A stretch of 64,000 nt of DNA. Origin: an uncultured Flavobacteriales bacterium. GTDB taxonomy: Bacteria > Bacteroidota > Bacteroidia > Flavobacteriales_G > Salibacteraceae. The position numbers and the translations under genes are program-made. The stretch is from contig CAJXZP010000001.1 of NCBI GenBank assembly GCA_913062955.1, forward strand, positions 1-64,000, in the 5' to 3' direction. The notes under the pieces were generated by a model that was given only the letters and a program-made list of their open reading frames with translations, had not been told where the DNA came from and did not search any database. Positions 1 to 64,000 of this stretch are shown here, one piece after another (position 1 is the first letter of the stretch; every line of letters begins with the position of its first letter).

Positions 1-10
1 TTATATGACA

Positions 11-48
11 TAAAAAAAGGAGATCAAGCCAAGCTTAATCTCCTTTTG
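11..48 (-). terminator. Intrinsic terminator of the deaD-like gene
   Basis: A 10-bp perfect stem (arms 15-24 and 38-47, AAAAGGAGAT) with a 13-nt loop is followed on the minus strand by a run of seven T. It lies 40 bp past the stop codon of the helicase gene and fits rho-independent termination of that transcript. Confidence 0.85.
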
Positions 49-88
49 TATGTTTTAGGACTCACGTCTTAAAAGGAAACCTAAGGGT

Positions 89-2077
89 TTACCATTTTCT
101 GTCTCTCTTTTTGTCTGCTGCGTCAGAACTTCCACTAGAGTCTTTAAAATCACTTGATTTTTTACGATAATCTCCTTTGGTTTTTGAACGAGAAGCCCCT
201 GAACGACTATCTCTGTCACCTCGGCCGCTTCTATCACTTCTAGATCCACGATCTCCACGATCTCTATCGCCTCTGAAACCTCTGTCTCTATCTCCTGAAC
301 GATCGTTACCTGCGCTACGAGAAGAAGAACGTCTTTCAGAACTACCTCTTTCACTGGAAGATTCTTTTGATTCGCTAGGTTCCACAGATAGTTTTAAACC
401 ATCTAAATCTTTGTTCGCAAATGCCGGAATAACTTCATTAGCTACTGACTTATCTACTTCGAAGAAAGCAAAGTTGTTTTGAATATCAATTTGACCAATT
501 TCAGCACCATCTAAAGCTGGGTGATCATTGATCATTCCCATTAATCGTTGTGGGTTTAATCGGTTGGATCTTCCCGCATTGATAAAGAACCTTGCAAATT
601 CACCACTTCCACCCCTTGATTTCGATGAACCAACACGGTCACCACGCTCTCTTCGGTCTCTACGGTCACGGCCTCTTTCGCCACGGTCTCCTCGAGAAGT
701 TCTAGAACTATCTCTTCTACCTCTATCATCACGATCTCTACCACCTGCTTTGATATCATTTAAATCTCTAGCGTTTTGGTAATATTCTAAGAATCTATTG
801 AATTCGGCAGAAACGAAATGCTTAATCAAATCCTCTTTTTCCATGTGTCCTAATTTCTCCATTACAGCTGGCATGAATGGATTGATTTGGTCTTGATTTA
901 CACGGACGTTTTGAATGTTGTCAATTAATTTCATTAATTGAACCTCACAAATTGCATCTCCGGTAGGAACTTGTTGTTGGGTAAACCCACGGCCAATCAT
1001 TCTTTCTAATTCCTTTATTCTACGCATTTCACGTGTATGAATAATGGTGATTGATTTACCTTTGTTTCCGGCACGACCGGTACGTCCACTACGGTGAACA
1101 TATACCTCTGCATCGTCTGGAAGGTTGTAGTTAATGACGTGAGTTAACTCGTTCACATCTAGTCCCCTTGCGGCCACATCGGTAGCCACTAGAAGTTGAA
1201 GGTTTCCTTTACGGAAACGCCCCATTACGTAATCTCTTTGAGCTTGCGATAAGTCCCCATGTAAGGCATCGGCATTATAGCCATCTTGCATTAACTTGTC
1301 GGCAACATCTTTCGTTTCCGCTCGAGTTCTACAGAAAATAATTCCGTAGATTTTTGGATTCATATCCGCTAACCTTTTTAAAGCTAGGTAACGATCTCGA
1401 GCAGAGACCATATAGTACTCATGCTCTACATCTGTATTTCCTGTATTACGTTTTGCCACCTCAATTTTATGAGGATCGGTCATGTAATTTTTCATGATTT
1501 TATTAATCCCCGATGGCATAGTAGCCGAGAATAATAAAGTCTGTTTTGAGTCGGGTGTTTCCGCTAAGATGGTATCCAAATCATCTTTGAAACCCATAGA
1601 AAGCATTTCATCCGCCTCATCTAGAACTAACCATTCTACATTTTGCAGCTTCAACTTTTTACGCATGATTAAATCAATCACACGACCTGGAGTTCCAACT
1701 ACGATGTGAGCCCCTTTTGCTAAAGCTCTAATTTGAGTGTCGATACTTGTACCACCGTAAACGGCAGTCACACGAAGACCTCGAATTTTTTTACTGTAAC
1801 TATCCAAATCTCTGGTAATTTGAAGACACAGTTCACGTGTTGGACACAAAATGATAGATTGTGTGTTGGTAGTAGTTACATCAATTTGATTGATGACTGG
1901 TAATCCAAATGCAGCTGTTTTCCCGGTACCTGTTTGCGCCAGTGCAATAACATCTTTTTTAGATGAAAGTACTTGTGGAATTGCTTCTGCTTGAATTGGG
2001 GTAGGAGTTTCATATCCTAGCTCCGTAATGGCTTCAATGACTTCGTCACGAAGGCCTAATTCTTTAAATGTTGACAT
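89..2077 (-). CDS. deaD: DEAD-box RNA helicase with DbpA-type RNA-binding domain and RGD-rich tails
   Basis: ATP-dependent RNA helicase, 662 aa, probably acting in ribosome assembly or cold-induced RNA unwinding. Visible motifs are the Q motif (about 21-29), Walker A AQTGTGKT (47-54), PTREL (79-83), DEAD (153-156), SAT (184-186) and HRSGRTGRAG (about 331-340). After an Arg/Asp/Gly-rich linker comes a roughly 75-residue segment (EFARFFINAG...) resembling the DbpA C-terminal RNA-binding domain. It is followed by a second, longer R/G/D/S-rich tail typical of Bacteroidota DeaD-like proteins. I chose ATG 2077 (MSTFKELGL) because upstream in-frame residues look non-coding and family members begin there. 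The gene is monocistronic with its own terminator. A second DEAD-box gene lies at 47294-48559. The tail's biased codons create long false frames on the other strand. Confidence 0.93.
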   Translation of the reverse strand: MSTFKELGLRDEVIEAITELGYETPTPIQAEAIPQVLSSKKDVIALAQTGTGKTAAFGLPVINQIDVTTTNTQSIILCPTRELCLQITRDLDSYSKKIRGLRVTAVYGGTSIDTQIRALAKGAHIVVGTPGRVIDLIMRKKLKLQNVEWLVLDEADEMLSMGFKDDLDTILAETPDSKQTLLFSATMPSGINKIMKNYMTDPHKIEVAKRNTGNTDVEHEYYMVSARDRYLALKRLADMNPKIYGIIFCRTRAETKDVADKLMQDGYNADALHGDLSQAQRDYVMGRFRKGNLQLLVATDVAARGLDVNELTHVINYNLPDDAEVYVHRSGRTGRAGNKGKSITIIHTREMRRIKELERMIGRGFTQQQVPTGDAICEVQLMKLIDNIQNVRVNQDQINPFMPAVMEKLGHMEKEDLIKHFVSAEFNRFLEYYQNARDLNDIKAGGRDRDDRGRRDSSRTSRGDRGERGRDRRDRRERGDRVGSSKSRGGSGEFARFFINAGRSNRLNPQRLMGMINDHPALDGAEIGQIDIQNNFAFFEVDKSVANEVIPAFANKDLDGLKLSVEPSESKESSSERGSSERRSSSRSAGNDRSGDRDRGFRGDRDRGDRGSRSDRSGRGDRDSRSGASRSKTKGDYRKKSSDFKDSSGSSDAADKKRDRKW

Positions 2078-2205
2078 TAAATTATGTTGTTCTAATAAGT
2101 TGCAAAGAAACAACAATAAACCGTACATATAACAGCTGTATTAATTCGTTATTAAATATGCAATTAATACTCCCTTCTAAAGAAGGCTATTGAAAATAAT
2201 AAGAC

Positions 2206-2213
2206 TAATTTTG
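2206..2213 (+). promoter_or_regulatory. -7 promoter element (TAnnTTTG) for ppa
   Basis: TAATTTTG matches the Bacteroidota sigma -7 consensus exactly and lies 23 bp before the ppa ATG. The bases TTTGCAGCC here recur just upstream of hisS (7704-7712). No convincing -33 TTG is visible at the usual spacing. Confidence 0.6.
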
Positions 2214-2236
2214 CAGCCGTTTTTAAAAAAAATACT

Positions 2237-2773
2237 ATGATGAATCCATGGCACGATATAAGTGCAGGAAAAAATGCTCCCGAAGAAGTAACTGGAATTA
2301 TTGAAATACCTAAACATTCAAGAGCAAAATACGAATTAGATAAAGATTCAGGAATGTTAATTCTGGATAGAGTGTTATATTCAGCCGTTTACTATCCTAC
2401 TAACTACGGATTTATTCCTAGAACTTATTGTGATGATAATGACCCGTTGGATATTCTGGTTTTATCTCAAATTGAAATCGTACCGATGTGTTTGGTGGAC
2501 GCTAAAGTTATTGGCGTAATGAGAATGCTCGATCATGGTGAGGCGGATGACAAAATTATTGCGGTAGCTTCCAACGATATGAGTGTAAATCATATTAATG
2601 ATATCTCAGATTTACCAAAACATTCTTTACGTGAATTGCGTGCGTTCTTCGAAGATTATAAAAAATTAGAAGATAAAGAAGTTGTTATAGAAGATTTCTT
2701 GGGTAAAGAAGAAGCTTTTAAGATTATCCATCAATCTTTTAAAGATTACGATACTTATATGGCTTCCAAATAA
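2237..2773 (+). CDS. ppa: Inorganic pyrophosphatase (family I)
   Basis: Soluble cytoplasmic enzyme of 178 aa that hydrolyses pyrophosphate to two phosphates and pulls biosynthetic reactions forward. The family I signature DDNDPLD is at residues 66-72, with the Asp residues that bind Mg2+. KYELDKDSG (about 31-39) and YPTNYGFIP (about 53-61) are also typical. The length matches bacterial family I enzymes. There are two possible starts, ATG 2237 and ATG 2240 (MM); either gives the same protein bar one residue. It is transcribed alone from a TAATTTTG box at 2206 to a hairpin terminator at 2796, and is divergent from the helicase gene. Confidence 0.97.
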
Positions 2774-2795
2774 ATTGAAATTTGGGTATAGAAGG

Positions 2796-2825
2796 AACGG
2801 ATATTGAAAAATAGCCGTTTTTTTT
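2796..2825 (+). terminator. Intrinsic terminator of ppa
   Basis: A stem of AACGG (2796-2800) with CCGTT (2815-2819), extended inward by TAT/ATA past one mismatch, runs into an eight-T tract. It lies 22 bp after the ppa stop codon. Confidence 0.75.
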
Positions 2826-2829
2826 ATGC

Positions 2830-3543
2830 CTAATTTTCGCTAATTACCTCTCCACTACCTGTGATGTTGTTTGTCAGGGTTGGACGGCCTTTGTAATAAA
2901 TGTTACCCGAATTGGAAATAGTGGCAGTGAGACTGTTTTTGACACGAACATAAACGCCCCCAGTGTTGTTTAGGTTGACAATTACACTGTCGGTCATGGC
3001 CTGGTAGGTGTTTACCGAGCCCGATCCATTATGGTGGATAAGGTGATGGTGTACTTGACCATTTAAGGTGACTATTCCAGTACCATTTATATTGGTAATT
3101 AGATTTTTGATGTCTGTTGTCAAATCCATATCACCACTCGAACGAATGTTTAATGTTAAATCATTCTGGGATAATTTGGATTTCGAAACAATATCTCCTG
3201 GGCCGTCTATTGAAATAGTATTCAAACTGTCGAAATGTACCTTTATTAGAATCTCGGCATGGTTATTAAAACAAAATCCCAATGAAAGATCTAAAGTGTC
3301 ATTAATAATTCGGGTGGCCAGATGGGTCTCTAGGTTTTCTTCTACCACCAGTTCCACATAATGGGTAGTATCTTGAATAAGTTCCACTATAGCAGAAAGA
3401 TTTACATTAATTGCCGTAAACGGAGCTAATGTACGAATAGCGCCTCTTGGATATTCATCCCCATCTTTACATTGGTCCTTTCTACATGAAGAAAGCCCGA
3501 GTAAAAGGATAGAAAGAAATGCTATGGTTGGTAATGTTCTCAT
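2830..3543 (-). CDS. DUF2807 head-GIN-domain lipoprotein
   Basis: Predicted exported lipoprotein of 237 aa. It has a hydrophobic leader with the lipobox LSSC (residues 17-20), so Cys20 would be acylated. The mature part contains short, regularly spaced strands with S/NGxG turns (ISIDGPGDI, RSSGDMDL, NINGTGIV, HHNGSGSV, ISNSGNIY, NITGSGEV). This is the pattern of the DUF2807 beta-helix fold common in Bacteroidota envelopes. The GxG repeats at roughly 17-20-residue intervals suggest one coil of the helix each. Function is unknown in the family; adhesion has been suggested by name only. It converges with ppa. Upstream of the ATG is a one-mismatch -7 box (TTAATTTG near 3559-3566). Confidence 0.85.
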   Translation of the reverse strand: MRTLPTIAFLSILLLGLSSCRKDQCKDGDEYPRGAIRTLAPFTAINVNLSAIVELIQDTTHYVELVVEENLETHLATRIINDTLDLSLGFCFNNHAEILIKVHFDSLNTISIDGPGDIVSKSKLSQNDLTLNIRSSGDMDLTTDIKNLITNINGTGIVTLNGQVHHHLIHHNGSGSVNTYQAMTDSVIVNLNNTGGVYVRVKNSLTATISNSGNIYYKGRPTLTNNITGSGEVISEN

Positions 3544-3608
3544 TGATTTTTGAAGACGGCAAATTAAACGATTTATTGTGGGAGTTCATACCATCTATAC
3601 CCTAGAAA

Positions 3609-6422
3609 TTAATCAAACTTAGACTTTAAATATTTTCCGGTGTAACTTTCTTCACAATTAATCAAATCTTCCGGTGTTCCTTCAAAAACTATTTGGCCAC
3701 CTTCTTCTCCCCCTTCCGGTCCTAGATCTACCACCCAATCGGCCGATTTTATGATATCCGCATTATGCTCTACAATAACCAAAGAATGTCCTTTGTCTAA
3801 CAAGGCATTAAAGGCAGTTAGTAGTTTATGAATATCATGAAAATGTAAACCGGTAGTAGGTTCATCAAAAATGAACATGGTTTTTTTAGCATTACTTCCT
3901 TTGGTAAGGAACGAAGCTAATTTGATTCGTTGTGCTTCTCCTCCACTTAAAGTGTTGGATGCTTGTCCTAATTGTACATAACCCAAGCCCACATCAAACA
4001 AAGGTTGTATTTTTGATACAATTTTTTTAGCCGGTCCCGTACCGTCTGCTTTAAAGAAGGCTAGTGCATCTTCAATCGTAAGATTTAAAATATCTGAAAT
4101 GTTTTTGTCTCGGTATTTTACTTCCAAAACCTCTCCCGTATACCGGAGTCCTTTGCATTCATCACACACTAAATGAACATCCGCCATAAACTGCATTTCC
4201 ACAACAATGTTTCCATCGCCCTTACAGTTTTCACACCGACCACCTTCCACATTAAATGAGAAGTAGGAGGGTTTGTATCCTCTAACTTTAGCTAATTTTT
4301 GTGCGGAGAATAGACCTCTAATATCATCAAAGGCTTTAACATAGGTAACTGGATTAGATCGAGATGATTTTCCAATTGGATTTTGATCTACAAATTCTAC
4401 GGCCTCGATTCGTTTAGTATCTCCTCCATACGAACCAAAATTCCCGGAAACATATTGATGCCCCGTTAAAAGTTTGAGTAGGTTGGGGTAGAAGACGTCT
4501 CTAATCAAAGATGATTTTCCGGAGCCAGATACTCCCGTAATAACGGTCATCACTTCCAAAGGAATGGATACATCCACATTTTTTAAATTGTTTTGATGCA
4601 CTGCGGTCATATCAATATGATACTTCCACTTTCGTCTGTGTTTGGGGATCTCAATTTGAAGAGAGCCCAGAAGGTATTTTGCGGTGAGACTTTCGGTTTT
4701 CTCATTCATTTCCGCAAGAGTACCTTGATAAATCAAGTGGCCTCCATGTGTACCCGCTTCAGGTCCTAAATCAATAATTTGATCTGCTTCTTGCATGATT
4801 TCTTCATCGTGTTCTACCACAATTACTGTATTTCCTACATCTCGTAAGGATTTCAAAACTTTAATCAAACGCTGGGTGTCTCTAGGATGAAGTCCAATAC
4901 TAGGCTCGTCCAAAATATACATGGAACCGACAAGACTACTACCCAACATCGTAGACAGGTTTATTCGTTGAGACTCACCTCCCGATAATGAGTTAGACAG
5001 ACGGTTAAGATCTAAATAGTCTAATCCCACATCTCCTAAATATTGTAATCGATTATTGATTTCTATCAAAATACGCTTGGAGATCGTTTTATCATGTTTT
5101 GATAAATGGAGTGCAATACATTGGGTCCAAGGATACAGATGCTTAATAGGGGTGAGCATCAGTTCTTGAATGTTTTTATCGTGTACCTTAACAAAAGAGG
5201 CATCTTTTCTTAAACGAGTTCCGTTACAATCTGGGCAAAGGGTCTTTCCTCTGTATCTAGAAAGCATAACACGGTATTGAATTTTATAACTTTGAGTTTC
5301 TATTTCTTTAAAGAATTCATCTATACCTTGAAAATGCTTGTTTCCCGTCCATAGTAACTTATACTCTTCTTTAGTCAGTTCATTTATGGGTCTATGAATA
5401 GGGAATTGGAATTTAGTGGAAGCCATAATTAAACGGGTTTTCCATTCGCTCATTTTCTCACCTCTCCAACACACTACGGCATCTTCGTAAACGGATAAAC
5501 TTTTATTTGGAATAACCAAGTTGGAGTCGATCCCAATCACACTTCCAAAACCCTCACAGGTTTTACAGGCGCCCACCGGATTATTGAATGAGAAGAAATG
5601 TACGGAGGGAATTTCAAAACTCATTCCATCCAATTCAAAGGCATTGTTGAAGTTTACAATCTCCCAATTTTCCTTTTTTAAGAAAAGGTTGCAATTTCCA
5701 TGGCCTTCATAAAAGGCCGTTTGCACGGAATCGGCCACCCGATTAGTGAAATCTTCATCTTCTGTGTTTACCGAAATACGGTCAATAAGAATAGATATGT
5801 CTTTGTTTTTGGTTGGATTCTTTAACCATTCGGTGATATAGAAAATATCAAAACCATCTACAATACGATCAAAACCTTGCTGTTTCAAAATGGTTAAATG
5901 ATCCTCAATTTTCCGATTATTTAACACCAATGGAGCGGTGATCATTAATCGGGACTTATTGGGTAAAGCAACAATATAATCAACTACATCACTAATAGAA
6001 TGCCTCTTTACTTCCTTGCCGGAAATAGGGGAGTAGGTCTTTCCAATTCGTGCATAGAGTAGCTTTAGGTAGTCGTAAATCTCCGTGGTTGTACCTACCG
6101 TTGAACGCGTATTTGTTGTATTTACCTTTTGTTGAATTGCAATAGCAGGAGAAATCCCTTCAATATCATCTACCTCTGGTTTGTCAATTTTCCCCAAGAA
6201 TTGACGCGCATAAGAGGATAAACTCTCTACATATCGTCTTTGGCCTTCCGCGTATAAAGTGTCAAATGCCAAGGAGGATTTACCCGAACCAGATAAACCG
6301 GTAATTACCACTAATTTGTTTCGAGGGATGTCCACATTCACATTTTTCAAATTGTGCATGCGAGCCCCTTTAATCCGGATGTGGCTGGCACGTAAATTCT
6401 TTCGTTCTTTCTTTTTACCCAT
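3609..6422 (-). CDS. uvrA: Excinuclease ABC subunit A
   Basis: DNA damage-recognition ATPase of nucleotide excision repair, 937 aa, the usual length. It has two ABC modules. The first has Walker A GLSGSGKSS (42-50) and signature NSLSGGESQRI. The second has Walker A GVSGSGKSS and signature NTLSGGEAQRI, each followed by a Walker B ending in DEP. Zinc-binding Cys pairs are visible in both halves (CKTC with CPDC; CENC with CDEC). Early conserved UvrA sequence (SLSSYARQFLG) is intact. The ATG at 6422 lies 16 bp after an exact -7 box on the minus strand. UvrB and UvrC are not in the window. No missing catalytic element was seen. Confidence 0.98.
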   Translation of the reverse strand: MGKKKERKNLRASHIRIKGARMHNLKNVNVDIPRNKLVVITGLSGSGKSSLAFDTLYAEGQRRYVESLSSYARQFLGKIDKPEVDDIEGISPAIAIQQKVNTTNTRSTVGTTTEIYDYLKLLYARIGKTYSPISGKEVKRHSISDVVDYIVALPNKSRLMITAPLVLNNRKIEDHLTILKQQGFDRIVDGFDIFYITEWLKNPTKNKDISILIDRISVNTEDEDFTNRVADSVQTAFYEGHGNCNLFLKKENWEIVNFNNAFELDGMSFEIPSVHFFSFNNPVGACKTCEGFGSVIGIDSNLVIPNKSLSVYEDAVVCWRGEKMSEWKTRLIMASTKFQFPIHRPINELTKEEYKLLWTGNKHFQGIDEFFKEIETQSYKIQYRVMLSRYRGKTLCPDCNGTRLRKDASFVKVHDKNIQELMLTPIKHLYPWTQCIALHLSKHDKTISKRILIEINNRLQYLGDVGLDYLDLNRLSNSLSGGESQRINLSTMLGSSLVGSMYILDEPSIGLHPRDTQRLIKVLKSLRDVGNTVIVVEHDEEIMQEADQIIDLGPEAGTHGGHLIYQGTLAEMNEKTESLTAKYLLGSLQIEIPKHRRKWKYHIDMTAVHQNNLKNVDVSIPLEVMTVITGVSGSGKSSLIRDVFYPNLLKLLTGHQYVSGNFGSYGGDTKRIEAVEFVDQNPIGKSSRSNPVTYVKAFDDIRGLFSAQKLAKVRGYKPSYFSFNVEGGRCENCKGDGNIVVEMQFMADVHLVCDECKGLRYTGEVLEVKYRDKNISDILNLTIEDALAFFKADGTGPAKKIVSKIQPLFDVGLGYVQLGQASNTLSGGEAQRIKLASFLTKGSNAKKTMFIFDEPTTGLHFHDIHKLLTAFNALLDKGHSLVIVEHNADIIKSADWVVDLGPEGGEEGGQIVFEGTPEDLINCEESYTGKYLKSKFD

Positions 6423-6739
6423 GATGATATTCTTGCGCCAAAAATACTGCTATACCCAGTTAGGATAGAGGTAAATTTGCTAAGAGTTTTTACAAAACGG
6501 AAATATTCATGATAATAAATATTTCGGAAATAACCATCTTTAAAATAGGGTTTTAAGTCATTTTCAAAGGGCTTTTGGATAAGGGTGTTTCAATTTTTTT
6601 TTGTTAAAAATTTGGTGTAACACTTTTTTATTCCCATTTTAGCAATCTGAATAATCACATATTTTCATTTTTTAACAAAATTTGCCTATAGGATAATATC
6701 TACACTTCAACATTTTAGAATCAACTAAACGTAGATATT
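6423..6739. other. Divergent regulatory region between uvrA and the sigma-factor gene
   Basis: This 317-bp AT-rich region contains no gene. It holds the uvrA -7 box (6439-6446) and an 8-bp inverted repeat GAAATATT/AATATTTC (6500-6507 and 6518-6525). Near the sigma gene there is an AAAATTTG near-consensus -7 box (6677-6684) and the start-codon inverted repeat listed separately. Confidence 0.6.
6439..6446 (-). promoter_or_regulatory. -7 promoter element for uvrA
   Basis: On the minus strand this reads TATTTTTG, an exact TAnnTTTG match, 16 bp upstream of the uvrA ATG. It predicts a very short leader of roughly 10 nt. Confidence 0.55.
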
Positions 6740-6741
6740 AT
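6693..6741 (+). promoter_or_regulatory. Inverted repeat covering the sigma-factor start codon
   Basis: ATAATATCTAC (6693-6703) is perfectly complementary to GTAGATATTAT (6731-6741), an 11-bp stem with a 27-nt loop. The 3' arm includes the first two bases of the ATG at 6740-6742 and the whole ribosome-binding stretch. The near-consensus -7 box at 6677-6684 would start the mRNA at about the 5' arm, so the leader is essentially this hairpin. It could gate translation, or could be a DNA operator. Confidence 0.6.
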
Positions 6742-7324
6742 GGTATGTGAAAAAATCTCCGATCAGGAATTAGTTAGTAAGTATTTGCGCGGTCATGAAC
6801 CGTCATTGCAATTTCTTATTGAACGTCATCAAGAAAAAGTATTAGGATATATCATCTCCAAAGTGAAAGATCGTCAATTAGCCGAAGATTTATTTCAAGA
6901 TGTATTTATCAAAGTAATTAAAACCTTACGCAAAGGGAATTACAACGAGGAGGGTAAGTTTTTACCTTGGGTAATGCGTATTTCACATAATATTTCTATT
7001 GATTACTTTAGAAATGCCAAGAAGCTAAAAACAACTTCGGGGACTAAAGATTTTGATATTTTCGATATTATTCCAGATGAAGAATACAATGCCGAAGATA
7101 AAATTTCGAAAGATATGTCGTTAAATACGGTCAAGGAATTGATTCAGCATTTACCTGCCGATCAATTGGAGGTTTTAAAAATGAGAATGTATTACGAAAT
7201 GAGCTTTAAAGATATTGCGGAAGAAACCAATGTGAGCATAAACACCGCATTAGGTAGAATGCGTTATGCTATTATGAATCTACGAAAAATGGTAGATCAA
7301 AACGGAATAATTTTACACGGGTAA
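6740..7324 (+). CDS. RNA polymerase sigma-70 family factor, ECF-like
   Basis: Sigma factor of 194 aa with only regions 2 and 4, so ECF-type in layout. Region 2 spans about 10-95 (AEDLFQDVFIKVIKTL, then WVMRISHNISIDYFR). Region 4 spans about 130-185 (LPADQLEVLKMRMYYEMSFKDIAEETNV...ALGRMRYAI), a clear helix-turn-helix. No anti-sigma gene lies beside it; the next gene downstream is a 61-aa protein behind a terminator. The start ATG at 6740 sits inside an 11-bp inverted repeat, which suggests post-transcriptional control. Its regulon cannot be read from the sequence. The call as a sigma factor is firm, but the subgroup is not. Confidence 0.92.
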   Translation: MVCEKISDQELVSKYLRGHEPSLQFLIERHQEKVLGYIISKVKDRQLAEDLFQDVFIKVIKTLRKGNYNEEGKFLPWVMRISHNISIDYFRNAKKLKTTSGTKDFDIFDIIPDEEYNAEDKISKDMSLNTVKELIQHLPADQLEVLKMRMYYEMSFKDIAEETNVSINTALGRMRYAIMNLRKMVDQNGIILHG

Positions 7325-7349
7325 CACTTTTAAATTACGTTAGTTGACG

Positions 7350-7383
7350 AAGGCTTTCCATAGTATGGGAGGCCTTTTTTTTA
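7350..7383 (+). terminator. Terminator after the sigma-factor gene
   Basis: A 10-bp stem with two G-T wobbles (AAGGCTTTCC 7350-7359 with GGGAGGCCTT 7367-7376) and a 7-nt loop ends in an eight-T run. Confidence 0.85.
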
Positions 7384-7444
7384 TAGATACAATAAATTCA
7401 AAACCCTGTCGTTATAAGAATAAGTTTCACTTTTAAATCAATGC

Positions 7445-7630
7445 ATGGATAAAACTTTACACGAAGAATTTTATGGTCAAAAATCGATAAAGAACGAAGT
7501 TATTGACTTCTTTACCGAAAATGAGGTGAAGCCTCATCGAGATAAGATCAAAAATATTATGGCCTTTTCAAAGGCTCTAACTGTGGGACAATACGAATCG
7601 ATAGGACCACAAGAAACCATTCTCAACTAA
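7445..7630 (+). CDS. Small hypothetical protein, 61 aa
   Basis: Unrecognised acidic-basic 61-aa protein with no signal peptide or membrane segment. It is predicted largely helical (IKNEVIDFFTENEV...RDKIKNIMAFSKAL). It sits between two strong terminators (7350-7383 and 7636-7663), so it appears to be its own transcription unit, which argues that it is real rather than a chance frame. Its position directly behind the sigma-factor gene is compatible with a small regulator or partner, but nothing in the sequence shows this. The ATG at 7445 is the only sensible start. Confidence 0.65.
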   Translation: MDKTLHEEFYGQKSIKNEVIDFFTENEVKPHRDKIKNIMAFSKALTVGQYESIGPQETILN

Positions 7631-7635
7631 AAAGT

Positions 7636-7663
7636 ATCCTCGATTTAATCGAGGATTTTTTTT
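7636..7663 (+). terminator. Terminator after the 61-aa gene
   Basis: Perfect 9-bp stem ATCCTCGAT/ATCGAGGAT (7636-7644 and 7648-7656) with a 3-nt loop followed by eight T. Confidence 0.88.
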
Positions 7664-7724
7664 GCCCTTTTTTACATTACCCATACCCAATAAAATAGCG
7701 ATATTTGCAGCCAAATTTTAAAGT

Positions 7725-9068
7725 ATGGCAAAAGCAGCAATACCCAAGGGAACTAGAGATTTTGGACCACAACAAATGTTGGGGAGAAACTTCATTTTTG
7801 AAACCCTTAAAAGTGTATTTCAAACGTACGGATTTCAACCTATTGAAACTCCAGCAATGGAACGTTTGGAAACGCTTACGGGAAAATATGGGGAAGAAGG
7901 CGATCGTTTGATTTTTAAGATTTTAGCACGAGGAGAGAAATTAAATCGTGGAATTCAAAAGTTGACTGGGAACGAAAATACTCCGGTATCTGTATTAAGT
8001 GAAGATGCCCTTCGTTATGATTTAACGGTACCATTTGCGCGCTTTGTCGTTCAACATAGAAATGATCTAGTATTTCCTTTTAAACGGTATCAAATCCAAC
8101 CGGTATGGAGAGCGGATAGACCGCAAAAAGGCCGTTACCGTGAGTTTTTTCAATGTGATGTAGATGTGATTGGAAGTACTTCGTTGTTAAATGAAGTAGA
8201 ATTGATCCAATTGGTAAACAACGGGTTTTCCAAATTAGGTCTAGGTGATGTAACCATTCGAATTAATAATAGAAAGATTTTAGCCGGTTTAGCGGAAGTG
8301 GCTAATCAATCCGAAAATTTTACTTTGATTACTGTGGCCATTGATAAGTTGGATAAAATTGGGATGGATGGTGTAATCAAGGATCTTCAAGAAAAGGAAA
8401 TTCCTCAAGATGCGATCGATAAAATTAGTTCGGTTTTGGCTTTGCAAGGGCAAACGGATTTAACGCCAATTAAAGAAATTCTTGCCGATTCTGAGGTTGG
8501 AATGAAAGGGATTGAGGAATTGGAATTTATGCTGGATGCTGTATTGAAATTGGGCGTGACCAATGCAGTACCTGATTTTACTTTAGCCAGAGGATTAGAT
8601 TATTATACGGGAGCCATTTTTGAAGTCACCCATAATGACTTTAATTCAAGTATTTGCGGTGGCGGACGGTACGATGATCTTACGGGAGTGTTTGGCTTAA
8701 AGGATATGTCAGGGGTAGGTGTCTCTTTTGGTGCGGATCGTATTTACGATTTGATGCTAGATAAAGGCCTTTTCCCGAAACATGCTCCAGATGTTACCCA
8801 ATTGTTGTTTGTGAATTTTGGAGAGCAAGAAGCCGCTTATGTTTTAGGTTTAATGCAAGAAATTAGATCAAAGAACATTAATACGGAATTGTATCCCGAT
8901 GCCGCAAAAATGAAAAAGCAAATGAAATATGCGGATGATAAAGGCATCCGGTATGTGGCTATGGTTGGCGATCAGGAAATGGAGTCAAAAACCGTTAAGC
9001 TGAAAAATATGGAAACCGGAGAGCAAAGGGTTTTGAGTTTGGAGGAGTTAATAGGTCAGTTAGGTTAA
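7725..9068 (+). CDS. hisS: Histidyl-tRNA synthetase
   Basis: Class II synthetase of 447 aa that charges tRNA-His. The N-terminal PKGTRDFGP is the family hallmark. Motif 2 is seen in RYQIQPVWRADRPQKGRYREF, the first histidine-binding motif in ARGLDYYTGAIFEV, and motif 3 in GVGVSFGADRIYDLM. A C-terminal anticodon-binding domain of about 90 residues follows. The ATG at 7725 is preceded by TATTTGCAGCC, which resembles the ppa promoter start. Only 17 bp separate its stop codon from hutH, so the two probably form an operon that joins histidine use and histidine breakdown. Confidence 0.97.
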   Translation: MAKAAIPKGTRDFGPQQMLGRNFIFETLKSVFQTYGFQPIETPAMERLETLTGKYGEEGDRLIFKILARGEKLNRGIQKLTGNENTPVSVLSEDALRYDLTVPFARFVVQHRNDLVFPFKRYQIQPVWRADRPQKGRYREFFQCDVDVIGSTSLLNEVELIQLVNNGFSKLGLGDVTIRINNRKILAGLAEVANQSENFTLITVAIDKLDKIGMDGVIKDLQEKEIPQDAIDKISSVLALQGQTDLTPIKEILADSEVGMKGIEELEFMLDAVLKLGVTNAVPDFTLARGLDYYTGAIFEVTHNDFNSSICGGGRYDDLTGVFGLKDMSGVGVSFGADRIYDLMLDKGLFPKHAPDVTQLLFVNFGEQEAAYVLGLMQEIRSKNINTELYPDAAKMKKQMKYADDKGIRYVAMVGDQEMESKTVKLKNMETGEQRVLSLEELIGQLG

Positions 9069-9085
9069 GAAAAAAAGATTTTAGA

Positions 9086-10570
9086 ATGGAATATCATCAT
9101 ATATCAAGTAACGAAATCACGATAGAGGAAGTGGTTTCAATTGTAGAAAGTAAAAAATATTTAAAGTTATCAGAGGTTTCGGCAAAGGCAATTAGCCATT
9201 GTCGTGAGTTTTTGGATAGTTACATTGAAAAATCTGAAGTTCCAGTTTATGGAATTAATACCGGTTTTGGTTCACTTTGTGATACCACTATTTCGAAGGA
9301 AGATTTATCGCAACTACAATCCAATTTGGTGATGTCGCATGCTTGTGGTACTGGAAAAGAGGTGCCACATGAAATTGTGAAGTTGATGTTATTCCTGAAA
9401 ATTCAAGGATTGTCTTATGGACATTCCGGGGTACAATTAAAAACAGTTAATCGTTTAATCGATTTTTACAATGCAGATGCATTACCCATCATATATACTC
9501 AAGGTTCATTGGGGGCTTCGGGTGATTTAGCTCCTTTAGCACATTTATCTTTACCTTTATTAGGATTAGGCGAATTTTATTACAAAGGTAAACGTGTTGC
9601 GGCTCAGGAAGTTTTAACCGCAAATAATTGGGAGGTTATAACCCTCCAATCTAAAGAAGGTTTAGCCTTATTAAATGGCACGCAATTTATGAGTGCATAT
9701 GGAGTGCATTGTGTGAACTGGTCCAAGAAACTTTGGAATAAAGCGAATACCATTATGGCGCTTTCTATGGAAGGGTTTGATGCACGAATTGAACCTTTCA
9801 GTGACTTACCTCATTTGGTAAGAAAACAACCCGGACAATTAAAAGTGGCTCGTATTATTCGTAAATTAACAAGTGGCTCTGAAATCATTTCGAGACCGAA
9901 AGAACATGTGCAAGACCCTTATTCATTTAGATGTGTGCCTCAAGTTCATGGAGCCACAAATGATGCTATTGAGTTTATCGAGAAAGTGGTCACCAATGAA
10001 ATCAATTCCGTAACCGATAATCCAACCATTTTCCCGGAAGAAAACCAGATTATTTCGGCCGGGAATTTCCATGGGCAACCTTTGGCGTTAGCCTATGATC
10101 AATTGGCTATTGCCATGGCCGAAATGGGAAGTATTTCGGAAAGAAGAGTTTATAAACTGATTTCTGGTACCAGAGGACTACCCGCTTTTTTGGTGGCAAA
10201 TCCCGGTTTGAATTCAGGTTTTATGATTCCTCAATATACGGCTGCAAGTATTGTGAGTAGAAATAAGTCATTATGTATGCCTTCTTCGATAGATTCAATT
10301 GACTCGTCAAACGGACAGGAGGATCACGTGAGTATGGGAGCCAATGCGGCTGTGAAAATGCAGGAAGTGGTTGAAAACGTAGAACGTGTTTTAGGGATTG
10401 AAATTTTTGCAGCAACGCAAGCATTAAACTTTAGAAGACCTGCGAAATCAAGTGAAATCTTAGAACAGATAAATGCAGATTTTAGATCGGTTGTTCCTTT
10501 TGTTAAGAATGATGAAGTGATGTATACGCAAATAGAAAAGGCAATCCAGTTTGTGAAAAACATGGGGTAA
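9086..10570 (+). CDS. hutH: Histidine ammonia-lyase
   Basis: Deaminates L-histidine to urocanate and ammonia. The 494-aa protein carries the Ala-Ser-Gly triad (144-146, in GSLGASGDL) that cyclises to the MIO electrophile. Two substrate clues favour histidine over tyrosine or phenylalanine: SHA at 84-86, with His85 at the specificity position, and QEDHVSMG with Glu412, equivalent to the Glu of characterised HutH. Tyrosine lyases usually have NQDxVSMG here. No hutU, hutI or hutG is adjacent, so any complete degradation pathway must be elsewhere. It lies 17 bp behind hisS and probably shares its transcript. Confidence 0.92.
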   Translation: MEYHHISSNEITIEEVVSIVESKKYLKLSEVSAKAISHCREFLDSYIEKSEVPVYGINTGFGSLCDTTISKEDLSQLQSNLVMSHACGTGKEVPHEIVKLMLFLKIQGLSYGHSGVQLKTVNRLIDFYNADALPIIYTQGSLGASGDLAPLAHLSLPLLGLGEFYYKGKRVAAQEVLTANNWEVITLQSKEGLALLNGTQFMSAYGVHCVNWSKKLWNKANTIMALSMEGFDARIEPFSDLPHLVRKQPGQLKVARIIRKLTSGSEIISRPKEHVQDPYSFRCVPQVHGATNDAIEFIEKVVTNEINSVTDNPTIFPEENQIISAGNFHGQPLALAYDQLAIAMAEMGSISERRVYKLISGTRGLPAFLVANPGLNSGFMIPQYTAASIVSRNKSLCMPSSIDSIDSSNGQEDHVSMGANAAVKMQEVVENVERVLGIEIFAATQALNFRRPAKSSEILEQINADFRSVVPFVKNDEVMYTQIEKAIQFVKNMG

Positions 10571-11008
10571 AGTCATGGGGAGTGGGGTGTTTTTCAGTTT
10601 GTTGTCTGATGTCCATTAGTATATCAAACTGAATTCACTCGTAATTTTTGCCGTTACTCATATAATTGAAACATAGTGTTGTCAACGAGGTAACGTATTG
10701 ATGATGGCTTGAAAACAGTTTTGCCATGTATATGGTGAGAAATACATGGGTAAATAATTGAATTTGTTGGACATTCAAAAATTTGACCGCTGGTGCAGCG
10801 GTCAAACAATCATGTGACTAGTCCGGCTATTTTTCCTTATTCGGAGGAAAATGAAAAAAAACAGCTTCTATTTTGAACGTAACAAAGAATACCGTTGGGG
10901 TTAATCCATTAGAAAGTGTGGAAGAGATGAAATTCTTATCGATAAAGGTGTAAAAAGCCTATTTATGACCCACGGAGTTTTCTTAACTTTACCAAAAATA
11001 AAAACGCT
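10571..11008 (+). other. 438-bp non-coding region rich in inverted repeats
   Basis: No convincing gene. It contains at least four inverted repeats. TTCAGTTTG/CAAACTGAA is at 10593-10601 and 10625-10633. CGTTAC/GTAACG is at 10652-10657 and 10690-10695. CCATGTAT/ATACATGG is at 10724-10731 and 10742-10749. TTTGACCGCT/AGCGGTCAAA is at 10782-10791 and 10797-10806, with a 5-nt loop. None has a T-run, so they are not simple terminators. A structured RNA or an operator cluster is possible. Confidence 0.5.
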
Positions 11009-11833
11009 ATGAAAGTTTTAATCCCAACAGATTTTTCGGAAAGTGCACGTGCTGCTTTTGATTATGGATATCAGCTAGTTAAGGATCATTCGGATTTGGA
11101 ATTGATTTTACTAAATAGCTACGAGATGCCAAAGGTTGGCGCTAGCGGAGGGGTGATGTTGAACCTGGAAGAGGCTATGTCTAAAGAGTCGCTGCGAGAT
11201 TTATCCATTGAATTACGCCAATTAACTGAATTGTACCCAGGAGTAAAGATTACTACCGTATCCAGGTATGGAACCTTAGAAAATTCAATTTCAAGAACTT
11301 GGAATGAAGAAAAGGCTGATTTTATTGTGATGGGAACTAAAGGAGCGAGTGGTTTAAAAAAAGCACTTATTGGAAGTAATACCCAAACGGTGATTGAAAA
11401 TGTTGTGCAACCGGTTATTGCTGTCCCTTGCGATTGGAAATATAGGAAGATCAAAAATATTGTATACGCTACGGATTTGACACGTTTGGAAAACCCTGAA
11501 ATTTTACAACCCTTGATTTCATTGGCGAAAATGGATGGTGCGACCATTCATATCATTTATGTTGCGAAAGAGAAAACGGAAATTGACTTGGAGAAGGAAG
11601 TCGAAAGCTTACCTTTAAATAAGTTTTTTGCAGACCTTCCTCGAAAATTTGCGGTTATTGAATCAAAAAATGTGGCCGAAGCTATTGATACGTACGTCAA
11701 CGAAATTGATGCCGATATGGTAGTAACCATTCCCAAGGTAGTTTCTTTTTGGGAAAGCTTATTTAAAAGATCGGTAACGGAACAAGTTGCATTTCAATCG
11801 AAGGTACCCTTACTTTCATTAAGAGATAAATAG
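11009..11833 (+). CDS. Tandem UspA-domain universal stress protein
   Basis: Cytoplasmic stress protein of 274 aa made of two Usp folds. The first half (about 1-140) begins KVLIPTDFSESARAAFDY. It ends in the nucleotide-binding pattern GTKGASGLKKALIGSNT (about 110-126), i.e. the Gx2Gx9G(S/T) loop that marks ATP-binding Usp proteins. The second half (about 147-274, NIVYATDLTRL...) lacks that glycine loop and is probably structural. The tandem form is common in Bacteroidota. The gene stands alone between the repeat-rich region at 10571-11008 and a bidirectional terminator. No promoter with an exact -7 box was found. Confidence 0.9.
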   Translation: MKVLIPTDFSESARAAFDYGYQLVKDHSDLELILLNSYEMPKVGASGGVMLNLEEAMSKESLRDLSIELRQLTELYPGVKITTVSRYGTLENSISRTWNEEKADFIVMGTKGASGLKKALIGSNTQTVIENVVQPVIAVPCDWKYRKIKNIVYATDLTRLENPEILQPLISLAKMDGATIHIIYVAKEKTEIDLEKEVESLPLNKFFADLPRKFAVIESKNVAEAIDTYVNEIDADMVVTIPKVVSFWESLFKRSVTEQVAFQSKVPLLSLRDK

Positions 11834-11848
11834 AAATTTCAAATAAAG

Positions 11849-11884
11849 AAAAGGCCTTCAAGAATTTCTTGAAGGCCTTTTTAT
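11849..11884. terminator. Bidirectional terminator between convergent genes
   Basis: AAGGCCTTCAAGAA pairs with TTCTTGAAGGCCTT around a one-base centre, flanked by A-rich sequence on the left and T-rich sequence on the right. It can stop both the stress-protein gene and the minus-strand DUF2797 gene. Confidence 0.88.
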
Positions 11885-11897
11885 TTTGTTGATTTTT

Positions 11898-12701
11898 CTA
11901 ATCAAGTGCCGAAAAATCGATGTGATAACCAGAAAATTTTCGAATGTTTAGTACTTCTCCCCCTTCAAATAAAAGGTATTGCCCCCTAATTCCCATTAGA
12001 GTGCCACTTATGTCAGGTGTTTTATCAAAGTTTAAACTCTTTATTTTTTCGGGATATTCATCCACCGGAAAATTGAGTTCTGTAATCTTAGAATTTGTAA
12101 CTCCGTATTTTTTCAAATGCTCTGGCATCAAAGAAATGGCTTTATCTCGAAGGGCTAATAAATCCATAGAGGTATCTCTAACGTCCTTCAGCATATCTCG
12201 CCAAGGGGTTTTATCACCCATGTAGTTCTTTAGGGATACTTCAATTAAGCCGGCCTCTTGTCTGTTCTCTGTTTCCGCAATAATTAGGGCTTTCCATGCT
12301 CCTTGATCAATCCAACGGGTTGGAATTTGATCGTGACGAGTAACACCCACCTTTACTTTAGAGGTTAAAGCCAAATACACATAGTGCTTTTGTAAATGAT
12401 GTTTTTTCTCCCATTCTGGATCTCTACCTTTTCCCAAATGGGCTTCACATAATTCTGGTCGAATGATACATTCTGCATTCATCGGTGAATTGATAAAGCA
12501 GGGGTAACAGAACCCTTGTCCAAAAGCCTTCTTTGTTACTTTTCCACAAGAAACACAATTGATGACTCCATTAAAAATAAGTGATACATCAGTTCCGATA
12601 TGATCATTCATTTCAACTATATCATCCCCTAAATATAAAGAATACGCAATTTCATCCCCCAATAGGGCTTTCATTTTGGATAAATTTCCAGAGGCCTCCA
12701 T
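11898..12701 (-). CDS. DUF2797 zinc-ribbon / GIY-YIG-like protein
   Basis: Uncharacterised family protein of 267 aa. Four cysteines (Cys49, Cys52, Cys65, Cys68) form a zinc-ribbon-like pair of CxxC motifs. The centre (YLALTSKVKVGVTRHDQIPTRW ... EAGLIE) resembles the GIY-YIG nuclease core: a tyrosine-led strand, KVGVT, an Arg and a later Glu. Known function: none established. The combination suggests a nucleic-acid-binding or cleaving role. Its start is 2 bp downstream of the stop codon of the peptidase gene at 12704, so it is probably co-transcribed with sixA and the peptidase. No signal peptide. Confidence 0.8.
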   Translation of the reverse strand: MEASGNLSKMKALLGDEIAYSLYLGDDIVEMNDHIGTDVSLIFNGVINCVSCGKVTKKAFGQGFCYPCFINSPMNAECIIRPELCEAHLGKGRDPEWEKKHHLQKHYVYLALTSKVKVGVTRHDQIPTRWIDQGAWKALIIAETENRQEAGLIEVSLKNYMGDKTPWRDMLKDVRDTSMDLLALRDKAISLMPEHLKKYGVTNSKITELNFPVDEYPEKIKSLNFDKTPDISGTLMGIRGQYLLFEGGEVLNIRKFSGYHIDFSALD

Positions 12702-12703
12702 CC

Positions 12704-13849
12704 TTATATTTTTTTAGCAATAGATTTTGGAATGCCCTCTTTATGGATCATGATGCCCATGGTTTTCATCGCCATATACGCTTTAGAAACATAAACGAAG
12801 CCTTCAAAAGCACGTTGATCTCCCCAAGAATTTTTTACTAAATAGTATTCGGTTCCATCTTGATCAATAGCTGTTCCTACAATATGCATTAAATGATCGT
12901 CCGTAGTTTGGAAGTTCATAATTAATGCCTGACGGTTTTCTTGGGTAGGAACTAATTCTTTTACCGGAGTATTAAAAAGGGTCGCTTTTTCATCTGCCGT
13001 CATTTTAGAGAATGGAGTTTCTGGCATTACTGCAATCCCTTTTTTTCTAGACCACGTCTTTTCACTTATATCCGCATCCCAGGCAATGGTATATCCATTG
13101 GCTAATGCATGATCTATTACTTGCACTAACTCTTCCAAAGGAAGGTTTAGGTATGAACCATTTGACCAGTTATCCGGTACTTGAAGAATATAGTTTTGGT
13201 AAAAGGGTGCGTTAGAAACGGAAGTAAAGGAGACATAGTTCTCGGGCTTAATTTCCAAATAGGAAGCAAAAGATTGGGGCGTATACTTTTTTCCTTCAAA
13301 TTCAAATTGGGTAGGAGGTGTACCCATGTAGTTATCCAAAGTTCCTTCAATGTTTCCCATCCATGCGGTGGTCACGCTTTTGTTTTGAGCTACAATAGTT
13401 TTCAACGTGCTTTCCAAAACGGCAGCCATCTCGCCATGGTTATGAAATCCGGGATGGTATGCATTTCCTGAATAGGCTGCTTCAGGAACCAAACCATATT
13501 TTGAAATGGATTGCATTACATCATGGCTTAAGCCACCTTCTCCGAATTGGCTTTTACCCTGACGTAGAAAGTAGTTCGTTGATTTTTCGACATAATTCAT
13601 CCGTACATTAAACATTTCAGATAAATCAATGGCAGGTTTCCCCATTCTTATCAATTCACTTTCTAAAAATGATGTGGTACAATAACTCCAACAAGTACCT
13701 GTATACTGTTGGTTTTTAATAGGGGTACTTTCCAATACAATTTTATTGGTGAAAAGGTATTCCGTAGGTTCTTTCTTTTCTTGAGCGACTCCCACTAGTG
13801 AGCTAAATATTAGCGTGGAGGCAAGAGCTACTTTATTGAATATTTTCAT
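12704..13849 (-). CDS. Secreted papain-like cysteine peptidase (C1B, bleomycin-hydrolase/PepC type)
   Basis: Exported peptidase of 381 aa with a signal peptide (MKIFNKVALA..., cleavage after VAQ at about 23). The catalytic set is visible: Cys53 in GTCWSYC, His322 in HLMHIVG and Asn340 in KNSWG. Gln47 or Gln48 in KNQQ supplies the oxyanion-hole Gln. The layout matches the bleomycin hydrolase/aminopeptidase C subfamily, but those are normally cytoplasmic; here it is exported. I chose ATG 13849 because it starts a clean signal peptide, while an earlier in-frame start would put non-coding-like sequence in front. Its first 17 bp overlap the end of sixA. No type IX sorting domain is visible at the C-terminus, so it is probably periplasmic. 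Confidence 0.85.
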   Translation of the reverse strand: MKIFNKVALASTLIFSSLVGVAQEKKEPTEYLFTNKIVLESTPIKNQQYTGTCWSYCTTSFLESELIRMGKPAIDLSEMFNVRMNYVEKSTNYFLRQGKSQFGEGGLSHDVMQSISKYGLVPEAAYSGNAYHPGFHNHGEMAAVLESTLKTIVAQNKSVTTAWMGNIEGTLDNYMGTPPTQFEFEGKKYTPQSFASYLEIKPENYVSFTSVSNAPFYQNYILQVPDNWSNGSYLNLPLEELVQVIDHALANGYTIAWDADISEKTWSRKKGIAVMPETPFSKMTADEKATLFNTPVKELVPTQENRQALIMNFQTTDDHLMHIVGTAIDQDGTEYYLVKNSWGDQRAFEGFVYVSKAYMAMKTMGIMIHKEGIPKSIAKKI

Positions 13850-14348
13850 TGTTTTTTTTTTGTTTGAACATTTTGGGATAGATATAAAAGCCCAATTTAC
13901 CATTATTCTTAATGGTACTCCACGATTTGTCATCAAATAATATACAGGCTATCCCAAGTGTAGGTATATTATCAAAATGTTCGTTAGCCAAATGATTGAC
14001 TACTTGGGTAACACTCGGGTTATGAGCTACAATCATTAACTCGTTCACACTGTCATCCATAGATTTAATTTGTGAAATAACACTTTTTGGAGAGGCTAAA
14101 TACAATTCTTTTGTAAACGAAATTTTTGATTTTCGTAAACCTATGTAATCATTCATTATTTGGGTTGTATCGGTTGTTCTCCTTGACGAACTGGAGACTA
14201 TTTGTTGAATTTTAGCTCCCCTTGACAGTAGTTTTTCGGCCATAAAGCCAGCGTCTGTCATTCCGCGTTTTTTTAGTTTACGATCAAAATCGTCTTTGTC
14301 TTCTGACCAAGATGATTTGGCGTGTCGTATAATAAATAGTTTCTTCAT
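13833..14348 (-). CDS. sixA: SixA-type phosphohistidine phosphatase
   Basis: Histidine phosphatase superfamily member of 171 aa. The catalytic RHA motif is at residues 8-10 (His9 would be phosphorylated). The second conserved His is His109 in VAHNPSV, with Arg56/57 and Glu81 in the usual places. The small size and RHAKSSW start are typical of SixA, which removes phosphate from phosphohistidine in proteins. The substrate here is unknown. The 3' end overlaps the start of the cysteine peptidase gene by 17 bp, which suggests translational coupling. Confidence 0.85.
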   Translation of the reverse strand: MKKLFIIRHAKSSWSEDKDDFDRKLKKRGMTDAGFMAEKLLSRGAKIQQIVSSSSRRTTDTTQIMNDYIGLRKSKISFTKELYLASPKSVISQIKSMDDSVNELMIVAHNPSVTQVVNHLANEHFDNIPTLGIACILFDDKSWSTIKNNGKLGFYIYPKMFKQKKNNENIQ

Positions 14349-14514
14349 TGCTTTAAATAGCGTACTTACAAAGAAATATTTTTATTATCAAAGGGGAAAG
14401 TAAATGGGCGTATTTACGTGTTTTTTTACTAGAAATAATACAATTTCAATTCCTTGTTTTTCTGCCGTTTAGTCAGAATGCCTTTTTTGGTGTAATTTTA
14501 GACAGCAACAGCCT

Positions 14515-15270
14515 ATGAAAAATCACCAAATGACCTATCCAACCAAGTATCATAATACCATTAATCGGAGTGTTATTGTTCCCATTGTTATGGTCATTTT
14601 TATGTGGGTGGTTTTTGGTTGGGAGCATTATTTTCAGATCAGTTTTAATTCGTATGGAATTTTACTCAGAGACTTTGTGGGTCTCCGTGGAGTGATTTTC
14701 GCTCCATTTATTCATGGAGATTTAAGCCATATAGTAAATAATTCCTATCCCGTTTTAATTTTGGGGACCGCCATTTTTTATTTTTATAAAAATTCAGCCA
14801 AGTTTGTATTTATGTATAGTTTCATGATGACTGGTATTTGGGTTTGGGCCATGGCCAGGTCTTCGTTCCATATTGGAGCTTCAGGGTTGATTTATGCCTG
14901 GGGTGCTTTTTTATTTTTAAGTGGGGTGTTAAATCGAAATAAACGCATGATGGGTCTTTCTTTATTGGTGGTTTTTCTTTACGGTTCCATGATTTGGGGG
15001 GTGCTCCCCTTGAAGGAGGGGATATCCTGGGAATCCCATTTATTTGGTGCTATTGCCGGTTTAATATTGGCTATTGTTTTTAAAAAGGATGGCCCACAAC
15101 GAAAAACCTTTCAATGGGAAGAGAATGAAGAAGAGTATGAAATTGAGTTTTGGAATATGACGCAGGAAGAAATCAATTTGTATTACCGAAAAAAATGGCA
15201 AGAAAAAACCTCAGAACAAAGTCCTGAGGTTAGCTATAAATATAGTTTTAAACCGAAATCCGAGGATTAA
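14515..15270 (+). CDS. Rhomboid family intramembrane serine protease
   Basis: Membrane protease of 251 aa with about six transmembrane segments between residues 18 and 190. The catalytic Ser123 lies in HIGASG and the catalytic His175 in SWESHLFG. HGDLSHIVNN (68-77) supplies the conserved His/Asn of the oxyanion site. A charged cytosolic tail of about 60 residues follows (rich in Glu, Lys, Trp). The stop codon overlaps the dnaN stop by 4 bp in a tail-to-tail arrangement. Substrates cannot be read from the sequence. A one-mismatch -7 box (TAATTTTA, just upstream) could drive it. Confidence 0.92.
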   Translation: MKNHQMTYPTKYHNTINRSVIVPIVMVIFMWVVFGWEHYFQISFNSYGILLRDFVGLRGVIFAPFIHGDLSHIVNNSYPVLILGTAIFYFYKNSAKFVFMYSFMMTGIWVWAMARSSFHIGASGLIYAWGAFLFLSGVLNRNKRMMGLSLLVVFLYGSMIWGVLPLKEGISWESHLFGAIAGLILAIVFKKDGPQRKTFQWEENEEEYEIEFWNMTQEEINLYYRKKWQEKTSEQSPEVSYKYSFKPKSED

Positions 15271-16388
15271 TGGTTTAGCATAACTGGCATCACTAACATT
15301 AAAACTTCTTCGTTTTCATCTCCTCCTTCTGGAATAAGTAATCCCGCTCTATTGGGTTCCGATAGTTTTAATAGAACTTGTTCGCTCGTAAGATTATTCA
15401 ACATTTCAACCAAGAAACGGGAGTTAAAACCAATTTCAATATCTTCTCCAGAATACTGACATGTTAGGCGTTCTTTTGCTTCATTGGAGTAATCCAAATC
15501 TTCCGCAGAGATATTTAATTCACTACCCGAAATTTTTAGTCTCACTTGATGTGTCGTTTTATTGGAGAATATGGAGACACGTTTTACAGAAGCTAAAAGA
15601 CTCTTTCTGTCAATGGTAAGAACATTGTTATTTTCTTTTGGAATTACCGCTTCGTAATTTGGATAGGTACCATCAATTAAGCGACAAATTAACTGAATGT
15701 TATTGAATTCAAAATACGCATTCATGTTATTGTATTGAACCTTTACCATTTCATCACTACCATCCAAAATACCTTTTAAAAGGTTTAATGGTTTTTTAGG
15801 CATAATAAAAGAAGAAGCTTTATCTGCTTGAACATCTAATCTTCGGTAACGCACTAACTTATGTGCATCGGTTGAAACGAAAGTTAAATTTTCTTCGTTT
15901 AATTCAAACATGACACCAGACATTACAGGTCTCAGTTCATCGTTACCCGTAGCAAAAAGAGTTTTGTTTATGGCATTGCCCAAGGCTTCCGATTTTATTT
16001 CAAGTTCAGATGCTTTTTCTATACTTGGAATTCTTGGAAATTCTTCTCCATTAAAACCTGTTAATTTAAACTTACCATTAGAAGAGGCCATTTCAATACC
16101 AAAAGAAGACTCATCCACCGTAAATGTTAAAGGCTCATCTGCAAATGTTTTTAACGTATCCAAAATGAATCTTGCTGGAATAGCTACGGTACCATCTTTA
16201 TCTGAATTTGTTAATTCAATTTCAGTGGTCATAGTGGTTTCCAAGTCACTCGCAGAAACGACCAACTTATTATCCGCAATTTTAAAAAGGAAGTTATCTA
16301 ATATAGGTAGGGTATTATTTGTGTTCAATACCCCACTAATACTTTGAAGTTGTTTCAGTAATACTGTACTGGATACGATGAATTTCAT
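15267..16388 (-). CDS. dnaN: DNA polymerase III beta sliding clamp
   Basis: Ring-shaped processivity clamp of the replicative polymerase, 373 aa, with three clamp-fold domains of about 120 residues. The N-terminal MKFIVSSTVLLKQL and C-terminal MLVMPVMLNH (where the family ends in MPMR-like residues) are typical. It is transcribed from its own promoter (-7 box at 16439-16446) through a leader with an 8-bp inverted repeat, rather than from a dnaA operon; dnaA is not in the window. It lies downstream of gldF-gldG-DUF4340 on the same strand, an arrangement I recall as recurring in Flavobacteriales. Confidence 0.97.
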   Translation of the reverse strand: MKFIVSSTVLLKQLQSISGVLNTNNTLPILDNFLFKIADNKLVVSASDLETTMTTEIELTNSDKDGTVAIPARFILDTLKTFADEPLTFTVDESSFGIEMASSNGKFKLTGFNGEEFPRIPSIEKASELEIKSEALGNAINKTLFATGNDELRPVMSGVMFELNEENLTFVSTDAHKLVRYRRLDVQADKASSFIMPKKPLNLLKGILDGSDEMVKVQYNNMNAYFEFNNIQLICRLIDGTYPNYEAVIPKENNNVLTIDRKSLLASVKRVSIFSNKTTHQVRLKISGSELNISAEDLDYSNEAKERLTCQYSGEDIEIGFNSRFLVEMLNNLTSEQVLLKLSEPNRAGLLIPEGGDENEEVLMLVMPVMLNH

Positions 16389-16404
16389 AATTAGTTTGTT
16401 TAGT

Positions 16405-16432
16405 ACTCTCTATAAAATCTGTCTTAGAGAGT
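16405..16432 (-). promoter_or_regulatory. Inverted repeat in the dnaN leader
   Basis: ACTCTCTA (16405-16412) and TAGAGAGT (16425-16432) form a perfect 8-bp stem with a 12-nt loop. It lies between the dnaN -7 box and the ATG, so it would fold in the mRNA leader or act as an operator. Confidence 0.5.
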
Positions 16433-16438
16433 CGACAA

Positions 16439-16446
16439 CAAAAATA
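16439..16446 (-). promoter_or_regulatory. -7 promoter element for dnaN
   Basis: TATTTTTG on the minus strand, an exact TAnnTTTG match, 50 bp upstream of the dnaN ATG and in the gap after the DUF4340 gene. Confidence 0.55.
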
Positions 16447-16528
16447 AATTTTGAGTCTTGTTTTTTTAAGAAATAATTATCCATTTGCACACATTTTATT
16501 AACAAATGCGTTTCAACTTGAAATGAAT

Positions 16529-17536
16529 TTAATTTTTGTAAAAGAAGCTAATATCTTGATTTAATGGATCAAATACGAAGTATTGAATTATCATGAATTC
16601 TTTTTCGTTCATAAGTCCATACATACGGTCCTGATCATGGTCAATTGGGTTTCCCTCAATATCTAATCCACTTAGCAAGGGCTTCTTGAACGATTTCAGT
16701 GTGGTAGACTCTCCGGCCATGTTTTTTACCGTATATACCTCTAGTGGGGTAGAAGTACTCACAGAGTCAATAAATATTGGGTCTTTTGTTTCCTCCCACA
16801 TTTCAAAGTTGATGGATCTAAATCGTTCCAGATATTCCACGAGATACCCATTTTCGTATCCTTCTAAAGGTACCATAGCATTATTATACAGAGACAGCTT
16901 TCCGTCAATGGTTTGTTTGATAACAAAACCTTTTTGAGGTTGTCCAGGAATACTTAATCGTAACTCTTCTATTTCTCTAGGGTTATAACGGAAAATTGTT
17001 TTTTCTCTCCAATCATTTTCATGAATTGCAAACCTAGGACTCAAAAAACCTCGGAATCCTTCAATATGAACTAAGTAGGGGAGTTTACTGTCCTCGATCA
17101 TCATGTAGTTACCGGTTTGATCCTGATTGGTAGTTCCAATATAAAACACTTTAGATGGCGTATCTGAGTCCATATATATTTCGACTTTGATGCCTCGGGT
17201 ACTTAAGTCACGAATAGTTTTATCATATCGAGCCTTGGCCACTGGAGCCTTGACCGTCATTAAGTTGATGGTTTCTAACATATAGTTGATGTTCGTTTGT
17301 ACCGTGCCATATTTTCCGTTGACCATCCATTTATTTGATTCAACTCGTTCTAAAAGGATTTGGTTACCTTTCATGTCTGCCAAAAAAACCTTTGTAATAT
17401 TACCGGTATCTTGAATACTAAAGTTATTCGAACTGGATTTTAAGGTAGATCCGGATTTAGAAAAATATTGGGTAGCTATTATTCCGGATAATCCTAGAAG
17501 AATAATAATGAATAAGATGTTTTTATATTTTTTCAT
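16529..17536 (-). CDS. DUF4340-like membrane-anchored protein next to gldFG
   Basis: 335-aa protein with one N-terminal membrane anchor (KNILFIIILLGLSGIIATQYF, about 4-24) and a large periplasmic part. The repeated layout (ITKVFLADMKGNQILLER...KWMVNG) is that of DUF4340, a family often encoded beside GldG-type ABC auxiliary proteins. ATG 17536 is preferred over an upstream TTG because MKKYKN immediately precedes the anchor. It follows gldG by 30 bp in the same direction and is probably part of the gldF-gldG unit, hence a likely accessory of that transporter. The exact role is unknown. Confidence 0.78.
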   Translation of the reverse strand: MKKYKNILFIIILLGLSGIIATQYFSKSGSTLKSSSNNFSIQDTGNITKVFLADMKGNQILLERVESNKWMVNGKYGTVQTNINYMLETINLMTVKAPVAKARYDKTIRDLSTRGIKVEIYMDSDTPSKVFYIGTTNQDQTGNYMMIEDSKLPYLVHIEGFRGFLSPRFAIHENDWREKTIFRYNPREIEELRLSIPGQPQKGFVIKQTIDGKLSLYNNAMVPLEGYENGYLVEYLERFRSINFEMWEETKDPIFIDSVSTSTPLEVYTVKNMAGESTTLKSFKKPLLSGLDIEGNPIDHDQDRMYGLMNEKEFMIIQYFVFDPLNQDISFFYKN

Positions 17537-17566
17537 TGGAATATTTGTCAAATTTGAACGCTCTTA

Positions 17567-19273
17567 TTAATGAGAACTATACCTTCTTTTTCTAGAATAA
17601 CCGATACCTAGACCTAATAGTATGATAACAACAATGGGTATTGCAGTATTAAATATTTGCCATTTACGTCTTTGCTTTGTAACTATTTGCTTGTTTAATA
17701 GGCGAAGTTTAAATTCTTTAACTCTCGATAAAATTAACCCATCGTCTTCTAACAAGTAGCTCAGGCTATTCATTATAAAATCAGTATTCCCGTACGTCCG
17801 ATTGGTAAAGCGATAGTATCCTAAGTCCATAAACTTTTTGCCGTCTTTTGATACATCATTTATGATAATATTGGCATCAGAAACAACAAGCATTTTGTTT
17901 TCCGGGCTTTTTTGTTGAAACTTAAACTCGGGATTCTCCGATATTTGTTCACTTATTCTACCGGTAAAAACAGATTCAAATTCCCCCTCTAATAAAACAC
18001 CAATTATTTGTTCTCCCTTATTGAAACGTCTTTCATCTGGTGGATCTCGTAAGATGTTTAAACTAACTCGAGTAGGAACATTGACTACTTTTGAATAGTG
18101 TGAACTTAACAATAGAGGTGTTTTTTGTATGTTTTTTGCTCCCACCGTATCAATACTACCTGCATATTGAGAGGCAATTGCATCCACATTATTGGTGATG
18201 GGGTGCTTTACGTTATTGAAAATTAATGGGTGGTAATACCAAGGAAATAATTCTATTTTGGGTTGATCCCCGTTCATTCCTGTAATTACAGAAATAGGTA
18301 AGGATTGAATGTCCATCACAAAATCTGAATTTATTCGGACTCCATATTTAAAGAGTTGATCATTCAGGTTTAAATCCTTAGCGAACCCAATACTAATTCT
18401 GTTTTTTCGTAAACTATCCAAATCGACTACCGCATTTTCAATAAACCAAAGTGTCTTACCTCCGTTCATGATAAACTGGTCTAAAACGTATTTATCTTTT
18501 TCGCTAAATGCCGAATCCGGGCCTGCAATAATGGCTGCAGAATACCCTTTAAGCGCATTCAATTGGCCATTAATCCTCACTTCTGCATAGTTGTAATATT
18601 CTCCAATAGATCGCATGGCAGATTGCAACTCCATTTTGGAAGCTTCCCCATGACCTCTTATTATGGCGACTTTTTTAGGGTGAACCAAAGTGGCTTTTTT
18701 TATGGCACTGGAAATTTCATATTCCAATTGTTGGATGGAATTGTTTAACATAGCCTCTGGTGTAGCACCCATTGACTGTTTTAGTAATTGGATAGGGAAT
18801 TCTTTTTCTCGATACGCTAAGATGGCTCCTGGAAATACAATTTGTTCGGAGGTTTTATCCCCTTTTCTGGTGGTTAAGTTGGAGTATTTCAACCCTTTTT
18901 CTGAGAGTGATTTGTAAACGTTCTGTCGTACTGATTTATCCGGGTTGGCGGATGGATCAATAAATTCATATTGAATATTGTCACCTCCATAAACCCGCAT
19001 TTCATCTAAAATCTCCTTCGTAGAATTCTGTAGTTGTTTAAAACTGGAAGGTAAGTCCCCGTCTAAGTAAACTCGGAAAAAAACGACATCCTCCAAATTG
19101 GAAAGTTGCGTTTTTGTAAACTCATTTAAAGAGTATCTATTATCGGTTGTTAAGTCAAATCGCTTAAAGAATAAGCCACTCGAAAAATTGACCAATACCA
19201 ATAAGGTAACAAAAATCCCTAGCGATATAAAGGAGTTTTGTTTGTTGTTTTTTTTCATTTTTGAATTGCGCAT
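17567..19273 (-). CDS. gldG: Gliding-motility ABC transporter substrate-binding/auxiliary protein GldG
   Basis: 568-aa protein with an N-terminal membrane segment (about 15-35), a long extracytoplasmic region of the ABC_transp_aux type (ATPase-like fold, e.g. KVAIIRGHGEASKMEL and AAIIAGPDSAFSEKD), and a C-terminal membrane segment (VVIILLGLGIGY) with a basic tail. In Flavobacterium, GldA, GldF and GldG form an ABC transporter needed for gliding. GldA is not in this window. Its ATG is 1 bp from the gldF stop codon, so the two genes are translationally linked. Gliding itself cannot be inferred, because many non-gliding Flavobacteriales keep gldFG. Confidence 0.92.
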   Translation of the reverse strand: MRNSKMKKNNKQNSFISLGIFVTLLVLVNFSSGLFFKRFDLTTDNRYSLNEFTKTQLSNLEDVVFFRVYLDGDLPSSFKQLQNSTKEILDEMRVYGGDNIQYEFIDPSANPDKSVRQNVYKSLSEKGLKYSNLTTRKGDKTSEQIVFPGAILAYREKEFPIQLLKQSMGATPEAMLNNSIQQLEYEISSAIKKATLVHPKKVAIIRGHGEASKMELQSAMRSIGEYYNYAEVRINGQLNALKGYSAAIIAGPDSAFSEKDKYVLDQFIMNGGKTLWFIENAVVDLDSLRKNRISIGFAKDLNLNDQLFKYGVRINSDFVMDIQSLPISVITGMNGDQPKIELFPWYYHPLIFNNVKHPITNNVDAIASQYAGSIDTVGAKNIQKTPLLLSSHYSKVVNVPTRVSLNILRDPPDERRFNKGEQIIGVLLEGEFESVFTGRISEQISENPEFKFQQKSPENKMLVVSDANIIINDVSKDGKKFMDLGYYRFTNRTYGNTDFIMNSLSYLLEDDGLILSRVKEFKLRLLNKQIVTKQRRKWQIFNTAIPIVVIILLGLGIGYSRKRRYSSH

Positions 19274-19274
19274 A

Positions 19275-20003
19275 TTACCACTTAAAACTATCCAATTTCA
19301 TTTTCGTTAGAAACAAAAAGAAACCGCTTAAACTTAAAAAGTAGATTAAATCTCGGGTGTCAATAACTCCTCTACTCATGGATACATAATGTTCATTTAT
19401 TCCTAACTGTAGGATAAACGTATCTAAACCTGAAATGGTTGAGAAATCACTGATTTGTTCAAAGCCAACATAAAAGAAAAAGCTTAAGAATACAGCGAGT
19501 ATGAATGCTACGATTTGATTTTTTGAAAGTGCCGAAGCAAAAATCCCAATCGCCACAAATCCGGAGGCTAAGAAAAGGAGTCCGAAGTATGATCCCCAAG
19601 TTGCTCCTTCATCAATTCCGGGGGATATACTAATTTGTTTAACCGACCAGTAATAGATTAAAGTGGGAAGTAATGAGAAGATTACAATGAGTAAACCGGC
19701 AATAAATTTAGCGAAAATTATTTGCCAATCAGAAAGAGGTTTTGTTAATAATAACTCGATGGTTCCTGTACGCCACTCCTCGGAAAAACTTTTCATAGTC
19801 ACCGCAGGAATTAAAAACATAAATACCCATGGCGCAATAATGAATAAAGTGTCAATATTGGAGTACCCTGAATCCAAAACGTTAAAGTTACCTGGAAACA
19901 CCCACATGAATAAGCCAATAGCTGCCAAAAACACGATAATGGCCAAATAGCCGGTTAATGAACTAAAAAATACAGAGATTTCTTTTTTAAGAAGAGCGAT
20001 CAT
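19275..20003 (-). CDS. gldF: ABC transporter permease GldF
   Basis: Integral membrane permease of 242 aa with six predicted transmembrane segments. The pattern MIALLKKEISVFFSSLTGYL at the N-terminus and SEEWRTGTIELLLTKPLSDWQIIFAKF after the second helix is the ABC-2 permease signature. It pairs with GldG directly downstream. A near-consensus -7 box (TAAATTCG on the minus strand, about 20025-20032) in the gap after the PID-CTERM-like gene's terminator suggests its own promoter. The partner ATPase GldA must be encoded elsewhere. Confidence 0.93.
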   Translation of the reverse strand: MIALLKKEISVFFSSLTGYLAIIVFLAAIGLFMWVFPGNFNVLDSGYSNIDTLFIIAPWVFMFLIPAVTMKSFSEEWRTGTIELLLTKPLSDWQIIFAKFIAGLLIVIFSLLPTLIYYWSVKQISISPGIDEGATWGSYFGLLFLASGFVAIGIFASALSKNQIVAFILAVFLSFFFYVGFEQISDFSTISGLDTFILQLGINEHYVSMSRGVIDTRDLIYFLSLSGFFLFLTKMKLDSFKW

Positions 20004-20067
20004 TTTTTGAAAATAAAGTGTGCGAATTTAACCCATTTATAGTTGTAATCCTTCCGAAATTTTAGGC

Positions 20068-20104
20068 AAAAAAAAACAAGAACGGTTCGTCCTTGTTTTT
20101 TTTT
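20068..20104 (-). terminator. Terminator after the 71-aa gene
   Basis: AAAACAAG and CTTGTTTT arms, with an inner ACG/CGT pairing, flanked by A- and T-runs. It separates the small minus-strand gene from gldF. Confidence 0.75.
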
Positions 20105-20123
20105 GAAATACATGTCTTGTATT

Positions 20124-20339
20124 TTAAATAAGTTGTTTCTTTCGTAATTGCATAATTTGATAAATACCAAATGAAATACCTGCAACGAATAGAAATAATA
20201 TTCCTCCATCTATAGGAGCAATAGGATCCGTAGATTGAGTTGGTGGTGGAATTGGAGGAGCAAACATTACCGTAGGAAGTAATGAGAATATAAAAATATA
20301 TGCAATCCGCGTAATTTTATTTACAAAATTTAACTTCAT
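20124..20339 (-). CDS. Small exported protein with PID-CTERM-like sorting tail
   Basis: 71-aa protein with an N-terminal signal-like helix (about 8-27, RIAYIFIFSLLPTVMFA), a short Pro-rich spacer (PPIPPPTQSTDPIAP), then PIDGG, a hydrophobic helix (ILFLFVAGISFGIYQIM) and a basic end (RKKQ). Motif, helix and basic tail together match the three-part C-terminal sorting signal that I recall as PID-CTERM in Bacteroidota. Such tails are presumed to be handled by a membrane sorting enzyme. Almost nothing else is present in the mature part, so this may be a minimal surface or membrane peptide. It has its own promoter and terminator. Confidence 0.7.
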   Translation of the reverse strand: MKLNFVNKITRIAYIFIFSLLPTVMFAPPIPPPTQSTDPIAPIDGGILFLFVAGISFGIYQIMQLRKKQLI

Positions 20340-20373
20340 AATTTTGTGGCAATTTTAATTTGTGTGTTGGATG

Positions 20374-20381
20374 CAAATATA
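20374..20381 (-). promoter_or_regulatory. -7 promoter element for the 71-aa gene
   Basis: TATATTTG on the minus strand is an exact TAnnTTTG match, 34 bp upstream of the ATG. Confidence 0.5.
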
Positions 20382-20464
20382 TGTTCTATTCCTAACGAGC
20401 AAAATAATTTGGGGTGAAATATGCTATTTTTGGGGTGACAGTTATATATTTTCAATTGAAATTT

Positions 20465-20752
20465 CTAAATAAGGACCTCATAACTCACTGCTGTTGCTTT
20501 ATCTAAGAATAATTTTTTTGTTTCTGGCCATACCACCCCAAAGAGTTCTGAATCACGGTATTGATTTAAGAAATTTTCATTTCCCCAATGACTGAGGGTG
20601 CAAATTTGATTTCGGATTTTTGAATTTCGGATGAGTTCAAGACCAGTACATCCTTGAGAGGACCTAATTTGGTTTTTGTACACATTAAAAAGAGCTAAAA
20701 ATGCCTCTGTTGACTCTTCCTTAAAAGTCATGGTTACTAATCTTACAATCAT
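20465..20752 (-). CDS. ABM-fold (antibiotic biosynthesis monooxygenase-like) protein
   Basis: 95-aa dimeric alpha-beta barrel candidate. VRLVTMTFKEESTEAFLALFNVYKNQIRSSQGCTGLELIRN followed by CTLSHWGNENFLNQYRDSELF is the usual ABM/YgiN pattern of strand, helix, strand with a Trp-rich centre. These small proteins act as quinol or haem-related monooxygenases or have unknown roles; no substrate can be assigned. Its ATG overlaps the stop codon of the SAM-cleaving enzyme gene by 4 bp (ATGA), so the two are co-translated. Confidence 0.8.
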   Translation of the reverse strand: MIVRLVTMTFKEESTEAFLALFNVYKNQIRSSQGCTGLELIRNSKIRNQICTLSHWGNENFLNQYRDSELFGVVWPETKKLFLDKATAVSYEVLI

Positions 20753-21525
20753 ACAAAGTTTATTGAAATGGTGTCATTAATTCGAATACCTAATAATCCA
20801 GAGGCGTTGCCCGTGTGAAACGCTATTTCTAGATTTCCCACGGAATTAAATAAAGCAACAATGTCACCTGGTTCGACCTCGGCATAGGATCTCGATATTT
20901 TTGTAACTCTCGCATGGGGGATTCTAAATCGGATGTCGACTTTTCGGCCCATTTCTATTTTATTAAAAATGTCGCGAGTTAGATTGGTGATAACATTCCC
21001 ATAGGAATCAATATGAACCACGGATGCTCTAATTGTATCTGTTTGAATCACGGGGGCGTAACTCATCATAGCTCTTAATGCTTGAATAGGTTCACCAATA
21101 ACCTCAGGAACTCCTCCCCGTGCCAGATGTGAAGCCGCTTGTATAAGTATCGATTTTTCAGGGAAACTCGCCAATTCAGGAGGGGCACTTAAATTGAGTT
21201 GGTAGGCTGTAATGGGTTGGTTTTCAAAAACTAAAGAAAACATACCATTATCTAATCCAATAAAAAACTGTTGTTGGTGTTTGATGATAATAAATTCTGC
21301 TTCTTCTGAACTTGCTCCTACCGAAACTAAATGTACCGTATTAGGTGGGAAATTAGAATAAGCTTGTTTTAATACGTATGCAGCTTGAGCAATATTGAAT
21401 TTTTCTATTTGGTTCGAAATATCAATTATTTGTACGTCTGGTAATTGCGTAAGTAAGTTCCCTTTCATAACCGCTAAATACGGGTCTTTAATTCCAAAAT
21501 CACTGGTAATTGTAATTATTGACAT
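20749..21525 (-). CDS. SAM hydroxide adenosyltransferase (SAM hydrolase, DUF62)
   Basis: 258-aa enzyme of the DUF62/SAM_adeno_trans family, which cleaves S-adenosylmethionine with hydroxide to adenosine and methionine. Conserved blocks seen are ITSDFGIKDPYLAVMKG near the N-terminus, HLVSVGASSEEA and GLDNGMFSLV, then HIDSYGNVITNL and FNSVGNLEIAFHTGNASGLLGI near the C-terminus. It is related to fluorinase and chlorinase, but those have extra loop residues that cannot be judged here. It is the first gene of a two-gene unit with the ABM protein. A near-consensus box (TACTTTCG, about 21572-21579) may be its promoter. Confidence 0.88.
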   Translation of the reverse strand: MSIITITSDFGIKDPYLAVMKGNLLTQLPDVQIIDISNQIEKFNIAQAAYVLKQAYSNFPPNTVHLVSVGASSEEAEFIIIKHQQQFFIGLDNGMFSLVFENQPITAYQLNLSAPPELASFPEKSILIQAASHLARGGVPEVIGEPIQALRAMMSYAPVIQTDTIRASVVHIDSYGNVITNLTRDIFNKIEMGRKVDIRFRIPHARVTKISRSYAEVEPGDIVALFNSVGNLEIAFHTGNASGLLGIRINDTISINFV

Positions 21526-21761
21526 TTAACTGGTCCTAGCTTACTTTTTCGTTTTTTAATACCTCGTGCGAAAGTATAAAATGTTTATGGGTTTTAAGTT
21601 TAACTCGTACATTTTTGTTCGGCTTTATTACAGATGATAAAGACTTTTTGTTTTTGTGGATTATCTGTTTAAAAGAAAGATTGTGGGAAGTATGGTTTTC
21701 TTAAATTAGATTAATTTCGTGGGTACGAAAAACGTACTCAATTTTTAATAAAATCAGGTAA

Positions 21762-22703
21762 TTGCAAGAAACAGTAATTAGTTTTTATTCTACGGATCCA
21801 GTAGAATTATTTGGCGTCAATAACGTAAACATTTCAACCATTGCGAATTATTTTCCTCGTCTCAAAATCACGGCTCAAGGAACAGATTTAATCGCACGTG
21901 GTGAAAAATCAGAATTAGAAAATTTCACGATTCGAATGAATTTTCTAATCGAGTATTTTAATAATCATAACCGCTTAACACCGGCTAATATTGAAACGCT
22001 TTTAACCGAAAAGGTGGAAGCGGTCATAAAAGCGAAAATCGGGAAGGAAGAGGTGTTGGTTTATGGTACGGGTGGAGTGCTCATTAAAGCCAAAACCCCG
22101 AATCAACAGGAATTCGTCAAGTGTGTGGATAAGGATGATATGGTTTTTGGAGTTGGACCTGCCGGTACCGGTAAATCCTATACGGCAGTTGCTCTTGCAG
22201 TACGTGCATTGAAAGCGAAACAAGTAAAACGAATAATATTAACTCGTCCCGCAGTGGAAGCGGGAGAGAGACTGGGGTTTTTGCCCGGTGACTTAAAAGA
22301 AAAATTAGACCCTTATTTGATGCCGTTGTATGACGCATTATATGACATGTTTCCCCATGAGAAATTAGAAGATTTAATTGAAAAGGGAACGGTTCAAATT
22401 GCGCCATTGGCATTTATGCGTGGTAGAACATTAGACCATGCCTTTGTTATTTTGGATGAAGCGCAAAACACCACTGAGAGTCAAATGAAAATGTTCTTGA
22501 CGCGAATGGGATCCAGTGCGAAGTTTATTATTACCGGAGATGTTTCTCAAATTGATTTGCCTAAAAATCAAAAGAGTGGTTTAAAGAGTGCGCTTGAAAA
22601 ACTTAAAGGGGTAAAGGGAATTTCAATTTTGGAATTCGATGAGTCGGATGTGATTCGACATAAATTAGTGAAAAAGATTATTAAAGCATATAAGGAAGAT
22701 TAA
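21762..22703 (+). CDS. phoH: PhoH family ATPase, TTG start
   Basis: 313-aa cytoplasmic ATPase of the PhoH (PhoL) family, linked to RNA metabolism. Walker A GPAGTGKS is at 132-139 and a Walker B-like [11 protein letters not shown] follows. An N-terminal KH-like or leader region of about 100 residues is typical. The start must be TTG at 21762: the codon directly before it is TAA in the same frame, and no ATG occurs before residue 59. A leader hairpin (GGGTACG 21721-21727 with CGTACTC 21733-21739) follows a near-consensus TAATTTCG box at 21712. It ends 1 bp before purC, so the two form an operon. Confidence 0.92.
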
Positions 22704-22704
22704 A

Positions 22705-23652
22705 ATGGGAAACGCATTAGTAACAACGGACTACAATTTTAAAGGTCAAAAATCGGTGTATCATGGGAAGGTTCGTGACGTTTATACATTAGAAAATGAT
22801 ATATTGGTAATGATTGCCTCGGATAGAATTTCTGCTTTTGATCATATTTTGCCTGTAGGTATTCCTTTTAAAGGACAGGTATTAAATCAAATTGCAGAAA
22901 AGTTTTTGGACGCGACAAGCGATATTTTACCAAACTGGAAAATAGCGACCCCAGATCCAAGTGCTACGGTAGGAAAAGCATGTACTCCTTTTAAAGTAGA
23001 AATGGTAATAAGAGGGTATTGTACGGGACATGCTTGGAGAGTTTACCGAAATGGAGGTAGAGTTTTATGTGGAATAGAATTACCGGAAGGCTTAAAAGAA
23101 AACGATAAATTTTCAAGCCCGATAATTACGCCTTCTACAAAGGCGGAAGAAGGACATGATGAGGATATTACGAGAGAAGAAATAATTTCTCAAGAAATCG
23201 TTTCGGAAGAAGATTACCTTCAACTTGAAAAGTACACGCACGCTTTATTTGCAAGAGGAACAGAAATAGCGGCCGAAAAAGGGTTGATATTAGTAGATAC
23301 CAAATACGAATTTGGTAAAGATGCAAATGGGATAATCACTTTAATTGATGAAATTCATACGCCCGATTCCTCTCGTTATTTTTACACCGAAGGGTATGAA
23401 AAAAGACAAGCTAGTGGCGAAAAACAAAAGCAATTGTCTAAGGAATTTGTTCGGGAATGGCTAATTGAAAATGGTTTTCAAGGATTGGAAGGTCAATCCA
23501 TGCCCGTTATTCCAGATGAGTTGGTTCAGAGTATTACAGAAAGATACATCGAGCTCTATGAAAAAATCCTGGGGGAGAAATTCGTGAAGTCGGATGTATC
23601 TGAAGTGGTTAAGCGTGTAGAAAAAAATGTGAACGAATATTTAAATCGATAA
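22705..23652 (+). CDS. purC: Phosphoribosylaminoimidazole-succinocarboxamide synthase
   Basis: Purine biosynthesis enzyme (SAICAR synthetase) of 315 aa that joins CAIR and aspartate using ATP. Typical blocks are [30 protein letters not shown] near the N-terminus, [13 protein letters not shown] in the middle and [11 protein letters not shown] further on. The length is that of the long, yeast-like/Bacteroidota form rather than the roughly 240-aa E. coli form. It directly follows phoH, with one base between. The coupling of purC to phoH is a genomic arrangement with no known functional reason. Confidence 0.96.
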
Positions 23653-23667
23653 AAGGTATTAAGAGAG

Positions 23668-24195
23668 TTATCCCTCAATACGCTTATCAATTAGAATTGA
23701 TTTAATTTCTAATAGGACTTGAAGGTTGTCTGATTTATTTTTTAATAAATAGTCATTCAACCTTCTTAAGTTACTTTCAACTAAATCATCATCTTGTGAT
23801 CCAAATTCGCTATTGTCAATAATAGTCATGACATCAATAGCGATGGTGTATGAATTGTTGATTGCAAAATCGAGTAGAATGGAAAGGTGTTGACTGGCAT
23901 CATAACCCGATTGCCAAATAGCGTTTAAGGCCATCCATTTTCTGTCTTCGCTAACCTCGGAATCAATATACCCAATTAAGGCCGAAAGAGCTTCCTTTTC
24001 TTTCAATCCAAAAAGGATGGATTCCACTTCCTTTTTGGTCAATTGATTATCTGTATCAGCCCAAAGGTTAATAAGGTCTGGTATTAGAGAGGAATCACCC
24101 TTGGTTCTCACTTTTGAAAGTGCTTTGTTGACTAATATCTCTTCACTCGATTGAAGTCCCGACTTAATTTCTTTTAATTCCTTATTGGATGCCAT
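23668..24195 (-). CDS. HEAT-like repeat protein
   Basis: 175-aa soluble protein made of paired helices with the spacing of HEAT repeats (VNKALSKVRTKGDSSLIPDLINLW; ESILFGLKEKEALSALIGYI; MALNAIWQSGYDASQHLSILLDF). Such repeats usually make a protein-binding scaffold. No enzyme motif is visible. It is transcribed from an exact -7 box at 24212-24219 and converges with purC, 15 bp between the stops. Partner unknown. Confidence 0.72.
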   Translation of the reverse strand: MASNKELKEIKSGLQSSEEILVNKALSKVRTKGDSSLIPDLINLWADTDNQLTKKEVESILFGLKEKEALSALIGYIDSEVSEDRKWMALNAIWQSGYDASQHLSILLDFAINNSYTIAIDVMTIIDNSEFGSQDDDLVESNLRRLNDYLLKNKSDNLQVLLEIKSILIDKRIEG

Positions 24196-24211
24196 TTCCT
24201 TTATTTTTTTG

Positions 24212-24219
24212 CAAAAGTA
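24212..24219 (-). promoter_or_regulatory. -7 promoter element for the HEAT-like gene
   Basis: TACTTTTG on the minus strand is an exact TAnnTTTG match, 16 bp upstream of the ATG, as for uvrA. Confidence 0.5.
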
Positions 24220-24246
24220 ATTTGAAATACTAGAAGTTAGGGTGAA

Positions 24247-25125
24247 TTATTTGAGTTTTGGTTGTTTCTTCTTAGATGGATCAATAAATAACTTATTGTC
24301 TTTTTTGTTTCTGGGGTCTATATCTTCTACAATCACCCATTCTCCTTTACTAAGTTTATAGGCGTCAAAGGTCGTTGTGGGTTGGTAATAGCTATAAAGG
24401 CCCTTTAATTCTGGCTTAGAAGGCTCCAATCTATTAAATACAACCAATTTCAATTTTTGATTATACCGAAGCATAAAATAGGCTTCTTTACTGTATTCAA
24501 AGATGACTCTCCTTTTATTGAAACGGCCACTTTTAAAAACTGTTTTTTCAAAAACGGGTTCTCCTTTTCTGTTGAAATTCATGCACTCCATGATTTTCCT
24601 ATTTGAAAACCGGCTGTTGCCTTCCCATCCTAACAATAAATAGCAGGTTTGTTTATCCTTTTTAAATGGGACAATAGTGTAATATAATGCTCCAAACCAG
24701 TTGGATTTATTTAATGTTTTGCTCTCAGGTCTTCGGGTTTGCTTATGGTTGTCGATGAGTTCATGCCATTCGGACTCTCCTTTAGAATTGGGTGCTAGTT
24801 GAATAAAACAGACATAATCATAGGTGCCATTCTTTAAACTAATATTCCAAGTAATCATTCTAAAAGCCCCATCAGGTGAAAAAATATCGCCTAAATATTG
24901 CACCTTATCGGTTAAAGGATGGTCAAAGCTGTTTGGTTCTTTAAGGAATTTTTTTACAGCGAATCGAAGGGAATCGGAGTATGCCACTTTATTAATATCA
25001 GTACCTGATTGAATAGATTTATTTCTGAAATATGTAAAAACTGAATCGGTTTTAGTTTGTGCATAGCTAAGGCCTGCCATGGCAAAGAAAAGAGTACTTA
25101 CAACGAGAATTTTGATTCTAACCAT
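24247..25125 (-). CDS. Secreted hypothetical protein
   Basis: 292-aa protein with a signal peptide (IKILVVSTLFFAMAGLSYAQ, cut after AQ at about 23). I do not recognise a characterised domain. The mature part is basic and rich in aromatic beta-strands (FRMITWNISL, YDYVCFIQLA, GALYYTIVPF, CYLLLGWEG), suggesting a periplasmic beta-rich fold. The C-terminus is Lys/Pro-rich. ATG 25125 was chosen over a TTG two codons earlier. Similar exported proteins are frequent in Flavobacteriales without assigned function. It is divergent from the LuxC-like gene. Confidence 0.7.
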   Translation of the reverse strand: MVRIKILVVSTLFFAMAGLSYAQTKTDSVFTYFRNKSIQSGTDINKVAYSDSLRFAVKKFLKEPNSFDHPLTDKVQYLGDIFSPDGAFRMITWNISLKNGTYDYVCFIQLAPNSKGESEWHELIDNHKQTRRPESKTLNKSNWFGALYYTIVPFKKDKQTCYLLLGWEGNSRFSNRKIMECMNFNRKGEPVFEKTVFKSGRFNKRRVIFEYSKEAYFMLRYNQKLKLVVFNRLEPSKPELKGLYSYYQPTTTFDAYKLSKGEWVIVEDIDPRNKKDNKLFIDPSKKKQPKLK

Positions 25126-25196
25126 CTTCAAAAAACGAATATATTTTTTTTTATTGTTTGAGACGTAAACTCACATCTCTAACCTAATTGTAATGT

Positions 25197-25204
25197 TAAT
25201 TTTG
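25197..25204 (+). promoter_or_regulatory. -7 promoter element for the LuxC-like gene
   Basis: TAATTTTG, exact match. A transcript starting about 7 nt downstream would exclude the ATG-like alternative start at 25193 and supports the start at 25229. Confidence 0.6.
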
Positions 25205-25228
25205 CAAAGATATTGCCAAACAAAAGAT

Positions 25229-26251
25229 ATGGAGTTAAAAGATCGAATTAATGCGTTTTCTTTATTAGGAAACCAACTTACCACATGGTTGGAACAGATA
25301 GAAAATAAAGTAGAGAACCCTTTAACCCCTGTTTTTCATCAAGCCTTCCATCGTAATGGTTGGTTTGAAGAGTCGCAAATCATATGGGCATTAAAAGCGG
25401 TTCATTCATGGCTGAATACCGATTCGTTAGAAAAATGGACCTCAGCTTACACTTTTCCTGAAGTTATTGAACCCAAAGTGGTGGGGGTGATCATGGCTGG
25501 AAATATTCCGTTGGTGGGGTTTCATGATTATTTGTCGGTTTTAATTTCCGGGAATAAGTTACAAGCTAAGTTATCCAGTAAGGATGAAGTATTATTGCGG
25601 TTTCTTCATCATGAATTGCTACGAATTGAACCTCGGTTTAAATCTATGGTTGACTTTAGTACCGAACGGTTTAATAATGTAAATGCAATAATTGCTACGG
25701 GTAGTGATAATAGTTCAAAATATTTCGAGTATTACTTTTCAAAAAAACCGCATATAATTAGGCGAAACAGAACTTCTGTTGCTGTTCTTACGGGGAAAGA
25801 AGGAAAGGAGGAAATGAATGCCTTAGGAAGTGATATTTTTAGATATTTTGGGTTAGGCTGTCGAAGTGTAACCAAGCTATTTCTTCCAAAAGGATTTGAT
25901 GTGGACTGGTTTTATTCAGGAATTATGGCTCATGGAGCACTGATTAATAATCATAAATACCAAAACAATTACGATTACCATAAAAGTGTATTTCTTTTAA
26001 ATGGCTCGAAATTATGGGATAATAATTTCTTACTTCTAAAAGAGGATGTGGCTTTATCATCGCCCGTAGGAACTCTTTTTTATGAAGAATATGAGAGTTT
26101 GGAGGAAGTGGAATCTAAATTATCTGAAATTCAAGATCAAATCCAATGTAGAGTTGGGGTAGGTGGATTTCCTTTAGGGGGAGCTCAAAACCCTGAATTA
26201 ACGGATTATTCGGATAATATGGACGTACTTAAATTTTTATTGGCTCTTTAG
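25229..26251 (+). CDS. LuxC-family acyl-CoA/acyl-protein reductase
   Basis: 340-aa NADPH-dependent reductase of the LuxC family, which turns fatty acyl thioesters into aldehydes. VVGVIMAGNIPLVGFHDYLSVLISGN (about 84-109) is the typical nucleotide-binding region, and Cys211 in GLGCRSVTKLFLP is the probable nucleophile that carries the acyl group. Length is shorter than bacterial bioluminescence LuxC (about 480 aa), as in the Bacteroidota version. No luxE or luxD partner is nearby. The start was set at 25229 because the promoter box overlaps the earlier candidate. The aldehyde product's fate is unknown. Confidence 0.85.
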   Translation: MELKDRINAFSLLGNQLTTWLEQIENKVENPLTPVFHQAFHRNGWFEESQIIWALKAVHSWLNTDSLEKWTSAYTFPEVIEPKVVGVIMAGNIPLVGFHDYLSVLISGNKLQAKLSSKDEVLLRFLHHELLRIEPRFKSMVDFSTERFNNVNAIIATGSDNSSKYFEYYFSKKPHIIRRNRTSVAVLTGKEGKEEMNALGSDIFRYFGLGCRSVTKLFLPKGFDVDWFYSGIMAHGALINNHKYQNNYDYHKSVFLLNGSKLWDNNFLLLKEDVALSSPVGTLFYEEYESLEEVESKLSEIQDQIQCRVGVGGFPLGGAQNPELTDYSDNMDVLKFLLAL

Positions 26252-26326
26252 GATATAAAAGATAGTTGTTATTTGTTTTTTTTAGGGATTGGCGTTAATT
26301 TGGCGCACAAATTTGAAAGAACATCT

Positions 26327-27976
26327 ATGCAACAGATTTCTATGCGTCTATTCTTAAGTATCGGGTTATTAATAGGAATATATGGCTCCGGTATTTCACA
26401 AAATGCCATAATTACTCAACCTTCGCCCATTCCAGGCCTTATTTGTAGTGGTGACAGTATTGTCTTTATTGGGGATGATAACGGAGGCACAATAACCTCA
26501 TTTCAATGGAACTTTAATGGGGGTGCAGCTGGGCCACAAACACTATATGGACAAACAGTTACCTACATTGCAGGTACTCCAAACGTTACTCCCTATAACA
26601 TGGAGTTAATAGTAAGTGATGGCGTAAATACAGATACGGAGAATTTTTCTATTACCGTAAATGGATGTACTCCTCCAACTATTTCCGTAAGTGGAACTCC
26701 TACGGTCATTTGTATGGGGACTCAAACGCAATTTTTGGATGCTACCCTTCCGGGTAGTGATCCTGTATTAACGGGTAGGTTGTGGACCTTCCCAGGTGGT
26801 GCTCCTGCGACATCAAATACGGTGAACCCTTTAATTACTTATACATCTGCAGGTACCTATGATGTATATTTCGAAATATCAGATATTAATGGGACGCATT
26901 ATGATACCTTATTTAATTATGTAACGGTTATTAATTGTCCCGATCCTGTGGCTAATTTTACCGCTGCCACTACACGAATTTGTCCGGGTGACTGTATTAA
27001 TTTCACGGATAATAGTCAGAATATGATTCCGGGACAATCCAGTTGGTCATGGCAATTTCCAGGTGCAGATTCAGCGAGTTCATTGGTACAAAACCCCGTA
27101 AATATTTGTTACCAAATACCAGGCGTTTATACGGTGATTCTAACGGCTACAAATGCAACAGGTTCGGATACAAAGGTAAGAACAAACTTTATTCAAGTAG
27201 ACTCTTGTACTCCTCCTGCTCCATCGTTTGAAGTTGAAAAACAGGAGATTTGTCAAGGTACATGTATAAAGTTTAAAAACACTTCGAGAAGAGCAGATAG
27301 TGTGGTATGGCAGTTTTTTGGTGCGGATCCAGTTTACCAATTTAGTTCGGAAAATGAGCCAATCGTTTGTTATTCTAAAACAGGAGATTATGATGTGCAG
27401 TTAATGGCGATAAACCCTTATGGTGCCCAACCTTTACAAAAAACAGAATACATATCCATAAAGGAATTTCCAACTGTACAAGCACCATTAGATGCACAAG
27501 TTTTAGTTGGTCAGTCTGTCACGCTACAAGCTTTTGGTAGTGGAAATGGTTTCAGGTGGTCCCCAGATGATGGTTCCATTGAATGTGTGTTTTGCTCTAG
27601 AGCAACCTTTTCGCCATTAGAGAATACAAAATATTATATTACCAATAGTAATGAGTATGGGTGCGAAAGAACGGATTCGGTAAATGTAATTGTGATTAAA
27701 AACTATTACCGTGGTGTTCCGGATGCCTTTAGTCCAAACGGGGATGAAGAGAATGATGTATTATCGGTGTTAGGTAATGGAATAGCAGCCATTGAGTTTT
27801 ATGTATACAACCGTCAAGGAACTATAATATTCGAATCAAGGGAACAATCTATGGGTTGGGATGGAACTTATAAAGGTGCGCCTAGTGCACCCGGGGCTTA
27901 TGTGTATTTCGTAAAAATAACTTACGAAAGTGGCTTTCAAGAAATTTTAAAAGGAGACGTTACGTTAGTTAGATAG
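26327..27976 (+). CDS. PKD-repeat surface protein with gliding-motility C-terminal (T9SS type B) domain
   Basis: 550-aa secreted protein: signal peptide (ending about residue 25, GISQ), four PKD-like domains of about 85 residues each (each with a variant of GTYDVYFEISD or GVYTVILTATN), a further Ig-like segment (about 400-465), and a C-terminal domain of about 85 residues. The last begins near VPDAFSPNGDEENDVL and contains YNRQGTIIFE and GWDGTYKG, the CHU_C/type B sorting pattern. It is exported by the type IX secretion system and kept at or released from the surface. The neighbouring PorP/SprF-like protein 5 bp downstream is the usual partner of such proteins. Cysteines are spread through the PKD domains. 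Confidence 0.9.
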   Translation: MQQISMRLFLSIGLLIGIYGSGISQNAIITQPSPIPGLICSGDSIVFIGDDNGGTITSFQWNFNGGAAGPQTLYGQTVTYIAGTPNVTPYNMELIVSDGVNTDTENFSITVNGCTPPTISVSGTPTVICMGTQTQFLDATLPGSDPVLTGRLWTFPGGAPATSNTVNPLITYTSAGTYDVYFEISDINGTHYDTLFNYVTVINCPDPVANFTAATTRICPGDCINFTDNSQNMIPGQSSWSWQFPGADSASSLVQNPVNICYQIPGVYTVILTATNATGSDTKVRTNFIQVDSCTPPAPSFEVEKQEICQGTCIKFKNTSRRADSVVWQFFGADPVYQFSSENEPIVCYSKTGDYDVQLMAINPYGAQPLQKTEYISIKEFPTVQAPLDAQVLVGQSVTLQAFGSGNGFRWSPDDGSIECVFCSRATFSPLENTKYYITNSNEYGCERTDSVNVIVIKNYYRGVPDAFSPNGDEENDVLSVLGNGIAAIEFYVYNRQGTIIFESREQSMGWDGTYKGAPSAPGAYVYFVKITYESGFQEILKGDVTLVR

Positions 27977-27981
27977 GGGAT

Positions 27982-29025
27982 ATGAAGAGATTTATACTGT
28001 TAGGTACTATGATTTTTGGTTCTAGTTTGGTGTTTGCGCAGTCCACAGAACCTGTAATGACGCAATTCTATAATACTCCTTTACAAATTAATCCTGCTAA
28101 TGCAGGGCTTTTTGCCGGAGAGGCTAGGATCATTACCAATTTTAAACGCCAATGGGAATCTATTGGGCAGCCTTTCCAAACGATAGCGGCATCTGGCGAT
28201 TTTCAAGTGGCTAGAGATGTGACTGGCGGTGACTTCTTTGGGGTAGGTATTGCTATCAATCAAGACAAATCTGGGTTGTCCGAATTGGCTAATTTATCGG
28301 CTAACCTATCGGCTAGTTTTACAAAGGCTCTAGATTCTAGGTTAACCCATTTTGCATCCGTTGGACTACAAGGTGGTTATGGGCAAAGAAGTATTTCTAC
28401 TGCCGGGTTAAATTGGGGAAACCAATGGACCAATACCGGTTTTAATCCAGCTATACCCGTAGGTGATCAAGCCATTGATGAGTCGGTGGGGTTCTTTGAT
28501 GTTGGAGCGGGTGTGAACTATTTTTACTCGGACAGAAGTGACAATTTGAAAATGTATTTGGGGGTTGCGGGCTTTCATTTAGCCAAACCTAAATATTCAT
28601 TTATGGGCAATGAAGATATTCAACTGGAACGAAAATTCAACGTTAATGGTGGGGTATACTCTCGTTTTGGGCGATCAACGAATTTTTCTGTATTTCCAAA
28701 TTTCGTGTATTCGTGGCAAGGAAAAGCAAATGTGCTTATCTATGGAATGGATTTTGAATACCGGATTTCTGGTGGTTCAAGATCAACTGGTACGCATAAA
28801 TACACCAGTGTTGCCGTAGGACTTTATAACCGTTGGAAAGAAGTTATTTCTCCAGTGGTAAAACTTCATAAAGCGGGTTTCTCTCTTTACATTTCATACG
28901 ATTTCGAAATAGGAAACATTACGCGTATTACTAATGGACAATCAGGGATGGAGGTTTCTTTAAAATATAGAGTAGGCTTTAGAAGCGGAAAGGGTAGTAA
29001 AAATATCAACAACGCATTTATTTAA
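27982..29025 (+). CDS. PorP/SprF family outer-membrane protein
   Basis: 347-aa beta-barrel protein with a signal peptide (cleavage after VFAQ at about 20). QFYNTPLQINPANAGLFAGEARIITNFKRQW is the family's opening block; the rest alternates strand and turn to a C-terminal aromatic strand. SprF-type proteins bind or retain type B cargo at the outer membrane. It is 5 bp behind a type B cargo gene, an arrangement seen many times in Flavobacteriales genomes. The pair is likely one functional unit. Confidence 0.93.
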   Translation: MKRFILLGTMIFGSSLVFAQSTEPVMTQFYNTPLQINPANAGLFAGEARIITNFKRQWESIGQPFQTIAASGDFQVARDVTGGDFFGVGIAINQDKSGLSELANLSANLSASFTKALDSRLTHFASVGLQGGYGQRSISTAGLNWGNQWTNTGFNPAIPVGDQAIDESVGFFDVGAGVNYFYSDRSDNLKMYLGVAGFHLAKPKYSFMGNEDIQLERKFNVNGGVYSRFGRSTNFSVFPNFVYSWQGKANVLIYGMDFEYRISGGSRSTGTHKYTSVAVGLYNRWKEVISPVVKLHKAGFSLYISYDFEIGNITRITNGQSGMEVSLKYRVGFRSGKGSKNINNAFI

Positions 29026-29045
29026 TACTTAAACGATTTTTTTTT

Positions 29046-29077
29046 GCCTCGATGGAGTGATCTTTCGGGGCTTTTTT
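29046..29077 (+). terminator. Terminator after the PorP/SprF gene
   Basis: GCCTCGA/TCGGGGC stem (one G-T wobble) with a six-T run. Confidence 0.75.
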
Positions 29078-29084
29078 CGGTCAT

Positions 29085-29119
29085 AAAAAAGCCGATTGCT
29101 GAAGGTCACAATCGGCTTT
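29085..29119 (-). terminator. Terminator of lysA
   Basis: AAAGCCGATTG/CAATCGGCTTT perfect 11-bp stem with a run of six T on the minus strand. It lies back-to-back with the plus-strand terminator at 29046. Confidence 0.9.
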
Positions 29120-29137
29120 GAATACGTATCAATTTAT

Positions 29138-30364
29138 TTAAATATCCACTTCTACCAAATTCTTTAAAAGGTCATTAAAAACCTCTCTCTCACGAATCAA
29201 TTTAGCCTCATTGTTATGAATTAATATTTCGGCAGGACGGTATCTTGAATTGTAATTAGAGGCCATAGAGAAGCAATAGGCTCCTGCGTTTTTAAATCCT
29301 AAAATATCGCCTTCTTTAATTTCTGAAATTTTTCTATTGTACCCAAACGTATCCGACTCACAGATGTACCCGACAACCGTATAAATCCTTGGCTTTCCAT
29401 CCGGATTGGATACATTGTAAATTTCGTGATGTGCATTGTAAAACATGGGCCGAATTAAGTGATTGAATCCTGAATCTACCGATGCAAATATGGTACTTGT
29501 GGTTTGTTTTACTAAATTGGTTTTCACAAAGAAGTAGCCGCTTTCGCTTACCATAAATTTACCCGGTTCAAACATTAAGGTCAAAGGTTTTCCAAATTCT
29601 TGTTCAAATGCATTAAAACGTAAACTCATTTCTTTACCAAATTCCACTACATCTGTTTCATGATCTGACTCTTTGTATTTGATTTTAAAGCCAGAACCAA
29701 AGTCGATGTATTTTAAGGTGTCAAATTGCTTGGCTACATCAAATAAAATATCGGCAGCTTGTAAAAATACATCTACATCCAGAATATCAGAACCCGTGTG
29801 CATATGAACCCCTTCCACGTTTATGTCTAACGTTTCCACAATTCTCTTTACTAAGGGGATTTGGTGAATGGAAATTCCAAATTTTGAATCAATATGCCCT
29901 ACAGAAATGTTCGCATTTCCACCTGCCATTACATGCGGATTGAAACGTATGCAAATGGGTAGAGTGGGATATATATGTCCAACATATTCCAGGGTGTTTA
30001 AATTATCAATATTAATTTTCACACCTAAATCTATCGCTTTCTTGAGTTCCTCATGCGAAACACCACTTGGTGTAAATACAATGTTTTTAGGATCAAAACC
30101 GGCATGTAGACCTAATTGTATCTCTTGAATGGAAACGGTATCCAGATTAGCCCCTAGCTGTTTGAAAATCTTTAAAACGGAAGGGTTGGATAAGGCCTTA
30201 ACGGCATAGTTTATGGTTAAGGAATTTACCGAAAAGCTATTTTTAAAAAGTGTGTATTTATTAATGATGGTTTGTGCATCATATACATACAATGGGGTGC
30301 CAAACTCTTGGCAAAGAGATTCTACCGAAATCCCTTGGATTTCGGATGCGTTAGATTGTAACAT
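29138..30364 (-). CDS. lysA: Diaminopimelate decarboxylase
   Basis: PLP-dependent enzyme of 408 aa that converts meso-diaminopimelate to L-lysine. The PLP Lys is Lys56 in INYAVKALSN. Other conserved blocks are HMHTGSDI, FEPGKFMV (EPGR in most relatives) and CESDTFG, which close the active site. Length and order of the barrel and C-terminal beta domain are normal. It is transcribed alone with a strong terminator. HTGS instead of HIGS and EPGK instead of EPGR are small departures seen in Bacteroidota. Confidence 0.95.
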   Translation of the reverse strand: MLQSNASEIQGISVESLCQEFGTPLYVYDAQTIINKYTLFKNSFSVNSLTINYAVKALSNPSVLKIFKQLGANLDTVSIQEIQLGLHAGFDPKNIVFTPSGVSHEELKKAIDLGVKINIDNLNTLEYVGHIYPTLPICIRFNPHVMAGGNANISVGHIDSKFGISIHQIPLVKRIVETLDINVEGVHMHTGSDILDVDVFLQAADILFDVAKQFDTLKYIDFGSGFKIKYKESDHETDVVEFGKEMSLRFNAFEQEFGKPLTLMFEPGKFMVSESGYFFVKTNLVKQTTSTIFASVDSGFNHLIRPMFYNAHHEIYNVSNPDGKPRIYTVVGYICESDTFGYNRKISEIKEGDILGFKNAGAYCFSMASNYNSRYRPAEILIHNNEAKLIREREVFNDLLKNLVEVDI

Positions 30365-30430
30365 AACTGTTAGCTATAATAAAAAATGAAAATTAGGGGC
30401 TAATAGAGTAAAAGAATAGAATCAGTTTTT

Positions 30431-30949
30431 TTAGATTCTACCTAGTTGTTGTTTGAGCATCTTAATCTGTTCCGTAAGCATTTTCTTTTTGTCGTCTTTC
30501 TTTGCTTGTGCTAACCAATTAAGAGCTTCCCGTTTTCGTCTCTTTGCTCCAGCAATTGCACCTAAGTTTAATTTGGCCATTGCTTTATCGTGATCCATGT
30601 ATAAACCGGTTGAAAGTGCCTTTTTAAAGAAACTTTCTGATTTGCCCATTTGATTTTTTTGAATTAAAATCATACCTCTCATTAAATAGTAATACGCCTC
30701 TTGGCCTTTTACCATTAATTCGGGTTTCTTAATGAGGTCCAATCTCTGTTCTGCTTTGTCAAAATTTCCTTTTCTAACCAGTAAGAAAACCATAAGCATT
30801 ACTTCATTAAAGTAAATGGTAACTGCAGCTACAATGGTTAGTAACAACACAAAAATACCGTTCCCTATTTCGCCATCCCAAAATGAGTAAATTGAAAATG
30901 AAAATAAAACGACCGATAAAATAATCCTAGTAATGTATGAAAACCACAT
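30431..30949 (-). CDS. Membrane-anchored TPR-like protein
   Basis: 172-aa protein with two hydrophobic segments at the N-terminus (about 5-25 and 30-55). A cytoplasmic helical region follows (about 60-160) with TPR-like spacing (AEQRLDLIKK; YYYLMRGMILIQKNQMGKSESFFKKAL; AKLNLGAIAGAKRRKREALNWLAQA). The C-terminus is Lys-rich. Known function: none that I can name. It probably acts as a scaffold at the inner membrane. It has its own promoter box at 30975-30982 and is divergent from the gene at 31063. Confidence 0.72.
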   Translation of the reverse strand: MWFSYITRIILSVVLFSFSIYSFWDGEIGNGIFVLLLTIVAAVTIYFNEVMLMVFLLVRKGNFDKAEQRLDLIKKPELMVKGQEAYYYLMRGMILIQKNQMGKSESFFKKALSTGLYMDHDKAMAKLNLGAIAGAKRRKREALNWLAQAKKDDKKKMLTEQIKMLKQQLGRI

Positions 30950-30974
30950 AATTAAATATTCTTTTTGAGGACGG

Positions 30975-30982
30975 CAAAATTA
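30975..30982 (-). promoter_or_regulatory. -7 promoter element for the TPR-like gene
   Basis: TAATTTTG on the minus strand, exact, 25 bp upstream of the ATG. Confidence 0.5.
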
Positions 30983-31050
30983 TAATTATGCTGAAACTGT
31001 AAACTATGTTAATCTCTTTTTATTTTAATTGTATTAAAATGCCTTACGGT

Positions 31051-31058
31051 TATATTTG
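31051..31058 (+). promoter_or_regulatory. -7 promoter element adjoining a GTG start
   Basis: TATATTTG exactly fits TAnnTTTG and ends only four bases before the GTG at 31063. This would give a leaderless or nearly leaderless mRNA. The gene upstream is on the other strand, so a promoter must lie here. Confidence 0.5.
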
Positions 31059-31062
31059 AAGC

Positions 31063-31803
31063 GTGAAATTCTGCTATACTTTTGTTGTCACTTTATTCAT
31101 TTTTCTGTCTGGACTTGTTGGGCTTGCCCAATCTAATACCGTGGTTGTTCAAGGGCAAGTGTATGGAATGAATCATACCACGGACTTGCTAACCCTTTTT
31201 GTGGTCAGCCAGGCCAATCAAACGGGTAATTTTGGGAACCCAAATGGAACCTACCAAATTAGAGTGGACCGGAATGATACGGTGCTTATTGGATCGATTG
31301 GCTATTTTACAGCGAAAATTAGTGTGAAGGATTCTGCCCATACGGATACCGTTACGGTAAATGTGCAATTGCACCAGTTAGAATTGTATTTAAGAGAGGT
31401 CACTGTTTTCGCTCCGCGGGAGTTAAAGAACATTTACGATGACATTGAGAAGTTAGGTTACAATGAAAAAGAGGATCGATTGAGTGGTATCGCAGACCCA
31501 TTATCCAGTCCCATCACCGCTTTGTATGAGCGATATAATAAACATGCACAAAAGGAACGATTGGCCAGAAAGCTGATTAATGATGCAAAAAGACGAGATC
31601 TTTTAAAGGAGTTGTTCAAGAAATATGTAGATGCTAATATCATTGCCTTAGATGATGATCAGTTTGACGAATTTGTGGAATACATAAACGTATCGGATGA
31701 ATTCTTGAAAAACGCCACCCAATACGACTTTATCATTTTCGTGAAAATGAAATACAAGTATTTCATGAAGCAGCATAAGTATGATGGATGGGAAGAATTT
31801 TAA
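31063..31803 (+). CDS. Secreted protein with carboxypeptidase-like regulatory domain
   Basis: 246-aa protein with a signal peptide (cut near LAQS at about 21-24) followed by a CarboxypepD_reg-like beta-sandwich (about 25-110: VVVQGQVYGMN...LLTLFVVSQANQTG...YQIRVDRNDTVLIGSIGYFTAKI). After this comes a charged helical C-terminal half (about 125-246). The start is GTG at 31063: an upstream in-frame ATG (31039) is followed by TGA, and the signal peptide needs this start. The N-terminal domain type is found on TonB-linked and other envelope proteins; the C-terminal part is unrecognised. Probably periplasmic. Confidence 0.78.
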   Translation: MKFCYTFVVTLFIFLSGLVGLAQSNTVVVQGQVYGMNHTTDLLTLFVVSQANQTGNFGNPNGTYQIRVDRNDTVLIGSIGYFTAKISVKDSAHTDTVTVNVQLHQLELYLREVTVFAPRELKNIYDDIEKLGYNEKEDRLSGIADPLSSPITALYERYNKHAQKERLARKLINDAKRRDLLKELFKKYVDANIIALDDDQFDEFVEYINVSDEFLKNATQYDFIIFVKMKYKYFMKQHKYDGWEEF

Positions 31804-32164
31804 ATTTCCAAGCCAATCCAAAGAAATCATATCTGTATTAGGAGGGATTGGTTAAACCTGTTGATCCGAAAACCAAATTCACTGAATAACCCCAATTTCT
31901 ACAACCTTTATTCAGGTCGTTTATGCTGTAATATTGAACAGAAGAAGGATTCTCGATGGTATAGGTTGGACCAGATACTCGGCTTCTATTGCAGCGTATG
32001 CCCGGACAAAATGTCCATGTACAACAGTTTTTCTTGAAATGGGATTTAATCGCCTTTCCTTTTAGTTCCCTTTAGAAAATAGAATGGGCTAAATCATTGC
32101 CGTACCACAACTTAAGAACGATCCGGTTTTAGTAGGCTCGCTAGTGTGGAGTAGGCATTTAATT
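31804..32164. other. 361-bp intergenic region without a recognisable gene
   Basis: This lies between convergent genes. I see a CCAATCC/GGATTGG inverted repeat (31813-31819 and 31845-31851) with a 25-nt loop and no T-run, and a small GGACA/TGTCC palindrome. No RNA gene, terminator or coding frame could be supported. Confidence 0.5.
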
Positions 32165-33268
32165 CTATTCGATCACAAAGGCGTTTTTGTAGATTTTAAA
32201 GTAGATGTAATTCAAAATGGGAATAGAAAGGAAGTAAATTAATCCAATATTAAACTCTGTAAGACATCCAATAAGAATAGCTTGTAGTCCGTAGAAGACC
32301 CAAGAAAGGAAGATTCCAAAAACCAAATCCAACGAAGATTCAAAAGCAGGGTCAGCTGCTAATTTGGTGGTTAAATTCCCAATAATTTTAAAGGTTATGA
32401 AATTACTGATTAACATTAAAACCCCAAATGGAGCGAACAGAACCTTTAGGAACATTGGGGTGTCAGATACCTTTTTTACGGGTATGGGCTGGTCGTCCAT
32501 GATGGTTTGAACTAGTTTTTGATTGGCTTCAAAACTTTCTTCTAAGTTGAAAGTTCCATTGGCATTCTCTAGCCATTTATTAGCAATGGGGCGGTATGCC
32601 AATCCTCGAGGAATGTCAATGGTCATTGGACGCATGCGTTTATCCAATTCGGCAAGGAGATTAATATAGCCTTGGTTTTTGTTTTTTAAATAAGAAGCGT
32701 AAAAGGGTTTTACATCAAACGGTTCACCATATTTTACAAATAGGTCAGATCTAAACCTTTTATGGGCGCTGTAATTAATTCCTACCGGGGTGATTTTTAA
32801 ATCCGTATCAGGATTTTTATCGAGTACCGCAAAAGCAATTCTAGCAATTCCTTTTTGTAAGGGACGAATAGCACGTCTTAAATTATGGTTGCCCTCTGGA
32901 AAAATGGTTAAAGGTTGTTTTCCATCAATAAGGAGGTCCACACACTTATCAAATATCTTGGCGTTTCGTTTTACGGTATGTAAGCCATCACGTTCTCTGT
33001 AAATAGGTAACATATAGATGTAATGAAAGAAAGTCGCTCCAATTTTGGATTGAAAAACCTTTGCCTGAGTAAGAAAATAGGATGGGCGAGGCTGCGTCAT
33101 AACAATAGCCAAGGCATCCATAAATGCATTCTGATGCGTAGGTGCAAATATAATGGACCCCTTGTTTACAGAAGGATCTACTTGAATAGAGTCAAATTTT
33201 CTATAAAAGAGTTTAAGTCCTAGTCTAACATACTCTGTTAGGCAAAACATAAAAATTTTCTTAACCAT
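32165..33268 (-). CDS. PlsC-like lysophospholipid acyltransferase with C-terminal membrane segments
   Basis: 367-aa membrane enzyme. The acyltransferase active-site pair His45...Asp51 (HQNAFMDA; spacing as in Bacteroidota relatives) and FPEGNH near 125 fit the PlsC superfamily, which attaches acyl groups to glycerophospholipids or related acceptors. The C-terminal 100 residues carry two or three hydrophobic helices. The acceptor is unknown. It begins 9 bp after the BASS transporter gene and may be cotranscribed with it; the -7 box at 33273-33280 overlaps the BASS stop codon. Confidence 0.87.
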   Translation of the reverse strand: MVKKIFMFCLTEYVRLGLKLFYRKFDSIQVDPSVNKGSIIFAPTHQNAFMDALAIVMTQPRPSYFLTQAKVFQSKIGATFFHYIYMLPIYRERDGLHTVKRNAKIFDKCVDLLIDGKQPLTIFPEGNHNLRRAIRPLQKGIARIAFAVLDKNPDTDLKITPVGINYSAHKRFRSDLFVKYGEPFDVKPFYASYLKNKNQGYINLLAELDKRMRPMTIDIPRGLAYRPIANKWLENANGTFNLEESFEANQKLVQTIMDDQPIPVKKVSDTPMFLKVLFAPFGVLMLISNFITFKIIGNLTTKLAADPAFESSLDLVFGIFLSWVFYGLQAILIGCLTEFNIGLIYFLSIPILNYIYFKIYKNAFVIE

Positions 33269-33272
33269 GTTG

Positions 33273-33280
33273 CAAAATTA
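33273..33280 (-). promoter_or_regulatory. Possible -7 element overlapping a stop codon
   Basis: TAATTTTG on the minus strand matches the consensus and ends four bases before the acyltransferase ATG. Its TAA is also the BASS transporter stop codon, so chance cannot be excluded. Confidence 0.35.
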
Positions 33281-34183
33281 ATCCGTTTTCTTCACGCCAC
33301 GTTGAAAGATGTATGAAATTGTGGCTCCGGAGATGATATGCCAAATTCCCCACCAAGCAGCCAAAAGTGCCATTCCGCCATTACCATCGAACAAGGTGAA
33401 TATTAATACCAATGACAACCCCGAATTTTGGATGCCGGTTTCAATAGTAATGGTACGAAGATCTTTTACTGGAAGTTTAGCTAGTTTACTTGTATAGTAA
33501 CCGATTCCAAATGATAAAGCATTGTGTAGAAAAACCAATAGGATAATGTATTTGTAATAGGTGGTAAACACATCAATGTTTTTTGAGAAGGCCACAATCA
33601 TAAAAGTAATCAAAATCCCAAATGACAAAAATCGGATGGGTTTCATTATTTTTTTTGTTACTTGGGGCCATTTATTGGCCATTAAAAGCCCTGCAATGAG
33701 TGGAATAATTAATATGGTGAAAACAGTCATAAACATGGGGATAAACTCAATGGTAATCTGTTGAATATCCTTTTTATCCATATATATTCCCCCATAAAAC
33801 TCAAAGTTAAAAGGGGTCATAAATACCGCTCCTAAAGTAGCAATAGCGGTTAAACTTACCGATAAGGCCACGTTTCCACCCGATTGTTGAGAATAGAAAT
33901 TGGATACATTTCCACCGGGTGAAGCGGCAACCAAAAGCATTCCTAAAGCAAGTTCGGGTAAGGGGTTAATCACCCAAATTAATAAAAAAGTGAAAAATGG
34001 GAGTAGGATAAACTGACTAAATACACCGGTAATAATGGATTTGGGGTTTTTACGAATTTCTAAAAATTCTGATTTCTTTATCCCCATGGAAACCCCAAAC
34101 ATAATAAAGGCAATGGCTAGATTTAAAACCATTAAACTCTGTTTGCTAAACGTGATATGTAAATCTGTAAACTCTGAACTCAC
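33278..34183 (-). CDS. Bile acid:sodium symporter family transporter
   Basis: 301-aa inner-membrane transporter with nine to ten predicted helices. AASPGGNVSNFYSQQSGGNVALSVSLTA is the hallmark region of the BASS family. These proteins move organic anions with sodium; natural substrates in bacteria are mostly unknown (bile acids, pantoate and others). Its stop codon overlaps the possible promoter box of the acyltransferase gene. Confidence 0.9.
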   Translation of the reverse strand: MSSEFTDLHITFSKQSLMVLNLAIAFIMFGVSMGIKKSEFLEIRKNPKSIITGVFSQFILLPFFTFLLIWVINPLPELALGMLLVAASPGGNVSNFYSQQSGGNVALSVSLTAIATLGAVFMTPFNFEFYGGIYMDKKDIQQITIEFIPMFMTVFTILIIPLIAGLLMANKWPQVTKKIMKPIRFLSFGILITFMIVAFSKNIDVFTTYYKYIILLVFLHNALSFGIGYYTSKLAKLPVKDLRTITIETGIQNSGLSLVLIFTLFDGNGGMALLAAWWGIWHIISGATISYIFQRGVKKTD

Positions 34184-34239
34184 CTGATGAACTTTAAAGC
34201 ATAGCTACCCAATTCTACGGCAAGGTAATTATGTGGTTT

Positions 34240-34278
34240 TTTTAAAAAAAAAAATCCCGTTTGTGAAAAACGGGATTT
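34240..34278 (-). terminator. Terminator of the ferredoxin gene
   Basis: AAATCCCGTT/AACGGGATTT stem (34252-34261 and 34269-34278) followed on the minus strand by a long T-rich run. Confidence 0.85.
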
Positions 34279-34297
34279 AATACATTGGATTCTAATT

Positions 34298-34639
34298 TTA
34301 GTGCATGCACGTTTTTTTGGTCAATAGTTGCTCTTCAGTTTCGGGATTCTCTTCATCCACATGAATAGCATCTACCGGACAAACAGAAGCACATTGAGGT
34401 TCATCATGAAAACCTTTACACTCGGTACATTTATCGGCAACAATGTAAAAATACTCATCACTTTGAGCATCTTGTTTCTTATCTGCATTCACAGTTTTGC
34501 CATCCCATAGTTTTACCTCTCCCGTTAAATTGGTTCCATCCGCATAAGTCCATTCTTCGTCTGGTTCGTAAATAGCATGGTTAGGACATTCCGAAACGCA
34601 AGCATCACAGTTGATGCAGTCATCATTAATTACTAACAT
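34298..34639 (-). CDS. 2[4Fe-4S] ferredoxin
   Basis: 113-aa electron carrier. The first cluster is bound by Cys8, Cys11, Cys14 and Cys18 (CINCDACVSEC). The second motif is CTECKGFHDEPQCASVC, i.e. C-x2-C-x8-C-x3-C, as in the Chromatium/Allochromatium vinosum type with an inserted loop. A middle segment of about 45 residues and a C-terminal tail ending in TKKTCMH extend beyond the core. It is divergent from korAB, whose enzyme uses ferredoxin as electron acceptor, so this is the probable partner. Confidence 0.93.
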   Translation of the reverse strand: MLVINDDCINCDACVSECPNHAIYEPDEEWTYADGTNLTGEVKLWDGKTVNADKKQDAQSDEYFYIVADKCTECKGFHDEPQCASVCPVDAIHVDEENPETEEQLLTKKTCMH

Positions 34640-34695
34640 AAGTATATCTTTTGGTATGGATTCTCATCCAAAAATTGTCGTAAAATTTTAAGGAG

Positions 34696-34703
34696 CAAAA
34701 TTA
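34696..34703 (-). promoter_or_regulatory. -7 promoter element for the ferredoxin gene
   Basis: TAATTTTG on the minus strand, exact, 56 bp upstream of the ATG. Confidence 0.5.
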
Positions 34704-34920
34704 GCGAGTAATTTATTAAGATTTACCACCCTTTCTTATTTGGAATCATTCTAAATTGTTAAAATCCGTAGTATATTTGTACGGAACTTTAATGGAATGG
34801 TGCCATGTACTCACCAGGTTCTCTTTAGGGATTATTTCCATAGAGATAGGGCTGGTGTTTAATTGTTGAAAAGTGCCGTTTCATTTGGCTTTAGGTAAAG
34901 AATAGTCCCGTAAAAACGGC

Positions 34921-34928
34921 TATTTTTG
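34921..34928 (+). promoter_or_regulatory. -7 promoter element candidate for korAB
   Basis: TATTTTTG, exact. It lies about 140 bp before the korA start, so it would give a long leader. A second candidate lies nearer, at 35026. Confidence 0.4.
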
Positions 34929-35068
34929 CATTTTGGTAAAGTTCAAGTTACGGGTCTAAAAGACCTTTGTAATAGATTGATTATTATACTTTTAATGGGA
35001 TGTGGGTTTCTCTTTAATAAAAAGGAAATTTGCAGTATTTATGGCTGAATGAAGCCTTGAAATTAAGA

Positions 35069-36919
35069 ATGAAAAAGACTAAAGTAACGGAATTAGATAA
35101 GGTAGTTGTCAAATTTGTGGGTGATTCGGGTGATGGAATGCAATTAACCGGGACACAATTTGCAGGTACCTCTGCCTTTTTAGGCAACGATATAGCAACT
35201 TTCCCAGATTATCCAGCCGAAATTAGAGCTCCGCAAGGAACCGTGGCCGGTGTATCTGGTTTTCAAGTGCATATTGGAAAATCGCAAATACATACTCCAG
35301 GTGATGCATCGGATGTATTGGTGGCGATGAATGCAGCAGCATTGAAAGCACATATATATAGTGTTTCGAAAGGAAATACGATTATTGTGGATACCGATAG
35401 TTTTAAAAGAAAGGACTGGGAAAAGGCGGGTTACACGGAAGATCCATTGGAGTCTCAGGATTTAAAGAACTACAATATGGTTAAAGCGCCAATTACAACC
35501 ATGACCAAAAAGGCATTGGAAGGAATTGGATTGGATAACAAAAGCATTACCCGAAGTAAAAATATGTTTGCTTTAGGTATTGTGTATTGGCTGTTCAACA
35601 GACCCATGGATTATACTCAACGTTTCTTGAAAGGCAAATTCGGTAAAAAAGAAATGGTACTTGAGGGTAACTTAAAAGCATTGAAAGCAGGGTATCATTT
35701 TGCGGAAACAATTGAAGCATTACCCTCCTCCTTTACAGTACTTCCTTCAGATATGGCGAAGGGAACCTACAAAAGTATAATGGGGAATGAAGCGACTGCT
35801 TGGGGGTTCTTAGCGGCATCGGAGAAATCTGGTATTCAATTGTTTTTAGGATCTTATCCGATTACACCCGCAACAGATATTTTGCAAGAAGTTGCTAAAC
35901 ATCGTCATTTTGGAGCGAAGTCTTTCCAGGCGGAAGACGAAATAGCTGGTGTTTCTGCCGCAATTGGAGCTTCTTTTGCCGGGAACTTAGGGGTAACTAC
36001 AACTTCTGGACCTGGTTTGGCTTTGAAAGCCGAAGCACTTGGCTTAGCTATTATGACCGAGTTACCATTGGTAGTGGTAAATGTTCAAAGAGGTGGGCCA
36101 TCTACCGGATTACCAACTAAAACCGAACAATCGGATTTACTTCAAGCTTTATACGGTCGAAATGGGGAGAGTCCATTAGTGGTGATGGCTACTAGAAGTC
36201 CTGGTGATTGTTTCGATATGGCGTATATGGCTTCAAAAATTGCCATGGAACATGTGACTCCTGTTATTTTATTATCGGATGGTTATGTAGCGAATGGTTC
36301 TCAGCCTTGGCGAATTAAAAAAATGGCCGATTTGGAGGATATTAATCCGTACATGGTAAAAAAAGGAGAAGATTCTGAGGCATATCAAGTATACCAAAGA
36401 GATGAAAAGTCATTGGCTAGAAAATGGGCTATTCCGGGAATTCCTGGATTTGAACACCGAATTGGTGGATTAGAAAAAGATGCTCTTTCGGGGAACGTTT
36501 CTTACGATCCAGAAAACCACGAAATCATGGTGAAAACCCGTGAGGAGAAAGTGGCCAGAGTGGCCGACTTTATTCCGGAGTTAGAATTGGAAGGCGCGCA
36601 AAAAGGTGATTTGCTAATTGTCGGTTGGGGAGGTACCTATGGTACTTTATTAACTGCTGGTGAAGAAGTGAAAGCGGGCAATAGAGTTGGTTTGGCTCAC
36701 TTTAATTACATCAAACCACTACCAAAAAATACGGTGGATGTATTTAGTCGATTTAAGAAAATTGTGGTGTGTGAATTGAACAATGGCCAATTCATTAAGT
36801 ATCTTCAAGGGGAGTTGCCTCAATTTGATTATGTAGGGTACAACAAAATTCAAGGGCTTCCATTCTCTACAACAGAATTAACCCTGAAGTTTAACGAGAT
36901 TTTAAATGATCTGAAGTAA
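35069..36919 (+). CDS. korA: 2-oxoglutarate:ferredoxin oxidoreductase, alpha/gamma fused subunit
   Basis: 616-aa subunit with the gamma domain fused at the N-terminus (about 1-190, VVVKFVGDSGDGMQLTGTQFAG). The alpha (pyrimidine) domain follows from about 225 (LGSYPITPATDILQEVAKH; TTTSGPGLALKAEALGLAI). With KorB it oxidatively decarboxylates 2-oxoglutarate to succinyl-CoA and reduces ferredoxin, or runs in reverse. SYPITP(A)T is the family alpha motif. ATG 35069 (MKKTKVTEL) is preferred to an upstream TTG because it follows the GAAATTTGCAG box at a normal distance. Its TAA overlaps the korB ATG by one base. The substrate could also be another 2-oxoacid, but overall layout favours KorA. Confidence 0.9.
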   Translation: MKKTKVTELDKVVVKFVGDSGDGMQLTGTQFAGTSAFLGNDIATFPDYPAEIRAPQGTVAGVSGFQVHIGKSQIHTPGDASDVLVAMNAAALKAHIYSVSKGNTIIVDTDSFKRKDWEKAGYTEDPLESQDLKNYNMVKAPITTMTKKALEGIGLDNKSITRSKNMFALGIVYWLFNRPMDYTQRFLKGKFGKKEMVLEGNLKALKAGYHFAETIEALPSSFTVLPSDMAKGTYKSIMGNEATAWGFLAASEKSGIQLFLGSYPITPATDILQEVAKHRHFGAKSFQAEDEIAGVSAAIGASFAGNLGVTTTSGPGLALKAEALGLAIMTELPLVVVNVQRGGPSTGLPTKTEQSDLLQALYGRNGESPLVVMATRSPGDCFDMAYMASKIAMEHVTPVILLSDGYVANGSQPWRIKKMADLEDINPYMVKKGEDSEAYQVYQRDEKSLARKWAIPGIPGFEHRIGGLEKDALSGNVSYDPENHEIMVKTREEKVARVADFIPELELEGAQKGDLLIVGWGGTYGTLLTAGEEVKAGNRVGLAHFNYIKPLPKNTVDVFSRFKKIVVCELNNGQFIKYLQGELPQFDYVGYNKIQGLPFSTTELTLKFNEILNDLK

Positions 36920-37932
36920 TGAGCGAAAATCCAGTTATAGAATATAAAGCAAAAGATTTTGCAAGTGATCAAGAGGTACGTTGGTGCCCCGGTTGCGGTG
37001 ATTATGCTATTTTAAAAGCGGTACAAAAAACAATGCCTGCTATTGGGGTTGCTAAAGAGGATATCGTTTTTGTATCGGGAATCGGTTGTTCTTCCCGTTT
37101 TCCATATTATATGGATACTTATGGATTCCATTCCATTCATGGTAGAGCTCCAGCTATTGCTACGGGGGTGAAATTGGCGAATCCAAAATTAAGTGTGTGG
37201 CAAATTACAGGTGACGGGGATGCCTTGGCCATTGGAGGAAATCACTTTATTCATGTATTGAGAAGAAATGTGGATATTAATATTCTTCTTTTTAATAATA
37301 GAATTTATGGATTAACCAAAGGACAGTTTTCTCCGACCACCAGTTTAGGGCATAAAACAAAGACGTCTCCGCAAGGAAGTATTGATAATCCTTTTAATCC
37401 AGGCGAATTAGCCTTGGGGGCAAGAGCTCAGTTTTTTGCTCGTATTGAGGATATCAACCCACGTGGAATGACAGAGATTTTTATTGAAGCGGCCAAGCAT
37501 AAAGGAACCTCTTTAGTTGAAATCCTTCAAAACTGTGTAATCTTTAATGATAAGGTATTTGCCGAGTGGACCGCTAAAGATGTAAAAGCCGAAAACTTCT
37601 TACGTGTAGAACACGGAAAGCCAATGATTTTCGGGAAGGAAAACAATAAAGGTCTGGTTCAAAAAGGTTTCAAATTAGAAGTGGTAGTTATTGGTGAAAA
37701 CGGTGTTTCCGAGGACGATATTGTAGTACACGATGCGCACGAAGAGGACATCACCTTACACTTAATGTTGGTCAACCTTCAAATGCCAATGGTTACAGGT
37801 ATTATTCGTTCGGTAGAGCATGAATCTTTTAATGATCGTATGGAAGAACAGATTGAACAGGTACGGGCTACCACTAAGTTTAAAACCATGGATGATCTTT
37901 TATCCTCGGGAGAGACTTGGGAAATAAAGTAG
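36919..37932 (+). CDS. korB: 2-oxoglutarate:ferredoxin oxidoreductase, beta subunit
   Basis: 337-aa thiamine-diphosphate subunit. The 4Fe-4S cluster ligands are visible as CPGCGD (about 24-29), GIGCSSR and a later LQNC. The ThDP-binding motif is GDGDALAIGGNHFIHVLRRNVDINILLFNN. It pairs with KorA, overlapping by one base (TAATG), so the two subunits are coupled in translation. The ferredoxin at 34298-34639 is the likely electron acceptor. A UUCG-loop terminator ends the operon. Confidence 0.93.
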   Translation: MSENPVIEYKAKDFASDQEVRWCPGCGDYAILKAVQKTMPAIGVAKEDIVFVSGIGCSSRFPYYMDTYGFHSIHGRAPAIATGVKLANPKLSVWQITGDGDALAIGGNHFIHVLRRNVDINILLFNNRIYGLTKGQFSPTTSLGHKTKTSPQGSIDNPFNPGELALGARAQFFARIEDINPRGMTEIFIEAAKHKGTSLVEILQNCVIFNDKVFAEWTAKDVKAENFLRVEHGKPMIFGKENNKGLVQKGFKLEVVVIGENGVSEDDIVVHDAHEEDITLHLMLVNLQMPMVTGIIRSVEHESFNDRMEEQIEQVRATTKFKTMDDLLSSGETWEIK

Positions 37933-37950
37933 CTTACAATAAATATTTCA

Positions 37951-37985
37951 ATCCCCTTTTCAATTCGTTGGAAAGGGGTTTTTTT
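37951..37985 (+). terminator. Terminator of korAB
   Basis: CCCCTTTTCAA/TTGGAAAGGGG stem closed by a TTCG tetraloop, then seven T. Confidence 0.9.
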
Positions 37986-38170
37986 ATGCCTCTTTGGTTT
38001 ATTTACTACATGGTTTTTGTTCTAAATGCACGTATTGGAAAAGGAGAGAGGTAGGTTTGAATGGCGAATCTTTCCGTGGGAATTTATTTTTTGAAATTTC
38101 GGACAGAATTCAAAAAGAAGGGAAGGCAAATAGCGTGTAGAATTAAATGATTAACGGGTATTATAGCTCC

Positions 38171-38213
38171 TTCCATTATTGAAATAATGGAATTGATTAC
38201 ATTCGTAATTCAA
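38171..38213 (+). promoter_or_regulatory. Two adjacent inverted repeats before the 149-aa gene
   Basis: TTCCATTAT/ATAATGGAA (38171-38179 and 38184-38192, 4-nt loop) is followed at once by TTGATTAC/GTAATTCAA (38193-38200 and 38205-38213, one bulged base). They end 13 bp before the ATG at 38227 and could be an mRNA leader fold or an operator. Confidence 0.5.
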
Positions 38214-38226
38214 TAAAACTTAAAAC

Positions 38227-38676
38227 ATGAAAATATTTAGAAATATACTAGCCGTTATATTTGGGGCACTAATTGGTGGAATCGTAAATATGGCGATTAT
38301 TACAATTAGTGGGGAAGTGGTGGCTTTACCGGAGGGAATAAACCCAGAGGATATGAATAGCCTGAAAGAGAATATTCATTTATTTAGACCTATTAATTAT
38401 TTGATGCCATTTTTGGCGCACGCTTTTGGTACCTTAGTAGGTGCAGTGGTGGCAGGAATGATTGCGGTATCCCATAAACGCTATTTTTCTCTTGCTGTTG
38501 GTGTTCTATTCTTGATGGGTGGAATTATGATGGCAATGGAGCTAGATGCACCTCTTTGGTTTGATATATTGGATATTGGAGGAGCCTATATTCCAATGGG
38601 TTATTTAGGTTATTTAATGGCCATCAAGTTGGGTGGACCTGCATCGGTTGAAAAACCAGATGTGTTAGATATATAA
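38227..38676 (+). CDS. Four-helix membrane hypothetical protein
   Basis: 149-aa integral membrane protein with four hydrophobic segments (about 5-28, 57-80, 88-106, 117-135) and a charged loop after the first (VVALPEGINPEDMNSLKEN). Glycine-rich helices (GALIGGIVNMAI; GTLVGAVVAGMIAV) suggest tight packing. I do not recognise a named family. It stands alone, preceded by two hairpins and followed by a bidirectional terminator. Confidence 0.72.
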   Translation: MKIFRNILAVIFGALIGGIVNMAIITISGEVVALPEGINPEDMNSLKENIHLFRPINYLMPFLAHAFGTLVGAVVAGMIAVSHKRYFSLAVGVLFLMGGIMMAMELDAPLWFDILDIGGAYIPMGYLGYLMAIKLGGPASVEKPDVLDI

Positions 38677-38694
38677 AAAATTTATTTTTTAAAC

Positions 38695-38729
38695 AAAAAG
38701 CCCCGATAGTACTGATATCGGGGCTTTTT
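38695..38729. terminator. Bidirectional terminator
   Basis: AAAAAGCCCCGATA pairs with TATCGGGGCTTTTT around a 7-nt loop. It stops both the 149-aa gene and, on the minus strand, the beta-oxidation operon. Confidence 0.93.
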
Positions 38730-38748
38730 GTTGTGTGAAATCTTAGTA

Positions 38749-40542
38749 TTAGAAAATAAATTTGTTCTCTGCAATCATTTTCTCAGCGATAGAACGTCTT
38801 AATTCTTTAATGTTTACCGGGTCCTGTTTGGTAAAACGTTTTAAGCCCATTAACATCATTTTTAATTCGTCTCCTTCTGCAAAACTAACCAGGGCTTCTT
38901 TACCTAATATGTTAATTTTATCTGCTGCTTCGTAAATATATGCTTTGGCAGCATTCATTTTTAGGGTATTCATTTCTGACTCACCTTCTGTTTTTTGTAG
39001 TTTCTCAACCCGTAGTAAAACAGATTCTGAAACGTATGTTTCAATCAACATATCACTAATAGCCATCAAAATTTCTTGTTCCTTGGCCAAAGACATCATC
39101 AAGGTTTGAGCGGCAGATCCAGCCACCATTAGAACTGCTTTCTTGAAGTTTTTTATGTATTTATGTAAAAGCTCCAATTCAGACTCGTTCCCTGATCCAA
39201 AGTCAGGAATACCCATTAATTCTCCCACCACTTCTTGAGCAGGTCCCATTAAATCTAAGGTTCCCTTCATGGCTTTTTTAAGCATCATGTCCACCGATAA
39301 CATTCGATTTATTTCATTGGTACCTTCAAATATTCTATTGATACGAGAATCACGGTACGCTCGTTCTACCGCTGATTCAGCAGAATAGCCCATTCCGCCA
39401 TGAATTTGGACCCCCTCATCTACTACGTAATCTAATACTTCAGATGAATGTACTTTCATTACCGCACATTCAATAGCATATTCTTCAATACCTTTTAACG
39501 TAGCTTTAGATTTCTCCATACCCGAATCAATCAACGAATGGATTTTATCATCGATATTTTGAGACGCTCTATAAACAGCCGATTCGGAAGCGAAAATCTT
39601 AATCGCCATTCTTGAAAGTTTATACTTGATCGCTCCATATTTAGAAATTGGACGACCAAATTGATTTCTCTCATTGGCGTAATTAATGGCTTGATCCATT
39701 GTTTCTTTAGCCCCACCTAATACGGCACCCGCTAATTTTATACGACCCACATTCAATATATTCAATGCGATTTTAAAGCCGATTTGACGTTCTCCTAACT
39801 GATTCTCTACGGGTACTTTTACTTCGTTAAAGAATACCTGACGAGTGGAAGACCCTTTGATTCCCATTTTCTTTTCTTCTGGATTTAAAGTAATCCCTTC
39901 CGAATGCGCATCAATAATAAATGCACTTAGGTTATCATCATCCTCTATTTTTGCAAATACAGTAAACACATCTGCAAATCCAGCATTGGTGATCCACATT
40001 TTTTGCCCCGTAATGACCCAGTTTTTACCATCTTCGGATAATTTGGCTTTGGTTTTTCCTGAATTCGCATCCGATCCAGCATTTGGTTCTGTTAAACAAT
40101 AAGCAGCTTTCCATTCGCCACTTACTAATTTTGGTATGTATTTATTTTTTTGTTCCTCGGTACCATAATATAAAATGGGTAAGGTTCCAATTCCAGTATG
40201 AGCAGAAAGAGCTACCGAGAAAGAATAGCCAGCGCCTAGTTTTTCGGTAGTAAGCATGGAAGTCACAAAGTTCTTATTGAAACCACCCAATTCTTCCGGT
40301 ACCGAAATTCCTAACATTCCCATTTCTCCCGCTTTTTCAAGTAATGAAGGCATTAAACCTTCTTCAGCAGCATCAATACGCTCAATTACAGGAACTACTT
40401 CTTGCGCTAAGAATTCGGTACACATTTGCCCAATCATCTTTTGCTCTTCTCCAAACTCTTCTGGAATGAAGATGTCCATGGCATCCGTATCTTTAATTAT
40501 AAATTCACCGCCACCTAATGCTTGTTTATTTTCTTCTGACAT
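38749..40542 (-). CDS. Acyl-CoA dehydrogenase, long (VLCAD-like) form
   Basis: 597-aa flavoenzyme that makes the first step of beta-oxidation (acyl-CoA to trans-2-enoyl-CoA). The first 400 residues have the usual order: N-terminal helices, central beta domain (CLTEPNAGSDANSG; ITNAGFADVFTVFAK), C-terminal helices. The extra 190-residue C-terminal region resembles the very-long-chain type. The catalytic Glu is expected in RIFEGTNEINRM. It is the third enzyme gene of the marR-led operon, 44 bp after the thiolase. A long, rather than short, acyl substrate is an inference. Confidence 0.92.
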   Translation of the reverse strand: MSEENKQALGGGEFIIKDTDAMDIFIPEEFGEEQKMIGQMCTEFLAQEVVPVIERIDAAEEGLMPSLLEKAGEMGMLGISVPEELGGFNKNFVTSMLTTEKLGAGYSFSVALSAHTGIGTLPILYYGTEEQKNKYIPKLVSGEWKAAYCLTEPNAGSDANSGKTKAKLSEDGKNWVITGQKMWITNAGFADVFTVFAKIEDDDNLSAFIIDAHSEGITLNPEEKKMGIKGSSTRQVFFNEVKVPVENQLGERQIGFKIALNILNVGRIKLAGAVLGGAKETMDQAINYANERNQFGRPISKYGAIKYKLSRMAIKIFASESAVYRASQNIDDKIHSLIDSGMEKSKATLKGIEEYAIECAVMKVHSSEVLDYVVDEGVQIHGGMGYSAESAVERAYRDSRINRIFEGTNEINRMLSVDMMLKKAMKGTLDLMGPAQEVVGELMGIPDFGSGNESELELLHKYIKNFKKAVLMVAGSAAQTLMMSLAKEQEILMAISDMLIETYVSESVLLRVEKLQKTEGESEMNTLKMNAAKAYIYEAADKINILGKEALVSFAEGDELKMMLMGLKRFTKQDPVNIKELRRSIAEKMIAENKFIF

Positions 40543-40586
40543 ATTAATTCTTTTAGTCTATTTAACTTCGGCCTCCCGATTTCGCT

Positions 40587-41762
40587 CTACAACATCTCAA
40601 TTACGCCTGCTGCACCTTGGCCCGTACCTACGCACATGGTTACCATACCTTTCTTAAGGTTACGTAATTTCATTTCTTCCATAATTTGAACCGTTAATTT
40701 GGCACCAGTACATCCCAGTGGGTGTCCTAAAGCAATGGCTCCACCATTAACGTTTACAATGTCTGGATTGATACCGGTTTCTTGCAATACGGCTAATGAT
40801 TGAGAGGCAAAGGCTTCGTTCAATTCAAATAGTTCAATATCTGCTACATTCATTCCTGCCATCTTAGCCGCTTTTGGAATGGCATCCACAGGACCAATCC
40901 CCATAATTCTGGGTTCCACACCTACCACAGCAAATGAACTTAATTTTGCAATGGGAGTGGCTCCGGTTTCTTTCAACATCTTTTCTGACATTAAAATTAC
41001 AAATGCTGCGCCATCGGATGTTTGCGAAGCATTACCTGCCGTTACGGTTCCTTGAGCATCAAATACCGGGCGTAATTTGGCTAAACCTTCTACCGTAGTA
41101 CCCGCTCTTACCCCTTCATCGGTATCGGCAATGTAATTTTGTACTTGACGTTTTCCAGCCTCATCCAAATAAACTTGCTCCACATCTATTGGAATAATTC
41201 CGGATTTAAATTTACCCGATTGGATCGCTTCTAAAGCTTTGCGTTGCGAATGGTAGGCAAACTCATCTTGCGCTTCACGGGTAATTTTATATTGTTGGGC
41301 AACGGCTTCAGCGGTTAATCCCATTCCCCAATACCACTCTGGATTATCTTTCGAAATCTTGGCATTTGGTGTTAATCTCCAGCCTCCAAATGGAATAGGA
41401 GACATGGTTTCAACTCCACCCGCAATGATACAGTCAGCCATTCCTGAATGGATTTGCTGGGCACCAATAGCGATGGTTTGTAAACCAGAAGAACAATACC
41501 TATTTACTGTCATTCCTGGAACTTTATTGGTATCTAAACTCAATAAAGAAATCATCCTTCCAATGTTTAAACCTTGTTCGGCCTCTGGAGTCGCATTACC
41601 CACAATTACATCGTCAATAAGTTCTTTGTCTAGATTAGGAACTTCTTGAAGAAGACCTTTGATTACTTGGGCAGCCATATCATCGGGACGGGTGAATCTA
41701 AACATTCCCTTTCCTGATTTCCCTACGGCCGATCTTTTTGCTGCTACTATATATGCATCCAT
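40587..41762 (-). CDS. fadA: Acetyl-CoA C-acyltransferase (3-ketoacyl-CoA thiolase)
   Basis: 391-aa thiolase that cleaves 3-ketoacyl-CoA with CoA in the last step of beta-oxidation. The acyl-carrying Cys90 (VNRYCSSG), the general-base His347 (GHPLGCTG) and Cys377 (MCVGTGQG) are all present. It lies 12 bp after the multifunctional 3-hydroxyacyl-CoA dehydrogenase gene, as is normal for fad operons. It is catabolic in type rather than biosynthetic (PhaA), judged by context. Confidence 0.95.
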   Translation of the reverse strand: MDAYIVAAKRSAVGKSGKGMFRFTRPDDMAAQVIKGLLQEVPNLDKELIDDVIVGNATPEAEQGLNIGRMISLLSLDTNKVPGMTVNRYCSSGLQTIAIGAQQIHSGMADCIIAGGVETMSPIPFGGWRLTPNAKISKDNPEWYWGMGLTAEAVAQQYKITREAQDEFAYHSQRKALEAIQSGKFKSGIIPIDVEQVYLDEAGKRQVQNYIADTDEGVRAGTTVEGLAKLRPVFDAQGTVTAGNASQTSDGAAFVILMSEKMLKETGATPIAKLSSFAVVGVEPRIMGIGPVDAIPKAAKMAGMNVADIELFELNEAFASQSLAVLQETGINPDIVNVNGGAIALGHPLGCTGAKLTVQIMEEMKLRNLKKGMVTMCVGTGQGAAGVIEML

Positions 41763-41774
41763 GATTCTTCTCTT

Positions 41775-44156
41775 TTAGTTTCTTAAAATTTTCCCTTTGG
41801 TCATAATGCTTTGAATCCGTTCCAAAGTTTTACGTTCCGTACATAATTCTAAGAAGGCTTTTCTTTCTAAGTCTAATAAGTATTGTTCAGAAACCTCTGT
41901 TAATTCGGATAAATCACCACCCGCTAAAACAGATCCTAATTTGATAGAAATTAGTTCATCATGTTTGGACATGTAGTTTCCGCTCCGCATAGCGTTTGCT
42001 CCGGAGTATACTAAGCCCATTGCTTCTTGTCCCATTACTTTAATATCGGTACGTTGTGTGGGTTGAGTATATCCTTTTTCAGCCATTAATAATGCCGATT
42101 GTTTGGCATAGGCTAAATGGTAATCTCTACTGACGATTACTTCATCAATTCCTTCTCTTAGGTAACCCAATTCAAAACCTTCATAGGCCGATGTCGCAAC
42201 CTTGGCTTGACCAACGGTTAGAAACCTATTTCTAAATTGATTGGTACGGATATCTCCGTCTTTCAACTCATCACTTAAACGTAAGGCAAACTCTTTGGAG
42301 CCACCTCCACCAGGGATCAATCCAACCCCAAACTCCACTAAACCAATATAGGTTTCGGCATGTGCAATTACCTTATCGGCATGCATGCTAATTTCGCATC
42401 CTCCTCCTAGTGCCATTCCGTGAGGAGCAACAATGACAGGAATAGAAGAGTAACGAATTCGCATGACGGTATTTTGGAAACTTCGAATGGCAAAATCAAG
42501 TTCATCGTACTCTTGTTCTACCGCGAACATGAAGATCATACCCACATTGGCACCTGCGGAGAAATTTTCTCCTTCATTTGAAATGACCAACGCTTTGTAA
42601 TCCGATTCAGCCATATCGATGGCTTTATTTATTCCGGTTATAATTTCACCACCAATGGTGTTCATTTTACTGTGGAACTCCAGATTGATCACGCCATCCC
42701 CTAAATCTATAATAGAGCAATCTTTATTTTTCCATAGGGTGTTTTCTTCCCGTAATAAAGCGAGGCTTATTGTTTTTTCTTGTCCTGGGATTTCAAGGTA
42801 TGATTTAGTTGGAATATCGTAATAGAGTTTTTTTCCAGCTTCCACTTTGTAAAAAGAACGAAATCCAGCTTCTTTCATTTCATAAATCCAAGCGGCTGGT
42901 TTTTTACCTGCCGCTTCCGTTGCTTTTAATCCTTCCTCAAACCCAATGGCATCCCAAGCTTCATAGGGTCCTTGTTGCCATCCAAAACCTGCACGAAGCG
43001 CATCATCCATACGGTAAACTTCATCACTTATTTCAGGAATTCGATGACTTACGTAGGTAAATAAACTGGTGAAAACACTTCTATAAAACGCTCCTGCTTT
43101 GTCTTTACCTCCAAAAAGGATTTTCATCCTTTGGTTTAAATCGGTAATAGGTTTGGTCAGTTCCAAGGTAGGAAATTTCACTTTCTGTTTGGGTGCGTAT
43201 TCTAAAGTGTCTAAGTTTAAAGAAAGAATTTCGCTTTTTCCATTTTCACCTTTTACCTTTTTATAAAACCCCTGTTTGGTTTTACTTCCTAACCATTTAT
43301 TAGCAATCATTTTACCCACATAATCGGGTAAAGTGAAAAGTGCATTGGCTTCATCGTTAGGCGTATTCTCTTTTAATCCATTAGCAACCAAAACCAAGGT
43401 GTCTAATCCCACCACATCTGCGGTACGAAAAGTAGCTGATTTTGGACGGCCTAATACAGGGCCAGTCAACTTATCTACTTCATCCACGGTAAGACCGAGC
43501 TCTTTTACCGAATGAAAAAGCGCCATTATCGCAAATACGCCAATTCTGTTGGCAATAAATGCCGGAGTATCCTTACATAAAACCGTGGTTTTTCCTAGAA
43601 TTTTTTTACCATAACCCATTAAGAAGTCAATTACTTCTGGTTTGGTTTCGACTGTAGGTATGATTTCGAACAAACGAAGGTAACGGGGAGGATTGAAAAA
43701 ATGCGTGCCACAGAAGTGTGCTTTAAAATCATCACTTCGACCGTCTAACATTAAGTGGATGGGAATACCCGAAGTGTTGGAGGTAATTAATGTACCCGGC
43801 TTTCTGTATTTTTCAACTTGATCAAATACAATTTTCTTAATGTCTAAACGTTCAATAACAACTTCAATAATCCAATCGTAATCCGCAATTTTCGACATGT
43901 CATCATCAAAGTTCCCCGTGGTAATCCGTTTGGCAAATTTGGAAGAATATAGGGGCGCTGGCTTCGATTTGATCGAGGCTTTTAAATGTCCATCAACAAT
44001 GGCATTTCGTTCCTTTTTGTGGGAAGAAGATTTAGCCTCTTCGGGTACGATATCCAGTAATAATACCTGGCATCCTACATTGGCAAAGTGTCCGGCAATA
44101 GCTGAGCCCATCACTCCAGACCCTAATACCGCTACTTTTCTAATGGCTCTTTTCAT
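41775..44156 (-). CDS. fadB: 3-hydroxyacyl-CoA dehydrogenase / enoyl-CoA hydratase fusion
   Basis: 793-aa bifunctional enzyme. Unlike E. coli FadB, the NAD-binding dehydrogenase comes first (VLGSGVMGSAIAGHFANVG, about 10-28; then its C-terminal domain to about 400). The enoyl-CoA hydratase/crotonase module lies in the last 330 residues (ALVISNEGENFSAGANVGMI, then PHGMALGGGCEI). This order is common in Bacteroidota and some other phyla. It makes the two middle steps of beta-oxidation. Glu residues of the crotonase site cannot be assigned with certainty. It follows marR by 37 bp with a TTGAC/GTCAA repeat (44176-44193) between them. Confidence 0.93.
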   Translation of the reverse strand: MKRAIRKVAVLGSGVMGSAIAGHFANVGCQVLLLDIVPEEAKSSSHKKERNAIVDGHLKASIKSKPAPLYSSKFAKRITTGNFDDDMSKIADYDWIIEVVIERLDIKKIVFDQVEKYRKPGTLITSNTSGIPIHLMLDGRSDDFKAHFCGTHFFNPPRYLRLFEIIPTVETKPEVIDFLMGYGKKILGKTTVLCKDTPAFIANRIGVFAIMALFHSVKELGLTVDEVDKLTGPVLGRPKSATFRTADVVGLDTLVLVANGLKENTPNDEANALFTLPDYVGKMIANKWLGSKTKQGFYKKVKGENGKSEILSLNLDTLEYAPKQKVKFPTLELTKPITDLNQRMKILFGGKDKAGAFYRSVFTSLFTYVSHRIPEISDEVYRMDDALRAGFGWQQGPYEAWDAIGFEEGLKATEAAGKKPAAWIYEMKEAGFRSFYKVEAGKKLYYDIPTKSYLEIPGQEKTISLALLREENTLWKNKDCSIIDLGDGVINLEFHSKMNTIGGEIITGINKAIDMAESDYKALVISNEGENFSAGANVGMIFMFAVEQEYDELDFAIRSFQNTVMRIRYSSIPVIVAPHGMALGGGCEISMHADKVIAHAETYIGLVEFGVGLIPGGGGSKEFALRLSDELKDGDIRTNQFRNRFLTVGQAKVATSAYEGFELGYLREGIDEVIVSRDYHLAYAKQSALLMAEKGYTQPTQRTDIKVMGQEAMGLVYSGANAMRSGNYMSKHDELISIKLGSVLAGGDLSELTEVSEQYLLDLERKAFLELCTERKTLERIQSIMTKGKILRN

Positions 44157-44193
44157 TTCTAATATAGGTTTATGTTTGACCTTTAATAGTCAA

Positions 44194-44640
44194 TTATTTT
44201 TTTCTTTTTTTAAATAATTCGCTTTCCAATACTTCATTTATTTTTCCAATCGAAGAAAAGAAATTGGCTTTCTCAGTGGGATGGAGTTTGCCATCTATTA
44301 TGGTATTGAAATCGATGACTACTTTTTTTGCGATATCTCTTTGTTCAATACCATGCTCTGTAAGCATAATTCTAATTACCCGTTTGTCTTTGGCGTCTGG
44401 CCTTTTAATGATTAGGTTTTCTTCCTGCATTGTTTTTAAAGTACGTGTTAAACTACGTGATTCCATCCCCATTAAAGGACCTAATTTGGTGGAGGGTGTG
44501 CCTTGTTCCGGATCGATCTTTAATAATGCATATCCTATGGACATATTCATTCCATGTTCTTGTGCAATAGAATTGTACAATCTCGAAATTTTGTACCAAG
44601 CCCAGCGAATGTGAAAGTCATAAGTTTCGTTCGATTTCAT
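44194..44640 (-). CDS. MarR family transcriptional regulator
   Basis: 148-aa dimeric winged-helix regulator. The helix-turn-helix region (about 55-85, TPSTKLGPLMGMESRSLTRTLKTMQEENLI) is followed by the wing (IKRPDAKDKRVIRIMLTEHG). It leads the minus-strand operon fadB-fadA-acyl-CoA dehydrogenase, so it probably senses a fatty acyl compound and represses that operon. It is divergent from egtB. A TTGCAT/ATGCAA dyad at 44801-44817 in the shared region resembles MarR operators and could make it control both directions. Confidence 0.9.
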   Translation of the reverse strand: MKSNETYDFHIRWAWYKISRLYNSIAQEHGMNMSIGYALLKIDPEQGTPSTKLGPLMGMESRSLTRTLKTMQEENLIIKRPDAKDKRVIRIMLTEHGIEQRDIAKKVVIDFNTIIDGKLHPTEKANFFSSIGKINEVLESELFKKRKK

Positions 44641-44800
44641 AATTACTTTTTTATTTTATTATAGATCTGATGACCTTCTTAATGGGCATCCTTTAAATTG
44701 AATTTTAACCTTTTTTTTATTGAATTAAAACGGTCATTCGACCTTTTATTCTTTAAATTTGAAAGGAATCAATATTAACGAGCTCCCAAATATAGTATGC

Positions 44801-44817
44801 TTGCATAACAAATGCAA
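44801..44817. promoter_or_regulatory. Candidate MarR operator
   Basis: TTGCAT-N5-ATGCAA dyad (arms 44801-44806 and 44812-44817) lies in the 288-bp gap between marR and egtB. MarR-type regulators often bind TTGC-N-GCAA palindromes of this size. It is 84 bp from the egtB -7 box and 160 bp from the marR start. Confidence 0.4.
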
Positions 44818-44901
44818 CCCTAATTATTAATTTCCTTCTTGGAATTTGCATAATTTAGGACTTTAGTCATGTAGTCTACAATTCGAAACACCATTGATAG
44901 A

Positions 44902-44909
44902 TATGTTTG
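44902..44909 (+). promoter_or_regulatory. -7 promoter element for egtBD
   Basis: TATGTTTG is an exact TAnnTTTG match, 19 bp upstream of the egtB ATG. Confidence 0.6.
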
Positions 44910-44928
44910 AGAGTTAAAATCCGGAAGA

Positions 44929-46092
44929 ATGAAAAATATTTTAATAGAGCGTTTTCTACATATTCGAAACAAGTCAGTTGCGATTTGTTCCCCTCTTCAA
45001 ATTGAAGATTATGTGGCCCAACCCATTGCGGATGTTAGTCCTCCAAAATGGCATTTAGCCCATACTACCTGGTTTTTTGAAACTTTTATTTTGAAAGTAA
45101 TTGCAGATTATGAGGTGTTTAATGAGGAGTATGATTATTTATTCAATTCCTACTATAATCATATTGGAGAGAGGGTAGGGAGAGGTAAGCGTGGAGATAT
45201 TACTCGTCCTGGAGTGGAAGATATTCTAGAATACCGATCGTATGTAAATGATCAAATGGTACTGCTAATAGAGCATTGGACCCTGAAACAGTTTGACGAA
45301 TGGAGACCTATTGTTGAATTAGGATTACAACATGAACAGCAACACCAAGAGTTACTTTGGACGGACTTAAAGTTTATTTTAGGAGTAAGTCCCATGTTTC
45401 CGGTTTACTCAAAAGAAAATCCAATTGATAATAAGTGGGAAAAGAATGATATGAATTTTATTTCCATAAAGGAAGGTGTGTATGATATTGGATACCAAGG
45501 GGATGAATTTTGTTTTGATAATGAACAAGGGCGGCATAAAGTTTTCTTGCATGATTATAAAATAGCAGATCGGTTAGTGACTAACGAAGAATTTATGGAG
45601 TTTGTAGAATCTGGAGGTTACGATGACTTTAATTTATGGCATGATGAAGCGTGGCATTGGATTCAAGATAATAACATTGATTCTCCATTGTATTGGCGTC
45701 ATATTAATGGTGGCTGGTTTGAATTTACGTTAACTGGTTTGGAGGAAGTGGACCCCCATAAAGCGGCCACACATATTAGTTATTTTGAGGCTTGGGCCTA
45801 TGCACAATGGAAAGGGATGCGTTTACCCACAGAATTTGAATGGGAGGTTGCCAGTGAAAACTTTGAGTGGGGTCACCGTTGGGAATGGACCAATAGTGCT
45901 TACTTGGCTTATCCTGGGTACAAAAAAATGGCAGGCGCCATTGGTGAATACAATGGCAAATTTATGGTAAATCAAATGGTACTTAGAGGATGTTCGGTAG
46001 CTACACCCGAAGATCATTCTAGAAAAACGTACCGAAATTTCTGGCCAGCCAGTTCAAAAACACAATTTACGGGTATTCGTTTAGCCCAATAA
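44929..46092 (+). CDS. egtB: Ergothioneine biosynthesis sulfoxide synthase EgtB
   Basis: 387-aa non-haem iron enzyme that joins a cysteine-type thiol to hercynine with oxygen. N-terminal DinB-like domain (about 1-165): likely Fe ligands His45 (LAHTTWFFE), His135 and His139 (HEQQHQE). C-terminal formylglycine-enzyme-like domain (about 170-387) ends in RNFWPASSKTQFTGIRLA. It is shorter than mycobacterial EgtB (about 430 aa). Whether it takes cysteine or gamma-glutamylcysteine cannot be read; the absence of egtA and egtC nearby hints at cysteine. The gene is 17 bp from egtD and has its own -7 box. Ovothiol or another histidine thiol is an alternative product. Confidence 0.88.
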   Translation: MKNILIERFLHIRNKSVAICSPLQIEDYVAQPIADVSPPKWHLAHTTWFFETFILKVIADYEVFNEEYDYLFNSYYNHIGERVGRGKRGDITRPGVEDILEYRSYVNDQMVLLIEHWTLKQFDEWRPIVELGLQHEQQHQELLWTDLKFILGVSPMFPVYSKENPIDNKWEKNDMNFISIKEGVYDIGYQGDEFCFDNEQGRHKVFLHDYKIADRLVTNEEFMEFVESGGYDDFNLWHDEAWHWIQDNNIDSPLYWRHINGGWFEFTLTGLEEVDPHKAATHISYFEAWAYAQWKGMRLPTEFEWEVASENFEWGHRWEWTNSAYLAYPGYKKMAGAIGEYNGKFMVNQMVLRGCSVATPEDHSRKTYRNFWPASSKTQFTGIRLAQ

Positions 46093-46109
46093 AAAAATAC
46101 GAACACTAC

Positions 46110-47072
46110 ATGATTACAACTACGCAATTATCTCAATTTGCTATAGATACCATGGAAGGTTTAAGGAAACCACAAAAGACCATGATGTCGAAATATTTTT
46201 ACGATGCCAAAGGAGATGGCATTTTTCAACAAATTATGGCCATGCCCGAGTATTACTTAACGCGTTCGGAAATGGAAATTTTCCAGCACCAAAAAGATGA
46301 AATTTTCAGCCAAGTATGCCCTAAAGGATTACCTTTTAATTTGATTGAATTAGGAGCTGGGGACGGTTCTAAAACTAAAGTGTTGTTGAAACATTTTTTG
46401 AAAATGGGAATTGATTTCACTTATTACCCGGTGGATATATCCCAAAACATTTTGAAAGAGCTGGTAGCGATGTTAAAAGAAGAAATTCCGGAATTGGATG
46501 TGCGTCCGCTACATATGGATTATTTTGAGGCCCTGAAACATATGGAACAATTTACGGGACGTAAAAATGTAACCATGTTCTTAGGTTCCAATATTGGAAA
46601 TTTTAGTGAAGAGCGCTTAGAGGAGTTTTTGATCAAATTACAAGGCTATTTTAAACCCAATGATAAATTACTTTTGGGAGTAGATTTAAAAAAAGATCCT
46701 GATATTATCCTCAATGCCTATAACGATAAACCTGGAATTACGGCTTCGTTTAATATGAACTTGTTGGATAGAATGAACAATGAATTGGGTGCTGATTTCG
46801 ACTTGCATGGCTTTAAGCATTACGCCATGTATGAGCCCGTAACCGGTGAAGCGCGTAGTTATTTGGTTTCTTTAAAAGAGCAAGTGGTACGGTTGGATGA
46901 ATTAGATTTTGAAGTTGCCTTTGAAACAGGGGAGTGTATTCATACTGAAATTAGTAAAAAATACTCCGTAAGTAGACTAAAAGAACTATCTGAAAAATGT
47001 GGTTTTGTGACCTCTAAAAACTTCTATGACACCAAGGACTATTACGTAAACACTATGTGGGAAGTGCTGTGA
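46110..47072 (+). CDS. egtD: Histidine N-alpha-methyltransferase EgtD
   Basis: 320-aa SAM-dependent methyltransferase that trimethylates L-histidine to hercynine. Characteristic blocks are YFYDAKGDGIFQQIMAMPEYYLTRSEMEI near the N-terminus, NLIELGAGDGSKTKVLL (SAM site) and FLGSNIGNFSEERLEEFL. It follows egtB in a two-gene operon ended by a terminator. Both products together would make the sulfoxide intermediate of ergothioneine; a C-S lyase (EgtE) is not in the window. It is unlikely to take tyrosine or another substrate, because the pairing with EgtB is diagnostic. Confidence 0.92.
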   Translation: MITTTQLSQFAIDTMEGLRKPQKTMMSKYFYDAKGDGIFQQIMAMPEYYLTRSEMEIFQHQKDEIFSQVCPKGLPFNLIELGAGDGSKTKVLLKHFLKMGIDFTYYPVDISQNILKELVAMLKEEIPELDVRPLHMDYFEALKHMEQFTGRKNVTMFLGSNIGNFSEERLEEFLIKLQGYFKPNDKLLLGVDLKKDPDIILNAYNDKPGITASFNMNLLDRMNNELGADFDLHGFKHYAMYEPVTGEARSYLVSLKEQVVRLDELDFEVAFETGECIHTEISKKYSVSRLKELSEKCGFVTSKNFYDTKDYYVNTMWEVL

Positions 47073-47224
47073 AAGTCGGGAGATAGAAATGGTAAAGGCC
47101 AATACAGAGGATTGGTGAGGAAAGTGACTAGAATTGAAACTGTTTAGTGAGTGGAGTGGGAAGATTCACCAGCGATTGGAGAATTCAATTAAAAGGGGGT
47201 TAAATCTTTAACTATTAAACAAAA

Positions 47225-47253
47225 AATGCCGCTGAAAGATTAGCGGCATTTTT
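47225..47253. terminator. Terminator between egtD and the second helicase gene
   Basis: AATGCCGCT/AGCGGCATT perfect 9-bp stem (47225-47233 and 47242-47250) with an 8-nt loop. It has A-rich and T-rich flanks, so it probably works in both directions. Confidence 0.85.
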
Positions 47254-47293
47254 CGTTTAATTTTTTCGGAGTCTTTCTATCCAACCCCAAATT

Positions 47294-48559
47294 CTATTTT
47301 TTCTTATTTTTTTTAGCCTTCTTTTTACCGGCTTTCTTTTTTCTGAAGGCTTCTACCTCTTCAATTTCTTGCATCATGGAAGCAATGGAATCTGCTTGTT
47401 CGCTAGAAGAAAACATGATGTCATGATAATCATCTTTAGAGATGTCTAGTACCTTAATTTTTTTGGTAACAAACTCCTCGATTTTAGAAAGCATTTCTTT
47501 TTCCGATTCGCTACAAAATGAAAGGGCAATACCTTTCTTTTTTCCCCTACCGGTTCTACCAATACGGTGAACATATGTTTCTGGGTGTTCATCTGGTAAA
47601 TCGTAATTAATCACGAAATCCACATCTGGAATATCAATTCCTCGGGCACTTACATCCGTTGCAATCAAAACACGGTTCTTACCCGTTTTGAAATTATTTA
47701 GTACTTTTTCACGATGTTGCTGTACAATATCTCCATGAATAGTTTCGGTATGAATTTCAACACGATCCATGGCACTACGCACGCGTTCTGCTCTCACCTT
47801 AGTTCTTACAAAAACCAGAATCTTAGCTTCTTTCTCATCCTTAATAAACTGTTCCAGAAAAAAACGTTTATCGTTCATTTCTATAAATGTAACCGAGTGT
47901 TCCACGTTTTTTGAAACCGGATCTTTAGGTGATATTTGAATTCGGATGGGATTGGAAACCAAGGAATGCGCTAATTTTTTAATCTTTTTATTAATAGTAG
48001 CGGAGAAGAAAAGTGTTTGATGTTTTCCAGGAAGGTATTTTTTTATGTCTTCGATATCCTTATAAAAACCCAAATCTAACATATGATCGGCTTCATCTAA
48101 AATTAAGTAATCCACCCGTCTCAATTGAATATGCAATTGATTAATTAAATCAAACATTCTTCCTGGTGTGGCGACTAAAACATCCACTCCTTTTTCTAAC
48201 TTTTTGATTTGTGGGTCCTGTTCTACACCCCCATAAACTGCCAAAGTTTTTACTTGGGTTTTCTTTCCAATGGTATCAAAAACTTCCGCAATTTGAACAA
48301 CTAATTCGCGAGTAGGAGCCATAACTACACATTTGATTCCATCGATGCGCTGCTTGTTTTTTCTTCGTTGTATCATTTCCAGAATAGGAATGACGAATGC
48401 GGCAGTTTTACCTGTACCGGTTTGTGCAATAGCCAAAACATCTTCGCCTCTTAAAATAGGTGAAATAGCTTTGTACTGGATATCTGTAGGACGTTTGTAA
48501 TCTAATTTACGAAGTTGTTCCTTAATCCGCTCGGTAATATGGTAATCGTCAAATTTCAT
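47294..48559 (-). CDS. DEAD-box RNA helicase, RhlE-like
   Basis: 421-aa RNA helicase with motif Q at the start, AQTGTGKT (about 44-51), PTREL, DEAD (about 152-155), SAT and HRIGRTGRG. It lacks the DbpA-type RNA-binding domain of the helicase at 89-2077 and ends in a Lys-rich tail (KKKAGKKKAKKNKKK) that may bind RNA. It is transcribed from a -7 box placed four bases before its ATG, so the message may be leaderless. Confidence 0.93.
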   Translation of the reverse strand: MKFDDYHITERIKEQLRKLDYKRPTDIQYKAISPILRGEDVLAIAQTGTGKTAAFVIPILEMIQRRKNKQRIDGIKCVVMAPTRELVVQIAEVFDTIGKKTQVKTLAVYGGVEQDPQIKKLEKGVDVLVATPGRMFDLINQLHIQLRRVDYLILDEADHMLDLGFYKDIEDIKKYLPGKHQTLFFSATINKKIKKLAHSLVSNPIRIQISPKDPVSKNVEHSVTFIEMNDKRFFLEQFIKDEKEAKILVFVRTKVRAERVRSAMDRVEIHTETIHGDIVQQHREKVLNNFKTGKNRVLIATDVSARGIDIPDVDFVINYDLPDEHPETYVHRIGRTGRGKKKGIALSFCSESEKEMLSKIEEFVTKKIKVLDISKDDYHDIMFSSSEQADSIASMMQEIEEVEAFRKKKAGKKKAKKNKKK

Positions 48560-48563
48560 GCGG

Positions 48564-48571
48564 CAAAGATA
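48564..48571 (-). promoter_or_regulatory. -7 promoter element adjoining an ATG start
   Basis: TATCTTTG on the minus strand exactly matches TAnnTTTG and ends four bases before the helicase ATG at 48559. The spacing equals that of the GTG gene at 31063. Confidence 0.5.
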
Positions 48572-48615
48572 GAACCCAAAATCTTTTTAATAACCAAGGG
48601 GTAGTGGATATGTTA

Positions 48616-51600
48616 CTAGAAGGTTTTGAATTGAACCTTACGTCTTTTCTCTACAATATAGAAAGACATATACATCCCATCTTGCGTGGATTTCAAGGTC
48701 AAGGGGATATTGTTTTTAGAAAGCTTATAGGTGTCTCCTAATATGGATTCGTCCATAGTTAAAGTATACGCTCCATTAGGAAGGTAAAATTCAAAATGTC
48801 CGTCAATATCCGTTAGTGTATTGTAAGTTCGACCTCCAGTTGCCGATATTTTTATCCGCGACATATCAAATGTTTTATCCTTATCAGCGATGGCAATTTT
48901 TTGACGATCCAGAATTACATCTCCATAAACTTTTACACCTCTCATAAATGGAATTAAAATTTGACCACTATTTAAAATAGTAATAGAATCCTCTAACTCA
49001 GGAAACCAACCTTCCATTTTTTCTAAAGCAATAATAGAAATAGGATATGTTCCAATTGGCATATTTGCTAATTCCGCTTTTCCTTTTGCATTGGTAATAA
49101 TTTCATTACCATCCACTCGTACAATAATGTTTTCCATGACAGGTTCATCATTATCTTTCATGTGGTTACCATTTACATCGTAAAATACAATAACCGTATT
49201 GCTCGCATGACGTTTCTTTGCATATGGAATAGGAATCCCAAATTCTTTGCGAATACTTACGTTAATATTTACATTACTATTGGTGTTCGCAGCTGTATTA
49301 ATAGATTCACCCGTGAAGTTATTAGCTTCGTAAATAGATCCATAATTGCTGGTAGAATAACTGAAGTTAGCTTCCAAACCATATCTCCATCCCGAATTAG
49401 TGAAATAATACATTTTTGGATAACACCCTATATTATGACCATTAAAGCGATTATTATAACTATAGGTAAAGGAGTTCTCCATTAAATAATGCGGGTTTTT
49501 AAAAAGGTATTGATTTTGAATTGAAACTCTAAATGATTGAGGAGTAACACCTTCTCGTTGCATGTTGACTAAGGCATTTGTAGATAAAGCACCGTAGTTA
49601 TACTTCATACTCAAGTTCCAAACTCTAAATCGTAAAATACTAGATAATTCTAAAGTGAAATAATCTGATTTTACAGGAATATCTAGCGGATTATTGTAGG
49701 CCGCTTTTACGAAAAAGGAAGAAAGGAAGTTCTTTCTGAAATCGAAGTTTGAAAATCTGAAAGTGGCTCCACGAGAGTGTACTCTATTGGCCGAGTAATC
49801 GGAGATGTTATAGAATATTCCGGGTTGAATTACACCTAGAGTGGTGGACTTACTCATCACGATATTGTTAAATAACATCTTTTGAGTATATCCGAAATTA
49901 TTTCCATTGGTTTTAAACGACTCCATGTTTTGGTAGTTGTTGTTTACGTAAACATCTAACCCGGGTTTAATCGAAATGGTAGTTCTATGGTTTCCACTAA
50001 TACGTTTAAATCCTCCATAGCTAAATTTTGGATCATTATATTGAGCGCTAACTCTTGTTTTTATTTTTTTCTTAAAATATATGGTAGAAACATTTCCACT
50101 AATAAGATAGCCTTGAACCGTTAGTTCCCGTCCAGTAGTATTTGATGTCCTATTGGAACCAGCCACCATAAAATTGAAAAAATATTTTCTTTTAATGTTA
50201 AAAGAAGGACTCAACGTAGCTACATCAATAGTCGTATTGTTTTTGTTGTTGATCCCTCTTCCTATTTTTCCTGATATTTTAAAATCTTCACTCAATTTGT
50301 AAGAATGACCTAATCCAAAAGATTCTGTATTTGATTTTTTGAATAGACTTGGGCTACGTACATAGAATGCCGAAGTTTTTTGATTTACAGCATATTTATG
50401 AGAAACCTTTATTCCTTGACCAGCGTTGTAAACTCCTATTAGGTTCCCACTAACTTGTCCGATTTCAATCGTTGATTTCTGATTGAAATAACCAATGTAC
50501 CAAGGTACCGATTTAAGTAAATCATCGTTCCAATAGGCTTGTGAATAGTTTAATTGCGTGAAATATGCAATACTCGAGTTTTTATCAATTTGTTTATATC
50601 CACGCATATTTATAGACATAAAAGTAAAGTCAGATAATACATTTTGAATATTTGCTTCTACCGTTAATGGTAAATTTGGATATCCAAAAGGGGATACCTT
50701 CAGGCTATTCGGTAATTTAATTAAATCGAGTTTATTGGTTTTTTTATAGATATCTGAACCTAATCCTTTGGGTTCTTTCGAATTAATATAAAGGGTATTC
50801 TTTTTCATCGTCAAGTTCGCATTCGGATTATGGTTTTGAATGGAAACTTTACGAAAATTTCTTTGATTTAAACCCGTAACAGATGCTCTAAATGCGAGAG
50901 TAGTATCGTGTCCAGCAAGTAAGGTGATGGTTTTTGATTTGTTTTTCAATACATTGTCATTCGTATCCTTTAAAATTAAACCTTCTGTGGTACGTTGATC
51001 AATTAAAATGTCTTGACTAAAATTCCCGGTATTGATAATATTGTAATTAAAATCTTTTTCCTGTTCATCATTTTTAAAATAGATACGCGTACCTTCTTGA
51101 ATCGCTGCTTCCCAAGTAACTACTTTTTTCGTGAATAGAGAAAAGTAACCGCTTGCGATTTGTTCATCTTCTTGATTTATTAAAAAGGTGTTTATGATGA
51201 TCTCCGTATTACTATTCATCATCTTTTTTGGAATAAGAATAAGAGGAATGAATATTTTTTCTTCGGGTTGAAGTTTATAAGCTTTATTATCGGTTAGATT
51301 CATCCATCCCGAAGGAAACAGGATATCTACCATGAAAATTTGTTCTTCGGTCGTTTTGTTGAGTATCGTTAAAACGTTAGAAATAATTTCCCCTTTTTTT
51401 AATTCAATCGCTGTATCACTGAAAAAAATGTTGACTTGATTGGGAATGAATTCTTGTACAGGTTTAATGCTATTTGACGTATCTGATAATGTGGTGTCTA
51501 TTGTGGCGGTGGAAGTGTCTCCATCAATGGCCACAAGGGAGTCTCCATTAATACCTTTAACTTGCGTAAACGCAAAAGAGGTACAAAAAAGCAATAACAA

Positions 51601-51651
51601 AATTGTTAGTGTTTTTGGCAGGATAGAACGATATGTGTGGTGAGGAAACAT
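48616..51651 (-). CDS. Usher-like outer-membrane barrel protein of a putative fibre system
   Basis: 1011-aa protein, last of four co-directional genes. It has a signal peptide (about 1-30, FAFTQ), then about 250 residues of Ig-like beta domains (e.g. VNIFFSDTAIELKKGEIISNVLTI). A long region (about 300-810) of alternating hydrophobic strands rich in Tyr, Phe, Asn, Ser and Gly looks like a 20-24-strand outer-membrane barrel. After about residue 815 come two beta-sandwich domains: a SdrD_B/Cna-B-like one (VIVFYDVNGNHMKDNDEP) and a CarboxypepD_reg-like one (ISATGGRTYNTLTDIDGHFEFYLPNG). N-terminal domain, large barrel and C-terminal Ig domains is the plan of fimbrial ushers, but I see no plug and no clear FimD motif. 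It is possibly a distant analogue. No TonB box or plug domain was found. Confidence 0.72.
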   Translation of the reverse strand: MFPHHTYRSILPKTLTILLLLFCTSFAFTQVKGINGDSLVAIDGDTSTATIDTTLSDTSNSIKPVQEFIPNQVNIFFSDTAIELKKGEIISNVLTILNKTTEEQIFMVDILFPSGWMNLTDNKAYKLQPEEKIFIPLILIPKKMMNSNTEIIINTFLINQEDEQIASGYFSLFTKKVVTWEAAIQEGTRIYFKNDEQEKDFNYNIINTGNFSQDILIDQRTTEGLILKDTNDNVLKNKSKTITLLAGHDTTLAFRASVTGLNQRNFRKVSIQNHNPNANLTMKKNTLYINSKEPKGLGSDIYKKTNKLDLIKLPNSLKVSPFGYPNLPLTVEANIQNVLSDFTFMSINMRGYKQIDKNSSIAYFTQLNYSQAYWNDDLLKSVPWYIGYFNQKSTIEIGQVSGNLIGVYNAGQGIKVSHKYAVNQKTSAFYVRSPSLFKKSNTESFGLGHSYKLSEDFKISGKIGRGINNKNNTTIDVATLSPSFNIKRKYFFNFMVAGSNRTSNTTGRELTVQGYLISGNVSTIYFKKKIKTRVSAQYNDPKFSYGGFKRISGNHRTTISIKPGLDVYVNNNYQNMESFKTNGNNFGYTQKMLFNNIVMSKSTTLGVIQPGIFYNISDYSANRVHSRGATFRFSNFDFRKNFLSSFFVKAAYNNPLDIPVKSDYFTLELSSILRFRVWNLSMKYNYGALSTNALVNMQREGVTPQSFRVSIQNQYLFKNPHYLMENSFTYSYNNRFNGHNIGCYPKMYYFTNSGWRYGLEANFSYSTSNYGSIYEANNFTGESINTAANTNSNVNINVSIRKEFGIPIPYAKKRHASNTVIVFYDVNGNHMKDNDEPVMENIIVRVDGNEIITNAKGKAELANMPIGTYPISIIALEKMEGWFPELEDSITILNSGQILIPFMRGVKVYGDVILDRQKIAIADKDKTFDMSRIKISATGGRTYNTLTDIDGHFEFYLPNGAYTLTMDESILGDTYKLSKNNIPLTLKSTQDGMYMSFYIVEKRRKVQFKTF

Positions 51652-51657
51652 TGGTGC

Positions 51658-52287
51658 TTAGAGGTTCTCTTCTAGTCTAAATTTGATGTTTAATTGAAAA
51701 ATTCCAGGATTAAAATCGTATCCTGGTTTTACTCTAATGTCAATAGTGAAATTGAATTCATCATAGTTTGTGAGGTAGGAACCGGGGCCGTTTGTATTTA
51801 GTGTACAAGTTCCGGATGGCGTTACAGGTAACATGGGAGCAATAATGTCAAGGATGTCCATGTGGTTATTGAAAGTACTATAAAATCCATCCATGGGTGA
51901 AGTTCCGCAGTTGTTCCTTACTCGTATTTCAAGTGCATCTACTGTTGGATTTTGTCCTCCTCCTGTACCATACAAATTAAGTTCTTCCCATTCATCTGCT
52001 GGTGTGCCAGCGGATGGGTTGTTTTCTATAGTCATGATTAGACTCCAAGAACATAAAGGATCTATAACCGCTTTATTTTCAACTCGAACTTTAATTTTTG
52101 CAACACCATTAATCGTAAATCCTCCCGTGTATCTGGAAAAAGAATCGAACGTTAACAAGGAGTTAACAGAAGTGTTTTGCTCTATTTCAACTAACCCACA
52201 ATGTATTTGACTATGGGCTGGTTTAAACAGAAATAGTAATGAAATTACTGTGAAGAATAATGTTTTTACGTGGGGAATGGTGTGCAT
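51658..52287 (-). CDS. Putative minor (tip) subunit of the fibre system
   Basis: 209-aa exported protein with a signal peptide (cut after AHSQ at about 27). The mature part is beta-rich with four cysteines (IHCG, DPLCSW, NNCG, SGTCT), likely two disulfides. The C-terminal strand NPGIFQLNIKFRLEENL has the same pattern as EPGVYTMYVQYILLEDQ of the neighbouring putative major subunit. An SW-containing strand is also shared (LCSWSLIM and TVSWDLYA). It has no long alternating strand at its mature N-terminus, unlike the major subunit, so a terminal or adhesive position is possible. It starts 62 bp after the major subunit gene, past a hairpin, and is followed 6 bp later by the usher-like gene. Confidence 0.65.
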   Translation of the reverse strand: MHTIPHVKTLFFTVISLLFLFKPAHSQIHCGLVEIEQNTSVNSLLTFDSFSRYTGGFTINGVAKIKVRVENKAVIDPLCSWSLIMTIENNPSAGTPADEWEELNLYGTGGGQNPTVDALEIRVRNNCGTSPMDGFYSTFNNHMDILDIIAPMLPVTPSGTCTLNTNGPGSYLTNYDEFNFTIDIRVKPGYDFNPGIFQLNIKFRLEENL

Positions 52288-52302
52288 TATATCTGTTTTA
52301 AT

Positions 52303-52333
52303 AAAGGAAGTAACTTCTTAAGTTACTTCCTTT
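52303..52333 (-). promoter_or_regulatory. 14-bp hairpin between the putative major and minor subunit genes
   Basis: AAAGGAAGTAACTT (52303-52316) and AAGTTACTTCCTTT (52320-52333) form a perfect 14-bp stem with a 3-nt loop, starting 16 nt after the putative major subunit stop codon. Only a weak T-rich tract follows on the minus strand. Such a hairpin could partly terminate transcription or protect upstream mRNA, so that the major subunit is made in excess over the minor subunit and usher. Confidence 0.7.
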
Positions 52334-52349
52334 TAATTTTAAATGCGAT

Positions 52350-53132
52350 CTATTGATCTTCTAACAAAATGTACTGAACGTACATTGTGTAAACACCTGG
52401 CTCAGCATAAGCACCTGCGTTTAAAGAAGCAGTAACTAAATCTTCAGATGTTCCACCATCAGCGTTGTGTGCCATTGGGAAAATTGCAGGTAAACCTGGC
52501 AAAATTCTGTAATCAATTACATAGTAAAAGTCAGATGTGATACCGTTTTGGTTCATATAAGACCCACCTTGCATAAAATCGTTACCAGCGATACCAGAAA
52601 CACCTTTATGTCCAGCGATGTATTTGTCATCTGTAGAAGGTGCAGTGTTTGTTCCTGCATTCACGTATAAACTGTTTTGTGCAGAAGGAATAGAAGAAGG
52701 AGAGAATGCTGCTGAATAATCAGAGAATGTTCCTGCTGATGCTGCAGCACCACTGTTTGCTTGAGATTGACGTAATTCTAATAAACTTAATGGTAAATCT
52801 TCGATTGCATTAATGTTTGAATTTCCGTAATCAATTTGTTGATCCCAAAAAGTAGGTCCGTTTGTTCCAGTTGATCTTCCAACTGCATATAAATCCCAAG
52901 ATACAGTAGAACTTACTTTTAAAACTGTTGCACCATAATGGGTAATCCCTGCGTAATACTCATCGATATCGTCAAATACAAATTCGATTTGGTCTGGAGT
53001 GGTCATATCCAATTGTAATACTGGTTGTAGATCCAGTGTTACTGTTACATCTTTTTCATCAATTAACTGTGCGTTTACAGTTGTCATTCCTGCGATCATC
53101 ATCGCTGCTGTTAGTAAGCTTACTTTTTTCAT
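52350..53132 (-). CDS. Putative major subunit (pilin-like) of the fibre system
   Basis: 260-aa exported protein with a signal peptide (cut after VNAQ at about 22). The mature N-terminus, DVTVTLDLQPVLQLDM, alternates hydrophobic and polar residues like a donor strand. The body is beta-rich and low in Lys, with long Gly/Ser/Ala/Asn stretches (SQANSGAAASAGTFSDYSAAF). The C-terminal strand EPGVYTMYVQYILLEDQ is shared in pattern with the neighbouring minor subunit. No cysteines are seen. It follows the chaperone-like gene by 36 bp and ends just before a strong hairpin. It could also be a secreted surface protein of unrelated role; I rate the subunit call as probable, not proven. Confidence 0.68.
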   Translation of the reverse strand: MKKVSLLTAAMMIAGMTTVNAQLIDEKDVTVTLDLQPVLQLDMTTPDQIEFVFDDIDEYYAGITHYGATVLKVSSTVSWDLYAVGRSTGTNGPTFWDQQIDYGNSNINAIEDLPLSLLELRQSQANSGAAASAGTFSDYSAAFSPSSIPSAQNSLYVNAGTNTAPSTDDKYIAGHKGVSGIAGNDFMQGGSYMNQNGITSDFYYVIDYRILPGLPAIFPMAHNADGGTSEDLVTASLNAGAYAEPGVYTMYVQYILLEDQ

Positions 53133-53168
53133 AATAATTAGTGATTATTGGTTAGTAAAAATTTTTAT

Positions 53169-54056
53169 TTATTTTATTGTTATTTGCATTTTTGCGGCTT
53201 GAATCTCTTCAGATCCTTCATAGTCAAAAACTCCGATTGCCGTATAGTCCCCAGGTACCATTGCTGGCATTTTGAAAACAAAGTCTCTTATTAACCCAGG
53301 TACAATGGTGAATTTTTTTACTGTTAACCTGGTTTTTGAACCCGTTGCATTGTTAGTCATATCAATATATGAGGTACAATATGCAATTCCATTACCTTTA
53401 TTTTCAGCCTCTAAATAGATGATGTTTTCATCATTTACAATTTCCATTTTAAAACCGGTCATTTCAACGTTATCTGTTTTAACTGTAGGTGGATTCTGGT
53501 ATACAAATACTCCGAAAGCAAATGTGGGTACAACTCCTAATGCCACCGTTCCTGAACCCTTCTTTGCGGGTTCTAATTGCTTTCTAGCTTCCGCCTGTTC
53601 AATCATAATAATGGACCATGCTGCGCGATTACCGGATTCATCGTTTGGAATGGCTACGGTAAAGGAAATTTCTTTTTTCTCTCCTGCCTTTAACTCAAAA
53701 AAGGTGGGGGTAACATTCATCCATTGTGACAGGGAAAAATCTCCAGTTCCAACAGGTAGGAAAGAACTTTTTCCTTTTCCGTTCATATTGAAGTCATACA
53801 TATTGACTTTAAATTCCTTACTGGATTCCGTGTCATTGTACATTTTAATTTTATAGGTTTTTGATTCACCTGGTTTTAAATTTAAATGAAAGTGAGCTGG
53901 ACTTACAGAAATTCCTTTGGTGTCCACTTCTTTATCTGTGTCGTTGGAATCTGTAGCGATGGTTTCAATTTTCAAGTTGGTTATTTGGTAACCAGAAGCG
54001 AAAGCGAATGAGATCATCATTGTTGCTAGTAGAGAGAGTGATAATTTTTTTAACAT
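53169..54056 (-). CDS. Putative periplasmic chaperone (PapD/DUF916-like Ig fold)
   Basis: 295-aa exported protein with a signal peptide (cut after FASG at about 20-22). Two beta-sandwich modules are visible. The first (about 48-155) opens ISVSPAHFHLNLKPGESKTYKIKMYNDTES and contains VTPTFFELKAGEKKEISFTVAIPNDESGNRAAWSIIMIE. This is the arrangement of PapD-type chaperones and DUF916 proteins: VTP, then a Pro-Gly-Glu or Ala-Gly-Glu turn, then a WxIxxIE strand. The second (about 185-295) is another Ig-like domain. The first gene of the operon, it has an exact -7 box at 54119-54126. Assembly of neighbouring subunits is inferred from context. A general surface-protein role cannot be excluded. Confidence 0.72.
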   Translation of the reverse strand: MLKKLSLSLLATMMISFAFASGYQITNLKIETIATDSNDTDKEVDTKGISVSPAHFHLNLKPGESKTYKIKMYNDTESSKEFKVNMYDFNMNGKGKSSFLPVGTGDFSLSQWMNVTPTFFELKAGEKKEISFTVAIPNDESGNRAAWSIIMIEQAEARKQLEPAKKGSGTVALGVVPTFAFGVFVYQNPPTVKTDNVEMTGFKMEIVNDENIIYLEAENKGNGIAYCTSYIDMTNNATGSKTRLTVKKFTIVPGLIRDFVFKMPAMVPGDYTAIGVFDYEGSEEIQAAKMQITIK

Positions 54057-54409
54057 TTTTCTTTAACTTTTTAGTTTAATATTCGAAGCGTTTGGGGAAG
54101 TGCTTCATTTCGATGGGGCAAACATAGACGGTAGGGTATGTTTAAGTGTTTACGCAAAATTTTAATCTCTTTAAATATAGATTCACCAAAACATCTACTG
54201 AATTTGATATTGTTTTGACTTCTGGGTTATGGTTAATGTTCTTGACCATAGGGTTAAAAAATCGCGTTTACACCTTTATTATATAGAGAGAAATGAGGGT
54301 CAATAAAATTATGTTGACCCGTCTTAAACAATTGGATGGGGATAACTGTCAGGGTAGTTGGAAGTAAATAGCTATTTATTCAATTAAACTTTGCGCCTGC
54401 GAAAAATAA
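54057..54409. other. Divergent region between the fibre operon and the DUF4421 gene
   Basis: 353 bp without a gene. It contains the minus-strand -7 box (54119-54126), a 9-bp stem with one wobble TATGGTTAA/TTGACCATA (54228-54236 and 54242-54250, 5-nt loop) and a perfect 7-bp stem GGGTCAA/TTGACCC (54297-54303 and 54314-54320, 10-nt loop). Neither stem has a T-run, so operators or leader folds are more likely than terminators. A one-mismatch AAACTTTG box precedes the plus-strand gene. Confidence 0.5.
54119..54126 (-). promoter_or_regulatory. -7 promoter element for the fibre operon
   Basis: TATGTTTG on the minus strand, an exact match, 62 bp upstream of the ATG of the putative chaperone. Confidence 0.55.
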
Positions 54410-55432
54410 ATGAGGGCTGTGACTAAGAGATTGATAATGTTGCTATTGGGTGTTTTCCTTTTAGATGGTGGATGGGCTCAACAAGTGGACAGTACCCAGA
54501 CAATAGTACATGAATGGCCATATATTAAGGATGTGTCCAATAACGTGATGTTTAATGTACGAGCGATCATGCGTTCGTATGATTTAAATATTCGGCATGT
54601 AGATTCAGGTAACGAATTGCATATTTCACCCTTAGGGCAAATGAACTTGGGTTTGGGGATTAATTTCAAATGGATTGGAATTGCATACAACTTTGGGCTG
54701 CCATCCTTGGATCAACATATTAGGAAGTATGGAGAAACTAAAAAACAAGACCTGCATATTGGGATGTATGGAAATCGGGCATCGGGCTTTATTAATTTAC
54801 AGCGATACAAAGGTTTTCATTTGAGTAATTATACCGATACCCTATCAGGTAATCAAGTTAAACTGCCCTCATTGGAGATGTATTCCATTAATTTCTCTGG
54901 TTTATATTTTCTGAATCACGATAAATTTTCTTTTAAGGCCGCTTATGTTCGGAATGCAATTCAGAAGAAAAGCGCAGGTAGTTTAGGGGTCGGGGCCTAC
55001 CTAACGTTTGATTCCTCTACATCTGATGGCGTAATGGGTGGGTCTGAAATACCAGATAGTATTCAAAATCAATTTGAATTTTCAGCTATTTGGTCTCGAA
55101 CTTTTGGAGTCTCTATAGGATATACCTATACCTGGGTAATTGGAAATGGTTTTTTCGTGAATGGAACCTGTGTTCCGGGAATAGGAGCAAAAAAGATCCG
55201 GTTAACACTTAGTGATAAAATGGCCGAATTGGAAGCCGGAATATCCTTTCGATTGGAAGCCAATGTAGCGATGGGATACGAGGCTGATAATTGGTTAGCA
55301 GGCCTTACCGCATCTACCTTAAATCAGTTTTACGAAATTGAAGGTTTAGTGGTTTCACCGACTTCAACGAGTGTGAAATTTTTTGTCGCTAAAAGGTTTT
55401 CCATCCCTAAAAGAACGAAAAATAAAGGTTAG
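54410..55432 (+). CDS. DUF4421-like outer-membrane barrel protein
   Basis: 340-aa exported protein with a signal peptide (cut after GWAQ at about 24). The rest alternates strands and turns, with typical phrases NVRAIMRSYDLNIRH, GIAYNFGLPS, YRN-like turns and a strand-rich C-terminus (SVKFFVAKRFSI). I recognise this as the DUF4421 pattern of Bacteroidota outer-membrane proteins; no function is assigned to that family. It is divergent from the fibre operon, but any shared control is only inferred. The stop overlaps the next gene tail by 4 bp. Confidence 0.8.
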   Translation: MRAVTKRLIMLLLGVFLLDGGWAQQVDSTQTIVHEWPYIKDVSNNVMFNVRAIMRSYDLNIRHVDSGNELHISPLGQMNLGLGINFKWIGIAYNFGLPSLDQHIRKYGETKKQDLHIGMYGNRASGFINLQRYKGFHLSNYTDTLSGNQVKLPSLEMYSINFSGLYFLNHDKFSFKAAYVRNAIQKKSAGSLGVGAYLTFDSSTSDGVMGGSEIPDSIQNQFEFSAIWSRTFGVSIGYTYTWVIGNGFFVNGTCVPGIGAKKIRLTLSDKMAELEAGISFRLEANVAMGYEADNWLAGLTASTLNQFYEIEGLVVSPTSTSVKFFVAKRFSIPKRTKNKG

Positions 55433-55845
55433 CAGTGTTCCTTTTCTTGGGTGTCATTTACGGGCCAAATAAAAGCAGATTCTTGTTTTTTCCATTCTAG
55501 TTTTTCATAAAACGCATGTTTTCCAGGTGCTGCAGTAAGGGTGATAAATAGGAAACCATCCAAACGATTCCTTAAATTATTCACTATATGGGTGCCATAT
55601 CCTTTACTTTGATACGTAGGGGTAATGGCTACATCGCAAATAGTGGCATAATATTTACCATCGTCAAAGGTTCTTCCAAAACCAATGATTTGTCCCTTAT
55701 CATAAAGGATACACGTAAAGGTACTTTTGTCAAAGGACGACTGGATGTCTTGAGGGTGCCGTTCTCCCCAGTTTACGAGTTTGAAAATTTTTGCAATTTG
55801 GTGGTAATTTTCGATAGTTAATATCGGATTTTCTTTAACAATCAT
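55429..55845 (-). CDS. GNAT family N-acetyltransferase
   Basis: 138-aa acetyltransferase. The acetyl-CoA-binding motif V/I-x-x-x-(Q/R)-x-x-G-x-G is seen as VAITPTYQSKGYGTHIV, followed by the helix of the CoA site and an FYEKLEWKK end typical of the fold. Substrate unknown. It overlaps the next upstream gene by 4 bp (ATGA), and its stop overlaps the DUF4421 gene end by 4 bp. Confidence 0.85.
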   Translation of the reverse strand: MIVKENPILTIENYHQIAKIFKLVNWGERHPQDIQSSFDKSTFTCILYDKGQIIGFGRTFDDGKYYATICDVAITPTYQSKGYGTHIVNNLRNRLDGFLFITLTAAPGKHAFYEKLEWKKQESAFIWPVNDTQEKEHC

Positions 55846-56426
55846 AATTTATGGAATAGGTGGTGCTTAACGGTAGATTCCCATTCGGATTGCAGGATAC
55901 TGAAAATTATACTATCGCGTCTTCCGGTCTTGCTTTTACAGTTGCTTCTTAATACTCCTTCTTGGATACATCCAATACTTTGCATCGCAAAAATGCTTTG
56001 GTCATTGTTGGCGTCTGCTCTAAATTCGACCCGTTTCATATCCAGTTTTTCAAAGGCAAAATGAAGTAATAGATATTTACACGCCTTATTTATTCCTGTA
56101 CCCTGAAATTTCTGACCATACCAAGTATAGCCTAGTTGTATCGTTTGTTGATGGGGTTGAATATCGTAAAATCGGGTAGATCCTACTATGGTGTTTTCTT
56201 TTTTATCAAAAACCACGAACGGATAGGAGGTTCCCATTTTTCGTTCCATTAGGGCTTTGTCTATGTAAGTCACTAAGTTTTTTTTGCCATTTGCGGGTAT
56301 CAGCGAATAATTCCATAATTCGGGCTCCTGAAGGGAAAACGGCAGTAAATCTTCCAAATGGTCTTTTACCAAAGGAATAAGGCGCACCCGTTCGTCTTCT
56401 AAAATGTATTCTTTATCTGTTTCCAT
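55842..56426 (-). CDS. RimJ/RimL-type GNAT acetyltransferase
   Basis: 194-aa acetyltransferase of the RimJ/RimL-like group. LEDERVRLIPLVKDHLEDLLPF starts the fold; LGYTWYGQKFQGTGINKACKYLLLHFAFE is the CoA loop (here GQKFQGTG), and NDQSIFAMQSIGCIQEGVLRSN the C-terminal part. The group modifies protein or peptide amines and small molecules. It lies directly after the Mpo1-like gene and overlaps the next GNAT gene, so the three are probably one unit. No partner ribosomal gene is nearby. Confidence 0.86.
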   Translation of the reverse strand: METDKEYILEDERVRLIPLVKDHLEDLLPFSLQEPELWNYSLIPANGKKNLVTYIDKALMERKMGTSYPFVVFDKKENTIVGSTRFYDIQPHQQTIQLGYTWYGQKFQGTGINKACKYLLLHFAFEKLDMKRVEFRADANNDQSIFAMQSIGCIQEGVLRSNCKSKTGRRDSIIFSILQSEWESTVKHHLFHKL

Positions 56427-56888
56427 TTAAGTCCGGGTCATTTTTTCGAATACCCAAGCGGGTCCAATCAAAAGAAACTGAATATCTTTCAGAAAAGAAG
56501 GTTTTTTACCTTCCACCTTATGACCGTAAAACTGTCCTATCCAGGCCATAACAAAAATGATTAGACTACTCATAAATAGGGGTGCCATGTTGCTTAGATA
56601 ATAGGTGCCATACAAGCATAAAATAGAGAATACGAACATAAGAGTGAATGTCTTGAAACTGAGTCGAGCATAGAAAATTAATAAAACAAGAAGGGTAAGT
56701 GCGGCCCAATTTCCAAATATAGGATGGTGAAAATGCAAGGTGTTTTGGATGAAACTATTGGGAATACTAACCAATAGACCCACCATACTAAAGAAAATGG
56801 CCGGTACACAGATATAATGAATTTTTTGATTGACTTTGTTCTGGTGGCTTTCCGCATATTCAGCAAACCAAGTTTCTTGTGCTTTCAT
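56427..56888 (-). CDS. Mpo1/YGL010w-like (DUF962) membrane protein
   Basis: 153-aa membrane protein with about four hydrophobic segments. The start WFAEYAESHQNKVNQKIHYICVP is the family hallmark; conserved His residues here and in the C-terminal PSFLKDIQFLLIGPAWVFEK are thought to bind iron. Yeast Mpo1 oxidises 2-hydroxy fatty acids; a bacterial role is not shown. ATG 56888 (MKAQETW) was chosen because the family begins there. Its stop directly abuts the acetyltransferase start. Confidence 0.85.
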   Translation of the reverse strand: MKAQETWFAEYAESHQNKVNQKIHYICVPAIFFSMVGLLVSIPNSFIQNTLHFHHPIFGNWAALTLLVLLIFYARLSFKTFTLMFVFSILCLYGTYYLSNMAPLFMSSLIIFVMAWIGQFYGHKVEGKKPSFLKDIQFLLIGPAWVFEKMTRT

Positions 56889-57089
56889 GGGTACTAAAAT
56901 AAGTATTAATACACCCAAAGGGAAGTGCAATTACGGTTAAGTATTTTTAACTACCAAAATGGGATGAAATACGTATTTTCGCAATTGGCTTACCAAAAAG
57001 GTGCTCATCTAAAGAATGACTGTAAAGGTTGAACCTTTTGATTTGGACTCGTTGGTGTTTAAATTGATACGGACCATTTTTTATTAGGA

Positions 57090-57767
57090 ATGCTAAATAG
57101 AGTACAACATATTGTCCAGAAGTTTGATCATATTTTACTTTTGGGAGCCTTGGTTTCCATGATCGCTAGCCCTATATGGGAAGCTGTCTTTACAGGAGGT
57201 GTCTTGTGGAGTAAGTTGAGTATCATCATTGTTTTGATTTCAGGATTAAGTATAACCTACACACATAATCGAAGTGGTAATTACGTTTTTCAAATAATTG
57301 GAATGGGGGTGATCATTGTTACCTTTTTAAGTTCCTTTATTGGATTTGGACCTAAATTCCAGATTTTAGCGAATTACCTGCAAGTGGGATATTTTTTATA
57401 TCTGGCTATTACTACGCTGCAAATAATTATCCGATCTAGAAGGGTTACCTCCGAGGTGGTCATCAACTCCATATCTGGGTATTTTTTAATTGGACTAGGT
57501 TGGTCTATTGCCATTAGTATGTGGGTGACTTATTTTCCGGAGTCGTTTAGCTTTACCAAAACATTGGATGACGGTTTTTATAACGCCTTTTACTTTTCTT
57601 TTGTGACCATGACTACTTTAGGTTATGGTGATATTCTGCCTTTAACTTCCGCTGCAAAGGCCTTAAGTATTTTAATTTCTATTTCTGGAGCATTCTATAC
57701 GACTATTGTATTAGGAATGATTGTAGGGAAATATATTTCAACTCAAAGTCAAAATTTTAATTCATAA
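57090..57767 (+). CDS. Two-pore-type potassium channel (Ion_trans_2)
   Basis: 225-aa inner-membrane protein with about five to six hydrophobic segments. The selectivity filter TTLGYGD (175-181) is intact, flanked by a pore helix (FYFSFVTMT) and the last helix (AKALSILISISGAFYTTIVLGMIVGKYI). Only this one filter is present, so four subunits would make the pore. There is no obvious RCK domain. It ends one base into the next gene (TAATG overlap), so it is coupled with the TerB/J-domain protein. Confidence 0.9.
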   Translation: MLNRVQHIVQKFDHILLLGALVSMIASPIWEAVFTGGVLWSKLSIIIVLISGLSITYTHNRSGNYVFQIIGMGVIIVTFLSSFIGFGPKFQILANYLQVGYFLYLAITTLQIIIRSRRVTSEVVINSISGYFLIGLGWSIAISMWVTYFPESFSFTKTLDDGFYNAFYFSFVTMTTLGYGDILPLTSAAKALSILISISGAFYTTIVLGMIVGKYISTQSQNFNS

Positions 57768-58555
57768 TGAGTTTCGCAAAATGGATAGGTGGTAGTATTG
57801 GATGGTCCATTGGTGGACCCATTGGTGCTATTGCTGGATTTGCTCTTGGAGCGTTATTAGATAACTCTTTTTCAGATCCTAAAGAAAAACAACGGGTGTA
57901 TGAAGATGCACAACAAAACCAGCAAACCAAACCCGGTGATTTTGGGATGAGCTTGGTAATTTTATCCGCAGCAGTGATGAATGCAGATAATAAGATTATG
58001 AAATCGGAATTGGATTTTGTAAAATCGTATTTGATTCAACAATTTGGTGCTGCGCATGCCCAAGAGCTTATCATGGCTTTAAAGGAGGTGGTAAAAACAC
58101 AAGTACCCATTCGGCAAGTTTGTTTACAGATTCGTTCGCATATGAGTCATCCTATGAGATTGCAGTTGATCCATTATTTGTTTGGTGTGGGGTTTGCAGA
58201 TGGCGTATTAAGCCGAATTGAATTGAATACTTTAAACGCTGTGGCTCGATACATGGGCATTTCTCAAAAAGACTTCTATTCTATTCATGCCATGTTTGGC
58301 GGGCAACAATCTCAAGGGGACGGAACTCGTTTTTCGAGTTCTTCTTTAGGTATTGATCAATCGTATCAAATTTTAGAAATTGATAATCGGGTAAATGATG
58401 GGGACGTAAAAAAAGCGTATCGTAAAATGGCTAAAAAATACCACCCGGATAAGGTAGCTGCTTTAGGCCCCGAATTTCAAAAAGCTGCCAAAGAGAAATT
58501 TCAAAAGGTGCAACAAGCCTACGAAGAAGTAAAGAAACGTAGAGGAATAAGCTGA
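57767..58555 (+). CDS. DjlA-like protein: glycine-rich anchor, TerB domain, C-terminal J-domain
   Basis: 262-aa co-chaperone. The first 30 residues are glycine-rich and hydrophobic (GGSIGWSIGGPIGAIAGFALGALL), a likely membrane anchor. A TerB-like helical domain follows (about 50-170). The C-terminal J-domain (about 195-258) has the essential HPD at 226-228 (KKYHPDKV). The layout is that of DjlA, an Hsp70 partner at the membrane. It overlaps the potassium channel gene by one base, suggesting a functional or at least a translational link. Confidence 0.87.
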   Translation: MSFAKWIGGSIGWSIGGPIGAIAGFALGALLDNSFSDPKEKQRVYEDAQQNQQTKPGDFGMSLVILSAAVMNADNKIMKSELDFVKSYLIQQFGAAHAQELIMALKEVVKTQVPIRQVCLQIRSHMSHPMRLQLIHYLFGVGFADGVLSRIELNTLNAVARYMGISQKDFYSIHAMFGGQQSQGDGTRFSSSSLGIDQSYQILEIDNRVNDGDVKKAYRKMAKKYHPDKVAALGPEFQKAAKEKFQKVQQAYEEVKKRRGIS

Positions 58556-58670
58556 AAAAGCACCTTAAATTCAAATGAATGTTAAATAATAGGGGCGAAT
58601 CGCTTTAACATTTAGTTAAAAAAACTAAATTCGCAGCTCTTTAAGAAATACAATAACTAATAAAATAAGG

Positions 58671-59387
58671 ATGAATTTAAAAGGATTTGCAATTGCCTTA
58701 GCTGCTGGAGCTGTGGTGTTTACTGGATGTGAAAATGCGGGTGGAAATGCCGCTTCAAAAGAAGTTGTTTTAGCTAACAAACAAGATACCGTGGCTTATT
58801 TTATGGGCATGATGACAGGTAAACAATTAAAAGATGCCTTCAATTTTGAAGTCTTAGATGAAAATATTGTTTCTGCGGGTACCAAAGCTGGTTTTGCAGA
58901 TGATTCAACGGCATTATTTACGCAAGATGAGGTAGGTCCTATTGTTCAAGCTTACTTTCAAGAAATGCAAGCTGAAAAAGTAAAGTCCCAATATGGTGAC
59001 CAACAAAAAGAAGGGGAGAAATTCCTAAGCGATATGGAAGCTAAAGATGGTGTTATGTCTACTGGAACTGGTTTATTATATGAAGTAGTTACAGAAGGTA
59101 GCGGAAATCATCCGGCTGTAACGGATAAAGTAACGGTACATTATACAGGTAAATTAATTAATGGGAAGGTATTTGATTCTTCTGTTGAAAGAGGAGAGCC
59201 ATCTACATTTGGATTAAACCAAGTGATTCCAGGATGGACGGAAGGTCTTCAATTAATGACTCCGGGTTCAAAATATACGTTTTACATTCCTCATTATTTA
59301 GCTTATGGTGAGCAAGGTGCAGGTCAAAATATTCCTCCTTTCTCCTCTCTTATCTTTGAGGTAGAGTTGATTTCTGTAGCTCAATAA
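58671..59387 (+). CDS. FKBP-type peptidyl-prolyl isomerase, lipoprotein
   Basis: 238-aa lipoprotein (lipobox VFTGC, Cys20) of the Mip/FkpA type. A helical N-terminal dimerisation domain (about 28-125) precedes the FKBP domain (about 125-237; VTVHYTGKLINGKVFDSSVERGEPSTFGLNQVIPGWTEGLQ). The active-site residues Tyr/Phe/Asp of the FKBP fold are in these strands. It is tethered to a membrane outside the cytoplasm and may help folding of exported proteins. A TAAATTCG near-consensus -7 box (58626-58633) lies 37 bp upstream. It is 9 bp from a paralogue. Confidence 0.92.
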   Translation: MNLKGFAIALAAGAVVFTGCENAGGNAASKEVVLANKQDTVAYFMGMMTGKQLKDAFNFEVLDENIVSAGTKAGFADDSTALFTQDEVGPIVQAYFQEMQAEKVKSQYGDQQKEGEKFLSDMEAKDGVMSTGTGLLYEVVTEGSGNHPAVTDKVTVHYTGKLINGKVFDSSVERGEPSTFGLNQVIPGWTEGLQLMTPGSKYTFYIPHYLAYGEQGAGQNIPPFSSLIFEVELISVAQ

Positions 59388-59396
59388 TTTATTCGT

Positions 59397-60119
59397 ATGA
59401 AAATAATTTTAAAATCAATTTTACTCGTATTTGCTTTGTTGGCGGTAACTTCAACCTATGCACAAAAGGGTAAAAAGAAAAAGAAAGGTAAAAAAGGCCA
59501 AGTAGAAAAGATGGAATTAAACATGAACGATACCATGACTAAAGTGAGTTATTCTTTAGGAATGAACATTATTGCGAACCTTAAACAACAAGGTTTAGAT
59601 ACGTTAGATCAAGCAGCATTTGCGGAAGGAATGAAAGCTGCATTAGCAGGCGATTCTACTTTGGTAAGTGAAGAAGAATCAAATAATATTTTGAAAGCGT
59701 ATTTCGAGCAAATGCAAGAAGAAAAAACAAAAATGGCAGCAAAAGAAGGAGAAGCATTTTTAGCTAAAAATGCAAAAAAAGAAGGCGTAACTACTACTAC
59801 TTCAGGTTTACAATACGAAGTAATGACAGCTGGTGAAGGGGCTAAACCTCTAGCAACCGATCAAGTTACTGTACATTATACAGGTACCACCATTGAAGGT
59901 AAAGTATTTGATAGTTCAGTAGAAAGAGGTCAACCCGCAACGTTTGGATTAAACCAAGTAATTGCAGGTTGGACCGAAGGGGTTCAGTTAATGTCAGTGG
60001 GTGCAAAATATAAATTTTACATTCCATATAACTTAGCATATGGTGAGCGTGGTGCAGGTGCAGATATCGCTCCATTTGCAGCTTTAATCTTTGAAGTTGA
60101 GTTGATCAAAATCAACTAA
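59397..60119 (+). CDS. FKBP-type peptidyl-prolyl isomerase, soluble exported paralogue
   Basis: 240-aa paralogue of the preceding gene. Here the signal peptide is cleaved (after TYAQ at about 22) and there is no lipobox. A very basic stretch follows (KGKKKKKGKKGQ). Then comes the helical domain and the FKBP domain (VTVHYTGTTIEGKVFDSSVERGQPATFGLNQVIAGWTEGVQ). The two copies are very similar in the last 110 residues. The Lys-rich start could bind phosphate-rich surfaces such as LPS. The soluble and anchored forms probably act on different pools of exported proteins. Confidence 0.92.
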   Translation: MKIILKSILLVFALLAVTSTYAQKGKKKKKGKKGQVEKMELNMNDTMTKVSYSLGMNIIANLKQQGLDTLDQAAFAEGMKAALAGDSTLVSEEESNNILKAYFEQMQEEKTKMAAKEGEAFLAKNAKKEGVTTTTSGLQYEVMTAGEGAKPLATDQVTVHYTGTTIEGKVFDSSVERGQPATFGLNQVIAGWTEGVQLMSVGAKYKFYIPYNLAYGERGAGADIAPFAALIFEVELIKIN

Positions 60120-60139
60120 GCAATCGGTTACAATTTTTT

Positions 60140-60170
60140 AAAAGCCTCTCCATTTGGAGAGGCTTTTTTT
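60140..60170 (+). terminator. Terminator after the FKBP pair
   Basis: AAAAGCCTCTCC/GGAGAGGCTTTT perfect 12-bp stem with a 4-nt loop and T-run. Confidence 0.93.
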
Positions 60171-60617
60171 ATGGAAAATATTTCATATTATAAAAAATGA
60201 ATTTGAAATCCCGTTACTTCCCAAAACGGGTAGTGTGTGTCATTATGGCTTTAATGGTAGGGTGGAGAATGATGCTAGGTCTCGTGGTAACAAGATTTCC
60301 GACTTGAATTATATGGAAAGATAGTTCCACTGTGTCCAGTTTTAAAGAAGTATAGTTGAGAGTTTGTGGTTTTTTATGTTTAGTTTTTGTTTTGAAATAA
60401 AAACATGCTCTTCCTATAGATCGGAAAAGCGGCTATAAGAGGTCCTTTAGCTGCGGTGTATCTATGGTTCGGGAATAATAGTCGTGTAAATCAAGACCAG
60501 CGAATAATGTTTTTACTGCCTGAAGTTCATTTTTGTTAAAATGAATAGTTAAAAAAGTCACAAAAAAATCCCGTACGAGTCAAAACCAATACGGGATTCA
60601 AATTTTAATAAAGGAGC
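60171..60617. other. 447-bp region with no supported gene
   Basis: It lies between the FKBP terminator and the sod gene and includes the sod terminator (60561-60598). A CCCGTT/AACGGG repeat (60210-60215 and 60225-60230) is present. Short frames of 20 aa or fewer were not supported. No rRNA or tRNA was recognised; a small non-coding RNA cannot be excluded. Confidence 0.45.
60561..60598 (-). terminator. Terminator of sod
   Basis: AATCCCGTA/TACGGGATT 9-bp stem (60567-60575 and 60590-60598) with a 14-nt loop; on the minus strand it is followed by a T-run. Confidence 0.8.
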
Positions 60618-61226
60618 TTATTTAGCCGCTTCAAATCTTTTAGAAACTTCTGTCCAGTTAATCACGTTAAAAAAGTTCGTTAAATATTCTGGTCTTCTGT
60701 TTTGGTATTTTAGGTAGTAAGCATGTTCCCATACATCTACACATAAAATTGGTGTTCCTTTCACTTCCGCAATATCCATTACTGGATTATCTTGGTTAGC
60801 CGTTGAAGTAACGGCTAAGTTTCCGGTAGCATCTACAATTAACCATGCCCATCCGGAACCAAAACGAGTCGCTGCTGCCGCAGAAAATTCAGTTTTGAAA
60901 GCTTCAAATGATCCAAATTTTGCAGTGATATCCTCAGCTAAAGCACCAGTAGGTTCTCCACCACCGTTTGGTGACATTACTTCCCAAAACATACAGTGGT
61001 TATAGTATCCACCGCCATTGTTTCTTACCGCACCAGAATGGTTTGAAATGTTGGCCAAAATATCTTCGATAGAAGAGTTAGCTGCATCCGTACCTTCTAA
61101 GGCTTTATTTAAGTTATTGGTGTAACCATTGTGATGTAAATCATGATGAATTTCCATGGTTCGTGCATCAATATGTGGCTCTAAACCGTTAAATCCGTAG
61201 GTTAAATCTGGTAATGTAAATGACAT
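60618..61226 (-). CDS. sodA: Superoxide dismutase (Mn/Fe family, probably Mn)
   Basis: 202-aa enzyme that dismutates superoxide. [53 protein letters not shown] and [19 protein letters not shown] carry the four metal ligands (three His and one Asp). NQDNPVMD near 140-150 resembles the Gln placement of Mn forms rather than Fe forms, but the metal cannot be settled from sequence. ATG 61226 was used because the family starts with this segment; longer N-terminal sequence upstream looks non-coding. It is a single gene with its own terminator. Confidence 0.95.
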
Positions 61227-61463
61227 ATATTTTGATTTTATAATGAGTATTAAAAGTGGCGTAAAATTAGACCATATTTTTAGTTTTTGAAGGATGAATT
61301 TCAATACAAATCCTTATTGGATTATTTTAAAGATTAATATAGTGAATAACTAGTTTGGACAAATGGATGCAATTCCAAATTTGTCATTTCCTTTAACTAT
61401 ATTAGCAACCGTTTCGAATTTGGGGTAGCTTGAAATTTAGTCAAGCGTAATTATTGATGTGAT

Positions 61464-64000
61464 ATGAGGATTTCTGCTAATATAAGTTCAGATTATTTTC
61501 TTTCAATTTGTATTGGAATAATCTTTACGGTGTTCATTTCCATGGATGTGCACGCTCAAACCGAGGAGGATATTTTAAATAGTATAGGAAACGAATTGAA
61601 TGATGAATCGGCTAAGAAAAAAGAAATGGCACGGATCGAAAAGGAATACAAATCCTTAAAATCATCTGCCGATGGGGCTTATTCTTCCAAAAAGTACGAG
61701 AAAGCTAAAATAGCGTACAAAAAAATGATCGCCTTAAAACCCGATTCGGATTATGCTTCGGGTAGGTTAGGGCTTATTGATCAAAAAATTGCGCAAGCCA
61801 AAGAAGCTGAAATCGAAAAAAAATACAACCTTTTAATCCAGCAAGCGGATGGTTTACTGGCCGCTGAAAAATGGGCCGATGCCACCAGTAAGTATAATGC
61901 GGCATTGGGCATTCGTCCGGAGGATGGATATGCGAAAGGTCAAGTAGCTAAAGTATCTAAACTTAAAACAGAAGCGCTAGCTGCTGCTAAAGCAGCAGGA
62001 TTGCAAAAACAATACGATGATGTATTGGCCACTGCCGAACGTGCGTTGACGGCTAAGAACTGGGATGTGGCTAAATCAAAATTTAATGAAGCGGCTAAGT
62101 TGAAACCAAGTGAATCTTATCCGAAAGAAAAAGCGGCCCTAATGGTTAAATTGAAAACAGAAGCCATTGCGAAAGCAAAAAAGGAGAAACTAGAAAAAGA
62201 TTACCAAACCAAAATAGTTAAAGCAGATCAATTGTTGGCCTCGAAGAATTGGCAAGGAGCCATATTGGAATATGAAGGAGCCAAAGCAATGAAACCTTCG
62301 GATTCTTATCCCAGCGATCAAATAAAAAAAGCCAACAATCGTATGGCGGAAGAGATCACCAATAAAAGAAAAGCGGAAGAGCTGGAAACCAATTATCAAA
62401 AGCATAAAAAAATCGGAGAAGATGCTTTATCTCAAAAGAATTGGCTCGTTGCTATAGAGGCTTTTACTACGGCAAGTTCTTTAAAACCGACAAGTACTGA
62501 AATCAAGAAATTATTAAACCAAGCCAAGAGTGGTAAAAAGACGGCTGATGATTTGGCTTTAAAAGCAAAAGCGGATAAAGAAGCCTCCGAAAAATTACAA
62601 AAGCAATTTGATAGTGAAATGGCTAAGGGTGCAGCTGCACTTACGGCCAAGAACTGGGCGGGAGCAAGAGCTGCATTTAACCAAGCAAAATCGTTGAAGC
62701 CAGAAGAGTTGGCTCCTGAAAGCCAATTAACCAAATTGGATGGTTTAGTAGCGGCAGAAGAAAAAGAATTGGCCGAAGCGGAAGCTAAGAAAAAAGCGTC
62801 TGAAGAGGCAGCTAAAGCCCGCCAAGAAGAGGAAGCGCAATTAGCAGCGGAGAAAAAAGCGGCCGAAGAAGCGAAACTGGTTGAGGATAAAAGATTAGCC
62901 GCTGAAGCTGCTGCTGCGGCAGAAGCCAAAAAACAAGCCGATGCAGCGGCCGAACAAGCAAGACTCGAAGAAGAGGCTAAAATTGCCGCTGAAGTGAAAG
63001 CCGCTGAAGAAGCACGATTAGCAGAGGCAGCACGTATTGCATCTGAAAATGCAGAAAAAGAAGAGCAGGAAAGACTCGCTGCAGAAGCAACTGAAAAAGC
63101 TAAAAAGGAAGACGAAGCTCGGTTGGCTCGGGAGGCAGCAGTGGCAGAAAAAGCTAGATTAGCAGAGGAAGCTGTAGCAGCTGGTGCCTTGGCAGCAAAG
63201 CTAAAGCAGAAAGAAGAAGCCGAAAAAGCAGAGCAAGAACGTTTGGCCGCAGAAGCAGCTCAGGCAGAACAAGACCAATTAGCGCAAGACCAACGTAATG
63301 CGGAAGAAGCCGAAAAATTGAGGTTAAGTCAAGAAGCGGAACAAAACCAAATTGGATTTGATAAGGCGGTGACGGATTATAAAACCGCTATTAAAAATTC
63401 AGAATGGGACCTGGCTTTACGCGCCATTAATTCAGCCCAAACGTTTATTCCGGAAAATGAAGCGTTAGGTAAAATGCAATCAGAATTGGCGGCTTTACAA
63501 AAGTCGGAAACGAAAGCTTTAAATGCAGAGAAAGAAAAAGAAGCAAAAGCTTTGGCTCTAGAAAAGCAATATCAAACCTTGGTTATGGCCGGTGATGCTG
63601 CTTTGAGTAAGAAGGATTTTGGGACGGCAAAAAAATCATATACGGGTGCTTTAAAGGTAAAAGCAGGGGAGGCATATCCTCAAAGTCAATTGGATGTGGT
63701 GCGCGAAATGGAGTTGGCTTCCAATGCTGAGGCGTTGGAAGCCCAGCGAGAAAAGGACCGGGAATACAGTCAGTTAATGGCAAAAGCAGAAGATGCTATG
63801 AATGGTCGGGATTGGAGTTCTGCGAAAGAAAATTTTAATAAAGCATTGAAAGTTAAACCTGAAAATAATGGTCCGAAAGAGCGTTTGGCGGCTATGGAGG
63901 CATTAATTAAAAAGGAGTCAGAATTGGCCAATGCGGCTGCAGAGTTGGATGCCGATTATTTGGAACGCATGAATAATGGCCAAAAAGCGCTAGATAAACA
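61464..64000 (+). CDS. Large exported TPR-like repeat and Ala/Glu/Lys coiled-coil protein (3' end outside window)
   Basis: The open frame runs 845 codons with no stop to the window edge. A signal peptide (cut after VHAQ at about 32) precedes about nine copies of a repeat of roughly 40 residues with the core xALxAKNWxxAxxxFxxAxxLKP, spaced 55-75 residues apart; a tenth copy starts at the edge. After six repeats a segment of about 200 residues rich in Ala, Glu and Lys (62740-63340) forms a TolA-like coiled coil; then repeats 7-9 follow. Each repeat is a helix pair of TPR type. The full length and C-terminal domain are unknown. An envelope scaffold role is plausible; nothing more specific can be said. 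Confidence 0.8.
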   Translation, partial: MRISANISSDYFLSICIGIIFTVFISMDVHAQTEEDILNSIGNELNDESAKKKEMARIEKEYKSLKSSADGAYSSKKYEKAKIAYKKMIALKPDSDYASGRLGLIDQKIAQAKEAEIEKKYNLLIQQADGLLAAEKWADATSKYNAALGIRPEDGYAKGQVAKVSKLKTEALAAAKAAGLQKQYDDVLATAERALTAKNWDVAKSKFNEAAKLKPSESYPKEKAALMVKLKTEAIAKAKKEKLEKDYQTKIVKADQLLASKNWQGAILEYEGAKAMKPSDSYPSDQIKKANNRMAEEITNKRKAEELETNYQKHKKIGEDALSQKNWLVAIEAFTTASSLKPTSTEIKKLLNQAKSGKKTADDLALKAKADKEASEKLQKQFDSEMAKGAAALTAKNWAGARAAFNQAKSLKPEELAPESQLTKLDGLVAAEEKELAEAEAKKKASEEAAKARQEEEAQLAAEKKAAEEAKLVEDKRLAAEAAAAAEAKKQADAAAEQARLEEEAKIAAEVKAAEEARLAEAARIASENAEKEEQERLAAEATEKAKKEDEARLAREAAVAEKARLAEEAVAAGALAAKLKQKEEAEKAEQERLAAEAAQAEQDQLAQDQRNAEEAEKLRLSQEAEQNQIGFDKAVTDYKTAIKNSEWDLALRAINSAQTFIPENEALGKMQSELAALQKSETKALNAEKEKEAKALALEKQYQTLVMAGDAALSKKDFGTAKKSYTGALKVKAGEAYPQSQLDVVREMELASNAEALEAQREKDREYSQLMAKAEDAMNGRDWSSAKENFNKALKVKPENNGPKERLAAMEALIKKESELANAAAELDADYLERMNNGQKALDK

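Follow-up and report, generated by a model that had tools for sequence, protein, structure and literature searches.

Background

Most of what is known about surface fibres in Bacteroidota concerns type V (FimA/Mfa) pili, and chaperone and usher genes were reported as not identified in P. gingivalis (PMC5789003). In Gram-positive bacteria, the protein WxLIP (DUF916-DUF3324) has been modelled in complex with the WxL protein that it partners, into which it inserts a beta-hairpin strand (PMC10599100). Two entries of the PDB, 9ikj/9ikk (TLP-1/TLP-2), contain 16 chains each of proteins that are homologous to the major subunit described below. Our search of the open-access literature, with preprints outside its scope, returned no paper on these TLP structures and nothing relevant on chaperone-usher systems in Bacteroidota.

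In the present study, we analysed a window of 64,000 nucleotides (the whole stretch of DNA under study) and found four neighbouring genes that most likely build a surface protein fibre the way E. coli builds pili. As in the chaperone-usher systems (FimC/FimD, PapD/PapC, CfaA, CsuC), the locus combines a PapD-type chaperone of two Ig-like domains, a predicted large barrel with Ig-like domains on either side, small subunits that have a common C-terminal strand and an N-terminal extension, a stem-loop 3' of the major subunit gene and, in relatives, two-domain tip-like subunits. Unlike the type V pili, it has chaperone and usher-like genes, and its subunits have neither a lipobox nor a FimA-type domain. 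We estimate a probability of about 0.8 that the four genes encode a divergent chaperone-usher-like pathway, in which assembly works as in the chaperone-usher systems.

Gene order and conservation of the operon

An earlier, sequence-only reading of the window had described four minus-strand open reading frames as a candidate operon. We recovered all of them at the coordinates given there, in the order chaperone, major subunit, minor subunit and usher-like barrel:

53169..54056, minus strand, PapD/WxLIP-like periplasmic chaperone gene (295 aa, two Ig-like domains)
52350..53132, minus strand, major subunit gene (260 aa)
51658..52287, minus strand, minor subunit gene (209 aa)
48616..51651, minus strand, usher-like outer-membrane protein gene (1011 aa)

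The four genes are conserved together. The same order recurs in eight other Bacteroidota operons, which come from two genomes of the same genus, three other genera of the family (L031/L005, L032/L006 and L034/L007), Flavicella marina (L020) and two Flavobacteriaceae MAGs (L021 and L022); the flanking genes differ, and those downstream of the four-gene set vary among the eight operons. The chaperone gene lies apart from the other three genes in two genomes (G039 and G001), and the usher-like gene is broken in another (G040). In comparison with same-genus relatives, dN/dS was 0.03-0.15 for the chaperone, the major subunit and one minor-subunit pair, which are under purifying selection; dS of the usher-like gene was saturated in the same comparison. 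Because the order recurs with different flanks and dN/dS is 0.03-0.15, the operon is more than a chance arrangement. The absence of a type IX sorting signal, claimed earlier, also held, as none of the four proteins matched a type IX sorting domain in Pfam at E up to 10.

In a Polaribacter MAG (L023, 6986-7732), the chaperone gene is truncated and the major subunit, minor subunit and usher genes are gone. The divergent neighbour of the operon in the window (54410-55432) has a strong DUF4421 match and adjoins the operon in L019 and L029 as well. Elsewhere in the window, two genes at 44929-47072 resemble the ergothioneine pair EgtB/EgtD, and two at 17567-20003 resemble the gliding-motility genes gldG and gldF, in both cases by eye only.

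The chaperone

The only Pfam family that the chaperone matched over the cut-off was WxLIP_PGBD (PF06030; 32.6 bits, cut-off 27.3), in the N-terminal domain. PapD_N gave no match at E up to 10 for this protein, and it was over the cut-off in none of the 42 genomes of the order that were searched, although it was found in the E. coli control. With signal peptides removed, the chaperone was compared by profile with seven PapD-type chaperones of E. coli K-12 over about 197 columns; the probability was 79.5 in one direction (E 1.5e-5) and 92.7 in the other (E 4.1e-7), versus 0.3 for the reversed control. A smaller chaperone alignment (A5), also without the signal peptide, gave only 10.9; therefore, the result with the PapD profile leans on the broader chaperone alignment. 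In the predicted model, pLDDT exceeded 90 for most of the stretch from residue 46 to 300, and its top fold match was Enterococcus WxLIP, over both domains (Z 14.9), followed by CfaA (13.1), CsuC (12.6), FimC (12.2) and others. Judged by its profile, the chaperone is remotely homologous to PapD. The sequence-only reading had described two Ig modules with VTP and PGE/AGE turns (which are present in the sequence) and had expected a match to PapD/FimC, which was borne out by profile comparison and fold match. Matches of the chaperone profile to synaptotagmins in hmmsearch were local (50 residues) and were set aside.

One segment of the chaperone may be the strand that is lent to the subunits:

53496..53543, minus strand, putative donor (G1-like) strand, chaperone residues 172-187 (ALGVVPTFAFGVFVYQ), after a low-confidence loop

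This strand is conserved across close homologues, and in the alignment with PapD-type chaperones it falls on their G1 region. The model has low pLDDT at about residues 161-180, ahead of the strand; the F1-G1 loop is flexible in free PapD-type chaperones. Unlike in PapD, the Arg8/Lys112 anchor is not kept: in the alignment, the position of Arg8 is occupied by His55, and that of Lys112 by Gly182 or Phe184, according to the register, with no Lys. Arg and Lys are retained at these positions in lineages L053, L055, L058 and L059.

As WxLIP is both the best Pfam match and the best fold match of the chaperone, and has been modelled as inserting a hairpin strand into a WxL partner (PMC10599100), the locus might specify a WxL-like surface layer, in which the WxLIP-like protein stays in a stable surface complex, the barrel only exports or anchors, and no strand-exchange fibre is formed. 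We consider this unlikely. In contrast to WxLIP, the locus offers no WxL partner: neither a WxL domain nor a DUF3324 match was found in the four proteins (Pfam, E up to 10), and the chaperone ends in MQITIK and has no C-terminal transmembrane helix. In addition, a homologue of the subunit is known as 16-chain assemblies, and two-domain tip-like subunits are encoded near the usher in related operons.

The subunits

The alternating N-terminal stretch that had been pointed out in the major subunit was confirmed, and six of its residues (D34, Q36, P37, L39, L41 and M43) are invariant in 10 homologues:

53004..53051, minus strand, N-terminal extension of the major subunit, residues 28-43 (DVTVTLDLQPVLQLDM), conserved, putative donor strand

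The C-terminal strand described for both subunits (PGVYTMYVQYILLE and PGIFQLNIKFRLEE) and the SW strand are likewise present. The major and minor subunits are homologous to each other, and C30, C79, C127 and C161 of the minor subunit are invariant. The first subunit carries the extension and the second is without 11-17 residues of it in five of the six lineages compared, as judged by eye from the printed sequences; the exception is G025, in which the second subunit has the extension. A missing extension fits a tip subunit that would accept but not donate a strand, and the minor subunit is probably the tip or first subunit.

The TLP proteins are homologous to the major subunit (E 6e-46) over the whole mature length and begin with the same N-terminal extension, and differ from it in that the identity is only about 40%. 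Because these entries exist, the subunit is known to others; thus, the subunit as such is not new, whereas the gene system to which it belongs and the spread of that system are. The solved homologue retains the full mature N-terminus, and no lipobox was seen by eye in either subunit, in agreement with the earlier claim that they are not of the FimA/Mfa type.

Neither subunit matched a Pfam family at E up to 10, and, in a further difference from the chaperone-usher systems, the subunits have no sequence similarity to FimA. In a profile comparison without signal peptides, the major subunit family was related to the short subunits of many other Bacteroidota with a probability of 97.4 (reversed control, 0.2). 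The short subunits had at first shown weak similarity to FimA (E 4e-4), which was gone once the signal peptides were removed and was withdrawn. The spore coat U profile (PF05229) had no match in the genome, and none in any control either. The predicted model of the major subunit had a pLDDT of about 30, so the incomplete Ig fold is one that we infer. When the chaperone and the major subunit were folded as a fusion for strand donation (stops read through, TAA=G), only the chaperone half was confident.

Outside the window, the same genome (G000) carries the major subunit gene a second time (64% identical; contig C94, 2164-2931; L026, L103), as a lone copy that no chaperone or usher gene adjoins. 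A similar second copy was found in G008 (C1:2435565-2436272).

Expression marks of the major subunit gene

The effective codon number of the major subunit gene is 37.2, the second-lowest of the 50 open reading frames in the window (mean, 47.3), and its dS is lower than that of the neighbouring genes. A stem-loop follows the gene:

52303..52333, minus strand, 14-bp stem-loop, then TTTATT, just 3' of the major subunit gene

Its folding z was -4.9 versus shuffles that keep base composition only, not dinucleotides. Most related operons have stem-loops of differing sequence at the same place, and none was found there in L032, L088, L089 and L098. The stem-loop probably serves as a partial terminator or stabilises the mRNA. 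The major subunit is set apart by all three marks, namely codon bias, low dS and the stem-loop.

These marks of an abundant structural protein bear on another explanation, namely that the barrel secretes two small Ig-like proteins as separate surface proteins with no polymer. Both subunits are indeed small and secreted, and a polymer in this organism is presumed; however, a homologue of the major subunit is present as 16 chains in each of two PDB entries, and the subunit genes occur in tandem copies in related operons (e.g., L098). Together with the expression marks, these observations make the export of separate proteins quite improbable.

The usher-like protein

The model of the usher-like protein, of moderate overall confidence (pLDDT 75.6, pTM 0.49), is divided as follows:

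50698..51435, minus strand, N-terminal Ig-like domains, usher-like residues 73-318 (model)
49240..50679, minus strand, barrel, usher-like residues 325-804 (model and fold comparison)
48649..49209, minus strand, two C-terminal Ig/prealbumin-like domains, usher-like residues 815-1001 (model)

A poorly predicted stretch (residues 24-70) lies ahead of the N-terminal Ig-like domains, in which Pfam gave a weak TMEM131_like_N match (residues 91-155); the C-terminal domains gave weak CarboxypepD_reg, SdrD_B and SpaA matches. The protein has no sequence similarity to FimD, and the Pfam usher family (PF00577), found in the E. coli control, was over the cut-off in 0 of 42 genomes of the order.

In Foldseek, the first eight rows for the model were all FimD/PapC, with E of 2.6e-12 to 2.5e-10 over roughly 785-846 columns, and TonB-dependent receptors entered the list at about 1e-6. 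In VIA-align, the barrel of MtrB ranked first (Z 21.0) and the translocation domain of FimD had Z 14.8. Of the single large barrel with a plug-like domain that the sequence-only reading had expected, the model bears out the large barrel, with flanking Ig-like domains. The barrel of chaperone-usher systems has 24 strands and an inserted plug; in our one model, of moderate confidence, about 26 strands are seen and no plug is inserted.

A TonB-dependent or SusC-like transporter with accessory surface proteins as neighbours, which a large barrel with CarboxypepD_reg-like similarity and the receptors among the fold matches might suggest, is very improbable, as Pfam at E up to 10 found no TonB-dependent plug or receptor domain, neither a TonB box with plug in the gene nor a plug in the model was seen, FimD/PapC were far ahead in Foldseek, and a PapD-type chaperone is encoded in the same operon.

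Proposed assembly pathway

In the chaperone-usher-like pathway that we favour, the periplasmic chaperone would bind the secreted subunits, probably lending them a strand, and the usher-like barrel would receive the chaperone-subunit complexes at the outer membrane and export the subunits as an extracellular fibre. The minor subunit, without the N-terminal extension, would be exported first and form the tip. Major subunits would come next, and residues 28-43 of each would enter the groove of the preceding subunit. Against this proposal we count the low pLDDT of the subunit model, the lack of FimA/FimD sequence similarity and of a plug, the rank of MtrB above FimD in VIA-align, the absence of the Arg8/Lys112 anchor, and the extension of the second subunit in G025.

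A broader proposal, that this is a separate chaperone-usher class across Bacteroidota, with its own subunit family, a plugless usher barrel and a chaperone ancestor common to PapD and the Gram-positive WxLIP, has in our view an even chance of being correct.

Distribution in Bacteroidota

The sequence-only reading, otherwise largely borne out, had considered the operon not typical of Bacteroidota. This did not hold, because a profile search, with a profile built from Bacteroidota sequences, found the chaperone family in 64 of the 395 genomes sampled from this phylum, which belong to 28 of 171 genera. Among the 14 regions that we read, one of which was chosen by its usher and one of which was cut by a contig end, 12 had an usher-sized gene near the chaperone gene. 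In most of the regions read, small subunits, the chaperone and a barrel of 897-1396 aa were encoded side by side; for most of the distant regions, we assigned the usher role from the size and location of the gene and from partial matches to profiles. In relatives, no usher-like or subunit protein that was tested reached a named chaperone-usher family, and Pfam and NCBIfam name almost none of the proteins of the system. The set of four genes described here represents a single lineage within a larger group that has no annotation.

If roughly one in six of the sampled genomes has a second route of this chaperone-usher-like kind, it would account for surface fibres in many Bacteroidota, assign a gene cluster to the TLP structures and link the PapD chaperones with WxLIP. 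With profiles built from our alignments, the genes could be named in annotation pipelines.

In several related regions, a subunit of 342 to 478 aa with a C-terminal subunit domain is encoded near the usher; by analogy, these two-domain subunits resemble tip adhesins of the FimH type and may be tip-like. The usher-like protein also varies among relatives. In L090 (5226-8747), a SPOR domain at its C-terminus was over the cut-off, and in L095 (8898-12449) it was just below; this peptidoglycan-binding domain could locate the usher-like protein to the division site. In two Polaribacter-type operons (L021:9310-14649 and L022:9379-13896), a charged repeat of the ADSIRIAQERIIAEQIAQRKQ type, several hundred residues long, precedes the Ig domains of the usher-like protein.
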